From: a virus
Length of the DNA stretch: 48,007 bases
Reading direction: 5' to 3' (one strand)
IMG/VR virus record: IMGVR_UViG_3300046507_000648
Location: 1 to 48,007 of that record
Program-made: the position numbers and the translations under genes
In this document: positions 1 through 48,007 of the stretch, piece by piece
Layout: each line of letters begins with the position of its first letter
Numbering within the stretch: position 1 is the stretch's first letter
Notes under the pieces: model-generated
The model's input: the letters and a program-made list of their open reading frames with translations, nothing else
Told to the model about the DNA's origin: nothing
Databases searched by the model: none

Positions 1-959
1 AAGACATGGTGGTCCTGTTTCTTGCCGCGTGTGCCTTTGACGTTTTCACTGGGTAGGAACCAGGTCTGTCGGTCCAGATCGACATTTTTCCATTCGGCCT
101 GCAGCAACTCGCCAATTCGGCACAAGGTGCCCAGGCTGATCCACAGCGCGAGTTGAGTTTCTTTTTTCAACGGCCGAATGCCATCGTATTTTTGACCAGC
201 GGGGAGGGCGTTGTACTCGAAGGTCATTTGTTGGAAGCGGTTGTGCAATTCCAACAGCTCCGCCGGCGAAAGGATGCGGCTTCTTTCTGCCTCGTAGTCG
301 GCAGGGATCAACGGGGAGATGTCGACCAGTTCAGTCGGATCACCCTCAACCAGTAACGCCCGCCAAGGTTGGCGCTTTCTTGCCCAGTTAAACATCTGAG
401 TGAGGTCGGCGAAGAAACTGATGGCTTGTCGGTGAGCGCCGCGGTTGACCACGGAACGGATCAGCGCCCGAACATCGTGTTCGGAGACGCTGCTCACCGC
501 GGTCCTGCCGAGTGCTGGCAAAAGGTCCTTGTTAAAGCGTCGTTGCAACTCGGCATTGCCGTCTTTACGCGCGACGCCATCCAGCAGCCACGCCCTGGCC
601 AGATCCCGGACGGTCAGCGTTTGCACCTTCGTCGTTTTTACTTGTTCGGCCTCTGCGTTAGCCGCGGCGTATGCCTGTGCCTTGGCGGTTTTCTTATGCT
701 CGTTGGGATTGATCTGCTCATCGATGAGCGCGCGGGCTTGGTTACGCGCCTTGCGGATGTCTGTCAGGGATTTGCGCGGCCAGGTTCCACAGGCGTACTC
801 TTTATTTTGGTCGCCCCAGCGATAGCGATAGAAAAAGCTGACCGAAATACCGTCCTTGCGGACTGAGATTCGCCCGGCGAGATTGCCATCCTCCCGGAGG
901 ATCCGGCCGGCATCATTGGCGGTCAGCGACTCGAGTTCTTTGATGGTGATTTTGGCCAT
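1..959 (-). CDS. Tyrosine recombinase (integrase) of a neighbouring element, C-terminus outside window
   Basis: The minus strand is open from an ATG at 959 to the window edge, giving about 319 residues that begin MAKITIKELESL. The N-terminus has the beta-rich layout of P4-type integrase arm-binding domains (SVSFFYRYRW, then ACGTWPRKSLTDIRKARNQA). The catalytic domain starts with TLCRIGELLQAEW, which holds the first conserved Arg; the HxxR and Tyr boxes lie beyond the edge. It differs from the prophage integrase at 1254-2369, so it belongs to another element whose right end is the att copy at 1120. It starts 160 bp from that core and reads away from it. Confidence 0.85.
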   Translation of the reverse strand, partial: MAKITIKELESLTANDAGRILREDGNLAGRISVRKDGISVSFFYRYRWGDQNKEYACGTWPRKSLTDIRKARNQARALIDEQINPNEHKKTAKAQAYAAANAEAEQVKTTKVQTLTVRDLARAWLLDGVARKDGNAELQRRFNKDLLPALGRTAVSSVSEHDVRALIRSVVNRGAHRQAISFFADLTQMFNWARKRQPWRALLVEGDPTELVDISPLIPADYEAERSRILSPAELLELHNRFQQMTFEYNALPAGQKYDGIRPLKKETQLALWISLGTLCRIGELLQAEWKNVDLDRQTWFLPSENVKGTRGKKQDHHV

Positions 960-977
960 GAAATGGACTCCCCCTAC

Positions 978-1011
978 TTTTACCCCCACAAAAACGTCGG
1001 CTCTTGATGGA
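978..1011 (+). repeat. 34-bp segment similar to 43581-43614
   Basis: 29 of 34 bases match the segment at 43581-43614, in the same orientation, including TTTTACCCC and GGCTCTT. Here it lies between the left integrase start and the att core; the other copy lies just right of the second att core. It could be an integrase arm site or the remains of an earlier related insertion. The rest of 960-1119 shows no gene. Confidence 0.4.
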
Positions 1012-1119
1012 CGTTACTGGACTCTCGTAGAGCAGAACACCGCTGGAGCTCAAGTAAATACTAGCTTAGAAAAATCCAGAGTGAAATTTCGGAGTCTTTC
1101 AAGAAGTATGAAAAAGGAG

Positions 1120-1165
1120 ATGGGGTGCTAGGGGTCGAGTGTTCGAATCACTCCGTCCCGACCAT
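1120..1165 (+). repeat. Left attachment core (3' part of tRNA-Pro(GGG))
   Basis: A 46-bp perfect direct repeat of 43480-43525. It reads as the 3' part of a tRNA: loop ATGGGGT (A32-U33-GGG-G37-U38), 3' anticodon stem GCTAG, T-arm GAGTG-TTCGAAT-CACTC, acceptor strand CGTCCCG and ACCA. The A32/U38 loop ends and GGG anticodon fit tRNA-Pro(GGG). The bases upstream (AAGTATGAAAAAGGAG) are not a tRNA 5' half, so this is not an intact tRNA gene; upstream is another element. Confidence 0.9.
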
Positions 1166-1193
1166 TATTCCTGAGTAAAATCAGACACTTAAG

Positions 1194-1217
1194 CCGATCA
1201 TCTAGATCGGTTTTTTT
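1194..1217 (+). terminator. Intrinsic terminator after the left att core
   Basis: Hairpin CCGATC-atcta-GATCGG followed by seven T on the plus strand, 28 bp after the tRNA 3' end. It probably ended transcription of a tRNA rebuilt by integration. It also lies just beyond the 3' end of the minus-strand integrase. Confidence 0.75.
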
Positions 1218-1253
1218 GTGTCTGCGCAAAATCCGCGCAAAACTGGCGCAAAA

Positions 1254-2369
1254 CTATCCGGTGATTTCGCTGATATTTAGGTCCGGAATTGCGTCGGACC
1301 AGATGACTTCCTCGTGGTCGCGCTGGTAGTTTTTGGTCATGCCCTCGCTCGCATGACCTGCAATTTTCTGCCCGTCCTTTCCGGCTTTTTTGTATAGGTG
1401 CAGCGACAGCGCTCGCACTTCGTGGAAGCCCGGCATCTCCTCCTCTTTCCACCCCTTGTAGCATTCCGCTGCCTCCCTTGCGTCCTTGAACGCTCGCGTC
1501 AAATACCGTTCCTCAACCTTCGTCCAGTGGTCCTTGGTCTGCGCCTGTTTCTGTTTCAGGCGATCTGGCTTTCGGTGTATCAGGTACGGCGACGCGGTGT
1601 CGTCACGGCAGCGGCTGATAACCGCCTGCAACTCGGGCGTCACCCGAAAACGTATCCACGCGGCGTCACTGGCCTTGGCCGTTTTCTTTTGCACCAAGTA
1701 GAGGAAGCCCTCCCGCACCCCGTCGAAACGCATATCGAGGATGTCGGTCCGTCGCTGAGCAGTGATGAGGGCCAGGTCGATCGCGTTCTGCAGCCAGGCC
1801 GGCGCTTTCTCCCTGATGGCTTTCAAGCCCTCGACGGTGTGGCGCTTGCGCTGTTTTTTCTCGATGCGATTGATGGTGCTGGCAGCCGGATTATCCGGGC
1901 ACAAGCCTTTGGCCGCCGCATGGTTCAATATGTCGACCAGCAGGGCCCTGCACTGGTTGGCCGTGCGCGGAGTAAGAGCGTCCAGCATTTCCGCAATCAT
2001 GCGGATCGTGATCTGGTCCACGGCCATCCCCTCGAAACTCTTGCGAAAGCGACGGAAGTGCACCGCATACAACCCTAGAGTGCCCTTGGCCAGCTCGCGG
2101 GGTGGCAGGACGTCGCGCTCGTAGATGTCGAGGAAGTCGGCGAACGTTTCTGAGGTATTGTTCAGCACAGTGCTGACCAAGTCAGCGCCACGCATGAATT
2201 CCAAGTTCAATTGCTTCGCCGCGTCGATCGCTTTGATTCGGTCTGTCCCGAACTGGAACCACTTCCCGTCAGTAGGCCGACGGTAGCGATAGGTCGAGCG
2301 CCGCGCATCGAAGTAGAGATTCTGCGGGAGGTTCTTGTTCGCAGTATTGCGCGGCCGAGGGACCATCAT
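1254..2369 (-). CDS. int: Prophage integrase (tyrosine recombinase)
   Basis: A 371-residue lambda-type site-specific recombinase that would join and release the prophage at the tRNA-Pro att core. Residues 1-60 form a small arm-binding domain (YRYRRPTDGKWFQFG), 75-165 the core-binding SAM-like domain, and 175-360 the catalytic domain with R206/R207 (TAQRRTDIL), H316-x-x-R319 (FHEVRALS), H339 (AGHAS) and nucleophile Y348 (TKNYQRDH). The start is ATG-ATG at 2369 after AAGGAG and overlaps the stop of the excisionase gene by 4 bp, so the two are co-transcribed. The stop is 88 bp from the att core, as usual for int next to attP. Confidence 0.95.
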   Translation of the reverse strand: MMVPRPRNTANKNLPQNLYFDARRSTYRYRRPTDGKWFQFGTDRIKAIDAAKQLNLEFMRGADLVSTVLNNTSETFADFLDIYERDVLPPRELAKGTLGLYAVHFRRFRKSFEGMAVDQITIRMIAEMLDALTPRTANQCRALLVDILNHAAAKGLCPDNPAASTINRIEKKQRKRHTVEGLKAIREKAPAWLQNAIDLALITAQRRTDILDMRFDGVREGFLYLVQKKTAKASDAAWIRFRVTPELQAVISRCRDDTASPYLIHRKPDRLKQKQAQTKDHWTKVEERYLTRAFKDAREAAECYKGWKEEEMPGFHEVRALSLHLYKKAGKDGQKIAGHASEGMTKNYQRDHEEVIWSDAIPDLNISEITG

Positions 2370-2578
2370 GCAGCTCCTTTCAGTACCATCGCCACGAGGT
2401 CGTTACCGTCCGAGCGGATGAATGCTGTCCAATCAACGTACCAAAGTTTCCCGATCTGCACGCCGGGGACTACACCATTGCGGATGTGGTTGCGAATTGC
2501 CTGGGGGCATTGTGGAGTTCCGTTTTCGCCCCAGCGCCGACGCTGAAACTCGCTGATCTTGATCAGTTCTTTTTTCAT
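2366..2578 (-). CDS. Excisionase-like small DNA-binding protein
   Basis: 70 residues, MKKELIKISEFQRRRWGENG. It has the AlpA/Xis-type winged-helix layout seen in pyocin and Pseudomonas phage excisionases: an N-terminal KISEFQ segment, a basic helix (QAIRNHIRNG) and a wing (VQIGKLWYVDWTAFI). It lies directly upstream of int and overlaps it by 4 bp. Expected role: bending attachment-site DNA to favour excision. The call rests on size, position and motif pattern. Confidence 0.75.
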   Translation of the reverse strand: MKKELIKISEFQRRRWGENGTPQCPQAIRNHIRNGVVPGVQIGKLWYVDWTAFIRSDGNDLVAMVLKGAA

Positions 2579-3073
2579 TGCAATGTTCCATGTCTCGTGT
2601 GGTGGTAGGAAGCCATTTTTTGGTTGGGACTTGTGGTGTGTATTTTTGGAGCCGTGATTCTTTTGAGTGTTTTAGCCTGCTCTCCGAAAGAGCTAATTCA
2701 TGGCGGTAGGGAGTCTGGCTGTAATCCCTTCTTATTTTGCGTGTTCAATGGGAGTAATTCTCTCCCAGTGCTGCACAATTCTCCAAATGTACTCATTGCG
2801 TGTTGATCTTAAAAATAGTCTAAGCTTTCATTTGCGGTGTGAAGTAAGAATTAGCTGTTACTCTACCGAGCCGGGGTGTGAGAGTAAGCGGGCATTAACA
2901 GTCATGATGTGTTCTGAATGTAAGGTAGGATTGTTGGCATTAGCGGGTATGCAATAGTGATAGAGTGAAATCGTAATCTCCTAAACTAAAATGGTAATGC
3001 GATTCTGCTAAAGGTGTGGTAAACTGAAGCTAGATTAGGACTATGTTTAAAGCCCATAATACAGCGAGCGATC
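2579..3073. other. AT-rich gene-free stretch before the ATPase gene
   Basis: No convincing gene. Two short open frames (60 and 85 codons) overlap one another, lack a ribosome site and resemble nothing known. The base composition changes here from GC-rich phage DNA to the AT-rich inserted pair downstream, so this is probably the left edge and promoter region of that insertion. A CATAAT at 3055-3060 could serve as a -10 box, but no good -35 is visible. Confidence 0.5.
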
Positions 3074-4390
3074 ATGGAAGTTTCAGTTAAGAACTTCGGT
3101 ACCATTCGACATGCTGATGTCCACATTGGTGGACTGACAGTAATTACCGGCGAAAATGACACTGGCAAAAGTACAATCGGTAAAATACTTTTCTCACTTG
3201 TTAAAGCCGTTGCACGATATGAGGAGGACTTGGAGGAGGTAAAGGAGGTAAGAGTTACCAATGAGGCGCAGCAGCTTTACTATACTCTTCGTCGATACGT
3301 TAATATTGCTGATAACGTCGAACTTCGAGATATGTTTCACCCCAGAAAAATGTATGGTCAGTTTAAGCTGGACGCAGTAAAAGCTTATAACGAGCGAATG
3401 GCTGAGTTTGTTAGATTGTCTGAGGAACAAACGATAACGGAAAATACGTTAGGTTCTTTTGTTCATTCGTTAAATAAAATAATGGCAATTGTGAATGAGC
3501 CCGATGATGAGGTATTTGTCATGAGTCGGGCGGTTCGCAAATCATTTTTCTCTGAATTTAACAATGAGATTATTCAACGAGGTACTGAGTCTGCTTGCCC
3601 TGCTTCTATAAGTATTACAGATGGAGCTAGCAAGTTAATTGATATTACTTGGGAGAAAGAAGGCGAACACCGCTTTAGCTTCGTTGATGCTCTCGGATAC
3701 GCAGATGCAACCTATGTTGATTCACCTGCCATAATTCAGTTTCATCATATAGTACGTATGGCTAGGACGCTCTTTGAAAGCGATCCGTCCAGACTTGCTG
3801 TTCCTTTGCATGTAAAGGACTTGGCGAATAAATTAACGGATTCTCAATATGCGGTCGCCGGTCTAGAAGATTTGCTATCTGATGGATATCGAATGCCAAA
3901 TATAACGTCTGAAGTCGGAGCGCTGCTTGGTGGGATGATATCCTATGACGACGTTGCTTCGGACTTTGTTCTTGATCGAAATGGGTTTAAGATATCTTCA
4001 AATAATATCGCTTCTGGAATTAAAGCTATCGGGATTCTGGATATGCTAGTTACTGGCGGAAGCGTTAGAAGGAACTCTCTATTAGTTCTCGATGAGCCTG
4101 AAGTAAATCTTCACCCGAAATGGCAGGTAGCATATTGCGAAATCATTTGTAGTTTGGTTCTTGCAGGTGTGGATATCATTGTTACAACTCACAGTCCGTA
4201 CATCGTGGAAGCGTTGAAACATCATTCAGATAAAACTGGCATAGAGCATAGGTTTTATTTGGCTCAAAAGGTCTCATTTTGCGAGTCGGAATTTCGCGAT
4301 ATTACTCCTGACATATCAATTGCTATTGATGCGTTGGCTGCTCCGCTAATGAGTTTGAATGAAGGCTCTGTTGAAGATTTTTTGAGCTAA
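3074..4390 (+). CDS. AAA/ABC-type ATPase, candidate defence ATPase (OLD-like, no TOPRIM)
   Basis: 438 residues. Walker A is GENDTGKST at 26-34, after an N-terminal strand that starts MEVSVKNFGTIRHAD as in OLD/RecF-like ATPases. An SxG-type signature (NNIASGIKA) lies near 315, Walker B is LLVLDEPEVNLHP with D340-E341, and a switch/H-loop TTHSPYIVEA follows. The middle (about 60-300) is unrecognised and probably helical. No TOPRIM domain follows, so it matches AriA/PtuA-style ATPases that work with a separate effector. The effector candidate starts 13 bp downstream. The pair is AT-rich and points opposite to the surrounding early operon, which suggests recent acquisition. Family is sure; anti-phage role is inferred. 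Confidence 0.75.
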   Translation: MEVSVKNFGTIRHADVHIGGLTVITGENDTGKSTIGKILFSLVKAVARYEEDLEEVKEVRVTNEAQQLYYTLRRYVNIADNVELRDMFHPRKMYGQFKLDAVKAYNERMAEFVRLSEEQTITENTLGSFVHSLNKIMAIVNEPDDEVFVMSRAVRKSFFSEFNNEIIQRGTESACPASISITDGASKLIDITWEKEGEHRFSFVDALGYADATYVDSPAIIQFHHIVRMARTLFESDPSRLAVPLHVKDLANKLTDSQYAVAGLEDLLSDGYRMPNITSEVGALLGGMISYDDVASDFVLDRNGFKISSNNIASGIKAIGILDMLVTGGSVRRNSLLVLDEPEVNLHPKWQVAYCEIICSLVLAGVDIIVTTHSPYIVEALKHHSDKTGIEHRFYLAQKVSFCESEFRDITPDISIAIDALAAPLMSLNEGSVEDFLS

Positions 4391-4403
4391 CCAAGGAGAG
4401 GTT

Positions 4404-5003
4404 ATGTCCCTCGAGCAAGATATTTATGACAAGTTGGTTGTAGAGTATCCAACTCATATTAAAACTATTACGGATCTTAGCTTTAACCCTACTGGTGCAA
4501 AAAATTTTATTGGATCTCATGTCACTGGGTTTGATTTTGATCTGGTATTTAATCTTTCGCCTGGTTATAAAACGTATCATAATGAAAAATCCCCAGATGC
4601 GTTGTTTTGTGTAAAAGATAAGTTGTATTTTGTTGAATTTAAAGAGGGGCTGCATAAAAAGATAGAGATTAGATCGAAGATACATGAAGGTATTGTTACT
4701 TTATTTATGTTTGTGCAGCAATTTTTACCTCATATATCAAAGGCGGATTTTTGTAGTTTAGATATAAATTATGCAGTTGTGGCTCGTGAAACGCAATCGT
4801 TTAGCTCTGTCCAGTTGGCTCTAAAGGCTGCTTCTGAAAAATATCAGCTTAAAAATATGGAAGGCTTTATTGTTAGAAAAACGTTTTATACTGTCGACAG
4901 TGCCAAAATAGCTGCATTATTAAAGGGGGTGACGAATGGAGCGCTTAGTTATATCGATTACTATGATGGCTCCCCGGCGGCACCAACTCGTATTTTAGCT
5001 TAA
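4404..5003 (+). CDS. Small protein with PD-(D/E)xK-like nuclease motif, partner of the ATPase
   Basis: 199 residues, start ATG after AAGGAGAGG. P64-D65 (KSPDALFC), then a strand ending E78-F79-K80 (LYFVEFKEG), gives the spacing of a PD-(D/E)xK nuclease core: D65, E78, K80. Acidic residues in the first helix (E4/D6/E14) and the following helix (KIEIRSKIHEG) also fit. I do not recognise a named family. It shares an operon, base composition and orientation with the upstream ATPase, so a toxic nuclease controlled by that ATPase is the natural reading. The fold comes from motif reading only and could be wrong. Confidence 0.55.
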   Translation: MSLEQDIYDKLVVEYPTHIKTITDLSFNPTGAKNFIGSHVTGFDFDLVFNLSPGYKTYHNEKSPDALFCVKDKLYFVEFKEGLHKKIEIRSKIHEGIVTLFMFVQQFLPHISKADFCSLDINYAVVARETQSFSSVQLALKAASEKYQLKNMEGFIVRKTFYTVDSAKIAALLKGVTNGALSYIDYYDGSPAAPTRILA

Positions 5004-5165
5004 AAGAAGGAAGTTTAGCTGAAAATGTGTCGGGTGGTTAATTGATCGGATGTCGTCCTATTCAACATCTGTGTCAGTAGTTCCCGGTCATCCGGGTCCA
5101 ATGCTCGCTTATTCTAAATGCAGGCTTCATCCGTATCATCGAGAAGATATTTGATTTCGTCTTCG

Positions 5166-5336
5166 TCATCGCTTACTTGGCTTCGAGGCAACGGATGTCT
5201 TCACGCAGCTCTTCACGCTCTGCGTGCGGTCGATGCTTTGCGAGGTGAAGCGGCGGGTCAGCTCGGCGGCGGCCGGATCAAGCGCGGCGTAGTTCAGGCA
5301 CTCTTCATCGGTCAAAGCATTTGCGGGAATGCTCAT
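5166..5336 (-). CDS. Small phage protein, probably frameshifted near its end
   Basis: Start ATG at 5336 after GGAG gives 56 residues (MSIPANALTDEECLNYAALD...). The in-frame end (SVKSCVKTSVASKPSKR) looks random. Another frame over the same bases reads AEREELREDIRCLEAK and stops at 5173, a far more protein-like charged helix. A one- or two-base indel near 5275 would join the two. Longer start choices upstream lack a ribosome site. Function unknown. Confidence 0.5.
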   Translation of the reverse strand: MSIPANALTDEECLNYAALDPAAAELTRRFTSQSIDRTQSVKSCVKTSVASKPSKR

Positions 5337-5436
5337 TGGTAATCTCCAGGCAGACGCCTGCCTCGCCGGCTGGCGTGATTCGTTGAAGTGAGGTATTTGT
5401 GTTCGGCCCGGCATGGGGCCGGTTCAAGGAGCAGAA

Positions 5437-5652
5437 ATGGTAATAAGCAAAAGTACTTCAAGAGGCAGCGTGCGGGTTGAGTTGGCTGCTGCACCAGCTG
5501 GCGGATGGGACATTGCTTCGGTTAGCGTCAATGGTCGAGTTCTTCCTCCAACTCGTAAAGGTGAGTTCGCTACAGACCAGGAGGCAGAAGATGCTGCTTA
5601 CGCTCGCGCCGAAGAATTCGCCGAGCAGTTCAACCTAGATAAGCGATACTAG
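5437..5652 (+). CDS. Hypothetical protein, 71 residues
   Basis: ATG at 5437 follows AAGGAG with good spacing; the upstream ATG at 5413 has no site. The product (MVISKSTSRGSVRVELAAAP...) has a short beta-rich half (VRVELAAAPAGGWDIASVSVNGR) and an acidic helix (DQEAEDAAYARAEEFAEQF). No motif is recognised. It runs against the flanking minus-strand genes and its 3' end overlaps the 5630-5998 gene by 23 bp. Confidence 0.55.
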   Translation: MVISKSTSRGSVRVELAAAPAGGWDIASVSVNGRVLPPTRKGEFATDQEAEDAAYARAEEFAEQFNLDKRY

Positions 5653-5998
5653 GTTGTAGCACCTCATCGCCTGGATCGCGCCTAAGTTCGGCCATGCTCT
5701 GTTCGTGAAACGAATGCGACACCTTTTCAGGAATCTCATAAGGTGTCGCGACACAGCGAAGCATCCACGCCGCTGTCTCGAAGTCGGCGGCGATCACATT
5801 GCGCAGCAAGTTCTGGTACACCTCCTGCTGGTTATTGAAGCCGTGTTCCTTCATCAGTCGATTGATGTCAGGCTTGAACACCCCGGCAACCTCAACCGTA
5901 AACTTCTCGATGCCTAGCGCGGCTTTCTTGGCCGCTTCCTTCTCGCGTTTCTTGCGCTGCTTCTTGGCTTCCGCCGTCAGTTCCTGTTCGTCCGCCAT
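5630..5998 (-). CDS. Hypothetical early phage protein, 122 residues
   Basis: Very basic N-terminal helix (AEAKKQRKKREKEAAKKAA), then a compact domain (KFTVEVAGVFKPDINRLMKEHGF...) and C-terminal ERKVSHSFHEQ-type segment. The basic stretch suggests nucleic-acid binding. It is the third gene of the minus-strand early operon that runs down from the lyase region. Function unknown. Confidence 0.6.
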   Translation of the reverse strand: MADEQELTAEAKKQRKKREKEAAKKAALGIEKFTVEVAGVFKPDINRLMKEHGFNNQQEVYQNLLRNVIAADFETAAWMLRCVATPYEIPEKVSHSFHEQSMAELRRDPGDEVLQPSIAYLG

Positions 5999-6079
5999 GG
6001 CCTGTCTCTTGAATTCCGTGGGTTGGTAGATCCAGCCATGTTTGTCGTCGGCGCTGGCACACCTGGTTGTTTAGGCGCC

Positions 6080-6382
6080 TCACGATGTGAACTTAAAGCC
6101 GTTCTCGCGGGCGATGAGCCGGGCGCGCTTGGCTTCCATCCCGCACTCTTTGGCGGCCTTGGCGACTGGTGTGCCTGCCTCGGCCAGTCCCTTCAGCCTG
6201 GGCGCGATCTTGTCCCGCTCGGCGCGCAGCTTGTTGCTGTGAGTGGTGGTGAACATCGGCACTTCAGCGCTGACGCCGCTGGCGATCTCCTGCACCGTTT
6301 CGGCGCCGAAGAACTGATCCAGCTTCTGGTTCAGGTTCTGGATGATTTCATCCCGCGGGTTGGGCATTGGTACGCCGATCAT
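6080..6382 (-). CDS. Hypothetical early phage protein with C-terminal helix-turn-helix-like segment
   Basis: 100 residues. The N-terminus (NPRDEIIQNLNQKLDQFFG) is helical. The C-terminus (GTPVAKAAKECGMEAKRARLIARENGFKF) has the spacing of a helix-turn-helix, so it may bind DNA. Its start overlaps the stop of the 6379-6660 gene (ATGA), showing tight coupling. Confidence 0.6.
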   Translation of the reverse strand: MIGVPMPNPRDEIIQNLNQKLDQFFGAETVQEIASGVSAEVPMFTTTHSNKLRAERDKIAPRLKGLAEAGTPVAKAAKECGMEAKRARLIARENGFKFTS

Positions 6383-6660
6383 TTCCGTTCACCTGTCAGC
6401 GAGAGTTTGATGCCGTCGGCGCGCGCTTCCAGTACCTGGGCGAAGTTGACTGCCTCTTTCCACGTCCAGCGGAATCCCTTGGTCAAGCCGGTCGAACGCT
6501 CGACGATGTGATAGGCGTTGCCCTTGGTTTTGACTTGGTAGCGAATCTCTTGCACGGGCTGCTCCTTGCCGATCATGGCGTAGAACGCGGCGGTGGCGAT
6601 GCTTGCACGAGCACGCAGGGCGGCAACCCCGTCGACTCGCTGTTGAAGTGATGGATGCAT
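6379..6660 (-). CDS. Hypothetical early phage protein, 93 residues
   Basis: MHPSLQQRVDGVAALRARASIATAAF... with a C-terminal strand-rich part (YQVKTKGNAYHIVERSTGLTKG) ending in a helix. No named family is recognised. It overlaps the next gene by 4 bp and sits in the leftward early operon. Confidence 0.6.
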   Translation of the reverse strand: MHPSLQQRVDGVAALRARASIATAAFYAMIGKEQPVQEIRYQVKTKGNAYHIVERSTGLTKGFRWTWKEAVNFAQVLEARADGIKLSLTGERK

Positions 6661-6993
6661 GGCGATTCCTCGGTGGGGTTGCGTGTATTCGTCAGCACTC
6701 GGGCCGCCTGCTGGTTGCCGTTGGGCCAGGGGAAAGTGCTGACGGATAAAGGCGGGGTAAAAGAAAGGCCCGTTGGACGTTCGGGCCTTTCACAGATGCA
6801 AGGTTTGGGTTCTGGTCTATTTCATGGCGGTCACCCTCAGTTGGAGTGGAGTGGAAAAACTATTCCGATAAGGTGCAATTTGTTTCCGAACCAACTGGAT
6901 GCAGGGGGCCGCATTGCGCGGTGCAGAATCGTCCGCATCGGGGTGTAATCTGGTCGGGTGAGCTACCGGCAAGCTGACGTGCCTCTGGTGGTC
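6661..6993. other. Intergenic stretch between lyase gene and small early genes
   Basis: Only a perfect 10-bp hairpin (6763-6791) is clear. A 97-codon plus-strand frame crosses the region but has no ribosome site or protein-like composition. The stretch may hold a promoter for the downstream minus-strand genes; I see no strong box. Confidence 0.5.
6763..6791 (-). terminator. Hairpin terminator downstream of the lyase gene
   Basis: Perfect 10-bp stem GAAAGGCCCG / CGGGCCTTTC with a 9-base loop. On the minus strand it is followed by CTTTTA, a weak T tract. It lies about 200 bp after the lyase stop and may limit read-through into the small early genes. Confidence 0.6.
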
Positions 6994-7668
6994 TTACCCG
7001 TGAGTGATGGATAGATCACTGATCACGCAAATCGAACCGTCCTCAGGATCGGTCGTCTCGGAGTAATCGATCTGGTTGTACACGCCGCCGTGGAAAGCGA
7101 GAGTCTTCGTGTCCCAGGTGTTGTCGAGGCGCATGATCGCGGAAGTAGATTTGACGCCGTTACAGCTCGCCGATACAGAAACGGCACCGGTGGAGTTGGC
7201 GTGAATGTTGATCTTGAAGAGTGCGCCGAGCGGCACGTTTTCCAATACCGTCGAGTTGACTGGATCGTCTTGTAGGTAGCTCGACCGGAACCCCAAGGTA
7301 ATTTTGCCTTTGTTCCAAAACACCTTTACCGGTGGGCGTTCAGAGCCCTGCACATGGATTTGGCCGATCACGACCTTCTGCAACGAATTGACCTTCGTCA
7401 GCCGCATTTCTTGACGGCACCAATGGTCTGCGGCACTAGAAAACAGCCAGTAGCCAGGCTCTTTCCATTCGCAGCGAGTCCGATGGACGCTTTTACTGGA
7501 GGCGCCAAGGGTGGGCGCCGTCATTTGCAATGATCCGTCAGGAAGCATCGCAATGACGCTTGGGCATTCGATCAATGCTCGCCAGCCGATCAAGTCAAGG
7601 GAGATAGGGTTCGTGTCGGAAATTGGAAGCGGGGTGGCGATGATGAAGTTGCTGATGTCCACAGTCAT
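6994..7668 (-). CDS. Polysaccharide lyase family 7 (alginate lyase)
   Basis: 224 residues from the ATG at 7668 (ribosome site AAGGAA), about the length of P. aeruginosa PA1167 as I recall it. PL7 marks are R65-C-E-W-K-E70 (family RSELRE), Q103-I-H105 (VIGQIHVQG) and Y197 (HGGVYNQIDY), which form the active-site cleft. PL7 enzymes cut alginate by beta-elimination. No signal peptide is visible, so release would need cell lysis. It is the first gene of the leftward early operon, behind a promoter covered by two repressor operators; expression should rise when the prophage is induced. It could help escape from or spread through alginate-rich biofilm. Confidence 0.85.
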   Translation of the reverse strand: MTVDISNFIIATPLPISDTNPISLDLIGWRALIECPSVIAMLPDGSLQMTAPTLGASSKSVHRTRCEWKEPGYWLFSSAADHWCRQEMRLTKVNSLQKVVIGQIHVQGSERPPVKVFWNKGKITLGFRSSYLQDDPVNSTVLENVPLGALFKINIHANSTGAVSVSASCNGVKSTSAIMRLDNTWDTKTLAFHGGVYNQIDYSETTDPEDGSICVISDLSITHG

Positions 7669-8003
7669 TTTCGATTCCTTATTGCCCGTTGATTTCCCGT
7701 CTGGCCCTGTCGCCAAGGCCAGCCAGTGAAATCTGTTTTCCGCCCCATGCTCGGCGCCGCGGTTTCCCCACCTGCCCAGGTCACGCATTTCGTGTTCGGC
7801 GTTCTTCCCAGGTGGCTTGCATGGTTTGGCGTACTCCCTTGTAGGGAGCCCGGCCAGTTCCAGAGCTGGCATGGAGATCGAAATTTGTGTTTCGCGCTGT
7901 ACCCGTTGCCGGGGATCGATCCGCGAAGATTCCTGACTGTTAAAGAGCGGCGGGGCTGGTTGCTTCCCTTCGCTGCGGTTTGTCGCTGCGATGGGTTAAA
8001 TAT
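7669..8003. other. Leader between leftward promoter and lyase gene
   Basis: About 335 bp without a supported gene. A 117-codon minus-strand frame (GTG start inside the operator at 8016, stop overlapping the lyase ATG) has no ribosome site and odd composition, so I leave it out. A long leader would suit an N-like antitermination site, but no boxA/boxB-like pair was identified. Confidence 0.4.
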
Positions 8004-8028
8004 GAACCAAAAGTTCACATATGGTCAA
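7999..8028 (-). promoter_or_regulatory. Leftward early promoter (PL-like)
   Basis: On the minus strand TTGACC (8028-8023), an 18-base spacer and CATATT (8004-7999). The left operators overlap it: 8004-8016 covers the -10 side and 8029-8041 abuts the -35. Repression by CI would therefore silence the lyase operon in the lysogen. Confidence 0.55.
8004..8016. promoter_or_regulatory. CI operator OL1-like, GAACCAAAAGTTC
   Basis: Inverted repeat GAAC-N5-GTTC, extended to TGAAC/GTTCA. It shares the GWAC-N5-GWTC pattern with the sites between cI and cro and overlaps the leftward -10 box. Confidence 0.65.
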
Positions 8029-8041
8029 GTACCAAAAGTAC
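8029..8041. promoter_or_regulatory. CI operator OL2-like, GTACCAAAAGTAC
   Basis: Inverted repeat GTAC-N5-GTAC with the same CAAAA centre as the site at 8004, 25 bp centre to centre. A degenerate third site may follow at 8048-8060 (right half GTTC only). Confidence 0.65.
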
Positions 8042-8134
8042 ATATTTATCAGAAAAGTTCACGTCAGCAAAAAAACACCGCCATCTCATCAGGGGATTTA
8101 CCGGGGTGAAGCGCTTCGATATAGTTTGCAAATA

Positions 8135-8150
8135 CTGGATACATATACAG
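8135..8150. promoter_or_regulatory. LexA-like SOS box
   Basis: CTGGATACATATACAG fits CTG-N10-CAG and differs little from the gamma-proteobacterial box CTGTATATAWWWACAG. It lies 15 bp before the ATG of the DUF1654 gene, next to the AGGAGG ribosome site, so LexA would block that gene until DNA damage. Confidence 0.6.
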
Positions 8151-8165
8151 CTGTAGGAGGTTGGA

Positions 8166-8477
8166 ATGTCCAAGGCAAACAGGCAGTCAAAACCGGAACA
8201 AAGAGAAGAAAGAAGCGGGATGGAGCGACTCGGGCTGCGTGTTTCTGAAATGATCAATCACCCCGTCGCGCAGATTCAGCGCTGGGTGACGATTCACCGA
8301 CTGGACACCGATGGCGATCGGGAGTGGGCGGAGGTGATGGGCTTGCTGTCAGAAACAGACGGCATCGACATGACGTTCAACGACGATGAATCGGTGACGT
8401 TGAAGTGGGAGGCGAGCACCGTGGAAGATCGGCCGGTGGAGGTATGCGAGCCAGTCGAGGAGCCAGCGCCATTTTAA
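8166..8477 (+). CDS. DUF1654 family protein
   Basis: 103 residues, start ATG after AGGAGG. The core (MERLGLRVSEMINHPVAQIQRWVTIHRL, then ETDGIDMTFNDDESVTLKWE) is the DUF1654 pattern common in Pseudomonas genomes and their prophages. Its function is unknown; such genes tend to be linked to the SOS response, which agrees with the LexA-like box just upstream. It lies between the two CI operator clusters. Confidence 0.85.
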   Translation: MSKANRQSKPEQREERSGMERLGLRVSEMINHPVAQIQRWVTIHRLDTDGDREWAEVMGLLSETDGIDMTFNDDESVTLKWEASTVEDRPVEVCEPVEEPAPF

Positions 8478-8645
8478 AGTGCGCAAAATGGCCTGTCTCA
8501 AGGCGGACTACAATGCTGGACAGAGCGGGTTGGGAAGAAAAGAACCTCATCGGCCCATTATCAAGGTAATCAATTGGACTGAAGGTGCCGCTATCAATGA
8601 TCATGCTTAGAATTTCTAAGCTATTGATTGGTAAGGGCGCCAAGG

Positions 8646-9584
8646 ATGACCGAGTTTATGGGACAGCATTCTAGATTCCACATCGTGTATGACGGGCCAG
8701 CGCTGCAGGTGCATCGAATGGATGTGCGTGCTTTAGCGCCAGCTCTGCTTGCTATGGGCGACTTAGTTGAGCGCGCCAATCTGCTTTTGAATGGAGACCA
8801 AGTTAAGGTTTCCGTGGACGTGCACGCGTCATTCAAGGCCGGGTCGTTCGGCATTGATATGGAGCTAGCTCAGAGTCTCTGGCAGAAAGTTTTGGACCTT
8901 ACAAGCGGTCAATCGGTAGTAGGAATTGCCACCATATGCTCTTTGCTGGGATTGTCAGCTCGCGACGGCTTGAAAGGTGTGGTTCAGGTCATAAAATGGC
9001 TTCGTGGACGTGGGGTAACACGAATTGAGCCTTTAGAACAGGGGGTGGTTAGGCTGTTCGTTGGCGATGATCACCTGGATACCGAAGAGCGCGTCCTTAA
9101 GCTCGTGCAGGACTACAAACTACGCAAGGCCCTAGAGGGTGTAATAACTGATCCATTGGAGAGAGAGGGTATAACTTCAGTCTCTACAGTCGAAAATGAT
9201 CAGGTGATCATGCATGTTTCGCGATTCGATTCTCCGTACTTCAAAGCCCCGCTGCCGCAGGAAGAAAAGTTGGGGGAGGATACTTATATTGCCAACCTGC
9301 AGGTTCTTAACCTTGCTTTCCAAGATGACAACAAATGGCGATTTACCGAAGGCGGAGGCAACGTTTTCTACGCGACAGTTCTGGACTCTGAGTTTTTAAA
9401 GCGGGTTCAACTCAATCAGGAGCAGTTCGCGAAGGATGACATTATTCGCGCTTCTGTCCGCCGCATTCAAAGAATAACCAAAGACGGCTTGAGGGCAGAC
9501 TATGAGGTCCTAAAAATTATGGAGCATCGCAGCGCTACCCCGAAAGTGCAGTTAAAGATGAATTTTGGCCCGGACGGCGAGTGA
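8646..9584 (+). CDS. Conserved phage-associated protein of unknown function
   Basis: 312 residues from ATG 8646 (TAAGGG upstream); a TTG start 18 bp earlier is possible. The N-terminal half (FHIVYDGPALQVHRMDVRALAPALLAMGDLVERANLLLNG) and a hydrophobic helix region (VVGIATICSLLGL...VVQVIKWLRGRG) recall a conserved family that I associate with prophages and integrative elements but cannot name. It lies between DUF1654 and the 3' end of cI, convergent with cI, the spot where lambda carries rex. A superinfection or defence role is only a guess from location. Confidence 0.6.
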   Translation: MTEFMGQHSRFHIVYDGPALQVHRMDVRALAPALLAMGDLVERANLLLNGDQVKVSVDVHASFKAGSFGIDMELAQSLWQKVLDLTSGQSVVGIATICSLLGLSARDGLKGVVQVIKWLRGRGVTRIEPLEQGVVRLFVGDDHLDTEERVLKLVQDYKLRKALEGVITDPLEREGITSVSTVENDQVIMHVSRFDSPYFKAPLPQEEKLGEDTYIANLQVLNLAFQDDNKWRFTEGGGNVFYATVLDSEFLKRVQLNQEQFAKDDIIRASVRRIQRITKDGLRADYEVLKIMEHRSATPKVQLKMNFGPDGE

Positions 9585-9637
9585 CTAGCTTTATTCTGCC
9601 CATCCCAGTCTTGCCGCCTCGCTTCCTGCAATCGGCG

Positions 9638-10501
9638 TCAAACCAATTGCGCATTCCAGACCAACAAAACGCGAGCCTGAATGTATGTATCTTCCGCTCT
9701 GATGGTTTGCGCCGGGTGCCGAGGGTTGTCAGAGAGCATGTTGATCTGCTCATCACCTAGCCACTGCAGCCGCTTGATGTATAGGTGACCTTCCCAAGAG
9801 AACATGTAGATCCCATCGCCTGAGAATTCTCGGACGCTGACATCTACCAGCAGCGGGTCGCGGTGCTTAATTGTAGGAGCCATTGATTGGCCCCAACCTG
9901 TCACCATCTTCAGGTGAAAGTGTTCTTTGAAATCAACGCCCATCTCGCGCAAATGCTGCGGGCTAACACGCACGTCCTGGAACATCTCGGGATAGTCGTG
10001 TGGGATCTGCCCGCCACCCATCGCCGCGCGGACGTCGTAATGCGCGATCCATACCTCGTCACCCATTGCTCCGGGGCGGTAGTAGTCAATCTCAATGGAT
10101 CCGCCTTCATCCGCCTCAGCAACTGCCAATAGCCGCCGGCGTGCATCTTCAGACAATCCTTTACCTTGCTTGGCCAGCATGTTCCTGACGATATCCGCTG
10201 CCGACGGGCTTTGATCGCCAGCATCGTTAGTGCCTGCTTCAGGAAGCTTTGAAAAGCCAGGCTCTTCACCCGCGCCATGCTGCAGCCATTCTATTTTTAC
10301 GCCCAAGGCATCCGCGATGGCATTCATCTTGGCGGGGCCGGGTAGCGACTCACCATTGAGCCATTTGCTCGAGGCTTTTGGGGTTACCCGAGCGATTTCT
10401 GCCAGGCGTGCGCCTGCCCCCCATTGATCTATGCCATGGGCGGATAAGGCCTTTTTGAGGCGAGCTACAAAAGCGGCGCGAATATCTTCTATGTGAACCA
10501 T
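9638..10501 (-). CDS. cI: CI-type repressor with S24 (LexA-like) self-cleaving domain
   Basis: 287 residues. The N-terminal helix-turn-helix ([25 protein letters not shown], about 30-55) binds DNA. The C-terminal S24 peptidase domain has catalytic S206 (GWGQSMAPT) and K243 (YIKRLQ). RecA-driven self-cleavage would link induction to DNA damage. I chose ATG 10501 (MVHIEDIR); an upstream ATG at 10545 would run through the operators. No ribosome site precedes it, and a weak minus promoter (CTGAAA-18-AATACT) would start the RNA near the ATG, so a leaderless message as in lambda PRM is possible. Confidence 0.9.
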
Positions 10502-10507
10502 TGGTTC
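10495..10507. promoter_or_regulatory. CI operator over the cI start, GAACCATTGGTTC
   Basis: Perfect palindrome with 6-bp arms (GAACCA/TGGTTC), covering the cI start codon. Placed to let the repressor limit its own synthesis. Confidence 0.65.
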
Positions 10508-10521
10508 AGTATTGCATGTCC

Positions 10522-10549
10522 TTGCATGTACTTTCAGTTCCGACATAAT
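10522..10549 (+). promoter_or_regulatory. Rightward early promoter (PR-like)
   Basis: TTGCAT (10522-10527), 16-base spacer, CATAAT (10544-10549), reading toward the Cro-like gene. One operator fills the spacer (10528-10540) and another lies just after the -10 box (10552-10564). Confidence 0.5.
10528..10540. promoter_or_regulatory. CI operator in the PR spacer, GTACTTTCAGTTC
   Basis: GTAC-N5-GTTC, matching the G[AT]AC-N5-GT[AT]C rule. It sits between the -35 and -10 boxes of the rightward promoter. Confidence 0.55.
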
Positions 10550-10551
10550 AT

Positions 10552-10564
10552 GTACCGTAAGTTC
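10552..10564. promoter_or_regulatory. CI operator after PR, GTACCGTAAGTTC
   Basis: Extended arms TATGTAC / GTTCATA make this the most symmetric site of the right cluster apart from the one at 10495. Its centre is 24 bp from the spacer site. Confidence 0.65.
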
Positions 10565-10585
10565 ATATTTGACTCGGAGGGCTTT

Positions 10586-10825
10586 ATGCGGCCGCTCAAG
10601 AAATCGATTGATGATGCTGGCGGCGTTCCTGCCGTGGCCTTGGCCTGCGGAAAAACTCCGAGAGCGATTTATAAGTGGCTCGTTGCTGATGCCTTGCCAC
10701 GCACCGAGTACACCGGCGAAACCCAGTACGCCAAAAAGATCGCTGAGCTGGCTGCCACGAAGGGCAAGCCGTTCGAGGTTGATTGGCTCCTCGCTGAGGC
10801 GCATCCGAAAAAATCTGTCGCCTAG
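10586..10825 (+). CDS. cro: Cro-like repressor
   Basis: 79 residues from ATG 10586 after CGGAGG. The sequence [42 protein letters not shown] is the YdaS/Cro-type helix-turn-helix found opposite CI in Pseudomonas lambdoid phages. It is divergent from cI and the first gene of the rightward operon. Expected to shut down cI during lytic growth by binding the same operators. Confidence 0.85.
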
Positions 10826-10891
10826 TTCGCTGAGCAAATATTCGCCCAGGCATAGCAAGGGCGCCACGGAAACAAATTTGAGGTTTTACGA

Positions 10892-11314
10892 ATGGAAGAT
10901 TTCTTGAGGGCTTGCCACACCACCGTCAAGGAAAGCGGGGCAGAGGAGTTGGCGGGAAAGATGTGCATGGCCCACGTGAGCTTGTTGCAGCGTTCGAATC
11001 CGGACAACGCGGCACATCACCTGACCATCGAGCACCTGTTTGGTGTGCTGCTGCATACCCAGGACATGCGCCCACTGATCTCTCTGGCGGACAAATTTGG
11101 TTTCGACCTAGTAGCTCGCGATAAGCCGGGTGCCAAGCCGCTGATGGTTGCCTTGGGGCATCTGTCTGCTGAGTGCGGCGATGTGGGTCGCCTGATCTTC
11201 GACGCCGCTGCGGACAACCACATCAGTCAGCACGAAAAAGCCCAGGGCGAGAAAGCAATCCTAGAAGCGATCGACGCGCTACAGGTTCTGCGCGAGTCAC
11301 TTAAGGCCGCCTGA
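10892..11314 (+). CDS. CII-like phage regulatory protein
   Basis: 140 residues (MEDFLRACHTTVKESGAEELAGKMCMAHVSLLQRSNPDN...). It resembles the 'phage regulatory CII' family found after cro in Pseudomonas prophages, mostly helical with a C-terminal coiled segment (AILEAIDALQVLRESL). By position and family it would promote lysogeny by activating cI or int transcription. It is followed by a hairpin at 11331. Confidence 0.7.
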   Translation: MEDFLRACHTTVKESGAEELAGKMCMAHVSLLQRSNPDNAAHHLTIEHLFGVLLHTQDMRPLISLADKFGFDLVARDKPGAKPLMVALGHLSAECGDVGRLIFDAAADNHISQHEKAQGEKAILEAIDALQVLRESLKAA

Positions 11315-11330
11315 ATCTCAGGCATAAAAA

Positions 11331-11350
11331 AACCGCCTGGCAGGGCGGTT
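11331..11350 (-). terminator. Hairpin after the CII-like gene
   Basis: AACCGCC-tggcag-GGCGGTT. On the plus strand no T tract follows; on the minus strand it is followed by seven T, so it should stop leftward transcripts best and act weakly on rightward ones. Confidence 0.6.
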
Positions 11351-11384
11351 CTCTCAACAACTTGTAAAACACAGTGGGGCCATT

Positions 11385-12128
11385 ATGAACATCAACACCG
11401 CTCTAGGCAATACCCGCCATGTCGCGACACTTTTCGGTCAGTCGCCAAACGTGTCGCGACACACGATGTCGTCTCGCGAGATCGCCGAGCTCACAGGCAG
11501 TACGCACGACAACGTTCTGAAAACCGTCCGGGCCTTGGTTGCCAAGGGTGTCGTTTCTTCAAACGATACCCCCTATATCCACCCTCAGAACGGCCAGGTC
11601 TACCGCGAGTTCCTGCTTTCCCAGCGTGACACCCTGGTGGTGGTCTCCGGATACAGCGTCGAACTACGCGCGCGGATCATTGATCGGTGGCAGGAGCTGG
11701 AGGCGAGGGCGGATCAATTCCAGATTCCCGCAACCTTTGCCGAGGCGCTGCAAGTGGCCGCTGACCAGGCGAAGGAAAACCAATCCCTTCGCCTGGTGAT
11801 CCTGGACCAGGAGCCGAAGGTGGCTGCTATCAAACGCTTGGCGTCCGCCGGCGGCGCGATCTGCATCAGTGATGCGGCCAAACAACTCCAGGTTCCACCC
11901 TCCAAGCTTTTCCAGTGGCTGGAGAAAAACCGGTGGATCTTCCACCGCGGCGGTTCCAAGCGCTGGACCGCCTATCAACCGCGCATCACCTCCGGCTATC
12001 TGGTTCACAAGGTCACCGCGCTGAAGAGCGATCCGGAGACCGGTGAGGACCGTGCTGCCTTTCAAACCCTTGTGACACCCAAAGGCCTGGCCTACCTGGC
12101 TGAAAAGAATATCGGAGCCTCGCTGTGA
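11385..12128 (+). CDS. Rha/KilAC-type phage regulator
   Basis: 247 residues. Residues 28-100 (MSSREIAELTGSTHDNVLKTVRALV... IHPQNGQVYREFLLSQRDTLVVVSGY) are the Rha (phage_pRha) domain. The C-terminal part (AAKQLQVPPSKLFQWLEKNRWIFHRGG...YLVHKVTAL) is a KilAC/Ant DNA-binding domain. Such fusions act as antirepressors or regulators of early expression. Stop overlaps the start of the O-like gene by 4 bp. Confidence 0.85.
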   Translation: MNINTALGNTRHVATLFGQSPNVSRHTMSSREIAELTGSTHDNVLKTVRALVAKGVVSSNDTPYIHPQNGQVYREFLLSQRDTLVVVSGYSVELRARIIDRWQELEARADQFQIPATFAEALQVAADQAKENQSLRLVILDQEPKVAAIKRLASAGGAICISDAAKQLQVPPSKLFQWLEKNRWIFHRGGSKRWTAYQPRITSGYLVHKVTALKSDPETGEDRAAFQTLVTPKGLAYLAEKNIGASL

Positions 12129-12925
12129 GTGTTCAAGCTATGTCCTGGGCGCTCTCTCTGCCCACTGAAACCCTGAAAGATTCGAGCGCGCGTCACGTGC
12201 TGTTGTGCCTTGCCAACTATGCCGGCTCGAATGGTGCTGGCGCCTTTCCTTCTGCCTCGACCCTGGCTCAGGACACCGGCCTTTCCGAGCGCACCGTTCG
12301 TTACAAGCTGGACGATTTGGAGAAGTCCGGCCTGATCCAGAAAGGCAATCAGGCCATCGCTGCAGTGCACATCGATCGTCATGACCGCCGCCCAGTTGTT
12401 TACGACCTCCAACTATCGCGGGGTGCAAATCCTGCACCCCGTACAAAACGGGGTGCAGATGATGCAACGGGGTGCAACTCACGACAGAACGGGGTGCAGT
12501 CTGGAACGGAACGGGGTGCAGCGGCTGCACCCAATACATCAATTAACCATCAAGGAACCGAAGAGCAGCAGCAGCGCGAGTTGGATGATGAAATTTCTCG
12601 GCAGGACCAGGCCGCCATCGAGTCGCTGGATGATCGTCAACGCTTTGCCATGTTTGCCACTTGGGAGCCGAGCGAGAAGGCACTGGCCGATCAACTCATG
12701 ATCGCCCGGCTGCCCGCTGAATCGGTGACCGATGAATTGTTCTCTGACTTCAAGGGCTTTTTCGTTGCCAAGCCTGCGACCGTCGACAGCCAGTCCGGCT
12801 GGTGCTTTCGATTGGTCAAGTGGGTCAAGCGCGAACAGGTGAGGGCGGCCGGGGCTGCATCAACTGCCGATTCGGACGAGTTCGATGATGACGACACCCA
12901 GTGGATGAAAGGAGCTTCGAAATGA
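12125..12925 (+). CDS. O-like replication initiator with helix-turn-helix domain
   Basis: 266 residues. The N-terminus (SARHVLLCLANYAG...FPSASTLAQDTGLSERTVRYKLDDLEKSGLI) is the HTH_36 winged helix of phage replication proteins. The middle (about 100-140) is low in structure and is encoded by the iteron repeats; the C-terminus (WEPSEKALADQLMIARLP...GFFVAKPATVDSQSGWCFRLVKWVKREQ) resembles DnaT/O-type loading domains. Expected to bind its own gene as origin and recruit the P-like protein. ATGA overlaps on both sides show a tight operon. Confidence 0.85.
   Translation: MSVQAMSWALSLPTETLKDSSARHVLLCLANYAGSNGAGAFPSASTLAQDTGLSERTVRYKLDDLEKSGLIQKGNQAIAAVHIDRHDRRPVVYDLQLSRGANPAPRTKRGADDATGCNSRQNGVQSGTERGAAAAPNTSINHQGTEEQQQRELDDEISRQDQAAIESLDDRQRFAMFATWEPSEKALADQLMIARLPAESVTDELFSDFKGFFVAKPATVDSQSGWCFRLVKWVKREQVRAAGAASTADSDEFDDDDTQWMKGASK
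12419..12532. other. Iteron cluster inside the O-like gene, probable replication origin
   Basis: Five direct copies of CGGGGTGCA start at 12419, 12449, 12468, 12490 and 12512. One perfect inverted copy (TGCACCCCG) is at 12433 and a partial inverted copy (TGCACCC) at 12526. The steps of 19 and 22 bp put several copies on a similar helix face. An AT-richer stretch follows (12533-12556), as needed for opening. The layout matches lambda, whose origin also lies in gene O. Confidence 0.7.
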
Positions 12926-13620
12926 GATCTGTCTCCAGCGTTGCTGCTCGAGCGATGACACAGGTACACCACGGCGAATTCGTCGAGGCGAACAGTGAAG
13001 TCGCTGTCCAGGACCGGCAGGACCAGGAACGTGAAACGGGCAAAGTTATCAACCAACTGTTTCGCCAGTTGCGGTCGATCCGCACGGCATGGCGCCAGGC
13101 ATGGCCGGACAAGAAGTCTTACATGGAGTCGAAAACCACGTGGTTGAAGGCGTTCATCGAAAACGGAATCTGCACCCAGGAGCAGATCGATATTGGCCTG
13201 ATCCGGTGCCGTGCCGAGCCTTCCGACTTCATCCCGAGTGTGGGCAAGTTCATCCAAGGTTGCGTGCCTGCACCAGAGATGCTCAATCCTCCACTTCCGA
13301 GTGTGGAAGCAGCCTACAAGCAAGCACTGCGCAACTGCCACCCGACCATGCATATCGTTGCAAAGTGGTATCACCCGGCCGTTTACCACGCCACGGCCGC
13401 TGCCGGGTTCAACAGCCTGCCGCTGCTCAGCCGTGAGCTGGGCCTGATCAGCTTCGAGATGCGCTACCTGGAACAGGTCCGCAAAGTCTGGATGGGTGAG
13501 AAGTTGGGCCCAGTACCTGTTGCCGAGCTCGCCGCGCCTTCGACGCGCACGCCAGAAGTTGGCAATCAGGCGCTGGTCGAGTTGCGGGCCATGCGTTCGC
13601 GAGGTGGTGCCCGTGCCTAA
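12922..13620 (+). CDS. P-like replication protein (helicase loader)
   Basis: 232 residues from the ATG that overlaps the previous stop (ATGA). Features typical of phage P proteins: VINQLFRQLRSIRTAWRQAWPD, then TTWLKAFIENGICTQEQIDIGLIRCRAEPSDFIPSVGKFI. Expected to bring host DnaB helicase to the origin bound by the O-like protein. The C-terminus (ALVELRAMRSRGGARA) is basic. Confidence 0.85.
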   Translation: MRSVSSVAARAMTQVHHGEFVEANSEVAVQDRQDQERETGKVINQLFRQLRSIRTAWRQAWPDKKSYMESKTTWLKAFIENGICTQEQIDIGLIRCRAEPSDFIPSVGKFIQGCVPAPEMLNPPLPSVEAAYKQALRNCHPTMHIVAKWYHPAVYHATAAAGFNSLPLLSRELGLISFEMRYLEQVRKVWMGEKLGPVPVAELAAPSTRTPEVGNQALVELRAMRSRGGARA

Positions 13621-13822
13621 TCCACATCTCGTGACCACGGACCCTGCTGATTACCGTTTCGCCGTGCACTGCTGCAGCTACAAGTGGGAGCTCACCGACA
13701 AGCCCGATCGCGCCGTGGCGTTGTTCGAGCACTCGTCGGCCGCATTGAAGTTCGGCCAAGTGATGTGGCCATCCACCTACGAAGTAATCGATCGAACCAC
13801 GGGGGAGCGGGTATGCGCGTGA
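13613..13822 (+). CDS. Hypothetical phage protein, 69 residues
   Basis: GTG start at 13613 overlaps the end of the P-like gene. The product (PNPHLVTTDPADYRFAVHCCSYKWELTDKPDRAVALFEHSS...) seems a small globular protein with a Cys-Cys pair. Its stop overlaps the DUF1364 start. No function is known to me. Confidence 0.6.
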   Translation: MPNPHLVTTDPADYRFAVHCCSYKWELTDKPDRAVALFEHSSAALKFGQVMWPSTYEVIDRTTGERVCA

Positions 13823-14115
13823 CCTCGAAGAAACTCCGCGCCTCGGCCAACGGCCAGGAGTGCACTGTCCGTCTGCCGGGCGTCTGCAACTTCAATCCAG
13901 CTACCACCGTGCTCGCGCATCTACCGTGCGGGCAGAAGGGCATGGGCATGAAGGGCTTCGACACCGTGGCGGTGTTTGCCTGCAGCGCCTGCCATGACGT
14001 CATCGACGGCCGCGCTGCCGGCGACGTGGATTGGTCGGACATGCCGCGGGCTATCGCTGAAACACATGAGGCCCTGATCGGGGCCGGAATCCTGACCGTA
14101 AAGGGGGCAGCATGA
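13813..14115 (+). CDS. DUF1364 family phage protein
   Basis: 100 residues. Pattern of DUF1364: SKKLRASANGQECTVRLPGVCNFNPATTVLAHLP, then FACSACHDVIDGR. The paired cysteines (C37... C88, C91-type spacing) and His suggest a metal site of HNH/zinc-ribbon type. Found in the nin-like region of lambdoid phages; function unproven. Confidence 0.8.
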   Translation: MRVTSKKLRASANGQECTVRLPGVCNFNPATTVLAHLPCGQKGMGMKGFDTVAVFACSACHDVIDGRAAGDVDWSDMPRAIAETHEALIGAGILTVKGAA

Positions 14116-14225
14116 TCGACCCAATGACCTTTCTCGTTTTGCTGTTGCTTGCCAGTTGGGGGTTGCGTGAACTGTGCGGCCTGATTGATCGCCGGCAGCG
14201 GAAAGCGCGGGGTGACCGCCGATGA
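14112..14225 (+). CDS. 37-residue membrane peptide
   Basis: ATG at 14112 overlaps the DUF1364 stop and its own stop overlaps the nuclease start (ATGA at both ends). The product begins MIDPMTFLVLLLLASWGL, a single membrane helix, and ends in a basic tail (DRRQRKARGDRR). The perfect overlaps support translation. Function unknown; small membrane proteins of this shape can act as holin helpers. Confidence 0.55.
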   Translation: MIDPMTFLVLLLLASWGLRELCGLIDRRQRKARGDRR

Positions 14226-14650
14226 AGCCACTCGTACTGAAGCCGTTCGGAACAAAGCCGATGCGCAAGAAGATCATCGACCGCGAAGGCCAGGAGCAGG
14301 CCGCGCTGCTGTCCGAGATCGAGGTGCGTTATCCACAGGTGTTTGAGCTGATTTACCACGTCCCAAACGGTGGGCACCGTCACAAACTGGTTGCCATGAA
14401 GTTGAGACAGCAGGGGGTGAAGGCAGGCATTCCTGACCTGGTGCTGCCGATGGCACGCGGCGGGTTCTTCGGTCTGTACATCGAATTCAAGGCGACGGTT
14501 GAGCCGGCCCCGGTTTCTTCCAGCCAAGCGGCCTGCATTCGTCGACTGAATGAGCAGGGCTACCTTGCCGTGGTCTGCCGTGGACACTTCGATGCGATGG
14601 AGCAGATCCGCGCTTATCTTCGGCTCGCTCCTACAGTGGTGGCTGCATGA
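14222..14650 (+). CDS. VRR-NUC domain nuclease
   Basis: 142 residues. VRR-NUC hallmarks: EGQEQAALLSEIEVRYP at the start (catalytic Glu helix), KAGIPDLVLP (PD), then LYIEFKA (ExK), and SSSQAACIRRLNEQGY. A PD-(D/E)xK nuclease of the Holliday-junction or structure-specific type, probably used in phage recombination or replication. Confidence 0.9.
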   Translation: MKPLVLKPFGTKPMRKKIIDREGQEQAALLSEIEVRYPQVFELIYHVPNGGHRHKLVAMKLRQQGVKAGIPDLVLPMARGGFFGLYIEFKATVEPAPVSSSQAACIRRLNEQGYLAVVCRGHFDAMEQIRAYLRLAPTVVAA

Positions 14651-14967
14651 ATCATCAATTCAAGGCTGGTGACCTAGCGCTGATCGTAGGGTCGTCCTGC
14701 ACCGAGAACATTGGCAAAACTGTCCGACTGGTTGAGTTTGTGCCAGTTGGCGGCGTCCCGCGTGTGAATGGCGAGGCTTATACCCCACGACTGCATCCGA
14801 CTTGGGTTGTTGAATCGCCAGACGGGGCGCCATCACTCATCGTGCCCAGAGCTTCGACTGGTCGCTTGGAAAACGTAGCGGTTGGCGCTTGCCGTGAGTC
14901 ATGGCTGATGCCCCTGCGTGGCGACTTCGCTCCTACAGAGCGGAAGTCGAAGGCGGTATCAGCATGA
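14647..14967 (+). CDS. Hypothetical phage protein, 106 residues
   Basis: ATG overlaps the nuclease stop. The N-terminus (FKAGDLALIVGSSCTENIGKTVRLVEFVPVGG) looks like a KOW/SH3-type barrel, and the C-terminus carries SWLMPLRGDFAPTERKSK. It is common near VRR-NUC in phages but has no proven role. Confidence 0.65.
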   Translation: MNHQFKAGDLALIVGSSCTENIGKTVRLVEFVPVGGVPRVNGEAYTPRLHPTWVVESPDGAPSLIVPRASTGRLENVAVGACRESWLMPLRGDFAPTERKSKAVSA

Positions 14968-16244
14968 CCAGTGCCGCTGTGAAGATGTCCGATGCCGAGA
15001 TCAAGCGGCAGGCTGCCGGCGATGTTCGGGATCTGCGCGACATCGAGAACCGTGGCCTGTACCTGCGCTTCACCCGGGCTCGCAAACGGGCGTCCTGGTA
15101 CTTGGTGGTGAAGGGTGAGTGGAAGCGAATAGGCGCCTTCCCTGACCTCAACACCAAGCAGGTGGTCGCGGCGCTGCCGGGCATCCGCTTGCGCCTTGAG
15201 GCTGGCGCTGGCGCAAACCTGTCGAAGTGGATCACCACCGGTGAGCTGCTGACCTGGTACGCCGAACGCATGGCCCGCGATCGTAACCTGTCCAGCAAGC
15301 GCAAGAAGACTGGTGCATCGCTGATTAAGTGCCACTTGATTCCGTGCTTGGGCACAGTGCCGATCGCCGACATCATCAAGGCGACCCTGGACTACAAGTT
15401 CATGTGGCCGCTGCAGGAAAAGATCAGCCTTGACTACGTGCGGTCGGCATTCCAGCTGCTGGCCCTGGCGTTTCGTCAGGCGTTCAAGCTGGGTCATATC
15501 TCATCCAATCCGATGGCGGCGATCAAGTTCCACGACTTCTCCAAGGCCAAGGTGTGGGTGAAGCCGTCTCGTCTGCGTGGCGTGCAGTTGCAGGGTCTGC
15601 TGGAGCAGTTGGTCGCCGTCATGGTGTCTGCGCCATTGGATGCCATGCTCGCGTTGATGATGCTTTGCCACGGCACGCGCATCGGCGAAACCCGGCAGGC
15701 ACGTTGGTCACACATCAGCCTGGCTGAACGTGAGTGGTTCATTCCCGCTGAGCACACCAAGACCGGTGTCGAGCATCACCTGCCGCTGACCGAGCAGGTG
15801 TGTGCACTGCTGGTTCGGTACCGCGAGGGTCAGTACGCCCGAGGCTACGACGGCCAGTTCCTGTTCCCAGCGCGCAATGGCAAGGCCCTCAGTGAAGGTC
15901 AGGCCAGTGCCGTGTTCACCCGGTTGGGGCAGGGCGAGTGGACCAGCCATGACCTGCGCAAAGTAGCCCGGACCGGTTGGGCAGACATCGGCATCGACCA
16001 CCTGATCGGTGAGCTACTGATCAACCACGCCATGGGTCACAACGTGAAGGTGTACATCCAATCGGACGTGATGGGTCGCAAGCGTGATGCCTTGCAACAG
16101 TGGCACGACCATCTAGACCAGAAGGGTTTTGCCCTGATTCACGGATTGACCGGCTTTAGATTCGGAGATTCCGGTAATTCGCTGGAAGCCGCAGAACATA
16201 AGGCCTGCGAGGCCATTCAAGAATCAACCATAGGCGAGGTTTAA
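14964..16244 (+). CDS. Second tyrosine recombinase within the replication module
   Basis: 426 residues from the ATG overlapping the previous stop. Catalytic set: R239 (CHGTRIGETRQARW), K266 (HTKTG), H329-x-x-R332 (SHDLRKVARTGW), H355 (INHAMGH) and Y364 (KVYIQSD). It resembles integrases with a DUF4102-like N-terminus yet sits 13 kb from the att site and points the other way from int. A role in resolving genome multimers or in recombination is more likely than integration. Confidence 0.85.
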   Translation: MTSAAVKMSDAEIKRQAAGDVRDLRDIENRGLYLRFTRARKRASWYLVVKGEWKRIGAFPDLNTKQVVAALPGIRLRLEAGAGANLSKWITTGELLTWYAERMARDRNLSSKRKKTGASLIKCHLIPCLGTVPIADIIKATLDYKFMWPLQEKISLDYVRSAFQLLALAFRQAFKLGHISSNPMAAIKFHDFSKAKVWVKPSRLRGVQLQGLLEQLVAVMVSAPLDAMLALMMLCHGTRIGETRQARWSHISLAEREWFIPAEHTKTGVEHHLPLTEQVCALLVRYREGQYARGYDGQFLFPARNGKALSEGQASAVFTRLGQGEWTSHDLRKVARTGWADIGIDHLIGELLINHAMGHNVKVYIQSDVMGRKRDALQQWHDHLDQKGFALIHGLTGFRFGDSGNSLEAAEHKACEAIQESTIGEV

Positions 16245-16246
16245 AA

Positions 16247-16564
16247 ATGATGAAAAAGCAGCATGGACCCGCCTTCCGCCGGGAGTTGAAGTTCATCGTT
16301 GAGTGCAACATCTGCCGAGGCACCGGAATTTTCACCGGTGTCTTCCACCAGATGACCTGCGAAAACTGTCACGCCTCGGGCTGGGTGTGCGGCCATACCC
16401 TGCAGACCTTGCCGCTTATCGATGTCGTGCAGGTGCTCAACACAAGGCTGCGGGAAGCCTTTGAGGAAATTGCCAAGGCGCGTCAGGTCATCGGCGGTGC
16501 CCACGAACAATACGAACGGAACAACCGCCGCGGCGCCGGCGGATCGAACTTCACAGGGGATTGA
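16247..16564 (+). CDS. Zinc-ribbon phage protein
   Basis: 105 residues with C-N-I-C and C-E-N-C knuckles (ECNICRGTGIFTG...MTCENCHASGWVC) as in DnaJ-type zinc fingers, followed by a helix. Expected to bind one zinc ion. It may aid binding to nucleic acid or protein; position just before the presumed late regulator. Confidence 0.75.
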   Translation: MMKKQHGPAFRRELKFIVECNICRGTGIFTGVFHQMTCENCHASGWVCGHTLQTLPLIDVVQVLNTRLREAFEEIAKARQVIGGAHEQYERNNRRGAGGSNFTGD

Positions 16565-16567
16565 GAC

Positions 16568-17131
16568 ATGGGCATCTATAAAGACGTGATGGGCACCCTG
16601 GTACGGGTACTGGCCGCCGACAACATCGACAACAGCACCAAGCAGTCATGGCAGAAGCTGATCGATGCCGATCTTCGACAGGGCGGTACCGGCAGCTCCA
16701 TCTCCGTGCGCGACAAGTTCGATTACGACTGCTGCCTTTATGCACTGTTGCACCGCAACCTCGGTGCCGCCCATTGGGATGTGCTGGTCGCGAAATATTC
16801 GACCCACAAGGCCAACAAGGTCGGGGCTATTGGCCGCCTGGCCAGTCGCATTGCATCACCAGCCCCGGAGCTCTTCATATATAAGGCGCTCACCGCGTGG
16901 GCTATCCCACAACTCAAGGGCCTTCAGACGGGCAAGCGCTCAACCGACATGATCGTGCTGCCGGCTGAGTTCTACGATATGAACGCTTGGGATCCAGATG
17001 CCAACCCAGAGCGCACTCGCTACCGCTGGAGAGACGGCATCAAGAAGCGTTTGGAGACGCTGGAAGAGGCGGCGGTTATACATGCCACCGAGATATTCGA
17101 CCTCGAGGAAATCTTTGTCGATGCCGCTTGA
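16568..17131 (+). CDS. Probable late-gene regulator (antiterminator Q position)
   Basis: 187 residues, mostly helical (MGIYKDVMGTLVRVLAADNID...). Last gene before the terminators at 17201 and the holin genes, exactly where lambda places Q. Segments such as WDVLVAKYSTHKANKVGAIGRLA look like an antitermination-type fold, but I cannot match a named family with certainty. Late genes here carry many internal terminators, so an antiterminator is needed. Confidence 0.45.
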   Translation: MGIYKDVMGTLVRVLAADNIDNSTKQSWQKLIDADLRQGGTGSSISVRDKFDYDCCLYALLHRNLGAAHWDVLVAKYSTHKANKVGAIGRLASRIASPAPELFIYKALTAWAIPQLKGLQTGKRSTDMIVLPAEFYDMNAWDPDANPERTRYRWRDGIKKRLETLEEAAVIHATEIFDLEEIFVDAA

Positions 17132-17200
17132 CCAAGTGGCAGAATGGCCGTAAATTCATCCCATAATGTCGATCTTGCGCGTTATGAGAGACGACACATA

Positions 17201-17226
17201 AAGCCCAGCCACTCGCTGGGCTTTTT
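17201..17226 (+). terminator. Terminator after the Q-position gene
   Basis: Nine-base stem AAGCCCAGC-cactc-GCTGGGCTT then TTTGCT. A second hairpin follows at 17240. Confidence 0.7.
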
Positions 17227-17239
17227 GCTATCTGCCCCA

Positions 17240-17264
17240 AAAGCCTCGCCATCGTGCGGGGCTT
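17240..17264 (+). terminator. Second hairpin in tandem
   Basis: AAGCCTCGC-catcgt-GCGGGGCTT, nine pairs with one G-U. No T run follows, so it is a weaker terminator or part of a late-leader structure. Otherwise 17132-17355 has no gene. Confidence 0.5.
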
Positions 17265-17355
17265 TGTCGTTTTCGGCCCCACCACACCCATTGCTCCGAG
17301 CTGGGAGTGCTGCTGGAGCCGGATTTAACTCGCTCCCCGAGAGGGAGGACGCTGG

Positions 17356-17685
17356 ATGCCACATATGCCAGATAAACCGGACACCTGGCTGATCGTCATG
17401 GCCTGGCTCAGTCAGCATGCCCCGATGTTTTACGCAGCAACCCTATCGTGCTGGATTGCTTTCTTGCGGGTCATCTATGGCGGCGGTGACCGGCGACAAG
17501 CCCTGTTGGAGTCGTGCCTTTGTGGTGCGATCACTGCCGGGGCATTCCCTCTGCTCGAATACTTCAATCTGCCTTCAAGCCTTGCCGCAGCCATGGGCGC
17601 CATCATCGGCACCATGGGCGTGAAGAAGGTTGCATCGTTGGCTGAGCGATTCACTGACTTGAAATTGCCCAAGCGGCAGGAGTAA
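17356..17685 (+). CDS. Holin (lambda-type, phage_holin_3)
   Basis: 109 residues, start at 17356 after GGGAGG. Three hydrophobic segments: APMFYAATLSCWIAFLRVIYGG, ALLESCLCGAITAGAFPLLEYF and LAAAMGAIIGTMGVKKV, with a charged C-terminus. It would form the membrane lesion that ends the lytic cycle. The matching cell-wall hydrolase is 24 kb away at 41956. Confidence 0.85.
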   Translation: MPHMPDKPDTWLIVMAWLSQHAPMFYAATLSCWIAFLRVIYGGGDRRQALLESCLCGAITAGAFPLLEYFNLPSSLAAAMGAIIGTMGVKKVASLAERFTDLKLPKRQE

Positions 17686-17688
17686 CCG

Positions 17689-17883
17689 ATGCAACTGATC
17701 GACAACTGGAAACAAGCGCTGAGCATGTCCAGCGTGCAGGCAGGCGGCGCGATCGCTGCTCTGGGCGTGGCTGAGCAGATGATGCCTTCCCTTCAAGCTG
17801 TGCTGCCGCCGATTGCCTATGGCGTGTTGGGCCTGTTGGTGATGGTTGCACGTGTGATCCTTCAGCCGAAGCTGAGTGAGTAG
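17689..17883 (+). CDS. Small membrane protein, second holin or antiholin candidate
   Basis: 64 residues with two hydrophobic helices (VQAGGAIAALGVAEQMM and PIAYGVLGLLVMVARVIL). Begins 3 bp after the holin stop. Similar small proteins (DUF7940-like) accompany Pseudomonas phage holins. It may tune lysis time. Confidence 0.7.
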   Translation: MQLIDNWKQALSMSSVQAGGAIAALGVAEQMMPSLQAVLPPIAYGVLGLLVMVARVILQPKLSE

Positions 17884-17966
17884 GAGTCGGGTGATGGCTC
17901 AGCTTCGGGGGGTGGGAACCCATCAGATTCCCTTGGTTATATATTTATATATAGATCACTCACCAC

Positions 17967-18554
17967 TCACCACTTACCGTTACAGTTGGAAGTGCCGATT
18001 GGGTTACCGTACCAAGCTTCGGTAACTTTAGTTCCGGCAGGTATGTAAACAAAATTGGCTTTTCCGAGTTTGTTGTTGAGCTGAGGGATTAGCTCTGATT
18101 TTGAATTGCTAAGTTTTACATGGATGTCTTGTGCGCAATTGTAGTTAATTAAAGTCCAGGTTCGGTTGTTCCAGTGTTGTATTACAAGTGATTGATATGC
18201 ATTGCCTAAATCGCTCGGCTTGTAGTCGCCCTGATGTCTCCAAACTATGCTTGAGCTGATAGCTGAACTGCACCCAATTGTTATGCGGCTCTGTTCGGGT
18301 GATATTTTGTACGGCTCTAGTTTTGGCGGTATACTGCCGTTTGCCTTTGTTATGAGTACTACAACCCAGCCAGCGGAAGTAGGGGCGCCGATATAACCGA
18401 GTTCGACATTGTTTCCGCCATTTTCACAGGAATCAGTGAGAGTTATTGTCGGATTGAAATTTTCGGAAGTCTGATTTTCCTCTCGGACGGGTAAGGCGGC
18501 ATTTGCTGTGGAGAACATTGCACTAGTGATTAACGCTGGGACTATGTACTTCAT
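17967..18554 (-). CDS. Secreted moron protein
   Basis: 195 residues, start ATG after AAGGAG. Signal peptide MKYIVPALITSAMFSTANA with cleavage expected after A19. The mature part is beta-rich with four cysteines (DSCENGG, IGCSSA, NYNCAQD, SNCNGKW) that could make two disulfides in the periplasm. It is AT-rich and runs against the late operon, so it is an acquired gene probably expressed in the lysogen. No family is recognised. Confidence 0.75.
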   Translation of the reverse strand: MKYIVPALITSAMFSTANAALPVREENQTSENFNPTITLTDSCENGGNNVELGYIGAPTSAGWVVVLITKANGSIPPKLEPYKISPEQSRITIGCSSAISSSIVWRHQGDYKPSDLGNAYQSLVIQHWNNRTWTLINYNCAQDIHVKLSNSKSELIPQLNNKLGKANFVYIPAGTKVTEAWYGNPIGTSNCNGKW

Positions 18555-18868
18555 CTGACTATGCTCCTTGTGATCGCTTCACGATTAAGTATGCTGGGAC
18601 TGGGCGTAGAGCGGCGATTTCGGTAGCTACCATTGCACGGTGTGCAATGCATGGACGTTAGCTTATTTTTAGCTGTGGGGGCGTTGTTAGAGTGGCAGTG
18701 AGTATTTTTTACTGTGCTGAAATAGCAAAACGGATTGACATTCCTAGCCAGTAAAAAAGGGGAAAATCGCGATCCAGTGACATTGCACAGTTGCAAGGAT
18801 GGGTTTTGATGGCATGTTCAGGATTCGCTACCCGGCGCGAGTGGCTAACGAGTGGAGTGAAGTTGCAT
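18555..18868. other. Divergent promoter region of the secreted moron
   Basis: About 310 bp with no supported gene. It contains an inverted repeat around TTGCACGGTGTGCAA (18633-18647) and should hold the minus-strand promoter for the moron. TGCACAGTTGCA at 18784 is a further short palindrome. Confidence 0.4.
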
Positions 18869-19048
18869 ATGATCGGGCAAGCAATCTCCTATCTCGCTGG
18901 GATACTAAGCGAACAGAAGAAGCAGACAGCGATCCTCGAGCGGATGGCAGAGCAACATAGCCTGCTGATCCAGGCGATGGCCGAGGATGCACCTGAAGAG
19001 CCCGATGCGCAGCCTCTCACCTACATGGATGGCAAACCATGCCGATGA
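18869..19048 (+). CDS. Small phage protein before HNH endonuclease
   Basis: 59 residues from ATG 18869 after GGAGTGA. The product (MIGQAISYLAGILSEQKKQTAILERMAEQHSLLIQAMAED...) is a helical coiled coil ending in TYMDGKPCR. Longer starts upstream are not supported. It overlaps the HNH gene by 10 bp. Found at this site in Pseudomonas phages; function unknown. Confidence 0.65.
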   Translation: MIGQAISYLAGILSEQKKQTAILERMAEQHSLLIQAMAEDAPEEPDAQPLTYMDGKPCR

Positions 19049-19413
19049 GGCCGCAGAAACCATGCAACGCCCAAGGTTGCAACGTGCTGACCCGCAACCC
19101 TCGCTACTGTGATGATCATGCTCACCTACTGAAGAGCACGGCCCGGGCCAAGCCTCGGGAGAGCAGCACCAAGCGACACTACAACTACAAGTGGCAGCAG
19201 GCACGGGCTGGCTTCCTCGCGAAGCATCCGCTCTGTCATCATTGCTCGGCGCGTGGGTTGGTGGTTGTGGCCACCGATGTCGACCACATAATCCCTCACA
19301 AGAGCGACATGGTCCTGTTCTGGGAGAAGACCAACTGGCAGAGCCTATGCGGACCGTGCCACTCGGCTAAGACGGCCGCCGAAGACGGTGGATTCGGAAA
19401 TGCGAGGCGCTGA
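19039..19413 (+). CDS. HNH endonuclease
   Basis: 124 residues with the HNH core: CHHCSARG, VDHIIPHKSDM, then LFWEKTNWQSLCGPCHSAKTAAED. The cysteine pairs bind a structural zinc and the DH forms the nickase site. HNH proteins next to terminases aid cos cutting in HK97-type phages; this one precedes the terminase small subunit gene. Confidence 0.9.
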   Translation: MPMRPQKPCNAQGCNVLTRNPRYCDDHAHLLKSTARAKPRESSTKRHYNYKWQQARAGFLAKHPLCHHCSARGLVVVATDVDHIIPHKSDMVLFWEKTNWQSLCGPCHSAKTAAEDGGFGNARR

Positions 19414-19572
19414 AAGCAGAAAAACCCCGAAAAAACAGTGAAATTCGACCAAATGAGAGCGATTCCCGCTCACGAGGAGGGGGAGGGTCGAAAGTCTGGG
19501 GCTTTTGGCTTCTAGACCGCGCCCTCAGGTCTTCTTGCTCGACCGCGAAATTAAAAAATCAGGAGTTGCGCG
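19414..19572 (+). other. Candidate cos region
   Basis: 159 bp between HNH and terminase small subunit genes. It includes a G-rich run (GAGGAGGGGGAGGGTCGAAA, 19473-19492), then GTCTGGGG and an imperfect pairing toward GACCGCGCCC. This is the expected place for the packaging cut, but the exact ends cannot be read from sequence. Confidence 0.4.
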
Positions 19573-20058
19573 ATGGGGGGCACCGCCACGGTCGCCGGCC
19601 GTGGTCGCAAACCCAAGCCGACGGCCCAGAAAAAACTTGCTGGAAACCCCGGCAAGCGGGCCTTGAATGAGGCCGAACCACAATTTTCTACGGTCACAAA
19701 TATCGATCCGCCCGAGTGGCTGAGCGAACGCGCCGCCACCATGTGGAGGATGCTGATACCAGAATTATTGCGCGAGCATGTTGTTGCGCTTACCGATCTG
19801 CACAACGTCGAAGCGTTCTGCACTGCCTATGACAAGTGGCGGATGGCCGAAGAGGCGGTCCAGAAGTTCGGGATCGTCGTTGAGTCCTCCCAGGGCAGCC
19901 CCATGAAGAACCCGGCATTGACCGCCGCGAACGAATCGATGCGGCAACTGGTGACGTTCGGTTCATTGCTTGGTCTGGATCCGTCCAGTCGAAGCCGAAT
20001 CATCGGCGGCAACAAGCAAACCTCAACCAACGAATTCGCCAAACTACTGAGTTCCTGA
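19573..20058 (+). CDS. Terminase small subunit (P27 family)
   Basis: 161 residues. P27-type features: [21 protein letters not shown] at the N-terminus, [20 protein letters not shown], then [28 protein letters not shown]. Binds the cos region and starts DNA packaging with the large subunit, whose start overlaps its stop by one base (TGATG). Confidence 0.92.
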
Positions 20059-21779
20059 TGACCAAAGCCACTTATGCCAATGTCGATAAGGCGATGGCGT
20101 GGGCTCGGTCTGTTTTGCGCGGCAAGGTGCCGGCGTGCCGCTACATCCACCAGGCGATTCAACGACACTTTGACGACTTGGCCGCCAGCCGTAAGCGCGG
20201 GTTTCGCTTCAAGTTCGATCCGGCCAAGGCCGAAAAAAAGCTCAAGCTGATGCAGCTGCTCCCGCACACGAAAGGGGAGTGGGCATTCAAGCGTCAGCTC
20301 ATCACCTTGGAACCTTGGCAGTTGTTTGGCTTGGCCGTCACCTTTGGCTGGGTCAAGAAGAAGGGCGGCCACCGCCGTTTCCGCGAAAGCTACTGGGAGG
20401 TCCCGCGTAAGAATGGGAAGTCGGTTGTTGCCGGTGGCGTAGGCATCAGCATGTTCGTTGCGGACGGTGAGTTCGGCGCCGAGGTGTATGCCGGCGCGAC
20501 CACTGAGAAACAGGCATGGGAAGTTTTCCGCCCGGCCAAGTTGATGGTGAGCAAGTCGCCCATGCTCGTGGAGGCCGCAGGGATTGAGGTCAATGCCTCG
20601 AACATGAACATTCCCTCCGACTTCAGCCGCTTCGAGCCACTGATCGGCAACCCCGGTGATGGTGCGTCTCCCAGCTGTGCGATCGTCGACGAATACCACG
20701 AACACCCGACATCGGCCCAGTACGACACGATGCTGACCGGCATGGGCGCTCGTCGCCAGCCGCTGATGTTCATCATCACCACCGCCGGCGCCGACATCGA
20801 GGGTCCTTGCTACGACAAGCGCCGCCAGGTGATCGAGATGCTGGAGGGCACGGTGCCCGACGAGGAATTGTTCGGCTGGATCTGGACACTCGATGAAGGT
20901 GACGACTGGACGGATCCGAAGATGTTGGCCAAGGCCAATCCGAACCATGGGGTCTCAGTCTTCCAGGAGTACTTGGAGAGCCAGCAGGCCCGAGCAATTC
21001 GCTCTGCACGGTTCACCAACACCTTCAAGACAAAGCATTTGAATCTGTGGGTGAGCGCCAAGGCTGGCTTCTACAACATGGAAAGCTGGAAGGCCTGCGA
21101 GGACTCCACGCTGACCCTCGAACAGTTCGAAGGCCAAGAATGGAATGCGGGCTTTGACTTGGCCCGCAAGCTCGACATGAACTCAAGGTCTCGTCTGTTC
21201 TGGCGTGAGATCGACGGAAAGATCCATTACTACAGCGTGGCCCCCAAGTTTTGGGTGCCATTCGACACCGCCTTCAACACCGACAATAAGCGCATGGCTG
21301 ATCGGTACCAGGCCTGGATTCACTCCAAACACCTGGAAGTAACTGATGGGGCCGAGATCGATTACCGCGAGATCCTCGAAGACACCAAGGAAGTGAATCA
21401 TCACGCCCCTGTGCGCGAGTGTCCGATTGACCCTCACGGCGCAACCGGTCTCAGTCATGACCTGGATGACCAAGGGTTCAACCCCATTACGATCACCCAA
21501 AATTACACCAACATGTCGGACCCAATGAAGGAGCTCGAAGCTGCCATTGAGGCTGGCCGGTTCCATCATGACGGAAACCCAATCATGACCTGGTGTATCG
21601 GCAACGTGATAGGCAAGAACCTGCCAGGGAACGATGACGTGGTGCGTCCAATTAAGCAGGGCGATGACAACAAGATTGACGGCGCTGTTGCGCTGATTAT
21701 GGCGATAGGCCGAGTCCTGGCGAATGCTGAGGTGCAAGGTTCTGTTGACGACTTTCTATCCAGACCGATGAGCATGTAA
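20058..21779 (+). CDS. Terminase large subunit
   Basis: 573 residues. ATPase: Walker A-like [13 protein letters not shown], Walker [12 protein letters not shown]. Nuclease: [20 protein letters not shown] region and C-terminal [11 protein letters not shown]. This is the Terminase_1 family used by HK97-like phages. It pumps DNA into the prohead and cuts it at cos. Confidence 0.95.
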
Positions 21780-23050
21780 TGGCAGACACCGACTACAGCA
21801 TTGACCTGCGCACCCGCAGCCCCTTCTGGGCGCGCATGGCGAGCTTTTTCGTCGGCGGCCGGCTCGTCACTCCGGAGAAGGGATCACAGACCGGGCCGGT
21901 GTCGGCATCCGGAGTGGTTGGTGACTCTGTTGTCAATGACGAGCGCTCGCTACAGATATCCACGGTTTTCGCCTGCGTACGCTTGATCTCGAGCGTTACG
22001 GCCTGCATGCCCTTGGACGTCTTTGAGACCAAGGGGGATGACCGCGAGAAGGTTGGGCTGGACAATCCGTTAGCGCGCCTTCTGCGATACAGCCCCAACC
22101 AATACATGACCGCGTTCGACTTCCGCGTTTCGATGACCATGCAGCTTTGCTACTACGGCAACGCCTACGCCTTGATCGAGCGTAACAGTGTCGGCGACGT
22201 GATCAGCCTCGTTCCCCTTATGTCGGTCAACATGGATGTCCGGCTCGAAGGGAAGCGAGTTGTCTACCGGTACCGCCGGGACAATGAGTACGCCGACTTC
22301 AAGCAGAGTGAAATCTTCCACCTCAAGGGATTCGGTTTCAACGGCCTGGTAGGCCTTTCGCCGATCGCTTTTGCAGCCAAGACGGCCGGCGTCGCAGTGG
22401 CGATGGAGGATCAGCAGCGCGACTTCTATGCCAATGGTGCGAAGTCACCGCAGTTGCTGATGACCGGTGAAGGAAAGGTTCTCAACAAAGAGCAGCGCGC
22501 CCAGGTTGAGGAAAACTTCAAAGAGATATCTGGCGGACCGGTCAAAAAGCGCCTTTGGATTCTTGAAGGCGGGTTCACCACTCAAGCCATCGGTGTAAGC
22601 CCGCAAGACGCGGAAACCATGGCGGCTCGAAAGTTTCAGGTCAGCGAGCTGGCTCGTTTCTTCGGTGTGCCGCCACATTTGGTGGGAGATGTTGAGAAAT
22701 CCACCAGCTGGGGTTCCGGGATTGAGCAGCAGAACCTTGGATTTCTTCAGTACAGCCTGGATGCGTACTTAGAGATTTGGGAAGGCTGCATCCTGCGATG
22801 GTTGGTTAAACCTGCTGATCTGGGACGTATCCACGCCGAGCACAATCGCGACGGGCTCCTGAGCGGGGACTCTACGGCACGAGCAAATTACATGAAAACC
22901 CTTGTCGACACGGGCCTGCTCACAATCAATGAAGGGCGCCGTGTGAATAACAGGCCACCGGTTGATGGTGGCGATGTAGCCACTCGGCAGTCACAGAATA
23001 TTCCGCTCACACAACTCGGCCAAACGAACCCCGCCCCCAGCGGGGTTTAG
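21779..23050 (+). CDS. Portal protein (HK97 family)
   Basis: 423 residues. Portal signatures: SLQISTVFACVRLISS, PNQYMTAFDFRVSMTMQLCYYGNAYALIER, IFHLKGFGFNGLVGLSPI and FGVPPHLVGDVEKSTSWGSGIEQQNLGFL. It forms the 12-mer gate for DNA. Start overlaps the terminase stop by one base. A terminator hairpin overlaps its last codons. Confidence 0.95.
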   Translation: MADTDYSIDLRTRSPFWARMASFFVGGRLVTPEKGSQTGPVSASGVVGDSVVNDERSLQISTVFACVRLISSVTACMPLDVFETKGDDREKVGLDNPLARLLRYSPNQYMTAFDFRVSMTMQLCYYGNAYALIERNSVGDVISLVPLMSVNMDVRLEGKRVVYRYRRDNEYADFKQSEIFHLKGFGFNGLVGLSPIAFAAKTAGVAVAMEDQQRDFYANGAKSPQLLMTGEGKVLNKEQRAQVEENFKEISGGPVKKRLWILEGGFTTQAIGVSPQDAETMAARKFQVSELARFFGVPPHLVGDVEKSTSWGSGIEQQNLGFLQYSLDAYLEIWEGCILRWLVKPADLGRIHAEHNRDGLLSGDSTARANYMKTLVDTGLLTINEGRRVNNRPPVDGGDVATRQSQNIPLTQLGQTNPAPSGV

Positions 23051-23055
23051 TTTTT
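23027..23055 (+). terminator. Hairpin overlapping the portal stop
   Basis: Perfect 8-bp stem AACCCCGC-cccca-GCGGGGTT, then TAGTTTTT. CTGGAG and the next ATG follow at once. Confidence 0.7.
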
Positions 23056-23068
23056 CTGGAGCTACCCA

Positions 23069-23731
23069 ATGTCCAATATTCAAAAGACCTTGGCCTTTGA
23101 TCAGGTCGAGATCAAGTTCGATTCGTCTGGAAAAACGGGGACGTTCGAAGGTTACGCGAGCGTCTTCGGCGTTGTCGACAGTGACGGCGACATCATCATG
23201 CCTGGCGCATTCAAGAAAGCGCTCTCGAGCCAGAGCCGTCAGGTTGGAATGTTTTTCAACCATCGAACCTGGGAGTTGCCGGTGGGCAAGTGGCTGTCCC
23301 TCGAAGAGGACAGCAAAGGGTTGCTCACGCGCGGCGAGTTGACTCCAGGGCTATCGGTTTCCACCGATCTGCGCGCAGCCATGGAGCACAAGACAGTCGA
23401 AGGCATGTCCGTCGGATTCACCGTCCTGAAAGACGACTTCGACCTGATCGGCACTGGGCGCGCGTTCAAAAATGTGCAGGCGCTTCGTGAGATCAGCATC
23501 TGCACCTTCCCTGCCAATGAGCAGGCGACTGTCGAGTCCATGAAGAGCCTGGATTCGATCACCACCATTCGCGACGTAGAGCACTGGCTGAGGGATTCGG
23601 CTGGTCTTTCAAAATCGCAAGCCTTGGGCTTTATCGCCCGAATCAAGTCCGCAGTTCGGAGCGATTCCGAAGGTGGCGAAATCACCGCGATTCTTAATCG
23701 CCTCAAAACCTTCCCAACTGTAGGAATCTGA
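23069..23731 (+). CDS. Prohead protease (HK97 family, U35)
   Basis: 220 residues. Motifs: FEGYASVFGVVDSDGDIIMPGAF, FFNHRTWELPVGKW (catalytic His), VEGMSVGFTVL (catalytic Ser) and REISICTFPANEQATV. It trims scaffold or capsid delta domain during head maturation. The SD is CTGGAG from the terminator-linked leader. Confidence 0.92.
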   Translation: MSNIQKTLAFDQVEIKFDSSGKTGTFEGYASVFGVVDSDGDIIMPGAFKKALSSQSRQVGMFFNHRTWELPVGKWLSLEEDSKGLLTRGELTPGLSVSTDLRAAMEHKTVEGMSVGFTVLKDDFDLIGTGRAFKNVQALREISICTFPANEQATVESMKSLDSITTIRDVEHWLRDSAGLSKSQALGFIARIKSAVRSDSEGGEITAILNRLKTFPTVGI

Positions 23732-23734
23732 ACT

Positions 23735-24898
23735 ATGTCCGAATTGGCCCAGATCCAAAAGGCAATCGAAGACGCGCAAACGAACATGACCCAACTGTTC
23801 GAGGCGCAGAAGAAGGAAATCACCGAGACCGGTGCAATCAGCAAAAAGCTGCAAACCGATCTCCAAACCGTTCAGGAAGAGTTGACCAAGTCTGGCACTC
23901 GACTGTTCGACCTTGAGCAGAAGATGTCCAGCGGCAATCTGGATAATCCGGAAACCAAAAAATCTTTCGCCGAACAGACCGCGCTGGACCTGCAGAAGTC
24001 CTGGGATGGCAAGTCGTCGGGTAAGGTCGACGTAAAAAGCTTCAACAAACAGCTCGGCAGTGGCGCGGGTTCTGCCGGCGCCTTGATCGAGCCGCAGCGC
24101 AATGCCGGGATCTTGATGCCCGGTCTGCGCCGCCTGACCATCCGTGACCTGTTGGCCCAAGGCCGCATCAGCTCGAACTCGCTGGAATATGTTCGCGAGA
24201 ACATTTTCACCAACAGTGCTGCGCCGGTTGCAGAAGGCACGCTCAAGCCTGAATCCAACCTGACCTTCACCAAGGAAACGGCGAACGTCAAAACCATTGC
24301 CCACTGGATCCAGGCCTCCCGCCAGGTCATGGACGATGCGCCGATGCTCGAGTCCTACGTGAACAACCGCCTGCTGTTTGGCCTGGCCCTGGTTGAAGAA
24401 GGTCAGTTGCTCAACGGCGATGGCACCGGTGACAACCTGACCGGCTTGAACAAGGTCGCCACCGCGTATGACGCGACCCTCAACGTCACCGGCGACACTC
24501 GTGCAGACAAAATTGCTCACGCGATTTTCCAGACCAGCGAGTCTGAGTTTGAAGCCTCCGGCATCATTCTCAACCCTCGCGACTGGCACGCGATCGCATT
24601 GCTGAAAGATGCGGACGGCCGTTACATCTTCGGTGGCCCGGCTGCCTTCGCTGCGAAGGTCATGTGGGGCTTGCCGGTCGTAGCGACCAAGGCCCAAGCC
24701 CTGGGCACCTTCACCGTCGGTGGCTTCGACCTGGCATCTCAGGTGTGGGATCGCATGGATGCAACTGTTGAGGTCAGCCGCGAAGACCGTGACAACTTCG
24801 TCAAGAACATGCTGACCATTCTCTGTGAAGAGCGTTTGGCCCTGGCTCACTACCGGCCAACCGCGATCATCACCGGTCCTTTTGCCACCGCACCGTAA
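23735..24898 (+). CDS. Major capsid protein (HK97 family)
   Basis: 387 residues. Residues 1-100 form the coiled-coil delta (scaffold) domain (ELAQIQKAIEDAQTNMTQLFEAQKKEI). The HK97 fold follows, with ENIFTNSAAPVAEG, LTFTKETANVKTIAHWIQASRQVMDD and VNNRLLFGLALVEEGQLLNGDGTGDNLTGL. Forms the icosahedral head after proteolysis. Confidence 0.95.
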   Translation: MSELAQIQKAIEDAQTNMTQLFEAQKKEITETGAISKKLQTDLQTVQEELTKSGTRLFDLEQKMSSGNLDNPETKKSFAEQTALDLQKSWDGKSSGKVDVKSFNKQLGSGAGSAGALIEPQRNAGILMPGLRRLTIRDLLAQGRISSNSLEYVRENIFTNSAAPVAEGTLKPESNLTFTKETANVKTIAHWIQASRQVMDDAPMLESYVNNRLLFGLALVEEGQLLNGDGTGDNLTGLNKVATAYDATLNVTGDTRADKIAHAIFQTSESEFEASGIILNPRDWHAIALLKDADGRYIFGGPAAFAAKVMWGLPVVATKAQALGTFTVGGFDLASQVWDRMDATVEVSREDRDNFVKNMLTILCEERLALAHYRPTAIITGPFATAP

Positions 24899-24906
24899 CC
24901 GAGGCC

Positions 24907-24928
24907 GGGGCAGGTAACTGCCCCGTTT
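24907..24928 (+). terminator. Hairpin after the capsid gene
   Basis: GGGGCAG-gtaa-CTGCCCC then GTTTGC. The T tract is short, so it may act as an mRNA stabiliser for the capsid message. Confidence 0.55.
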
Positions 24929-24933
24929 GCGCC

Positions 24934-25199
<266 letters not shown>

Positions 25200-25203
<4 letters not shown>

Positions 25204-25532
25204 GCATCCCCGTCACCGATCTACTGCCGATCACTTTGATGCGCAAGCATCTGCGCGTCGACCATGAAGACGATGACGACCTGATCGAGCTCTACGCTGA
25301 GTCCGCCCTGGCTTGGGCGCTGTGGTATTGCGACAACCCAGCACTCAAGTTGGTGGCTGACTTCCCCGCGTCCTTTAAGGCAGCGCTGTTGCTGCTTCTG
25401 GGGCACTCGTACGCGACTCGTGAAGCTGTCGTGATCGGCACCATCACCGCCGAGCTGCCCTTGGCCGTTGATTCGCTCCTTTGGGCATCCAGGAACTGGC
25501 GCGGTGTGACTGACCCTGAGGTGATTCCATGA
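25200..25532 (+). CDS. Head-tail connector protein (gp6-like)
   Basis: 110 residues. Pattern of the phage gp6-like connector: ITLMRKHLRVDHEDDDDLIELYAESALAWALWYCD, then LLLLGHSYATREAV and VDSLLWASRNW. It would extend the portal as the adaptor ring. Start overlaps the EP protein stop. Confidence 0.88.
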
Positions 25533-25861
25533 GAGCGGGAGACCTGCGTCATAGAGTTGAGCTGCAGCGTCCGGTTTTTTCTCAGGATCCAGTAACTGGC
25601 GAGATGACTCCAGCCTGGGTTGAAGTCGCCAAAATTTATGCAGGTGTTGAGCCTCTATCCGCACGCGACTTTATTGCAGCATCGGCCACTCAGTCGAAGA
25701 TATCGGTACGGGTCATCATTAGGCATCGGCCTGGCGTCGACTCGACCATGCGAATTCTGCACCGCAGCAAGATCTACAACATTGAAGGGGTGTTGACCGA
25801 CTCCAAAAGCGGGCTTGAATATCTAACGCTGCCATGCAGTGAAGGGGTCAATGATGGCTGA
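25529..25861 (+). CDS. Head closure protein (SPP1 gp16 family)
   Basis: 110 residues: MRAGDLRHRVELQRPVFSQDPVTGEMTPAWVEVAKIYAGVEPLSARDF, the standard start of phage head closure proteins. Overlaps both neighbours by short ATGA-type junctions. Plugs the head and takes the tail. Confidence 0.92.
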   Translation: MRAGDLRHRVELQRPVFSQDPVTGEMTPAWVEVAKIYAGVEPLSARDFIAASATQSKISVRVIIRHRPGVDSTMRILHRSKIYNIEGVLTDSKSGLEYLTLPCSEGVNDG

Positions 25862-26384
25862 TTTGATCAAGTTCGAAATCAGCGGCCTCGACTCACTGCT
25901 GGGAAAGTTTGACGCTATCAGCTACGACACCAAGCGAAAGGGTGGTCGTGCCGCGTTGAGGCGTGCCGCGCAGCTGGTAGCGGAGGCTGCTCGACAAAAC
26001 GCATTGAGTCTCAACGATCCCCAGACTTCGACTGAAATCGCGAAGAACATAGCTCTGCGCTGGAACAATCGCTTATTCAAACAGAGTGGTGACCTTGGGT
26101 TCCGTGTCGGGGTATTGGGCGGAGCCAAGCAAAAGAGCAATTACCATACTCGGCGTGGGCGCGCGGGTGGTACCTACGAAGTCGGCGGTGATTCCGGCAA
26201 CCCAGGCGGGGACACCTTTTATTGGCGGTTCTTGGAGTTCGGTACCGCCAAGATGCCTGCGCAGCCCTTCATGCGCAATGCACTAGCTGACAACGTTGAG
26301 GCGGCCACGGCGATGTTTATCTCTGAGTATGATAAAGCCCTTGATCGCGCTATCAAGCGTGCCACCAAGAAGGCCATCCAATGA
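25854..26384 (+). CDS. HK97-gp10-like morphogenesis protein
   Basis: 176 residues from the second of two ATGs (25854); 25851 is also possible after GAAGGGG. Family marks: ISGLDSLLGKFDAI, RRAAQLVAEAARQNA, FYWRFLEFGTAKMPAQPFMRNAL. Tail-completion or neck protein in HK97-type phages. Confidence 0.9.
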   Translation: MADLIKFEISGLDSLLGKFDAISYDTKRKGGRAALRRAAQLVAEAARQNALSLNDPQTSTEIAKNIALRWNNRLFKQSGDLGFRVGVLGGAKQKSNYHTRRGRAGGTYEVGGDSGNPGGDTFYWRFLEFGTAKMPAQPFMRNALADNVEAATAMFISEYDKALDRAIKRATKKAIQ

Positions 26385-26749
26385 AATACCCACCGATTTT
26401 TCAGGTCGCCACGGGTGATCCTGCGGTGACCGCGTTGCTCGGTACAAACCCGACGCGGCTGTATCTCTTCGGTCTGGCGCCGGATAACCCAGCCGGAACG
26501 TATTGCGTCTGGCAGGTAATTAACGGCAATCCAGACAACTACCTGGCCGGCCGACCAGATGTTGAGAGTCATGAACTGCAGGTTGATGTGTATGCCGCGA
26601 CAGCCTCGGAGGCTCGCGCGGCTGGACAGGCATTGGAATACGCCATCGAACTATCCGCATCCATATCCAGCTACAACGGCGAGAACAAGGACCCTGAAAC
26701 CGGTCGATATCGGTACAGCTTCAGCGTGAACTGGATCGTCCGCCGCTAA
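26381..26749 (+). CDS. Tail terminator/completion protein (DUF3168)
   Basis: 122 residues. DUF3168 marks: [32 protein letters not shown] and [25 protein letters not shown]. Caps the tail tube and joins it to the head. ATGA overlap with gp10-like gene. Confidence 0.85.
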
Positions 26750-26760
26750 CCCCTACACAG

Positions 26761-26790
26761 AAACCTGCCCGCCATGTGCGGGTTTTTTTT
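26761..26790 (+). terminator. Terminator before the tail tube gene
   Basis: CCCGC-catgt-GCGGG followed by eight T. The tail tube ribosome site (GCAGGAG) starts 6 bp later. Confidence 0.75.
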
Positions 26791-26808
26791 CGTCCGCAGG
26801 AGACACCT

Positions 26809-27300
26809 ATGTCCATTCTCACCCAGGGCACGCAGGTCTATGCCCTTGTACCACCGTTGACCGGCACCGGCCCACAGACAGTCATGGAAGTGGAATGCGC
26901 CACCAGCTTTGACCCGGGCGGTGCGCCGGCAGACCAGATCGAAGACACCTGCCTCAGCGCGAAAGAGCGCAGTTATAAAAAGGGTCTGCGCACTCCGGGC
27001 CAAGCATCCCTCGGCCTGAATGCCGATCCGAACAACGCCAGTCACATTCGCCTGCATCAGCTTTCTGAAGCTGATGGTGAAACCACTGTGAAGTGGGCGG
27101 TGGGCTGGGCTGACGGTGTTGAGCCGCCCACGCTGGATACCGGTGGCGACGACTTCGAGTTGCCGGCCACGCGCACCTGGTTCGTGTTCGAGGGCTATGT
27201 CTCCGACTTTCCGTTCTCGTTCGCGGCCAACACCGTGGTGACCACCACCGCAACCATTCAACGTTCGGGCGGATCCGCCTGGATCAAGAAAACCACGTAA
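26809..27300 (+). CDS. Major tail tube protein (gpV-like)
   Basis: 163 residues from ATG 26809 after GCAGGAG. Features: [55 protein letters not shown] and [29 protein letters not shown], as in lambda V-like tubes. Polymerises to the non-contractile tube. Confidence 0.9.
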
Positions 27301-27309
27301 GGGCGACCC

Positions 27310-27657
27310 ATGAACCTGAGTGAATTGAAAGCTGCCGGCGGCATCGTCGGCGGCGCCATGGTGAAGAAAGCCGTTGTCTGGAACCACAAGGACAGCAAGG
27401 GTAAGCCGATCGAGAACAAGTTTTTCATCCATGTCATGCCGCAATCGTTCGGCATGATCGAGCAGTTGTTTTCCTCTACCGAGTCGGAACAAAGCCGCAA
27501 CGCCAAGTACATCGCGACCTGCGTGACGCTTGGCCCGAAAGGGGAGGAGGCTATCTCCTACGAGGATGCCTACCGTCTTGAGCCAAGCCTTGGCTGGGCG
27601 CTTCTCGGTGCCGTTCACGAGGTGAACAACACCGGAGCCAACCGCGCAAAAAACTGA
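27310..27657 (+). CDS. Tail assembly chaperone (gpG-like)
   Basis: 115 residues. Lies between tube and tape measure genes, the place of lambda G. It ends ...NRAKN just after a slippery A-AAA-AAC. A fraction of ribosomes should shift -1 and make the longer G-T product. Coats the tape measure before tube assembly. Confidence 0.88.
   Translation: MNLSELKAAGGIVGGAMVKKAVVWNHKDSKGKPIENKFFIHVMPQSFGMIEQLFSSTESEQSRNAKYIATCVTLGPKGEEAISYEDAYRLEPSLGWALLGAVHEVNNTGANRAKN
27648..27654 (+). other. Programmed -1 frameshift site A-AAA-AAC
   Basis: The heptamer is in the right register (zero frame GCA-AAA-AAC-TGA). After the slip the next codons read L-T-A-A-D-E-F-W-H-E-L and run open to 27941. Confidence 0.85.
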
Positions 27658-27941
27658 CAGCCGCCGATGAGTTTTGGCACGAACTGGTGTTGAACGGAGT
27701 CGGCGGGCGAACAGTGGCAGAGGCCAAGGCGAGCATCAGCTATTCGGAAGCGATGGCCTGGGTGGCTTATCGAAACAAAAACGGCTCATTCAACCTGGCG
27801 TCCCGTGCTGAACAGATGGGCGCGATCGTTGCGCTACAGGTTCATCGAATGGGAGGAGGCAAAGCGGAGTTGATCGACTTCATGCCGCATCAGGAAAAAG
27901 CAGGTGTCTCCCTCGAAACGGCAATGGCCGAATGGGTTTGA
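27654..27941 (+). CDS. T extension of the G-T tail chaperone (read by -1 frameshift)
   Basis: Open from the slip site to 27941, about 95 residues: LTAADEFWHELVLNGVGG... SYSEAMAWVAYRNKNGSFNLASRAEQMGA. A separate start at 27687 has no ribosome site, and the frame is already open before it. The T part binds tube protein in lambda. Total fusion about 210 residues. Confidence 0.85.
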   Translation: MTAADEFWHELVLNGVGGRTVAEAKASISYSEAMAWVAYRNKNGSFNLASRAEQMGAIVALQVHRMGGGKAELIDFMPHQEKAGVSLETAMAEWV

Positions 27942-27966
27942 CCCGGTTCACAACAGGAAATAACCC

Positions 27967-30657
27967 ATGGCTACCCGATCTCTTGGCACCCTGACGCTGG
28001 ATCTGATCGCCCGCATCGGCGGGTTCGAGCAGGGCATGGATAAGGCCGGCCGCATTACTGAAAAGCGCATGAAGGAAATGCAGGCCCGTGCGGAGGAAGC
28101 GGGCAAGAAGATTGGCGGCGCCCTGGCCACCGTCGTCACGGCAACGCTCGGTGTCGGTACCGCGTCACTGGTGATGTTGAAGAACACCGCCGCGGCAACC
28201 ACCGAGACGGATCGCTGGGCAAAGTCCCTCGGAATTGGCACCACTGTTCTCCAGCAATGGCAGTATGCAGCGGAGCGTGCCGGTCTGAGTGGCGACAAGA
28301 TGGCTGATATCTTCAAGGATATCGGGGACAAGATCGGTGACGCAGTCATTACTGGTGGCGGCGAAGCGATTGACGGGCTGAACAAGCTCGGCCTGTCGGC
28401 TGAAAATCTTGCGGCACTGTCGCCGGACAAGCAGCTGTTGGCTATTGCCGATGGCCTCAAGTCCGTGTCGACCCAGTCCGAGAAGATCAACATTCTCGAA
28501 AGCCTGGGCAACGACCTGTCGCGAATGCTGCCGTTACTCGATCAGGGCGGTGAAAGCCTGCGGAAGTATCTCGCGCAAGCCAAGGATTTTGGCATTGCCA
28601 TGGATCCGCAGCAGATCGCCAACCTTGTGCGGGCGAACGAGATCATTCAAGACCTACAGGCCCAGGCGCAGGGATTGCGCAACGAGTTTGTCTCGGGCCT
28701 CGCCAATGTCGATATGAGCCCGCTGCAGAACTCGCTCGACGGCTTGCGCGACATCGTCAAGGATCCAGGCTTTCAGCAGGGCATGGCTGACCTCGCGGCG
28801 CTGGTTGTGAAATTGACCGGCGCGGCGGCGAGCGGGCTGGCCCAGCTGCCGAACGACCTTCGTTCAATGATGACCGACCTCGAGCAGGTCACCTCCTTTT
28901 TTTCTCGCGATAAGAAGAAGCAGCATTTGGCGGGTGTCGCCACTGAGGAAAACACTAATCGCTCTTTGGATGCGTACAACAAAGCCGAAGGCGGGCTGAA
29001 CAAGTTCGCCACGAACCCGACGCTGTTTGTGGGTGACCTTTTTGGCCAGGATCTTCAGGCTGCAAAGAAGGCATCGGACGATCGTCTTGCCAGTTACAAG
29101 GCATACACCGAATTGCGCGGCTGGGGTGACCAGAAGCTTGTCGAGGGGAATAAACAGGTCGAGCAGCAGGAGCAGAAAGTTGCAGCTGCTCGCACCGGGA
29201 ACAACGTCGCGACGCAGAAGTTGCTGAACTCCTATGACCGGCTCAACAAACTTGAGCAGGATCGCGCCGCCCTGGTGGCCGCCATGGCTAAGGATCCGGA
29301 CAACGCTGACCGCTACGCGCGTGCAATCGCTGCAATCGACAAACAGGTAGCGCAGCTAAACGGCACGACCAAGTCAGCGACGGACGCTCAAAACAAGCTC
29401 AAAGAGCAGTTAAAACAGGCCGCCACCGCTTTCGACCAGCTTCGGCAAACCTTTGATCCGGTCGGTGCCGCGGCCAGTGAATTCGCCAAGCAGACAGCTC
29501 AAATTGACCTGTTGCTGAAGAATGGAAAAATCACGAAGCAGCAGTACGGGCAGTCCACGGCGTGGCTCGCCAGCCAGTTCAACGAAGCGGTCAACTCCGC
29601 GAATGGCCTCTCGCAGGCGCTTCAATACCAGATGGACCTTGAGCGGCAGCTGAACAATCAGCGGGCGCAGTACGCCGCCCAAGCCGCAGCCGTCGGGATG
29701 GGGAGCAAGGAATCTGATCGCTACCTGGAACGGTTGGAGTTAGAGCGGCAAACCAACGATCAGGTTCTGTCCCTGCGGACAGAGCTCGCCACGGCAACAA
29801 CCGATCAGCAGCGCAAGGCTCTGCAAGACCAGATCGACCTGACCAATGCTTACCTGCCCAAACAAATTGAGGCCATGAAAGAAGGTTGGGCGCAGATGGA
29901 TGCGGCCCAAAGCGACTGGACCAACGGCGCGCGTGGTGCCTGGCAGGACTATCTCGATAGTGCCAAGGACGTGGCCGGCCAGACCCGCAGCCTATTCGGG
30001 AACGCCTTCAGCGCCATGGAAGACGCTGCTGCGGATTTCGCAACGACAGGTAAGGCATCGTTTTCTGATTTCACGAAGTCGATCCTTGCGGATATGGCGA
30101 GGATCGCCACGCGACAGGCCAGCTCGGCACTACTGAGTAGTTTGATTGGCGCGGGCACCAGTTACTTTTCTGGCTCCGGAGCGGGTGCATCTGCAGGTTC
30201 TACCCAGGCAGGTTACGGCGGAGATCTCTCAGGCTTTAGTCCGGGCAGCATCCAGGCCAAGGGCGGTGCATGGGCTTCAGGCGTTCAGATGTTTGCCAAA
30301 GGTGGTGCATTCACCAACAGCGTCGTCACTCAACCCACCGCATTTGGAATGGCCGGCGGTACTGGGCTGATGGGTGAGGCTGGACCGGAGGCGATTATGC
30401 CATTGACGCGCACCGCCGATGGATCGCTGGGCGTAAAAGCCATTGGTGGTTCGGATGGTGGTTCGATCAGCGCTAACCAGGTGCTGATCCAGCAGACCAT
30501 AGAAGTCTCGGGCTCAGGGAATGGGGCATCTTCTCAGCAAGACATGAAGGCAGTTGGGCAGGTATATGCCGACGTGGCCAAGCGTGGTGCACAACAGGCG
30601 ATTGCCCAGGAACTGCAACCTGGCGGACAAATCTGGAGATTGGTAAATGGCCGTTGA
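27967..30657 (+). CDS. Tape measure protein (gpH-like)
   Basis: 896 residues, the longest tail gene bar J. N-terminus LGTLTLDLIARIGGFEQGMDKAGR is typical of lambda-type tape measures; long helical stretches follow, with hydrophobic parts near 50 and 270. The C-terminal part (GAWQDYLDSAKDVAGQTRSLFGNAFSAMEDA... GEAGPEAIMPLTR) is the conserved tail of these proteins. Sets tail length and enters the host envelope. Confidence 0.94.
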   Translation: MATRSLGTLTLDLIARIGGFEQGMDKAGRITEKRMKEMQARAEEAGKKIGGALATVVTATLGVGTASLVMLKNTAAATTETDRWAKSLGIGTTVLQQWQYAAERAGLSGDKMADIFKDIGDKIGDAVITGGGEAIDGLNKLGLSAENLAALSPDKQLLAIADGLKSVSTQSEKINILESLGNDLSRMLPLLDQGGESLRKYLAQAKDFGIAMDPQQIANLVRANEIIQDLQAQAQGLRNEFVSGLANVDMSPLQNSLDGLRDIVKDPGFQQGMADLAALVVKLTGAAASGLAQLPNDLRSMMTDLEQVTSFFSRDKKKQHLAGVATEENTNRSLDAYNKAEGGLNKFATNPTLFVGDLFGQDLQAAKKASDDRLASYKAYTELRGWGDQKLVEGNKQVEQQEQKVAAARTGNNVATQKLLNSYDRLNKLEQDRAALVAAMAKDPDNADRYARAIAAIDKQVAQLNGTTKSATDAQNKLKEQLKQAATAFDQLRQTFDPVGAAASEFAKQTAQIDLLLKNGKITKQQYGQSTAWLASQFNEAVNSANGLSQALQYQMDLERQLNNQRAQYAAQAAAVGMGSKESDRYLERLELERQTNDQVLSLRTELATATTDQQRKALQDQIDLTNAYLPKQIEAMKEGWAQMDAAQSDWTNGARGAWQDYLDSAKDVAGQTRSLFGNAFSAMEDAAADFATTGKASFSDFTKSILADMARIATRQASSALLSSLIGAGTSYFSGSGAGASAGSTQAGYGGDLSGFSPGSIQAKGGAWASGVQMFAKGGAFTNSVVTQPTAFGMAGGTGLMGEAGPEAIMPLTRTADGSLGVKAIGGSDGGSISANQVLIQQTIEVSGSGNGASSQQDMKAVGQVYADVAKRGAQQAIAQELQPGGQIWRLVNGR

Positions 30658-30985
30658 AACGTTTACCTGGTGTCCGAAAGTGGAGCCCACCAGCTCGCCG
30701 GAATATCGCGTGCGTAGCTCCAAGTTCGGCGACGGCTACGAGCAAGTCGTTGGCGATGGGATCAACAATAAAACGGATAGCTGGCCTGTGACATTCGTTG
30801 TCGGTGAAGCCGTTGCTGTGCAGATAAAGGCATTCCTTGATAGGCATGCCGGGTTCAAATCCTTCCTCTGGACGCCACCCCTTGGCGAGTTGGGTTTCTA
30901 TCGGGCTTCAGCGCCGAGCGTGACCCCAAATGGCGCCGGCGTTTTCACTCTCAACACCACGTTTAGTCAGTCATTCCAACCATAA
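30647..30985 (+). CDS. Minor tail protein M-like
   Basis: 112 residues. ETFTWCPKVEPTSSPEYRVRSSKFGDGYEQVVGDGIN and FLDRHAGFKSFLWTPP are the phage tail M (distal tail) signature. Overlaps the tape measure end by 11 bp. Forms part of the tail tip. Confidence 0.9.
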   Translation: MAVETFTWCPKVEPTSSPEYRVRSSKFGDGYEQVVGDGINNKTDSWPVTFVVGEAVAVQIKAFLDRHAGFKSFLWTPPLGELGFYRASAPSVTPNGAGVFTLNTTFSQSFQP

Positions 30986-30994
30986 GGGACAAGC

Positions 30995-31744
30995 ATGCCG
31001 CTGATCAGTGATATCCAGGTGCTCGAGCCTGGGAGTGAAGTGTTGCTCTTCGAATTGGATGGCAGCGACTACGGCGCAGACGTTTTGCGTTTTCATGGGC
31101 ATTCCATCCCGCACACCCCGGCCGAGCTGATCGCCGCTGGCGCCGATGCCGACCAGCTCCCTGCAAAGGCCATCTGGTGGCAGGGCAACGAATACGGTGC
31201 CTGGCCGATGCAGATTGACGGCATCGAGTCCAACGGTGACGGCACAGCGGTACGACCAACGCTGTCGGTCGGCAACGTCAATGGACGCATTACCGCGCTC
31301 TGTCTGGCGTTCGCTGACCTGCTGGAATTCAAGCTAACGATGCGCCACACGCTGGGCACTTACCTTGATGCGCAGAATTTCCCCGGAGGCAACCCGACGG
31401 CAGATCCAACCCAAGAGACGATTGAAGTCTGGTACATCGACCAGAAAACAAACGAGGACGGGGAGACGGTTATTTGGGAGCTGGCCAGTCCGGGTGATGT
31501 TGGCGGCGAGTCCATCGGCCGACAGGCGACGACCCTCTGTCACTGGTGCCTTACCGGTGGTTACCGCGGGCCGAACTGTGGCTACACCGGCGGCTACGTC
31601 ACGAAAGACGGTGTGCCAACCGATAACCCTGAGCTGGATGCCTGCGACGCAACACTGGGCCGTGGCTGCGAACCGCGCTTCGGCATAGGCAACCCGCTGC
31701 CTTTCGGTGGCTTCCCGGCTGTATCCCTGATCGTACGGAGCTGA
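30995..31744 (+). CDS. Minor tail protein L-like
   Basis: 249 residues. Lambda-L pattern with a C-terminal Fe-S-type cysteine set (TTLCHWCLTGGYRGPNCGY ... DACDATLGRGCEPRFG), as in lambda gpL, which binds a [4Fe-4S] cluster. Tail tip hub component. Confidence 0.9.
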   Translation: MPLISDIQVLEPGSEVLLFELDGSDYGADVLRFHGHSIPHTPAELIAAGADADQLPAKAIWWQGNEYGAWPMQIDGIESNGDGTAVRPTLSVGNVNGRITALCLAFADLLEFKLTMRHTLGTYLDAQNFPGGNPTADPTQETIEVWYIDQKTNEDGETVIWELASPGDVGGESIGRQATTLCHWCLTGGYRGPNCGYTGGYVTKDGVPTDNPELDACDATLGRGCEPRFGIGNPLPFGGFPAVSLIVRS

Positions 31745-31745
31745 C

Positions 31746-32510
31746 ATGCGAAAGCACATCTTGAACGCGATCCAGGCGCACGCGGCGGCCGAGTACCCGA
31801 AAGAGTGCTGCGGGCTGCTGCTGGCGGTCGGACGAAAACAGCAGTACTTCCCGTGCCGCAACGTATCCAGCGAGCCGAACGAGGAATTTCGGATCGATCC
31901 GGAGGAATACGCCGCGGCCGAGGACGTCGGTGAAGTTATTGGCGTAATTCATTCACATCCGGACGCCACCAGCAGACCTTCGCCGCGTGATCTCGCGATG
32001 TGCGAAGCGACTGCTATGCCGTGGCACATTCTCAGCTGGCCCGAGGGTGATTTGCGAACGGTCATGCCCAGCGGTGACGTTCCGCTGCTCAAGCGCCCTT
32101 TCGTGCACGGCGCTTGGGACTGCTGGCAGGTTTGCGCTGACTGGTACAAGCGCGAGTGGGGGCTCGAGTTCGAAGCCTTTAAGCGCGCCGATGGTTGGTG
32201 GGAGAGCAAGGAAAATACCAGCCTGTACGAGGCGAACTATGAGGCTGCCGGCTTCTACCGCGTTGACCAGCCGCAGCGCGGCGACATGATCGTGATGGAA
32301 GTCGGGCGCACGGTTTACCCCAACCATGCCGGGATCTTCCTCGGCGCTGATCCGCAACTACCTGGCGAAGAGGCCAACACCTTCGGCCCTGGTCCATTTC
32401 TTCTGCATCACCTGTACGGAAGACCATCTGAGGTCATCGTCTTCGGGGGACCTTGGCTCGATCGCACACGCCTGATTCTCAGGCATAGAGATGCACACCC
32501 AACCACATGA
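31746..32510 (+). CDS. Tail tip peptidase K-like (JAMM + NlpC/P60)
   Basis: 254 residues. The N-terminal JAB/MPN domain has E20, H69-S-H71 and D82 (IHSHPDATSRPSPRD). The C-terminal NlpC/P60 peptidase has Cys126 (GAWDCWQVC) and a later His (YPNHAGIFLG). Expected to process tail tip proteins and open peptidoglycan during entry. Confidence 0.92.
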   Translation: MRKHILNAIQAHAAAEYPKECCGLLLAVGRKQQYFPCRNVSSEPNEEFRIDPEEYAAAEDVGEVIGVIHSHPDATSRPSPRDLAMCEATAMPWHILSWPEGDLRTVMPSGDVPLLKRPFVHGAWDCWQVCADWYKREWGLEFEAFKRADGWWESKENTSLYEANYEAAGFYRVDQPQRGDMIVMEVGRTVYPNHAGIFLGADPQLPGEEANTFGPGPFLLHHLYGRPSEVIVFGGPWLDRTRLILRHRDAHPTT

Positions 32511-32535
32511 CGCGGCGTCGCCGCGGGAGAGCAGC

Positions 32536-32673
32536 ATGGACAAGAAATTGGCGAAATGTTCTAAAAATCAACCCGGTTGCGTCGAGTCTTCCGGTACCGG
32601 TTGGAGGGTATTGATGGTCCAGCACCCTCAAACCGGTTTGTATTACGCTGCGGGCATCAAGCTCGGCCAGTGA
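32536..32673 (+). CDS. Small hypothetical protein, 45 residues
   Basis: From ATG 32536 after CGGGAG: MDKKLAKCSKNQPGCVESSG..., rich in Lys and Cys. The upstream start at 32491 lies in the K-like gene end. Weak support; its 3' end overlaps the next minus-strand gene. Confidence 0.4.
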   Translation: MDKKLAKCSKNQPGCVESSGTGWRVLMVQHPQTGLYYAAGIKLGQ

Positions 32674-32905
32674 TGGCCAGTGACAAGTTGTCGAGATAGC
32701 TGTCGTGCAGTGCCTTATCGATGCCCTCGTAATTTTCTGACATCAGATTATTGAGGTCTTGGGAAATTACGTTTGCGATTGCATCGTTACCGAATGCTAA
32801 GCGTCGACCAAGCACTGCGGCAGCGTTCATGTTGAACACGATTGCTGTCTTGAGTGCTAGCTCTAGCTCTGCCAGGCGCTGATCTACCGTTTTCTGTTCA
32901 CTCAC
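32657..32905 (-). CDS. Hypothetical helical protein (inserted gene)
   Basis: 82 residues from GTG 32905, chosen since GGAGG lies 5 bp before it: SEQKTVDQRLAELELALKTAIVFNMNAAAVLGRRLAFG... It runs against the tail operon and lies between K and I-like genes, so it was inserted. Function unknown. Confidence 0.55.
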   Translation of the reverse strand: MSEQKTVDQRLAELELALKTAIVFNMNAAAVLGRRLAFGNDAIANVISQDLNNLMSENYEGIDKALHDSYLDNLSLAITGRA

Positions 32906-33056
32906 ATTGACCTCCAGGTCATATACGCGCCGAAATTGGCGCAATCCCAGTCCTTGGACTTGCAAGCAAAAGGCCTGGGGAAGCCCTTTGATGCCTACTC
33001 GATTTCATCGCAGAAGGCATCTTTTTTTATTTACTGGCGCTGTATATTTTTTACGT

Positions 33057-33839
33057 TCACTGCTCCGCTGCTACTGACTGCCTTGGTGTCAACTTCAGCA
33101 TTAAAGGGGGGTAGGTCATTTTGGGTTCTGTAGAAGCTTGTGGTTTTTTGATGTGAAGATTATCCAGATTAACTTGAAGAGTTTGTATGTTGAGATTTTT
33201 TTCGTTGTTTTTGGTTGGTATTAATGAAGCAATGCATAGCGCTACGAATAAGATGCCAGTTACTATGCTCCCGTAGAGCATGACATGCGACGCTGTATTT
33301 CTTATTCTTTGATACCCCTGTTCGCCATTTTTTACCAGATCCCACGTTGACTTAAGTAAAGGAGTCGCAGCTTCTCTAATATCATCGGAGAATGTTGCTG
33401 CTTCTTTGTATCGGCGGTCATTGAATAATTGCCGAGTGTGAAGTATGTTTCTCATGAGCTTCGCTTCAGCACCATCGGGATTGTCCGAAATATGTTTTGG
33501 ATTAAGCCTCATTTGAATTTTAGACAAGCTACTGACTACTGATGTGTACGCATCTCTCGTTTCTTTATGTCGCTCTCGCCACAGCTCTTGCTGAGTCTTT
33601 ACCTCACTTTCTTGCGATGTATATATGTTGGAGTCGGCGACTCTGACAAGCTCTCTAACTGAGCTAGTGTACTCCGCAATTTCTTCTCTCAGTCCATCTA
33701 ACCACGCTAGGCGAAATTCAGATATCTTATTCTCCTTCGCGCTAACAAGGTTTAAAAATGAAAAGAAGCCCGCAAGTAGACCCGCAACGATAACGCCGAA
33801 CGCAACAAAAATTGTTGGTGGTATAGAGAAACCATCCAT
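33057..33839 (-). CDS. Two-helix membrane protein (inserted gene)
   Basis: 260 residues, ATG after AAGGAA. Membrane helices near 9-32 (IFVAFGVIVAGLLAGFFSFLN) and 185-207 (VMLYGSIVTGILFVALCIAS), with a long helical charged part between them on one side of the membrane. AT-rich, antisense to the tail genes, likely transcribed in the lysogen. The shape suits a superinfection-exclusion or envelope protein, but that is inference. No family recognised. Confidence 0.65.
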   Translation of the reverse strand: MDGFSIPPTIFVAFGVIVAGLLAGFFSFLNLVSAKENKISEFRLAWLDGLREEIAEYTSSVRELVRVADSNIYTSQESEVKTQQELWRERHKETRDAYTSVVSSLSKIQMRLNPKHISDNPDGAEAKLMRNILHTRQLFNDRRYKEAATFSDDIREAATPLLKSTWDLVKNGEQGYQRIRNTASHVMLYGSIVTGILFVALCIASLIPTKNNEKNLNIQTLQVNLDNLHIKKPQASTEPKMTYPPLMLKLTPRQSVAAEQ

Positions 33840-33987
33840 GTATAAACTTTTCCTTGATGGTGAGGATAATGTGTCGTGGCGTAATGCTACTATTGGCTCG
33901 CGTTATTCTTCTACTGAGGTTTCATCCACGCTGGATGCCCAAACAGTGTTGCGCTACAGTACATCCTTTTCCACAGGAGTGACCTGC

Positions 33988-34332
33988 ATGAAATTGATTG
34001 GAGGGGCATTGGCAGTAGCGCTGTTGGCGGGGTGTTCGTCCCCGGGAGACCTGAAAAAAAATGATCCGACTATCACCACGGTAAGCAATAAATCGCCGAA
34101 GCAATACGCGCTCTGTGTTTTCCCAAAATGGCAAGAATCGCGGTCAACGTCCACCATGTCTGAGACTGAAAGCGGTTACCGCTTGATTGTTGCCACCGAT
34201 ATGATGACCGATGAAGTCCTAGAAATTGCAGGCTACGACAAGGGCAGCAAGGTTGCGCTTTATCAGCGCATGCCTTGGGCAAAAATGTTGGGACGCGGTG
34301 CACTTGAGGATGCAGTGCATAAATGTTTGTAA
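33988..34332 (+). CDS. Phage-encoded lipoprotein
   Basis: 114 residues from ATG 33988 after AGGAG. Lipobox ALLAGC with lipid attachment at C16; the mature domain (KSPKQYALCVFPKWQESRSTS... ) has two further cysteines. It sits between K and I-like genes like other Pseudomonas phage lipoproteins. Could mask receptors or help tail maturation; unproven. Ends 17 bp before a terminator. Confidence 0.75.
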   Translation: MKLIGGALAVALLAGCSSPGDLKKNDPTITTVSNKSPKQYALCVFPKWQESRSTSTMSETESGYRLIVATDMMTDEVLEIAGYDKGSKVALYQRMPWAKMLGRGALEDAVHKCL

Positions 34333-34348
34333 GACGAAAATAACAACG

Positions 34349-34371
34349 AACCGCCACCTGGCGGTTTTTTT
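34349..34371 (+). terminator. Terminator before the I-like gene
   Basis: AACCGCC-acct-GGCGGTT then a run of seven T, followed within 8 bp by CTGGAG and the next start. Confidence 0.75.
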
Positions 34372-34387
34372 ACGGCTGGAGAATGCC

Positions 34388-34984
34388 TTGGCAACGATAT
34401 CAAGCAGCAGCCATTCGATGACCAGAATTTTGTTATCCGGACCCTTGATCAAGCTTTTCGGGCGGGAGCACTACAGGGACCTCACGAGCCATTCAGTTGG
34501 CGAAGCGTTCAGGGCATTGAAGTGCACGCTTGGCGGATTCGAAGCAGCGATAAAGGATTTCGAGCGCCGCGGCCTGCGCTTTGCGATATTCCGTAACAGA
34601 AAGAATGTGTCCGAAAAGGACTTCTCTTTGAGTGGGGCCAAAGAGATTCGAATCGTGCCAGTAATCACTGGGAGCAAGCGCGCCGGATTAATGCAGACCG
34701 TTATTGGGGCTGTGCTCATTGCAGCGTCTTTTTTTGCCGGTGCAGCAGGACCAGGGTTAATGGCTTCAGGCGTTGGTTTAGTCGCAGGCGGTGTCATACA
34801 GTTGCTTAGCCCCCAGCAGGGCGGCCTCAAGCAAAGCTCTTCACCCGAAAATGCTCCGTCCTACGCCTTCGGTAGCGCCAAGAACACCACGGCCAGCGGC
34901 AACCCAGTGCCAATCTGCATCGGCGAACGTCGGTGGGGCGGCATGATCATTTCCGCATCGATCTACGCTGAGGACAAAGTCTAA
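34388..34984 (+). CDS. Tail assembly protein I-like
   Basis: 198 residues from TTG 34388, chosen for GGAG six bases upstream; it gives MATISSSSHSMTRILLSGPLIKLFGREH, the normal start of I-like proteins. ATG 34418 is the alternative. A hydrophobic stretch (IGAVLIAASFFAGAAGPGLMASGVGLVAGGVIQLL) lies mid-protein, as is typical. Chaperone for the tail tip protein J. Confidence 0.85.
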   Translation: MATISSSSHSMTRILLSGPLIKLFGREHYRDLTSHSVGEAFRALKCTLGGFEAAIKDFERRGLRFAIFRNRKNVSEKDFSLSGAKEIRIVPVITGSKRAGLMQTVIGAVLIAASFFAGAAGPGLMASGVGLVAGGVIQLLSPQQGGLKQSSSPENAPSYAFGSAKNTTASGNPVPICIGERRWGGMIISASIYAEDKV

Positions 34985-35047
34985 TTTGGTGTGGGTGAGG
35001 TAAACTGGCATGAGGAGTTACCCCATTTATATTCTAGGAGTTGTTAC

Positions 35048-35515
35048 GTGCCAGAATTCGCGTTGTTGGTGCCGCAAGCGGACGAAAAAATGTTGCCGGA
35101 AACCTGGTTGCATGAAATGTCACCAGAGAATGAGTACGACTTATTCGCGATAAAGTACATTGTAAAGTCAAGCAAATCTGACTTGGCTGTTTACAAGGTT
35201 GACAAGTGGGAAGAGCGGCGCGTTACGACAGAAAAAGAGTTAGTCGTGACTTGGACGCTGCACCTTTCCCGTCGTAGGCACTGCGGTGAAATTCTGAATG
35301 ACTTTTTACTTTCCTGTGTTAATCGGCCGCTTTCAAACACGCAGTTGGAGAAGCTTAGAAATTTAATGGCCGATGGTACCGATCGTCCACTCCAGGATTT
35401 TGAAATAGCTTCACTTCAAAGCGCACCGTTGTCATTTGAAGAAGCTAAGAGCTTGGTTGCAAAATACTATTTGGTGGAGAGTGATCAAGTTTCGATAACT
35501 ATCCGTAGTAACTAA
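35048..35515 (+). CDS. Hypothetical protein inserted between I and J
   Basis: 155 residues from GTG 35048 after AGGAG (7 bp). The longer GTG at 34991 lacks a site. Sequence MPEFALLVPQADEKMLPETWLHEMSPENEYD... is acidic, AT-richer than neighbours and unrecognised. It is bounded by the I gene and a terminator; a lysogenic-conversion or anti-host role is possible. Confidence 0.6.
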   Translation: MPEFALLVPQADEKMLPETWLHEMSPENEYDLFAIKYIVKSSKSDLAVYKVDKWEERRVTTEKELVVTWTLHLSRRRHCGEILNDFLLSCVNRPLSNTQLEKLRNLMADGTDRPLQDFEIASLQSAPLSFEEAKSLVAKYYLVESDQVSITIRSN

Positions 35516-35531
35516 TTAGTCATCTTCAAAT

Positions 35532-35554
35532 ACCCGCTCCGGCGGGTTTTTTTT
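35532..35554 (+). terminator. Terminator before the J-like gene
   Basis: ACCCGC-tccg-GCGGGT with eight T; GCCTGGAGGA and the J start follow within 16 bp. Confidence 0.75.
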
Positions 35555-35569
35555 CGCCTGGAGGAAAGC

Positions 35570-38500
35570 ATGGGCGCCGCATTACAGATGGACATCCACG
35601 GCGAAAAGGGCGGCAGCAGCAAGCCGAAGTCGCCGATCGAGGCCAGCGATAGTCTGCGCTCTACAAACTTGGCAAAGCTGCTGATCGCTGTGGGTGAGGG
35701 CGAGTTTGACGGCGTTCCGATTGATTATGACATCTACCTGGACAACACGCCGATCCGCGATGCCAGCGGCAACTTCAACTTCCCAAACGTGAAATGGGAT
35801 TGGCGGCCGGGTTCGGTGGATCAGACCTATATCCCGGGCATCCCGTCGGTCGAGAACGAGACTTCGCTGAACATTGAGCTACGCAGCGATGCGCCATGGG
35901 TGCGCTCCATCACTAACACCCAGTTGTCGGCCGTGCGCATGCGATTTGCGTGGCAGGCCCTGCAACAGCAAGACGATGAAGGCAATGTTGGGGGCTACCG
36001 AATCGAGTACGCCATTGATCTGGCCACCGATGGTGGGGCTTATCAGCAATTGGCAACGGACGCCGTGGATGGTAAGACCACTACGCGCTATGAGCGGTCC
36101 ATCCGTGTCGATCTGCCCGAAGCCACCACTGGCTGGCAGATCCGCGTGCGCCGCCTGACCCCAAACCAGAACAGCAACAAGATTTCCGACACCATGCTGG
36201 TCGCCGGTTACACCGAAGTCATCGACGCGAAGCTGCGCTATCCGAACACCGCGCTGCTGTATATCGAGTTCGACGCCGAGCAGTTCACTAACATCCCGGC
36301 GGTGACGGTGCGGTGCAAGGCACGGCGCTGGATGGTGCCGAGTAACTATGACCCAGTGGCCAGGACCTACACCGGCACTTGGGACGGCAGCATGAAGTCG
36401 GCCTGGACCAATAACCCCGCCTGGATCACCTATGGCGTTTGCACCGAAGACCGTTTCGGGTTGGGCAAGCGCATCAAGCCGTTCATGGTCGACAAGTGGG
36501 AGCTGTACCGGATTTCCCAGTATTGCGACCAGTTGGTACCCAATGGCTTGGGTGCTACCGAACCACGATTCCTTTGCGACATGAACCTGCAGGGCAAGGC
36601 CGATGCCTGGTCGCTGCTGCGCGATATCGCCGGCATTTACCGAGGCATGACCTACTGGGCGCAGGGGCAGCTGGTGATGCAGGCCGACATGCCGCGTGCG
36701 CAGGACATCGACTATGTGTTCACCCGGTCTAACGTCATCGACGGGAAGTTCTCCTACGGCAGCGCGTCAGCGAAGACTCGGTATACGCGTGCACTGGTCA
36801 GCTACGACAACCCGGCAAACAATTACGACACCGACGTCATTCCGTTTTCCGATCTGGATCTGCAACGCCGCTATGGCGATCGCCCAACCGAATTGAGCGC
36901 CATTGGCTGCACTCGCGCATCAGAGGCTCAGCGTCGCGGCAAGTGGGCGATTCTTAGCAACAATCAGGATCGCACTGTGTCGTTTAAGACCGGCATGGAG
37001 GGCGCGATTGCTCTGCCGGGATACATCATCCCGATCGCCGACTCGCTTCTCGCGGGGAGAGAGATTGGTGGTCGCATTTCTGCAGCTGCCGGCCGAGTCG
37101 TGACGCTCGACCGCGATACCCAGGCCAAGGCCGGGGACAGATTGATCATCAACTTGCCGGGCGGTCGCGCAGAAGGACGCACGGTGCAAAGCGTGAATGG
37201 CCGCGCGGTTACTGTCACCGTGGCTTACAGCGAGCCACCAGTCGCGCAACTCCAGTGGGCGCTAGATGCGGACGATCTGGCGATTCCGCTTTATCGAGTG
37301 CTACGTCGCCGCCGTACGACTGAAGGTGATTTTGAATTCACCGCGCTGCAGTACGACCCTAGCAAGTTTGCCTACATCGACACCGGCGCGCGACTGGAAG
37401 AGCGGCCGATCAGCGTGATACCGATCACCGTGGTTCCGGCGCCGGCCAGCGTAACGCTTACGTCGAGCTCGGTTGTCTCCCAGGGCATCGCTGTCGCGAC
37501 CATGAGCATTACCTGGCCAGCGGTTGCTGGTGCCGTCGGGTATGACGTGGAGTGGCGCAAAGACAGCGGCAACTGGATCAAGCTCCCGCGCACCGGGATG
37601 ACCAGCGTGGACGTGACTGGCATTTACGCCGGCGCCTATGTGGCTCGCGTCCGCGCGGTTAGCGCCTTCGACATCTCCTCGGTCTGGCGCAACTCTATTC
37701 TGACCGACCTCAAAGGCAAGGAGGGGCTGCCGCCGGCACTCAGCTACCTGACTGCCACGCCGCTGCTGTTCGGCATCTACCTCAAGTGGGGTTTCCCTGC
37801 CGGTGCCGAGGACAGCCAGCGAACTGAAATCTGGTACGGGCCGACCACCAGTCTTGAGGCCGCGACCAAGCTAACCGATCTGGCTTATCCGCAAAGCGAC
37901 TTCTCGATGCTTGGCTTGGCCGCCGGCGTAACGTTCTATTTCTGGGGTCGCATCGTCGACAAGATCGGCAATATCGGGCCGTGGTATCCAATCGGCATGG
38001 GGGTGCAGGGGCAGTCGAGTTCGGAGGCGGCGCCAGTATTGGAGCTGATCGCCGGGCAGGTTGGTCGCTCGGAGCTGGGTCAGGAAATCCTCGATGAAAT
38101 CGACAAGATCCCGGGCCTTCAAGCGCAGATCGATGCGCTCGACGGCCTCAAGGGGTACGACCCGGAAGCAACCTACGTTGAATACGACCTGGTGGTAGTG
38201 GGTAAGCGGATCTATCAGGCGACCGGCAACGTGCCGCTCAATACTCCGCCGCCGAATGCTGCCTACTGGCTCGACGTTGGCCAGACGGTCGAGACGGCCA
38301 ACGGCTTGGCGCAACAGGTCGCAATCAACACCGCCGAGATCATTGAGCTCGACGGCGCGGTCACAGCTCAGGCGACAGCCTTCCAGGCGCTGCGGGCTTC
38401 TTCCCGTGACGACAACGGCGAGGGCGATCTGGCGGATGCGCTGAAGGGGTGGACGAGTACTGCGTCCATTGCGACGGAAGAGAAGGTGCGCGCCTCTGAA

Positions 38501-39157
38501 AATGAAGCGATGGCAAGCAGGCAGACAACGATTGAAGCAAAGGTTGGCGTCAACGAGGCCAGCATCACCACGCTTGAACAGGTGGTGGTGACGAACCAGC
38601 AAGCCACAGCCCAGCAGATCTCTCAGCTGAGCACGACAGTTGGCAGCCAAGGCACGCAAATCGGCCAGCAGCAAACAATGATCGAGACCAATTCCTCGAT
38701 TATTAATGACGTGAACGGCAAGTTGGCGGCGACCTGGTCGGTGAAGATGCAATACAGCACCTCCACCGGGCAGTACATCGCCGCCGGCATCGGGCTTGGT
38801 ATCGAAAACACTGCGGCCGGCTTACAAAGCCAGTTCCTCGTCAGTGCGGATCGGTTCGCGATCGTCAACAGCATCGCCGGCGGCGCCATCTCGGTTCCGT
38901 TCGCGGTGCAGGGCGGCCAGGTGTTCATGAATCAGGCCTTCATCCAAGACGGCACCATCACCAACGCCAAGATCGGCAGCTACATCAGCTCGACCAACTA
39001 CATCGCCGGCCAGCAGGGCTGGATTCTCAATAAAGACGGAACGCTGGAGATCAACGGCATTGTCCCTGGACAGGGTCGGCTGGTGATCAATTCGCTCAAC
39101 GTCTCGGTCTACGACGCCAACAACGTGTTGCGTGTCCGTCTCGGCTATCTGGGGTAA
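35570..39157 (+). CDS. Tail tip / host specificity protein J-like
   Basis: 1195 residues. The N-terminal half has J marks (SDSLRSTNLAKLLIAVGEGEFDG, KARRWMVPSNYDP, TWDGSMKSAWTNNPAWI). Fibronectin III-like repeats lie near 630-720 (SVTLTSSSVVSQGIAVATMSITW). Residues 850-1050 contain coiled coil and a carbohydrate-binding-like module (ATYVEYDLVVVGKRIYQATGNV). The C-terminus (GGAISVPFAVQGGQVFMNQAFIQDGTITNAKIG) is the conserved fibre-forming end. Main receptor contact of the tail tip. Confidence 0.94.
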   Translation: MGAALQMDIHGEKGGSSKPKSPIEASDSLRSTNLAKLLIAVGEGEFDGVPIDYDIYLDNTPIRDASGNFNFPNVKWDWRPGSVDQTYIPGIPSVENETSLNIELRSDAPWVRSITNTQLSAVRMRFAWQALQQQDDEGNVGGYRIEYAIDLATDGGAYQQLATDAVDGKTTTRYERSIRVDLPEATTGWQIRVRRLTPNQNSNKISDTMLVAGYTEVIDAKLRYPNTALLYIEFDAEQFTNIPAVTVRCKARRWMVPSNYDPVARTYTGTWDGSMKSAWTNNPAWITYGVCTEDRFGLGKRIKPFMVDKWELYRISQYCDQLVPNGLGATEPRFLCDMNLQGKADAWSLLRDIAGIYRGMTYWAQGQLVMQADMPRAQDIDYVFTRSNVIDGKFSYGSASAKTRYTRALVSYDNPANNYDTDVIPFSDLDLQRRYGDRPTELSAIGCTRASEAQRRGKWAILSNNQDRTVSFKTGMEGAIALPGYIIPIADSLLAGREIGGRISAAAGRVVTLDRDTQAKAGDRLIINLPGGRAEGRTVQSVNGRAVTVTVAYSEPPVAQLQWALDADDLAIPLYRVLRRRRTTEGDFEFTALQYDPSKFAYIDTGARLEERPISVIPITVVPAPASVTLTSSSVVSQGIAVATMSITWPAVAGAVGYDVEWRKDSGNWIKLPRTGMTSVDVTGIYAGAYVARVRAVSAFDISSVWRNSILTDLKGKEGLPPALSYLTATPLLFGIYLKWGFPAGAEDSQRTEIWYGPTTSLEAATKLTDLAYPQSDFSMLGLAAGVTFYFWGRIVDKIGNIGPWYPIGMGVQGQSSSEAAPVLELIAGQVGRSELGQEILDEIDKIPGLQAQIDALDGLKGYDPEATYVEYDLVVVGKRIYQATGNVPLNTPPPNAAYWLDVGQTVETANGLAQQVAINTAEIIELDGAVTAQATAFQALRASSRDDNGEGDLADALKGWTSTASIATEEKVRASENEAMASRQTTIEAKVGVNEASITTLEQVVVTNQQATAQQISQLSTTVGSQGTQIGQQQTMIETNSSIINDVNGKLAATWSVKMQYSTSTGQYIAAGIGLGIENTAAGLQSQFLVSADRFAIVNSIAGGAISVPFAVQGGQVFMNQAFIQDGTITNAKIGSYISSTNYIAGQQGWILNKDGTLEINGIVPGQGRLVINSLNVSVYDANNVLRVRLGYLG

Positions 39158-39160
39158 ACC

Positions 39161-39517
39161 ATGGCTTCATTTGGCCTGCGTGTTTTTGATGAAAACGGTG
39201 GCCTATCCATGGACACCAACACCTTTACCTACCAGGTGATCTGGCAGGGCGTGATCGATTTCAGTGGCGCCACACCCAGCTACACGCTGAACATCCCGGG
39301 CTTCAGCCCGGCAAACTGTGTGTTCATGATCATTCCGACCAGGGCACAGGATGTGCAATCGGCAGAGAACGATGGCTTGGGAAACACCAAGTCCTACCCC
39401 TATGTCACCACCGCACCGGGACAGGTGAATGTCCTGCCTAAAAACCCCTCTGCCGGTGCGTCAGTCAGCCAGACAAGGATTGTCGCCAAAGCTTACGCCA
39501 TAAGGTTTTCGACATGA
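39161..39517 (+). CDS. Tail tip/fibre accessory protein
   Basis: 118 residues: MASFGLRVFDENGGLSMDTNTFTYQVIWQGVIDFSG... This short beta-rich protein follows J in many Pseudomonas siphoviruses. The FGLRVFDENG start resembles the YGLRLWDQNA box in the next gene, so the two may share a fold. Function unknown. Confidence 0.7.
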   Translation: MASFGLRVFDENGGLSMDTNTFTYQVIWQGVIDFSGATPSYTLNIPGFSPANCVFMIIPTRAQDVQSAENDGLGNTKSYPYVTTAPGQVNVLPKNPSAGASVSQTRIVAKAYAIRFST

Positions 39518-40173
39518 GTTATGGCTTTCAAAGCATCAACGACAATTCATTTGTTCAGATCGATTCCGAAGCGCCAAGGCTGTGCATGCTAACCAAAGGA
39601 TCGTATTCAGGAACGACCAACGCGTCGGGGGTGTTTGCCAGAGCCATCACCAGCCAAGACCCACCACTGGTATTCGTCCGCCCGGATGCGGGAGTGATAC
39701 AGGTCCCGATCTCGGTTTGGTTCACTGGTGGGCCGGGTAACTGGACTGGCTTCGCCATGAAGGCGTCCAACGTCACGGCAACGCTGAGCGGCCAATATTT
39801 CGTGGCCGCTTGGGCTTCGATGGGCACCGTGGCATATGGCCTGCGGTTATGGGACCAGAACGCCGCACTGGTCTATGACAGCGGCGCACCGGCAGTGGTG
39901 GTCACCTTCGCCGCCGGCAACTGGACGTATCTCGGCGACGAGGTTCTGACCGTTGGGCGCCGCTACATCTGGGGCATCGGCAAGTTGCTTGGCGCAGGAG
40001 AATACATCTCCCTCAATCCTTTCGCCATGAACTGCCACAACGCATCAACCGGTGGAGGCTGCGCCCTGGCTGTCGATTACGCCAACAGCCGCATCCTCAT
40101 GTACAGCCTCGCAACAAACGCCTGGACTGACCAAGGTCACCGCCCATTTCTCTGCGCCAAATTACTGGCCTGA
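39514..40173 (+). CDS. Tail fibre-associated protein
   Basis: 219 residues: MSYGFQSINDNSFVQIDSEAPRLC..., beta-rich, with VAYGLRLWDQNAALVYDSG in the middle. ATGA overlap with the previous gene. Probably a structural tail accessory; no named family recognised. Confidence 0.65.
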   Translation: MSYGFQSINDNSFVQIDSEAPRLCMLTKGSYSGTTNASGVFARAITSQDPPLVFVRPDAGVIQVPISVWFTGGPGNWTGFAMKASNVTATLSGQYFVAAWASMGTVAYGLRLWDQNAALVYDSGAPAVVVTFAAGNWTYLGDEVLTVGRRYIWGIGKLLGAGEYISLNPFAMNCHNASTGGGCALAVDYANSRILMYSLATNAWTDQGHRPFLCAKLLA

Positions 40174-40212
40174 CTTCTTCCGCTCCGCACACATTATTTC
40201 TGGAGATACTCA

Positions 40213-41106
40213 ATGCCTTGGCACAGATTGGGAACGGTTTCTGTTACCCAAAATTCGAGCACCGTGACCGGTGCAAATACCGCTTTTGCAGCAAACACTC
40301 GGATCGGTGATGCCTTCATCGGCCCAGACGGTCGCCAATACGAGCTTGGGAACGTCGCAAGCGATACGGTGATCTCGATCATCCCCGCGTATCTCGGGCC
40401 GACAGTCGCTGGTGCGGCTTACGCAGTAACGCCGGTTCAGGGCTACCAAAAAGGCTTGGCTGATCAGGTGCGGGACTGGGTGAATACCTACGGCCCAAAA
40501 ATGGCCGGGCTGGGCACCACCGGCAACTACGACATATTGCCCGTTACCAAGGGCGGCACTGGAGGGACTGACCAGGCTGGAGCTCGCTCTGGAATTGGCG
40601 CCGCGAAGTCTGGCTCGAACAACGACATCACAGCTTTGACCGGCTTGCTCACTGCGCTGAGCGTGGCGCAAGGCGGTACGGGCGTTACCTCAATAGCTGC
40701 ACTGCTGGCCGCACTACAAGCAGTAGGTGCTTATGGAAGAACCAATATCGTTGGCGCCGTTACGCAGGCGGGTGGAGTTCCAACCGGAGCAATTATTGAA
40801 ACCGGAAATCACGCAGCGGGAAGATATATCAAGCATGCAGATGGCACCTTGATATGTTGGGGTCGCCCCGGATTTATTGACCAGAACGTCGCCAATACCG
40901 CGTACTCCACCACGTTCGGGTTGCCAGCCATATTCGTGGGAAGTTACGTAGTTATGTCAAACGTCGAGTCCGTGAACGTATCCAACGTTTTTTCGGGGTA
41001 CAGTCGCGCCGCCAGCCTAACCGGAGGAACGTACTCAATTGTCCAATGCTGGAGCGTCGTTCAAACTTACAGTTATTCTATGATCGCTATTGGAAGGTGG
41101 TTCTAA
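40213..41106 (+). CDS. Tail fibre protein
   Basis: 297 residues. N-terminal tail-attachment part (MPWHRLGTVSVTQNSSTVTGANTAFA... FIGPDGRQYELGNV), Gly-rich linkers (VTKGGTGGTDQAGA and VAQGGTGVTS), then a C-terminal receptor domain (ETGNHAAGRYIKHADGTLICWG... MIAIGRWF). Short compared with many fibres. Two assembly genes follow. Confidence 0.85.
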   Translation: MPWHRLGTVSVTQNSSTVTGANTAFAANTRIGDAFIGPDGRQYELGNVASDTVISIIPAYLGPTVAGAAYAVTPVQGYQKGLADQVRDWVNTYGPKMAGLGTTGNYDILPVTKGGTGGTDQAGARSGIGAAKSGSNNDITALTGLLTALSVAQGGTGVTSIAALLAALQAVGAYGRTNIVGAVTQAGGVPTGAIIETGNHAAGRYIKHADGTLICWGRPGFIDQNVANTAYSTTFGLPAIFVGSYVVMSNVESVNVSNVFSGYSRAASLTGGTYSIVQCWSVVQTYSYSMIAIGRWF

Positions 41107-41531
41107 TGATAATTAAGCTTTCCCCTCTGCGAACAGACGACACGCTGGAAGCGGTTAAGTCCGGGGATACGTTGAAAATTAACGGTGAAGACTTCGACTT
41201 TTCACAAGTCGGCGAAGGCGATACTTTGCCAGCTAGCGCCATTTCGTCAGAGTGGTTCGCTAGAGGTGCAGTTGATCGTATTAATGGGGCGCTTGTACTA
41301 ACACTAACCTTGCCAATCCCTTGGAACTATAGCCCCGAGCAAGCTTTCCCGGTGCCCTTAATTGGCGTTCCAGACGGCCCGGTTGTGTTTCCGCTGCCCC
41401 TCCCAGATGCATTGCCTGAAACCCAAGCTGAAGAGCCACAGAAACAGTATGCGTTAGGGGTTATCAACCACTCGACCGGCGAGCGCTTCATCATCCCAGC
41501 CCAGAAAATAGATGGAGATCTTGGAGAATGA
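41106..41531 (+). CDS. Tail fibre accessory protein
   Basis: 141 residues: MIIKLSPLRTDDTLEAVKSGDTLKINGEDFDFS..., a conserved phage protein often found between fibre and assembly genes. TAATG overlap with the fibre gene. The C-terminal PEQAFPVPLIGVPDGPVVFPLP stretch is Pro-rich. Role unproven. Confidence 0.65.
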   Translation: MIIKLSPLRTDDTLEAVKSGDTLKINGEDFDFSQVGEGDTLPASAISSEWFARGAVDRINGALVLTLTLPIPWNYSPEQAFPVPLIGVPDGPVVFPLPLPDALPETQAEEPQKQYALGVINHSTGERFIIPAQKIDGDLGE

Positions 41532-41893
41532 ATATCGACTGGACCCAACTCATTACCCAAGCCATGAAGGACGCTGCCGCTCAGGCTGCGCTACTTGATG
41601 CTGCGAAGGCGGAGTTATCGGCGCGGAACAGCAAGGCGCTGTTTCAGATCGCCCGTATTCAAGAGCGTGTCGACACGATCGGTTTCGGTATCGACATCGG
41701 CGAAGCAACCGAAGAGGACGAAGCAGAGCAAGCCGCTCTACTGATCAACCTCAAAGCCTGGAAAACCTACAAATTCGCATTGGGCAAAGTGACGGTTCAG
41801 CCGACCTGGTATGCCGCGCCGGTGTGGCCGTTTGAGCCGGCGGTCCCTGTCATTGTGGCCGATCCCGAAGCACTGGAAGTTGATCTGATCTAA
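41528..41893 (+). CDS. Tail fibre assembly protein
   Basis: 121 residues. Helical start (WTQLITQAMKDAAAQAALLDAAKAEL), then KAWKTYKFALGKVTVQPTWYAAPVWPFEPAVP, the WxxYxxxL...WP pattern of fibre assembly chaperones. ATGA overlap with previous gene. Confidence 0.75.
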   Translation: MNIDWTQLITQAMKDAAAQAALLDAAKAELSARNSKALFQIARIQERVDTIGFGIDIGEATEEDEAEQAALLINLKAWKTYKFALGKVTVQPTWYAAPVWPFEPAVPVIVADPEALEVDLI

Positions 41894-41914
41894 CGCGCCA
41901 GCACAGCGCAACGC

Positions 41915-41940
41915 ACCCGCCATCGAGCGGGTATTTTTTT
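41915..41940 (+). terminator. Terminator before the hydrolase gene
   Basis: ACCCGC-catcga-GCGGGT then ATTTTTTT; GCCTGGAG and the ATG follow. Confidence 0.75.
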
Positions 41941-41955
41941 GCCTGGAGAAAAGTG

Positions 41956-42381
41956 ATGCCTGTTTCTGAAAAAGACCGCGACATCCTCGCCCGCACGCTG
42001 TGGGGGGAGGCTCGCGGCGAGTCGTTGGCGGGGCAGATTGCCGTGGCCTGGACCATCCGCAACCGCGTGAACGATGGCAATGCCAAATCGTGGTGGGGGG
42101 AGGGCTATGCCGGCGTGTGCCAGAAACCCTACCAGTTCAGCTGCTGGAACAAGAATGACCCGAACTTCGCCTACTTGAGTGGCGCCAAGGCGATACCGTT
42201 CCGCGAGTTGGCTCAGGCTCGGATTGCCGCTGACCAGGTGATCGACGGCAAGGTGCCCGATTCTACCGGTGGCGCGACGCATTACTACGCGACCACCATG
42301 CCGAAGGCGCCTACTTGGGCGAAGGATGCCACTCAGACCTTGAAGCTGGGTCACCACGTTTTCTTCAAGGATGTGCCATAA
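41956..42381 (+). CDS. Cell wall hydrolase (SleB/Hydrolase_2), endolysin candidate
   Basis: 141 residues from ATG 41956 after GGAGAA. SleB-type start: ILARTLWGEARGESLAGQIAVAWTIRNRVN with catalytic Glu in GEARGE; later KPYQFSCWN and ATHYYATTMPKAPTWA. No signal peptide, so it needs the holins at 17356 and 17689. Expected to cut glycan bonds in peptidoglycan at lysis. No Rz spanin pair is seen next to it. Confidence 0.88.
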   Translation: MPVSEKDRDILARTLWGEARGESLAGQIAVAWTIRNRVNDGNAKSWWGEGYAGVCQKPYQFSCWNKNDPNFAYLSGAKAIPFRELAQARIAADQVIDGKVPDSTGGATHYYATTMPKAPTWAKDATQTLKLGHHVFFKDVP

Positions 42382-42461
42382 GGTCATAATCCTATGGGCT
42401 TTCGTAACGTTTTACGCGAACAAACGGTAACGATTACTGAAATGCCGCAGAAAGGAGGATT

Positions 42462-43031
42462 TTACGCTGTCCTGTGATTCAGCTTGAGTGCCTCTAACTC
42501 GCGAATGACGAAGTCTTTTTGATCAAGGATTCGCGTCAGACTATGCATTTGCGATAGCTGATCGGTGGTCTCGGCTTCGAGATTCGCCATCCATATCCGT
42601 TTCTTTTCGAGATCGGTGGACAGCTGGTCGTTCATTACGACGAGAGTGGAAATGTTTTCCTGCGCTGCTTTCAGCTGACGCTTCAGACTCTGGACGTCTT
42701 CCTCGAGCATGCTCGCATAATGCTTGACGGTTTCAAGCTGGGTCGGATTGCCCAGCCAGTCGCTGGTGTCTTCGATTTCGTACGGTTCCACGGTTGCGCC
42801 TTGTGAATACTGTTTGCATATACAGTAATCGAGGCGTGCTGTTTCCGCGAGGGTGAAGCGACGAGCGATTGTTTTGGGTGATGGTATTCGTTCGGCAGGA
42901 CGCCGGGGAAAGGGATGGATCTCGTACCAAGTTTTGTACCAATCAATGTTCCCTTGAGGGACTCTCCGGGGCCTCAGAAGACGCTGAAAACCCTTGTCTA
43001 ACGCCTTTGGAATACGCCAGCTAATCCGCAC
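42462..43031 (-). CDS. Hypothetical coiled-coil protein
   Basis: 189 residues from a GTG start at 43031 after AGGAA. N-terminal third is basic and Pro/Arg-rich; the C-terminal half (TVKHYASMLEEDVQSLKRQLKAAQENISTLVVMNDQLSTDLEKKR...) is a long coiled coil. It runs antisense at the right prophage end, typical of lysogeny-expressed accessory genes. Start at the internal Met before LEEDVQ is possible. Function unknown. Confidence 0.55.
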   Translation of the reverse strand: MRISWRIPKALDKGFQRLLRPRRVPQGNIDWYKTWYEIHPFPRRPAERIPSPKTIARRFTLAETARLDYCICKQYSQGATVEPYEIEDTSDWLGNPTQLETVKHYASMLEEDVQSLKRQLKAAQENISTLVVMNDQLSTDLEKKRIWMANLEAETTDQLSQMHSLTRILDQKDFVIRELEALKLNHRTA

Positions 43032-43053
43032 AGAATTTCCTGCATGCCCGTGG

Positions 43054-43263
43054 CTACTCCGGCGCCATCATCACCGCGAGTGTCATCTTGATGAATTCTT
43101 CATTCCTATCGATGGCTTCCAGGGCGCCGCGCACGTTATCGGCAACTTCGGCCGCGCCACGTTGTTCGACCCAATTGGACAGCTCCATGATGGCGGCTTC
43201 CAGAGCGAGTTGGTTCTCGTTGATTTTGAAGAGCAGGGAAGGGAGCAGGTCTGAGTTGGGCAT
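43054..43263 (-). CDS. Hypothetical phage protein, 69 residues
   Basis: ATG at 43263 after GGAGGAA. Sequence MPNSDLLPSLLFKINENQLALEAAIMELSNWVEQRGAAEVADNVRGALEAIDRNEEFI is a helical protein often found at this end of Pseudomonas prophages. Its 107-codon longer frame has no ribosome site. Role unknown. Confidence 0.7.
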   Translation of the reverse strand: MPNSDLLPSLLFKINENQLALEAAIMELSNWVEQRGAAEVADNVRGALEAIDRNEEFIKMTLAVMMAPE

Positions 43264-43479
43264 CGCGATTCCTCCGTGGATGGAGGCAGCGTAGCAGGGT
43301 AATTCGTAGCTTTGGAATAGTGTGCATGGTCGACAGGCGCCGGTACTTCTTTGCGCAAAACCTCCGCTGCAGGCCACGGTTTACCGTTTGCATAAGCACA
43401 AAAAAGCGGATGTTTTGCCACCCTCAAAAGGGGTCGTATCCTTTTTAAATCAATAGGTTAGGTCGATACAGTCCCCAGC

Positions 43480-43525
43480 ATGGGGTGCTAGGGGTCGAGT
43501 GTTCGAATCACTCCGTCCCGACCAT
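43480..43525 (+). repeat. Right attachment core (3' part of tRNA-Pro(GGG))
   Basis: Identical to 1120-1165. The five bases before it (CCAGC) match four of five of the anticodon stem CTAGC but no further tRNA 5' half is present. The 3' side leads into the chromosomal tRNA terminator. Confidence 0.9.
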
Positions 43526-43532
43526 ATAATTC

Positions 43533-43567
43533 AAGGGGTTGCGAGATTTTATCTCGCGACCCCTTTT
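43533..43567 (+). terminator. Terminator of the original tRNA-Pro locus
   Basis: Long stem AAGGGGT-t-GCGAGA / TCTCGC-g-ACCCCTT with loop TTTTA, followed by TTTTAT. Lies 8 bp after the CCA end. Confidence 0.8.
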
Positions 43568-43580
43568 TATTTTTGGGCGT

Positions 43581-43614
43581 TTTTACCCCTACAAAAACTC
43601 TGGCTCTTGGTGGA
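43581..43614 (+). repeat. 34-bp segment similar to 978-1011
   Basis: 29 of 34 bases identical to the segment beside the left integrase. No gene is seen between the terminator and 43695. Confidence 0.4.
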
Positions 43615-43694
43615 ATCTTCAGCTGATACAAAGGTCATGGCGCGAGAAGAGTGCCTCGCTGTGTCCTGGTCGCTCGAGCAGAAGGGGACGACCG

Positions 43695-44609
43695 TTAAAG
43701 AGCCTTTTCCGGCGCCGGTTGGTCGTTGGGTTGGGCGATGATTGTTTTGAGCTCTGCGCTCATGGGGAATTTGAGATTCAAGCCTTTGGGAGGGATGGGC
43801 TGAGTAAACCATTTATCGTAGATGGCGTTGATTTCGCCCGAGACGAAAAGTGACTTGATCGAGTCATCCACGACTTTTTTGAGATCCGGATCACCCCGAC
43901 GCATTGTGCAACCATAGATTTCGTTGGATTGCGGGGTGCCGGTCACCACCCAATCTTCCGGTTTCTTTGCCTTGGCCATTTCGCCCGCCAGCAATGCGTC
44001 GTCCTGCATAAACGCAATGGCGCGGCCGGACTCGAGCATTTGGTAAGACTCGCCAATGTCTTTGGCAGAGATTACGTTCATGTTCATCTTTTTCTCGGCA
44101 TTCATGACCTTGAGCATCCGCTCGGCAGTGCTGCCAGCAGTAGTCACTACGTTCTTGCCGTTGAGATCTTGAAAGTCCTTGTAAACCGAATCCTTCCTGA
44201 CCAACAGGCGGGTGCTGGCTTCAAAAATGCCGACCGAGAAGTCGACCTGCCGGGCTCTCTCGGCGGTATTGGTTGTGGAGCCGCACTCCAGGTCCACAGT
44301 GCCGTTTTGCACCAGTGGGATACGCGTCTGTGATGTCACGAGGTTGTATTGTACGTTCAGCTTGGGCATACCGAGTTCTTGCTTGATAGCCTCGACAATC
44401 TTTAATTGAATGTCATGGGAGTAGCCCACCGGCTGACCGGATCCGTCGGCAATATAAGAGAAGGGAATGGACGAGTCTCGGTGACCCAGGGTGATGGTCC
44501 CCGAGGTCTTGATTTTCTTAAGCGTGCCGGTGGGTTCGGCAGCCATGAGGGCAGTACTACTTAAGGCCGCAGTCAGGGTAACGCCCAGGATTGCAGGGAA
44601 GGCACGCAT
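43695..44609 (-). CDS. Amino-acid ABC transporter substrate-binding protein (GltI-like)
   Basis: 304 residues from ATG 44609 (GAGGAGC upstream); the signal peptide is MRAFPAILGVTLTAALSSTALMA. The mature protein has SBP_bac_3 marks (LKKIKTSGTITLGHRDSSIPFSYI, VGYSHDIQLKIVEAIK, VDLECGSTTNTAERARQVDFS), close to glutamate/aspartate binders. Last gene of the chromosomal minus-strand cluster; it may import the substrate that the enzymes upstream break down. Permease genes are not in view. Confidence 0.92.
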   Translation of the reverse strand: MRAFPAILGVTLTAALSSTALMAAEPTGTLKKIKTSGTITLGHRDSSIPFSYIADGSGQPVGYSHDIQLKIVEAIKQELGMPKLNVQYNLVTSQTRIPLVQNGTVDLECGSTTNTAERARQVDFSVGIFEASTRLLVRKDSVYKDFQDLNGKNVVTTAGSTAERMLKVMNAEKKMNMNVISAKDIGESYQMLESGRAIAFMQDDALLAGEMAKAKKPEDWVVTGTPQSNEIYGCTMRRGDPDLKKVVDDSIKSLFVSGEINAIYDKWFTQPIPPKGLNLKFPMSAELKTIIAQPNDQPAPEKAL

Positions 44610-44704
44610 CAAAAGCTCCTCATAAGGGTGAGGCGAGTCTGTTTCGGACTCGCTCATCTTTGGCTCGGCGAGAGGTCTCGCGGGGCTTGGCGACTTGCTT
44701 GTTG

Positions 44705-46096
44705 TTAGTGACGGTCCAGCCAGACGGTCTGTGCATTACAGAATTCGCGCACACCGAAATGCGACAGCTCACGGCCAAAACCGCTTTTCTTTACGCCGCC
44801 GAAAGTGACGCGTGGATCGGTTGCGCAATAGCCATTGATGAACACGCCTCCGGTTTCCAGTTCGCCGGCCAGCTTCTGGGCCAGTTCGACATTGCGTGTG
44901 TAGATGGTCGAGGCGAGCCCGAATTCACTGTCATTGGCCAGTTCCAGAGCATGTGCGGCGTCCCGCGCAGTGATGATCGATGCCACGGGTCCAAACAATT
45001 CTTGTTTGAATGAGGTCATCTGGTCGGTGACATCACCGAACACCGTAGGCTCGTAGAAGTTTCCAGGCCCTTCAGCCTTTCTGCCGCCCAACAACAAGGT
45101 CGCGCCTTCTTCCAGGGTATCCCGGACCTGACGATCTAGCTCATCGCGCAGATCAAAGCGGGCCATGGGTCCGATGTAAGTGTCTGTGGCCAGTGGATCG
45201 CCAATGACCAACTTGCAGGTGGACTTGACAAACTTGCGGGTAAACTCCTCGACAACGCTTTGCTCGACAATCAGGCGTTTGGCAGCCGCGCAGACTTGTC
45301 CGGTGTTTTGATAGCGGCCAATCACAGCGGCTTTGACGGCTTCGTCTAGGTCGGCGTCGTTGAGCACAATGAATGGATCTGAACCACCCAGTTCCAACAC
45401 GCACTTCTTCAAGGCTGCACCCGCCTGCGCGCCAATAGCCATGCCAGCTCGAACACTTCCAGTGAGCGTCACTGCGGCGATGCGAGGATCTGCTATCGCA
45501 GTGGAGACACCGTCGGGCGTGACATTGATGACTTCGAACACACCTTCAGCAAAGCCGGCGTGCTTGAACGCGTCTTGCAGCAAATAGGCGCATCCCATCA
45601 CGTTCGGCGCATGTTTGAGGACGTAGGTATTGCCGGCAATCAACGCCGGAACGGCGCCGCGCAGCACCTGCCAGACGGGAAAGTTCCACGGCATCACGGC
45701 GAGAATCGGGCCCAGTGGACGATATTCAATTCGTGCCTTTCCGCCCTCAACCTGTGTGGGTTCGGCGGTCAGCATGGCGGGGCCGTGTTCGGCGTACCAT
45801 TCGCAGAGCCGCGCGCACTTTTCAATTTCACCGAGCGCCTGAGTGATGGGTTTACCCATCTCTTGGGTGATCATCTTCGCCATCGTTTCTGCGTTGTCGC
45901 GCAATGCCCTCGCCAAAGCGATCAGTACTTGCGAACGCATTTCGATGGGTTGGCTGCGCCAGGTGGAAAACCCTGTTATCGCACGTGACAGTGATGCCTC
46001 CAGTTCCGATGCGGATTCGAAGGGGTAGTGGCCTATCTGCTCACCATTGGCGGGGTTGATTGAAATGGCATGGGTAAGGCTGGAAACGTTAGTCAT
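44705..46096 (-). CDS. NAD(P)-dependent aldehyde dehydrogenase (succinate-semialdehyde type)
   Basis: 463 residues from ATG 46096. Catalytic Glu in VLELGGSDPF and Cys in GQVCAAAKR; NAD motif GSVRAG. Length and GQVCAAAKRLIVEQ resemble E. coli Sad (YneI), so succinate semialdehyde or a similar acid aldehyde is the likely substrate. A longer frame to 46243 is not supported by a ribosome site. Confidence 0.9.
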   Translation of the reverse strand: MTNVSSLTHAISINPANGEQIGHYPFESASELEASLSRAITGFSTWRSQPIEMRSQVLIALARALRDNAETMAKMITQEMGKPITQALGEIEKCARLCEWYAEHGPAMLTAEPTQVEGGKARIEYRPLGPILAVMPWNFPVWQVLRGAVPALIAGNTYVLKHAPNVMGCAYLLQDAFKHAGFAEGVFEVINVTPDGVSTAIADPRIAAVTLTGSVRAGMAIGAQAGAALKKCVLELGGSDPFIVLNDADLDEAVKAAVIGRYQNTGQVCAAAKRLIVEQSVVEEFTRKFVKSTCKLVIGDPLATDTYIGPMARFDLRDELDRQVRDTLEEGATLLLGGRKAEGPGNFYEPTVFGDVTDQMTSFKQELFGPVASIITARDAAHALELANDSEFGLASTIYTRNVELAQKLAGELETGGVFINGYCATDPRVTFGGVKKSGFGRELSHFGVREFCNAQTVWLDRH

Positions 46097-46157
46097 GACA
46101 CCGTCCTGTAGGATGGGAATGGATGCACAGCTTCTAAGCAACAGCGCCGGTGTTGAA

Positions 46158-46973
46158 TCAGATCGCGCGAGCCAAAATGGATTGGGCGCGACCAATGACC
46201 GGCGCGTCGACCATTTGCCCATCCAGCACGAAAACGCCTTCACCTGAACGAGCGGCTTCGATAATGCGTTGCGCCCAGTGCAATTCTTCTTGGCTTGGTT
46301 TTAGCGCCTGATGAATGATCGCGACTTGGGTTGGATGGATACACAGCGCGCCACCAAAGCCCATGTCGCGTGCAAAATGAACAGCACGTAGCAGCCCTGC
46401 GGTGTCCTGGATCGACGGAAATACCCCATCCAACGCTGGAGCGAGCGCGGCAACCCGGGTGGCAAGCAAAACGGCGTAGCGCGCATGGCTAAGGATTTCT
46501 TCAGCGGCAGGGCTGCCAGTAGACAGGTTCAGGTCCAGACCCAGATCCAGGCTACCGAACGACAAGCGCTCAACGCCTTGAGTACCGGCAATCTCGTTGA
46601 GTGCTGACAAGCCCTTCGCGCTCTCGATGATTGGCCAGATCGGTTTTTCGGTACCGGCAGCTGTGGTGACCTGTTTCGCGCTTTCTGCTTTGGGCAGCAG
46701 AATTCCGATAACGCCGGCGTGGCGTCGGCAAAGATCCAGATCCGCAACATGCGCCCAGTGATCCGGGGCATTCACTCGGACCAGAATCCGTGTATCCGGG
46801 GCTTCGCTCAGAAATGCGTCGAGATTATTCCTCGCCTGCTCCTTGAGGTTTTCTTGCACGGCATCTTCCAAGTCAACGATGACCCGATCCGCCCCGGTGG
46901 CAATAGCTTTTGAGATGCGCTCTGGTCGAGTGGCCGGCACAAACAGGGCGGAGCGAACAATTGATTTGCTCAT
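46158..46973 (-). CDS. CoA-ester lyase (HpcH/HpaI, CitE-like)
   Basis: 271 residues. CitE family: RSALFVPATRPERISKAIATGADRVIVDLEDAV, RVNAPDH, GILLPKAES, IIESAKGL, LSFGSLDLGLDL and ALCIHPTQV. Catalyses reversible cleavage of acids such as malyl- or citramalyl-CoA. Overlaps the MaoC gene by 4 bp, so the two steps are coupled. Confidence 0.92.
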   Translation of the reverse strand: MSKSIVRSALFVPATRPERISKAIATGADRVIVDLEDAVQENLKEQARNNLDAFLSEAPDTRILVRVNAPDHWAHVADLDLCRRHAGVIGILLPKAESAKQVTTAAGTEKPIWPIIESAKGLSALNEIAGTQGVERLSFGSLDLGLDLNLSTGSPAAEEILSHARYAVLLATRVAALAPALDGVFPSIQDTAGLLRAVHFARDMGFGGALCIHPTQVAIIHQALKPSQEELHWAQRIIEAARSGEGVFVLDGQMVDAPVIGRAQSILARAI

Positions 46974-47815
46974 GGCGTTGCTCCATAGCTGAACTCGATC
47001 TCTCCGATCTGTGCTGTGCCGTCCTGATTGCCAGCCCAGACCTGTGCCTTGCCGTTTTCGATTAGACGTCCGCCCACCTCGAAAGGCTGAGGCGAAATCA
47101 GAGGTCGTACTCCGCGGAATGCGAAACGCTCCAGGCGCGCAGTTGGATGCGCTTTGGTAAAGGCACGCAAATTCAACGTGGCGATCAATGGACCATGTAC
47201 CACTAGCCCCGGATAACCTTCGATCTCTGTCACGTAAGGCCAGTCATAGTGAATTCGATGGCCATTGAAGGTGACTGCGGAATAACGGAACAACAGGGTT
47301 GGGGAAGGCTCGATCCGTTCCTGCCATTGGCCTTCAGGTAACGTTTCGGTGCCGTGCAGTTTGGGCGGGGTAGGTTCGCGGTAAACAATGTCCTGTTCAT
47401 CTTGCAGGGCACGTTTGCCGTCCTGGTAAAACTCATGACGTACCGTGACGAACAGCAAGGAACCCGTGCGACCGTGCTTCTCCTCGACGTTTTGGATGGT
47501 CGATACACAAGTCACTTCAGCCTCCACTTTTAACGGCTGGTAAAACTCAAGTCGGCTGCCCGCCCACATGCGATTGCGGTTATGGGCCGGCGGTAAAAAG
47601 CCCCCAAGCGCTGGGTGGCCATCCGGCCCCAGTTCGCTGGCACCCACCGGCTCCTGAAAAAATGCCCAGTGCCACAGGGGCGGCAGCGGCTCGCCGGGTT
47701 GTGGAGCCGACTCGTCCAACGTCGCGGCAATGCGTCTGACCAGAGTGAAACTGATCCGGTCCTGGCTTTCCTGACGTCGTCCAATCCAGGCGGAAAAATC
47801 GGAACTGCTGCTCAT
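46970..47815 (-). CDS. MaoC-type dehydratase (mesaconyl/itaconyl-CoA hydratase-like)
   Basis: 281 residues, double hot-dog fold of the FAS1-like/Meh type: ISFTLVRRIAATLDE, PLPPLWHWAFF, RMWAGSRLEFYQPLKVEAEVT, then the hydratase half RYSAVTFNGHRIHYDWPY with catalytic H/D. Together with the CoA lyase it fits hydration of mesaconyl- or itaconyl-type CoA and cleavage of citramalyl-CoA. Substrate is inferred. Confidence 0.85.
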   Translation of the reverse strand: MSSSSDFSAWIGRRQESQDRISFTLVRRIAATLDESAPQPGEPLPPLWHWAFFQEPVGASELGPDGHPALGGFLPPAHNRNRMWAGSRLEFYQPLKVEAEVTCVSTIQNVEEKHGRTGSLLFVTVRHEFYQDGKRALQDEQDIVYREPTPPKLHGTETLPEGQWQERIEPSPTLLFRYSAVTFNGHRIHYDWPYVTEIEGYPGLVVHGPLIATLNLRAFTKAHPTARLERFAFRGVRPLISPQPFEVGGRLIENGKAQVWAGNQDGTAQIGEIEFSYGATP

Positions 47816-47840
47816 ATTCTTTGCTCCAGTCGTTCAGTGA

Positions 47841-48007
47841 TCAGGCCAGGGCAGCCATTTCTGGAATCGCTTCAAAAAGATCCGCCACTAGGCCGTAATC
47901 GGCCACCTGGAAGATCGGCGCTTCGTCGTCCTTGTTGATCGCAACGATCACTTTGGAGTCTTTCATGCCGGCCAGGTGCTGGATCGCGCCGGAGATACCG
48001 ACGGCGA
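47841..48007 (-). CDS. Electron transfer flavoprotein alpha subunit, C-terminus
   Basis: 55 residues to the stop: [30 protein letters not shown], then [14 protein letters not shown], the FAD-binding end of ETF alpha. The start is beyond the window. It precedes the MaoC gene by 25 bp, so an acyl-CoA dehydrogenase is likely further upstream. Confidence 0.92.

Follow-up and report, generated by a model that had tools for sequence, protein, structure and literature searches.

A lambda-like prophage probably stacked between two genomic islands at tRNA-Pro(GGG) in a fluorescens-group Pseudomonas

The DNA analysed here (the window) is an entire IMG/VR virus record of 48,007 bp, with base 1 at the start of the record. 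It contains two exact copies of a 46-bp core, at 1120-1165 and 43480-43525, both on the plus strand; 100 dinucleotide shuffles produced zero copies, and none is expected by chance. The core is the 3' half of a tRNA-Pro gene. At locus L003 of a relative, an intact tRNA-Pro of 77 nt has the anticodon GGG at nt 35, and the coordinates place the start of the core at nt 33, where the 7-nt anticodon loop begins, in agreement with an earlier note on this DNA. The same note held that neither att copy keeps the tRNA 5' half, and no tRNA was indeed found in the window, either by an ARAGORN scan of its whole length or by an Rfam scan at gathering thresholds. Its wording of the missing half was wrong: relatives have a tRNA-Pro(GGG) 5' half that starts CGGGGCG (in L003, CGGGGCGTAGCGCAGTCCGGTAGCGCACTAGC) and not CGGGACG. 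A guessed 5' half, which differs from the true one in relatives, has no match in the window. The core length needs a qualification. When it is aligned with the tRNA, the right copy agrees over 49 bp (AGC at 43477 plus the 46), and the 46-bp limit of the repeat is set by island-type sequence to the left of the left copy. Core copy 1 marks the junction between a first island (island 1) and a prophage, and core copy 2 that between the prophage and the DNA referred to below as island 2.

Between the cores, at 1166-43479 (plus strand), lies a lambda-like temperate prophage with PHROGs and Pfam matches to terminase, portal, major head, tape measure and tail fibre J. By PHROGs, structural, repressor-region and replication genes are all present together with an integrase at one end, and the prophage also encodes CII-like, lambda P-like and antirepressor domains. 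The integrase gene (1254-2369, minus strand; 371 aa) has a lambda-type arm domain by domain and PHROGs matches. Just past the left core, the prophage carries a terminator-like hairpin and T run (1194-1217, plus strand), read from the sequence, followed by three GCGCAAAA repeats on the plus strand (1224-1231, 1235-1242 and 1246-1253), the last of which overlaps the integrase stop. A single GCGCAAAA is found at the right end (43353-43360, plus strand). These repeats are putative arm sites of the prophage integrase.

The prophage holds a second tyrosine recombinase gene (14901-16244, plus strand; 447 aa, Phage_integrase domain) between the replication region and the terminase. The best megablast match to 1166-26165 is Pseudomonas phage SC_8_H2H8_2017, with 21% covered at 80.8% identity in the replication and terminase region; the match begins well to the right of the left-end integrase, and most of the query is uncovered. 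In that phage, too, an integrase is annotated under its match to the prophage. Adjoining the prophage integrase, 3074-5003 (plus strand) encodes an AAA ATPase of 438 aa and a 199-aa partner. The ATPase matches many defence ATPase models (HEC-02A, PD-T4-4_A, AriA and PtuA), the partner matches no model searched, and the two are possibly a prophage-borne defence pair. An Alginate_lyase2 domain protein, encoded at 6994-7872 (minus strand), matches phrog_31475, a PHROG of unknown function, at 1.4e-141.

To the left of core copy 1 lies part of a gene for a tyrosine integrase, IntA (3-959, minus strand), of which the window edge leaves 319 aa of about 486. The fragment is open throughout and 93% identical to the 486-aa IntA of genome G006. 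Its Pfam domains (Arm-DNA-bind_3, Phage_int_M and a partial Phage_integrase) are the basis on which it was judged to be of P4 type, and it has no significant similarity to the prophage integrase (best E 0.85), so that the gene upstream of the left core is, as the earlier note stated, a different, P4-type integrase. IntA stands at the right, tRNA-distal end of island 1, where it is accompanied by a putative IntA arm-type site, TTTTACCCCCACAAAA (978-993, plus strand), a motif that the window has just twice. An IntA end was matched in 70 of the 398 sampled Pseudomonas genomes (E <= 0.001; some matches are weak), and several genomes have IntA twice. At all 30 fetched loci the core directly follows the IntA end; what lies to the right of that core, sorted by eye, is the window's phage type in 9, an island left end in 8 and other sequence in 13.

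On the other side of the prophage, a terminator-like hairpin at 43533-43570 (plus strand; arms 43533-43547 and 43551-43565, then a T run) follows core copy 2, and the same hairpin type is found at the island left ends of relatives. Also present at those left ends is the putative IntA arm-type site TTTTACCCCTACAAAA, here at 43581-43596 (plus strand). The TTTTACCCC motif at this position has its sole partner in the window at 978-993, beside IntA. Around the paired motifs (including 43581-43614), 29 of 34 bases agree, and the pair scores 24, compared with at most 18 for random window pairs and at most 12 for shuffles. From 43695 on, the gene content is chromosome-like in appearance. All on the minus strand, the genes are those for an SBP_bac_3 substrate-binding protein (43695-44657), which also follows the tRNA or core in G003, G004, G005 and G006; by domain match, an aldehyde dehydrogenase (44705-46096), an HpcH/HpaI aldolase/citrate lyase (46158-46973) and a dehydratase-like protein (FAS1_DH_region; 46970-47815); and the 3' end of ETF alpha (47841-48007), cut by the window edge and aligned to locus L224, where the gene is ETF/ETF_alpha. 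These would be cargo of island 2.

Since the window is the complete record and nothing lies further left, the question of the left neighbour was answered through relatives. From 80 core-bearing stretches together with G003, G004 and G006, we obtained 26 multi-core arrays (80 cores) and 9 single cores. The arrays are a non-random sample, picked among the matches listed with cores on one contig, plus further search loci; matches of 28 of the 398 sampled genomes were left out of the context reading. In 25 of the 26 arrays, the 5'-most core alone carries the tRNA 5' half, in line with the expectation of the earlier note that it would be found on a core further to the left. The exception, G220b (G220:C1:2991255-2998721; L296 and L297), is an island pair without the 5' half that lies about 0.6 Mb from a tRNA-linked pair on the same strand, so displacement does occur. 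All 32 tRNA-linked cores (7 of them from single-core genomes) are unmutated, as are 45 of the 57 cores without a tRNA 5' half; the other 12 have 1 to 5 changes, and decayed cores are undercounted because the searches tolerated few mismatches. IntA closes 24 of 26 elements that have an island left end, as expected of the upstream element with its integrase far from the tRNA that the earlier note proposed, and at 4 of 28 IntA ends the element has a left end of another type. Relatives such as G004 show the order tRNA, core, island, core, in which the island is bracketed by a direct repeat of the tRNA 3' end; the window shows one end of each island.

The tandem arrangement itself, also put forward in the earlier note, is seen directly in G306, G219 and G375, which read tRNA 5' half, core, island left end through to IntA, core and the window's phage type. 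Neighbours of the kinds island|island, island|phage and phage|island each occur in other genomes. The longest array read, in G281 (G281:C1:2301454-2545212; L267-L274), has 8 cores over about 244 kb and at least three elements with an island-type end to either side. A hand tally of core copies in the 398 sampled genomes, which also counts cores away from the main array and in which the integrase was not verified for each, gave at least three in 53, at least four in 14 and none in 2. Among the genomes and IMG/VR stretches read, no contig showed a whole succession of island, window's phage type and island, and the arrangement of the window therefore rests on its two junctions. A heavily decayed array of about 3 kb in G008 (L031) comprises a truncated phage integrase of the window's type, part of the substrate-binding gene and what is left of an IntA, and its far core has two changes.

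From these observations, the window very probably derives from an array at tRNA-Pro(GGG) of a fluorescens-group Pseudomonas with the order tRNA 5' half, core, island 1 ending in IntA, core, prophage, core and island 2. Each element's att site would carry a copy of the tRNA 3' half, usually with a terminator of its own; the element's tyrosine integrase would recombine this copy with a resident core, and every insertion would add one element and one core. The tRNA 5' half would stay on the leftmost core, where the tRNA would be complete. A prophage sandwiched between two islands at the same site has neither end in contact with the front half of the tRNA. What the sequences show directly is the junctions, the signatures at the element ends, the order rule in relatives and the match of the prophage-free site. 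The actual left neighbour in the source genome would be an island-bearing stretch of the kind seen in the relatives; the order of insertions in the array, like integration and excision that still work today, is something that we infer.

In silico removal of the prophage bears directly on this placement. We joined the flanks (1-1165 plus 43526-48007) and set them against 18 loci, in 15 distinct places, chosen for IntA followed by an island left end. They align across the join in 18 of the 18 island|island loci, and in 7 of the 18 rows (5 distinct places) the alignment is gap-free over about 1,260 bp at 90.6-92.4% identity. This puts the prophage exactly at a boundary between two islands, or else at the att site of a single island in circular form. 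On the second reading the prophage entered a single excised island circle, both the IntA end and the cargo end come from that one molecule, and a second island does not exist; the att site of such a circle predicts the same prophage-free sequence as two neighbouring islands do, and the window alone fits both. Island|island junctions occur within single chromosomal contigs of other genomes, such as G281, G316 and G217, so that no circle is needed to account for them, and a free circle is normally rare in a sample. We regard the circular island as unlikely; because island|island neighbours are found on single contigs of other genomes, placement between two islands appears the more likely.

Much less probable is the order given in the earlier note, in which ordinary chromosomal flank follows the right core. 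The left part of that order (tRNA 5' half, core, element A, core, prophage) agrees with G306, G219 and G375. The right part fails, in that the flank begins with the hairpin and arm-like site of an island left end and aligns to such ends, and its genes lead to IntA and a core in relatives. In G004, the tRNA is followed by most of the right-flank DNA, with an IntA remnant and a second core 13.4 kb on; in G006, a complete IntA and a core come after 23.6 kb of such DNA, which encodes ETF subunits, a CoA transferase, an acyl-CoA dehydrogenase, regulators and transporters; and in G003, as in G008, related stretches finish at IntA remnants with mutated cores. The closest right flank with no core in its fetched part (L009) is uninformative. 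We rejected 43526-48007 as host flank on the strength of this run of the same genes to IntA and a core. Together with the hairpin and the TTTTACCCC motif, it indicates that 43526-48007 most likely forms the left end of another island, from the family to which island 1 belongs, in which case the array goes on past the window.

An assembly chimera, in which sequences from separate places were linked through the short repeated core, is slightly less probable again. In its favour, the core is a short sequence of which many genomes have several identical copies, and the first bases of the contig fall within IntA, a gene that several genomes have twice. Against such a misjoin, both junctions recur in independent records. 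The exact IntA|core junction was found in 10 IMG/VR stretches, 6 of which run on into the window's phage type, as do several genomes; the junction of phage-type end, core and island left end was found in 11 IMG/VR stretches. For three of these 11 (G414, G415 and G416) the other core was fetched, and it carried the tRNA 5' half in all three; G407 has the order phage, 14.9-kb island, phage. That the source genome lost its tRNA 5' half or moved it elsewhere, for which the displaced pair of G220b offers a precedent, is hardly credible given that 25 of 26 arrays retain this half at their 5' end and that every tRNA-linked core is unmutated.

The elements of such stacks appear to belong to at least three integrase groups. 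In addition to IntA and the prophage integrase, a third group (about 393-416 aa, 70-98% mutual identity) lies to the right of the core in other arrays, and in our comparison it had no match to either at E <= 1. The core-adjoining integrase of G262 is 84% identical to the prophage integrase. Of 10 proteins scanned in this survey, 7 are integrases and 3 are not. Three unrelated groups would seem to use one core. Of 91 non-redundant sequences covering the 80 bases to the right of a core, 83 have a hairpin followed by a T run, compared with 64 of 998 stretches taken at random from those loci, by a criterion of our own that was not tuned on a reference set; several of the remaining 8 have a strong hairpin with a weaker T run. 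This difference suggests that the elements tend to bring a terminator along with the tRNA 3' half. The parts of the literature consulted on terminators carried by att sites held no direct match.

Several elements share one target, each bounded by the same core (26 arrays, 80 cores; the prophage is cored at both ends), and in 25 of 26 arrays of the relatives the remainder of the target gene adjoins the terminal element alone. The window is thus a case of tandem accretion, a phenomenon already known, with PAGI-97A-like islands. In the sections consulted of a review of tandem accretion of integrative elements (PMC5704250), elements of distantly related integrases are likewise stacked at one tRNA-type site with shared internal att sites and decayed members; the review mainly concerns ICEs, IMEs and CIMEs, whereas here islands and lambda-like prophages are involved. 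According to the available part of PMC8373256, 41 of 226 complete P. aeruginosa genomes contain islands at tRNA-Pro(ggg) with a P4-type integrase at the far border and a 49-bp repeat, which may form a distinct family. These PAGI-97A-type islands share with ours the target, the P4-type integrase at the 3' border, the perfect direct repeat of the tRNA 3' end and variable cargo. They differ in host, being from P. aeruginosa, whereas the islands here are in other Pseudomonas and stacked with each other and with prophages; their repeat is 49 bp, compared with 46 bp at the IntA end here and 49 bp between the tRNA and the prophage right end. That part of the paper describes no tandems at tRNA-Pro(ggg). 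By description, the islands resemble the published family.

Prophage 04 of Pf-5, described in the part seen of PMC2647930 as a 13.5-kb remnant in tRNA-Pro, is likewise a prophage, there defective, with its integrase adjoining tRNA-Pro in the fluorescens group; the likeness holds at the level of tRNA-Pro, and that remnant is described there alone, not stacked. Islander, which also resolves arrays through repeated tRNA fragments, lists under stricter criteria 125 tandems of at least two and 4 of at least three in 2168 genomes (PMC4383910, as far as its consulted sections go), compared with 53 of 398 genomes with at least three cores here, where the integrase was not verified for each. A few search wordings in the open-licence literature, seen in part, returned no description of tandem arrays at tRNA-Pro(GGG) in Pseudomonas.

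Tentatively, and with somewhat less confidence than doubt, we suggest that tRNA-Pro(GGG) of Pseudomonas may be an unusually open-ended accretion site, with at least three unrelated integrase groups on one anticodon-loop core, terminator-carrying elements, seven-element stacks and composite mobility. The interest of the locus is moderate and comes mainly from how common and how long arrays are at this gene. For the record itself, the boundary is corrected, in that the DNA to the right of 43525, filed as virus, is most likely that of a genomic island and neither phage nor plain host flank. A search for prophage ends that relies on an intact tRNA at one end misses stacked insertions at tRNA-Pro(GGG). 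The locus is also a natural setting in which to ask how unrelated integrases can use a single attachment core and leave the tRNA gene unharmed. If the suggestion is correct, islands and phages could leave or move as composites by way of the cores that they share, and a metabolic island could then be carried along with a lambda-like phage.
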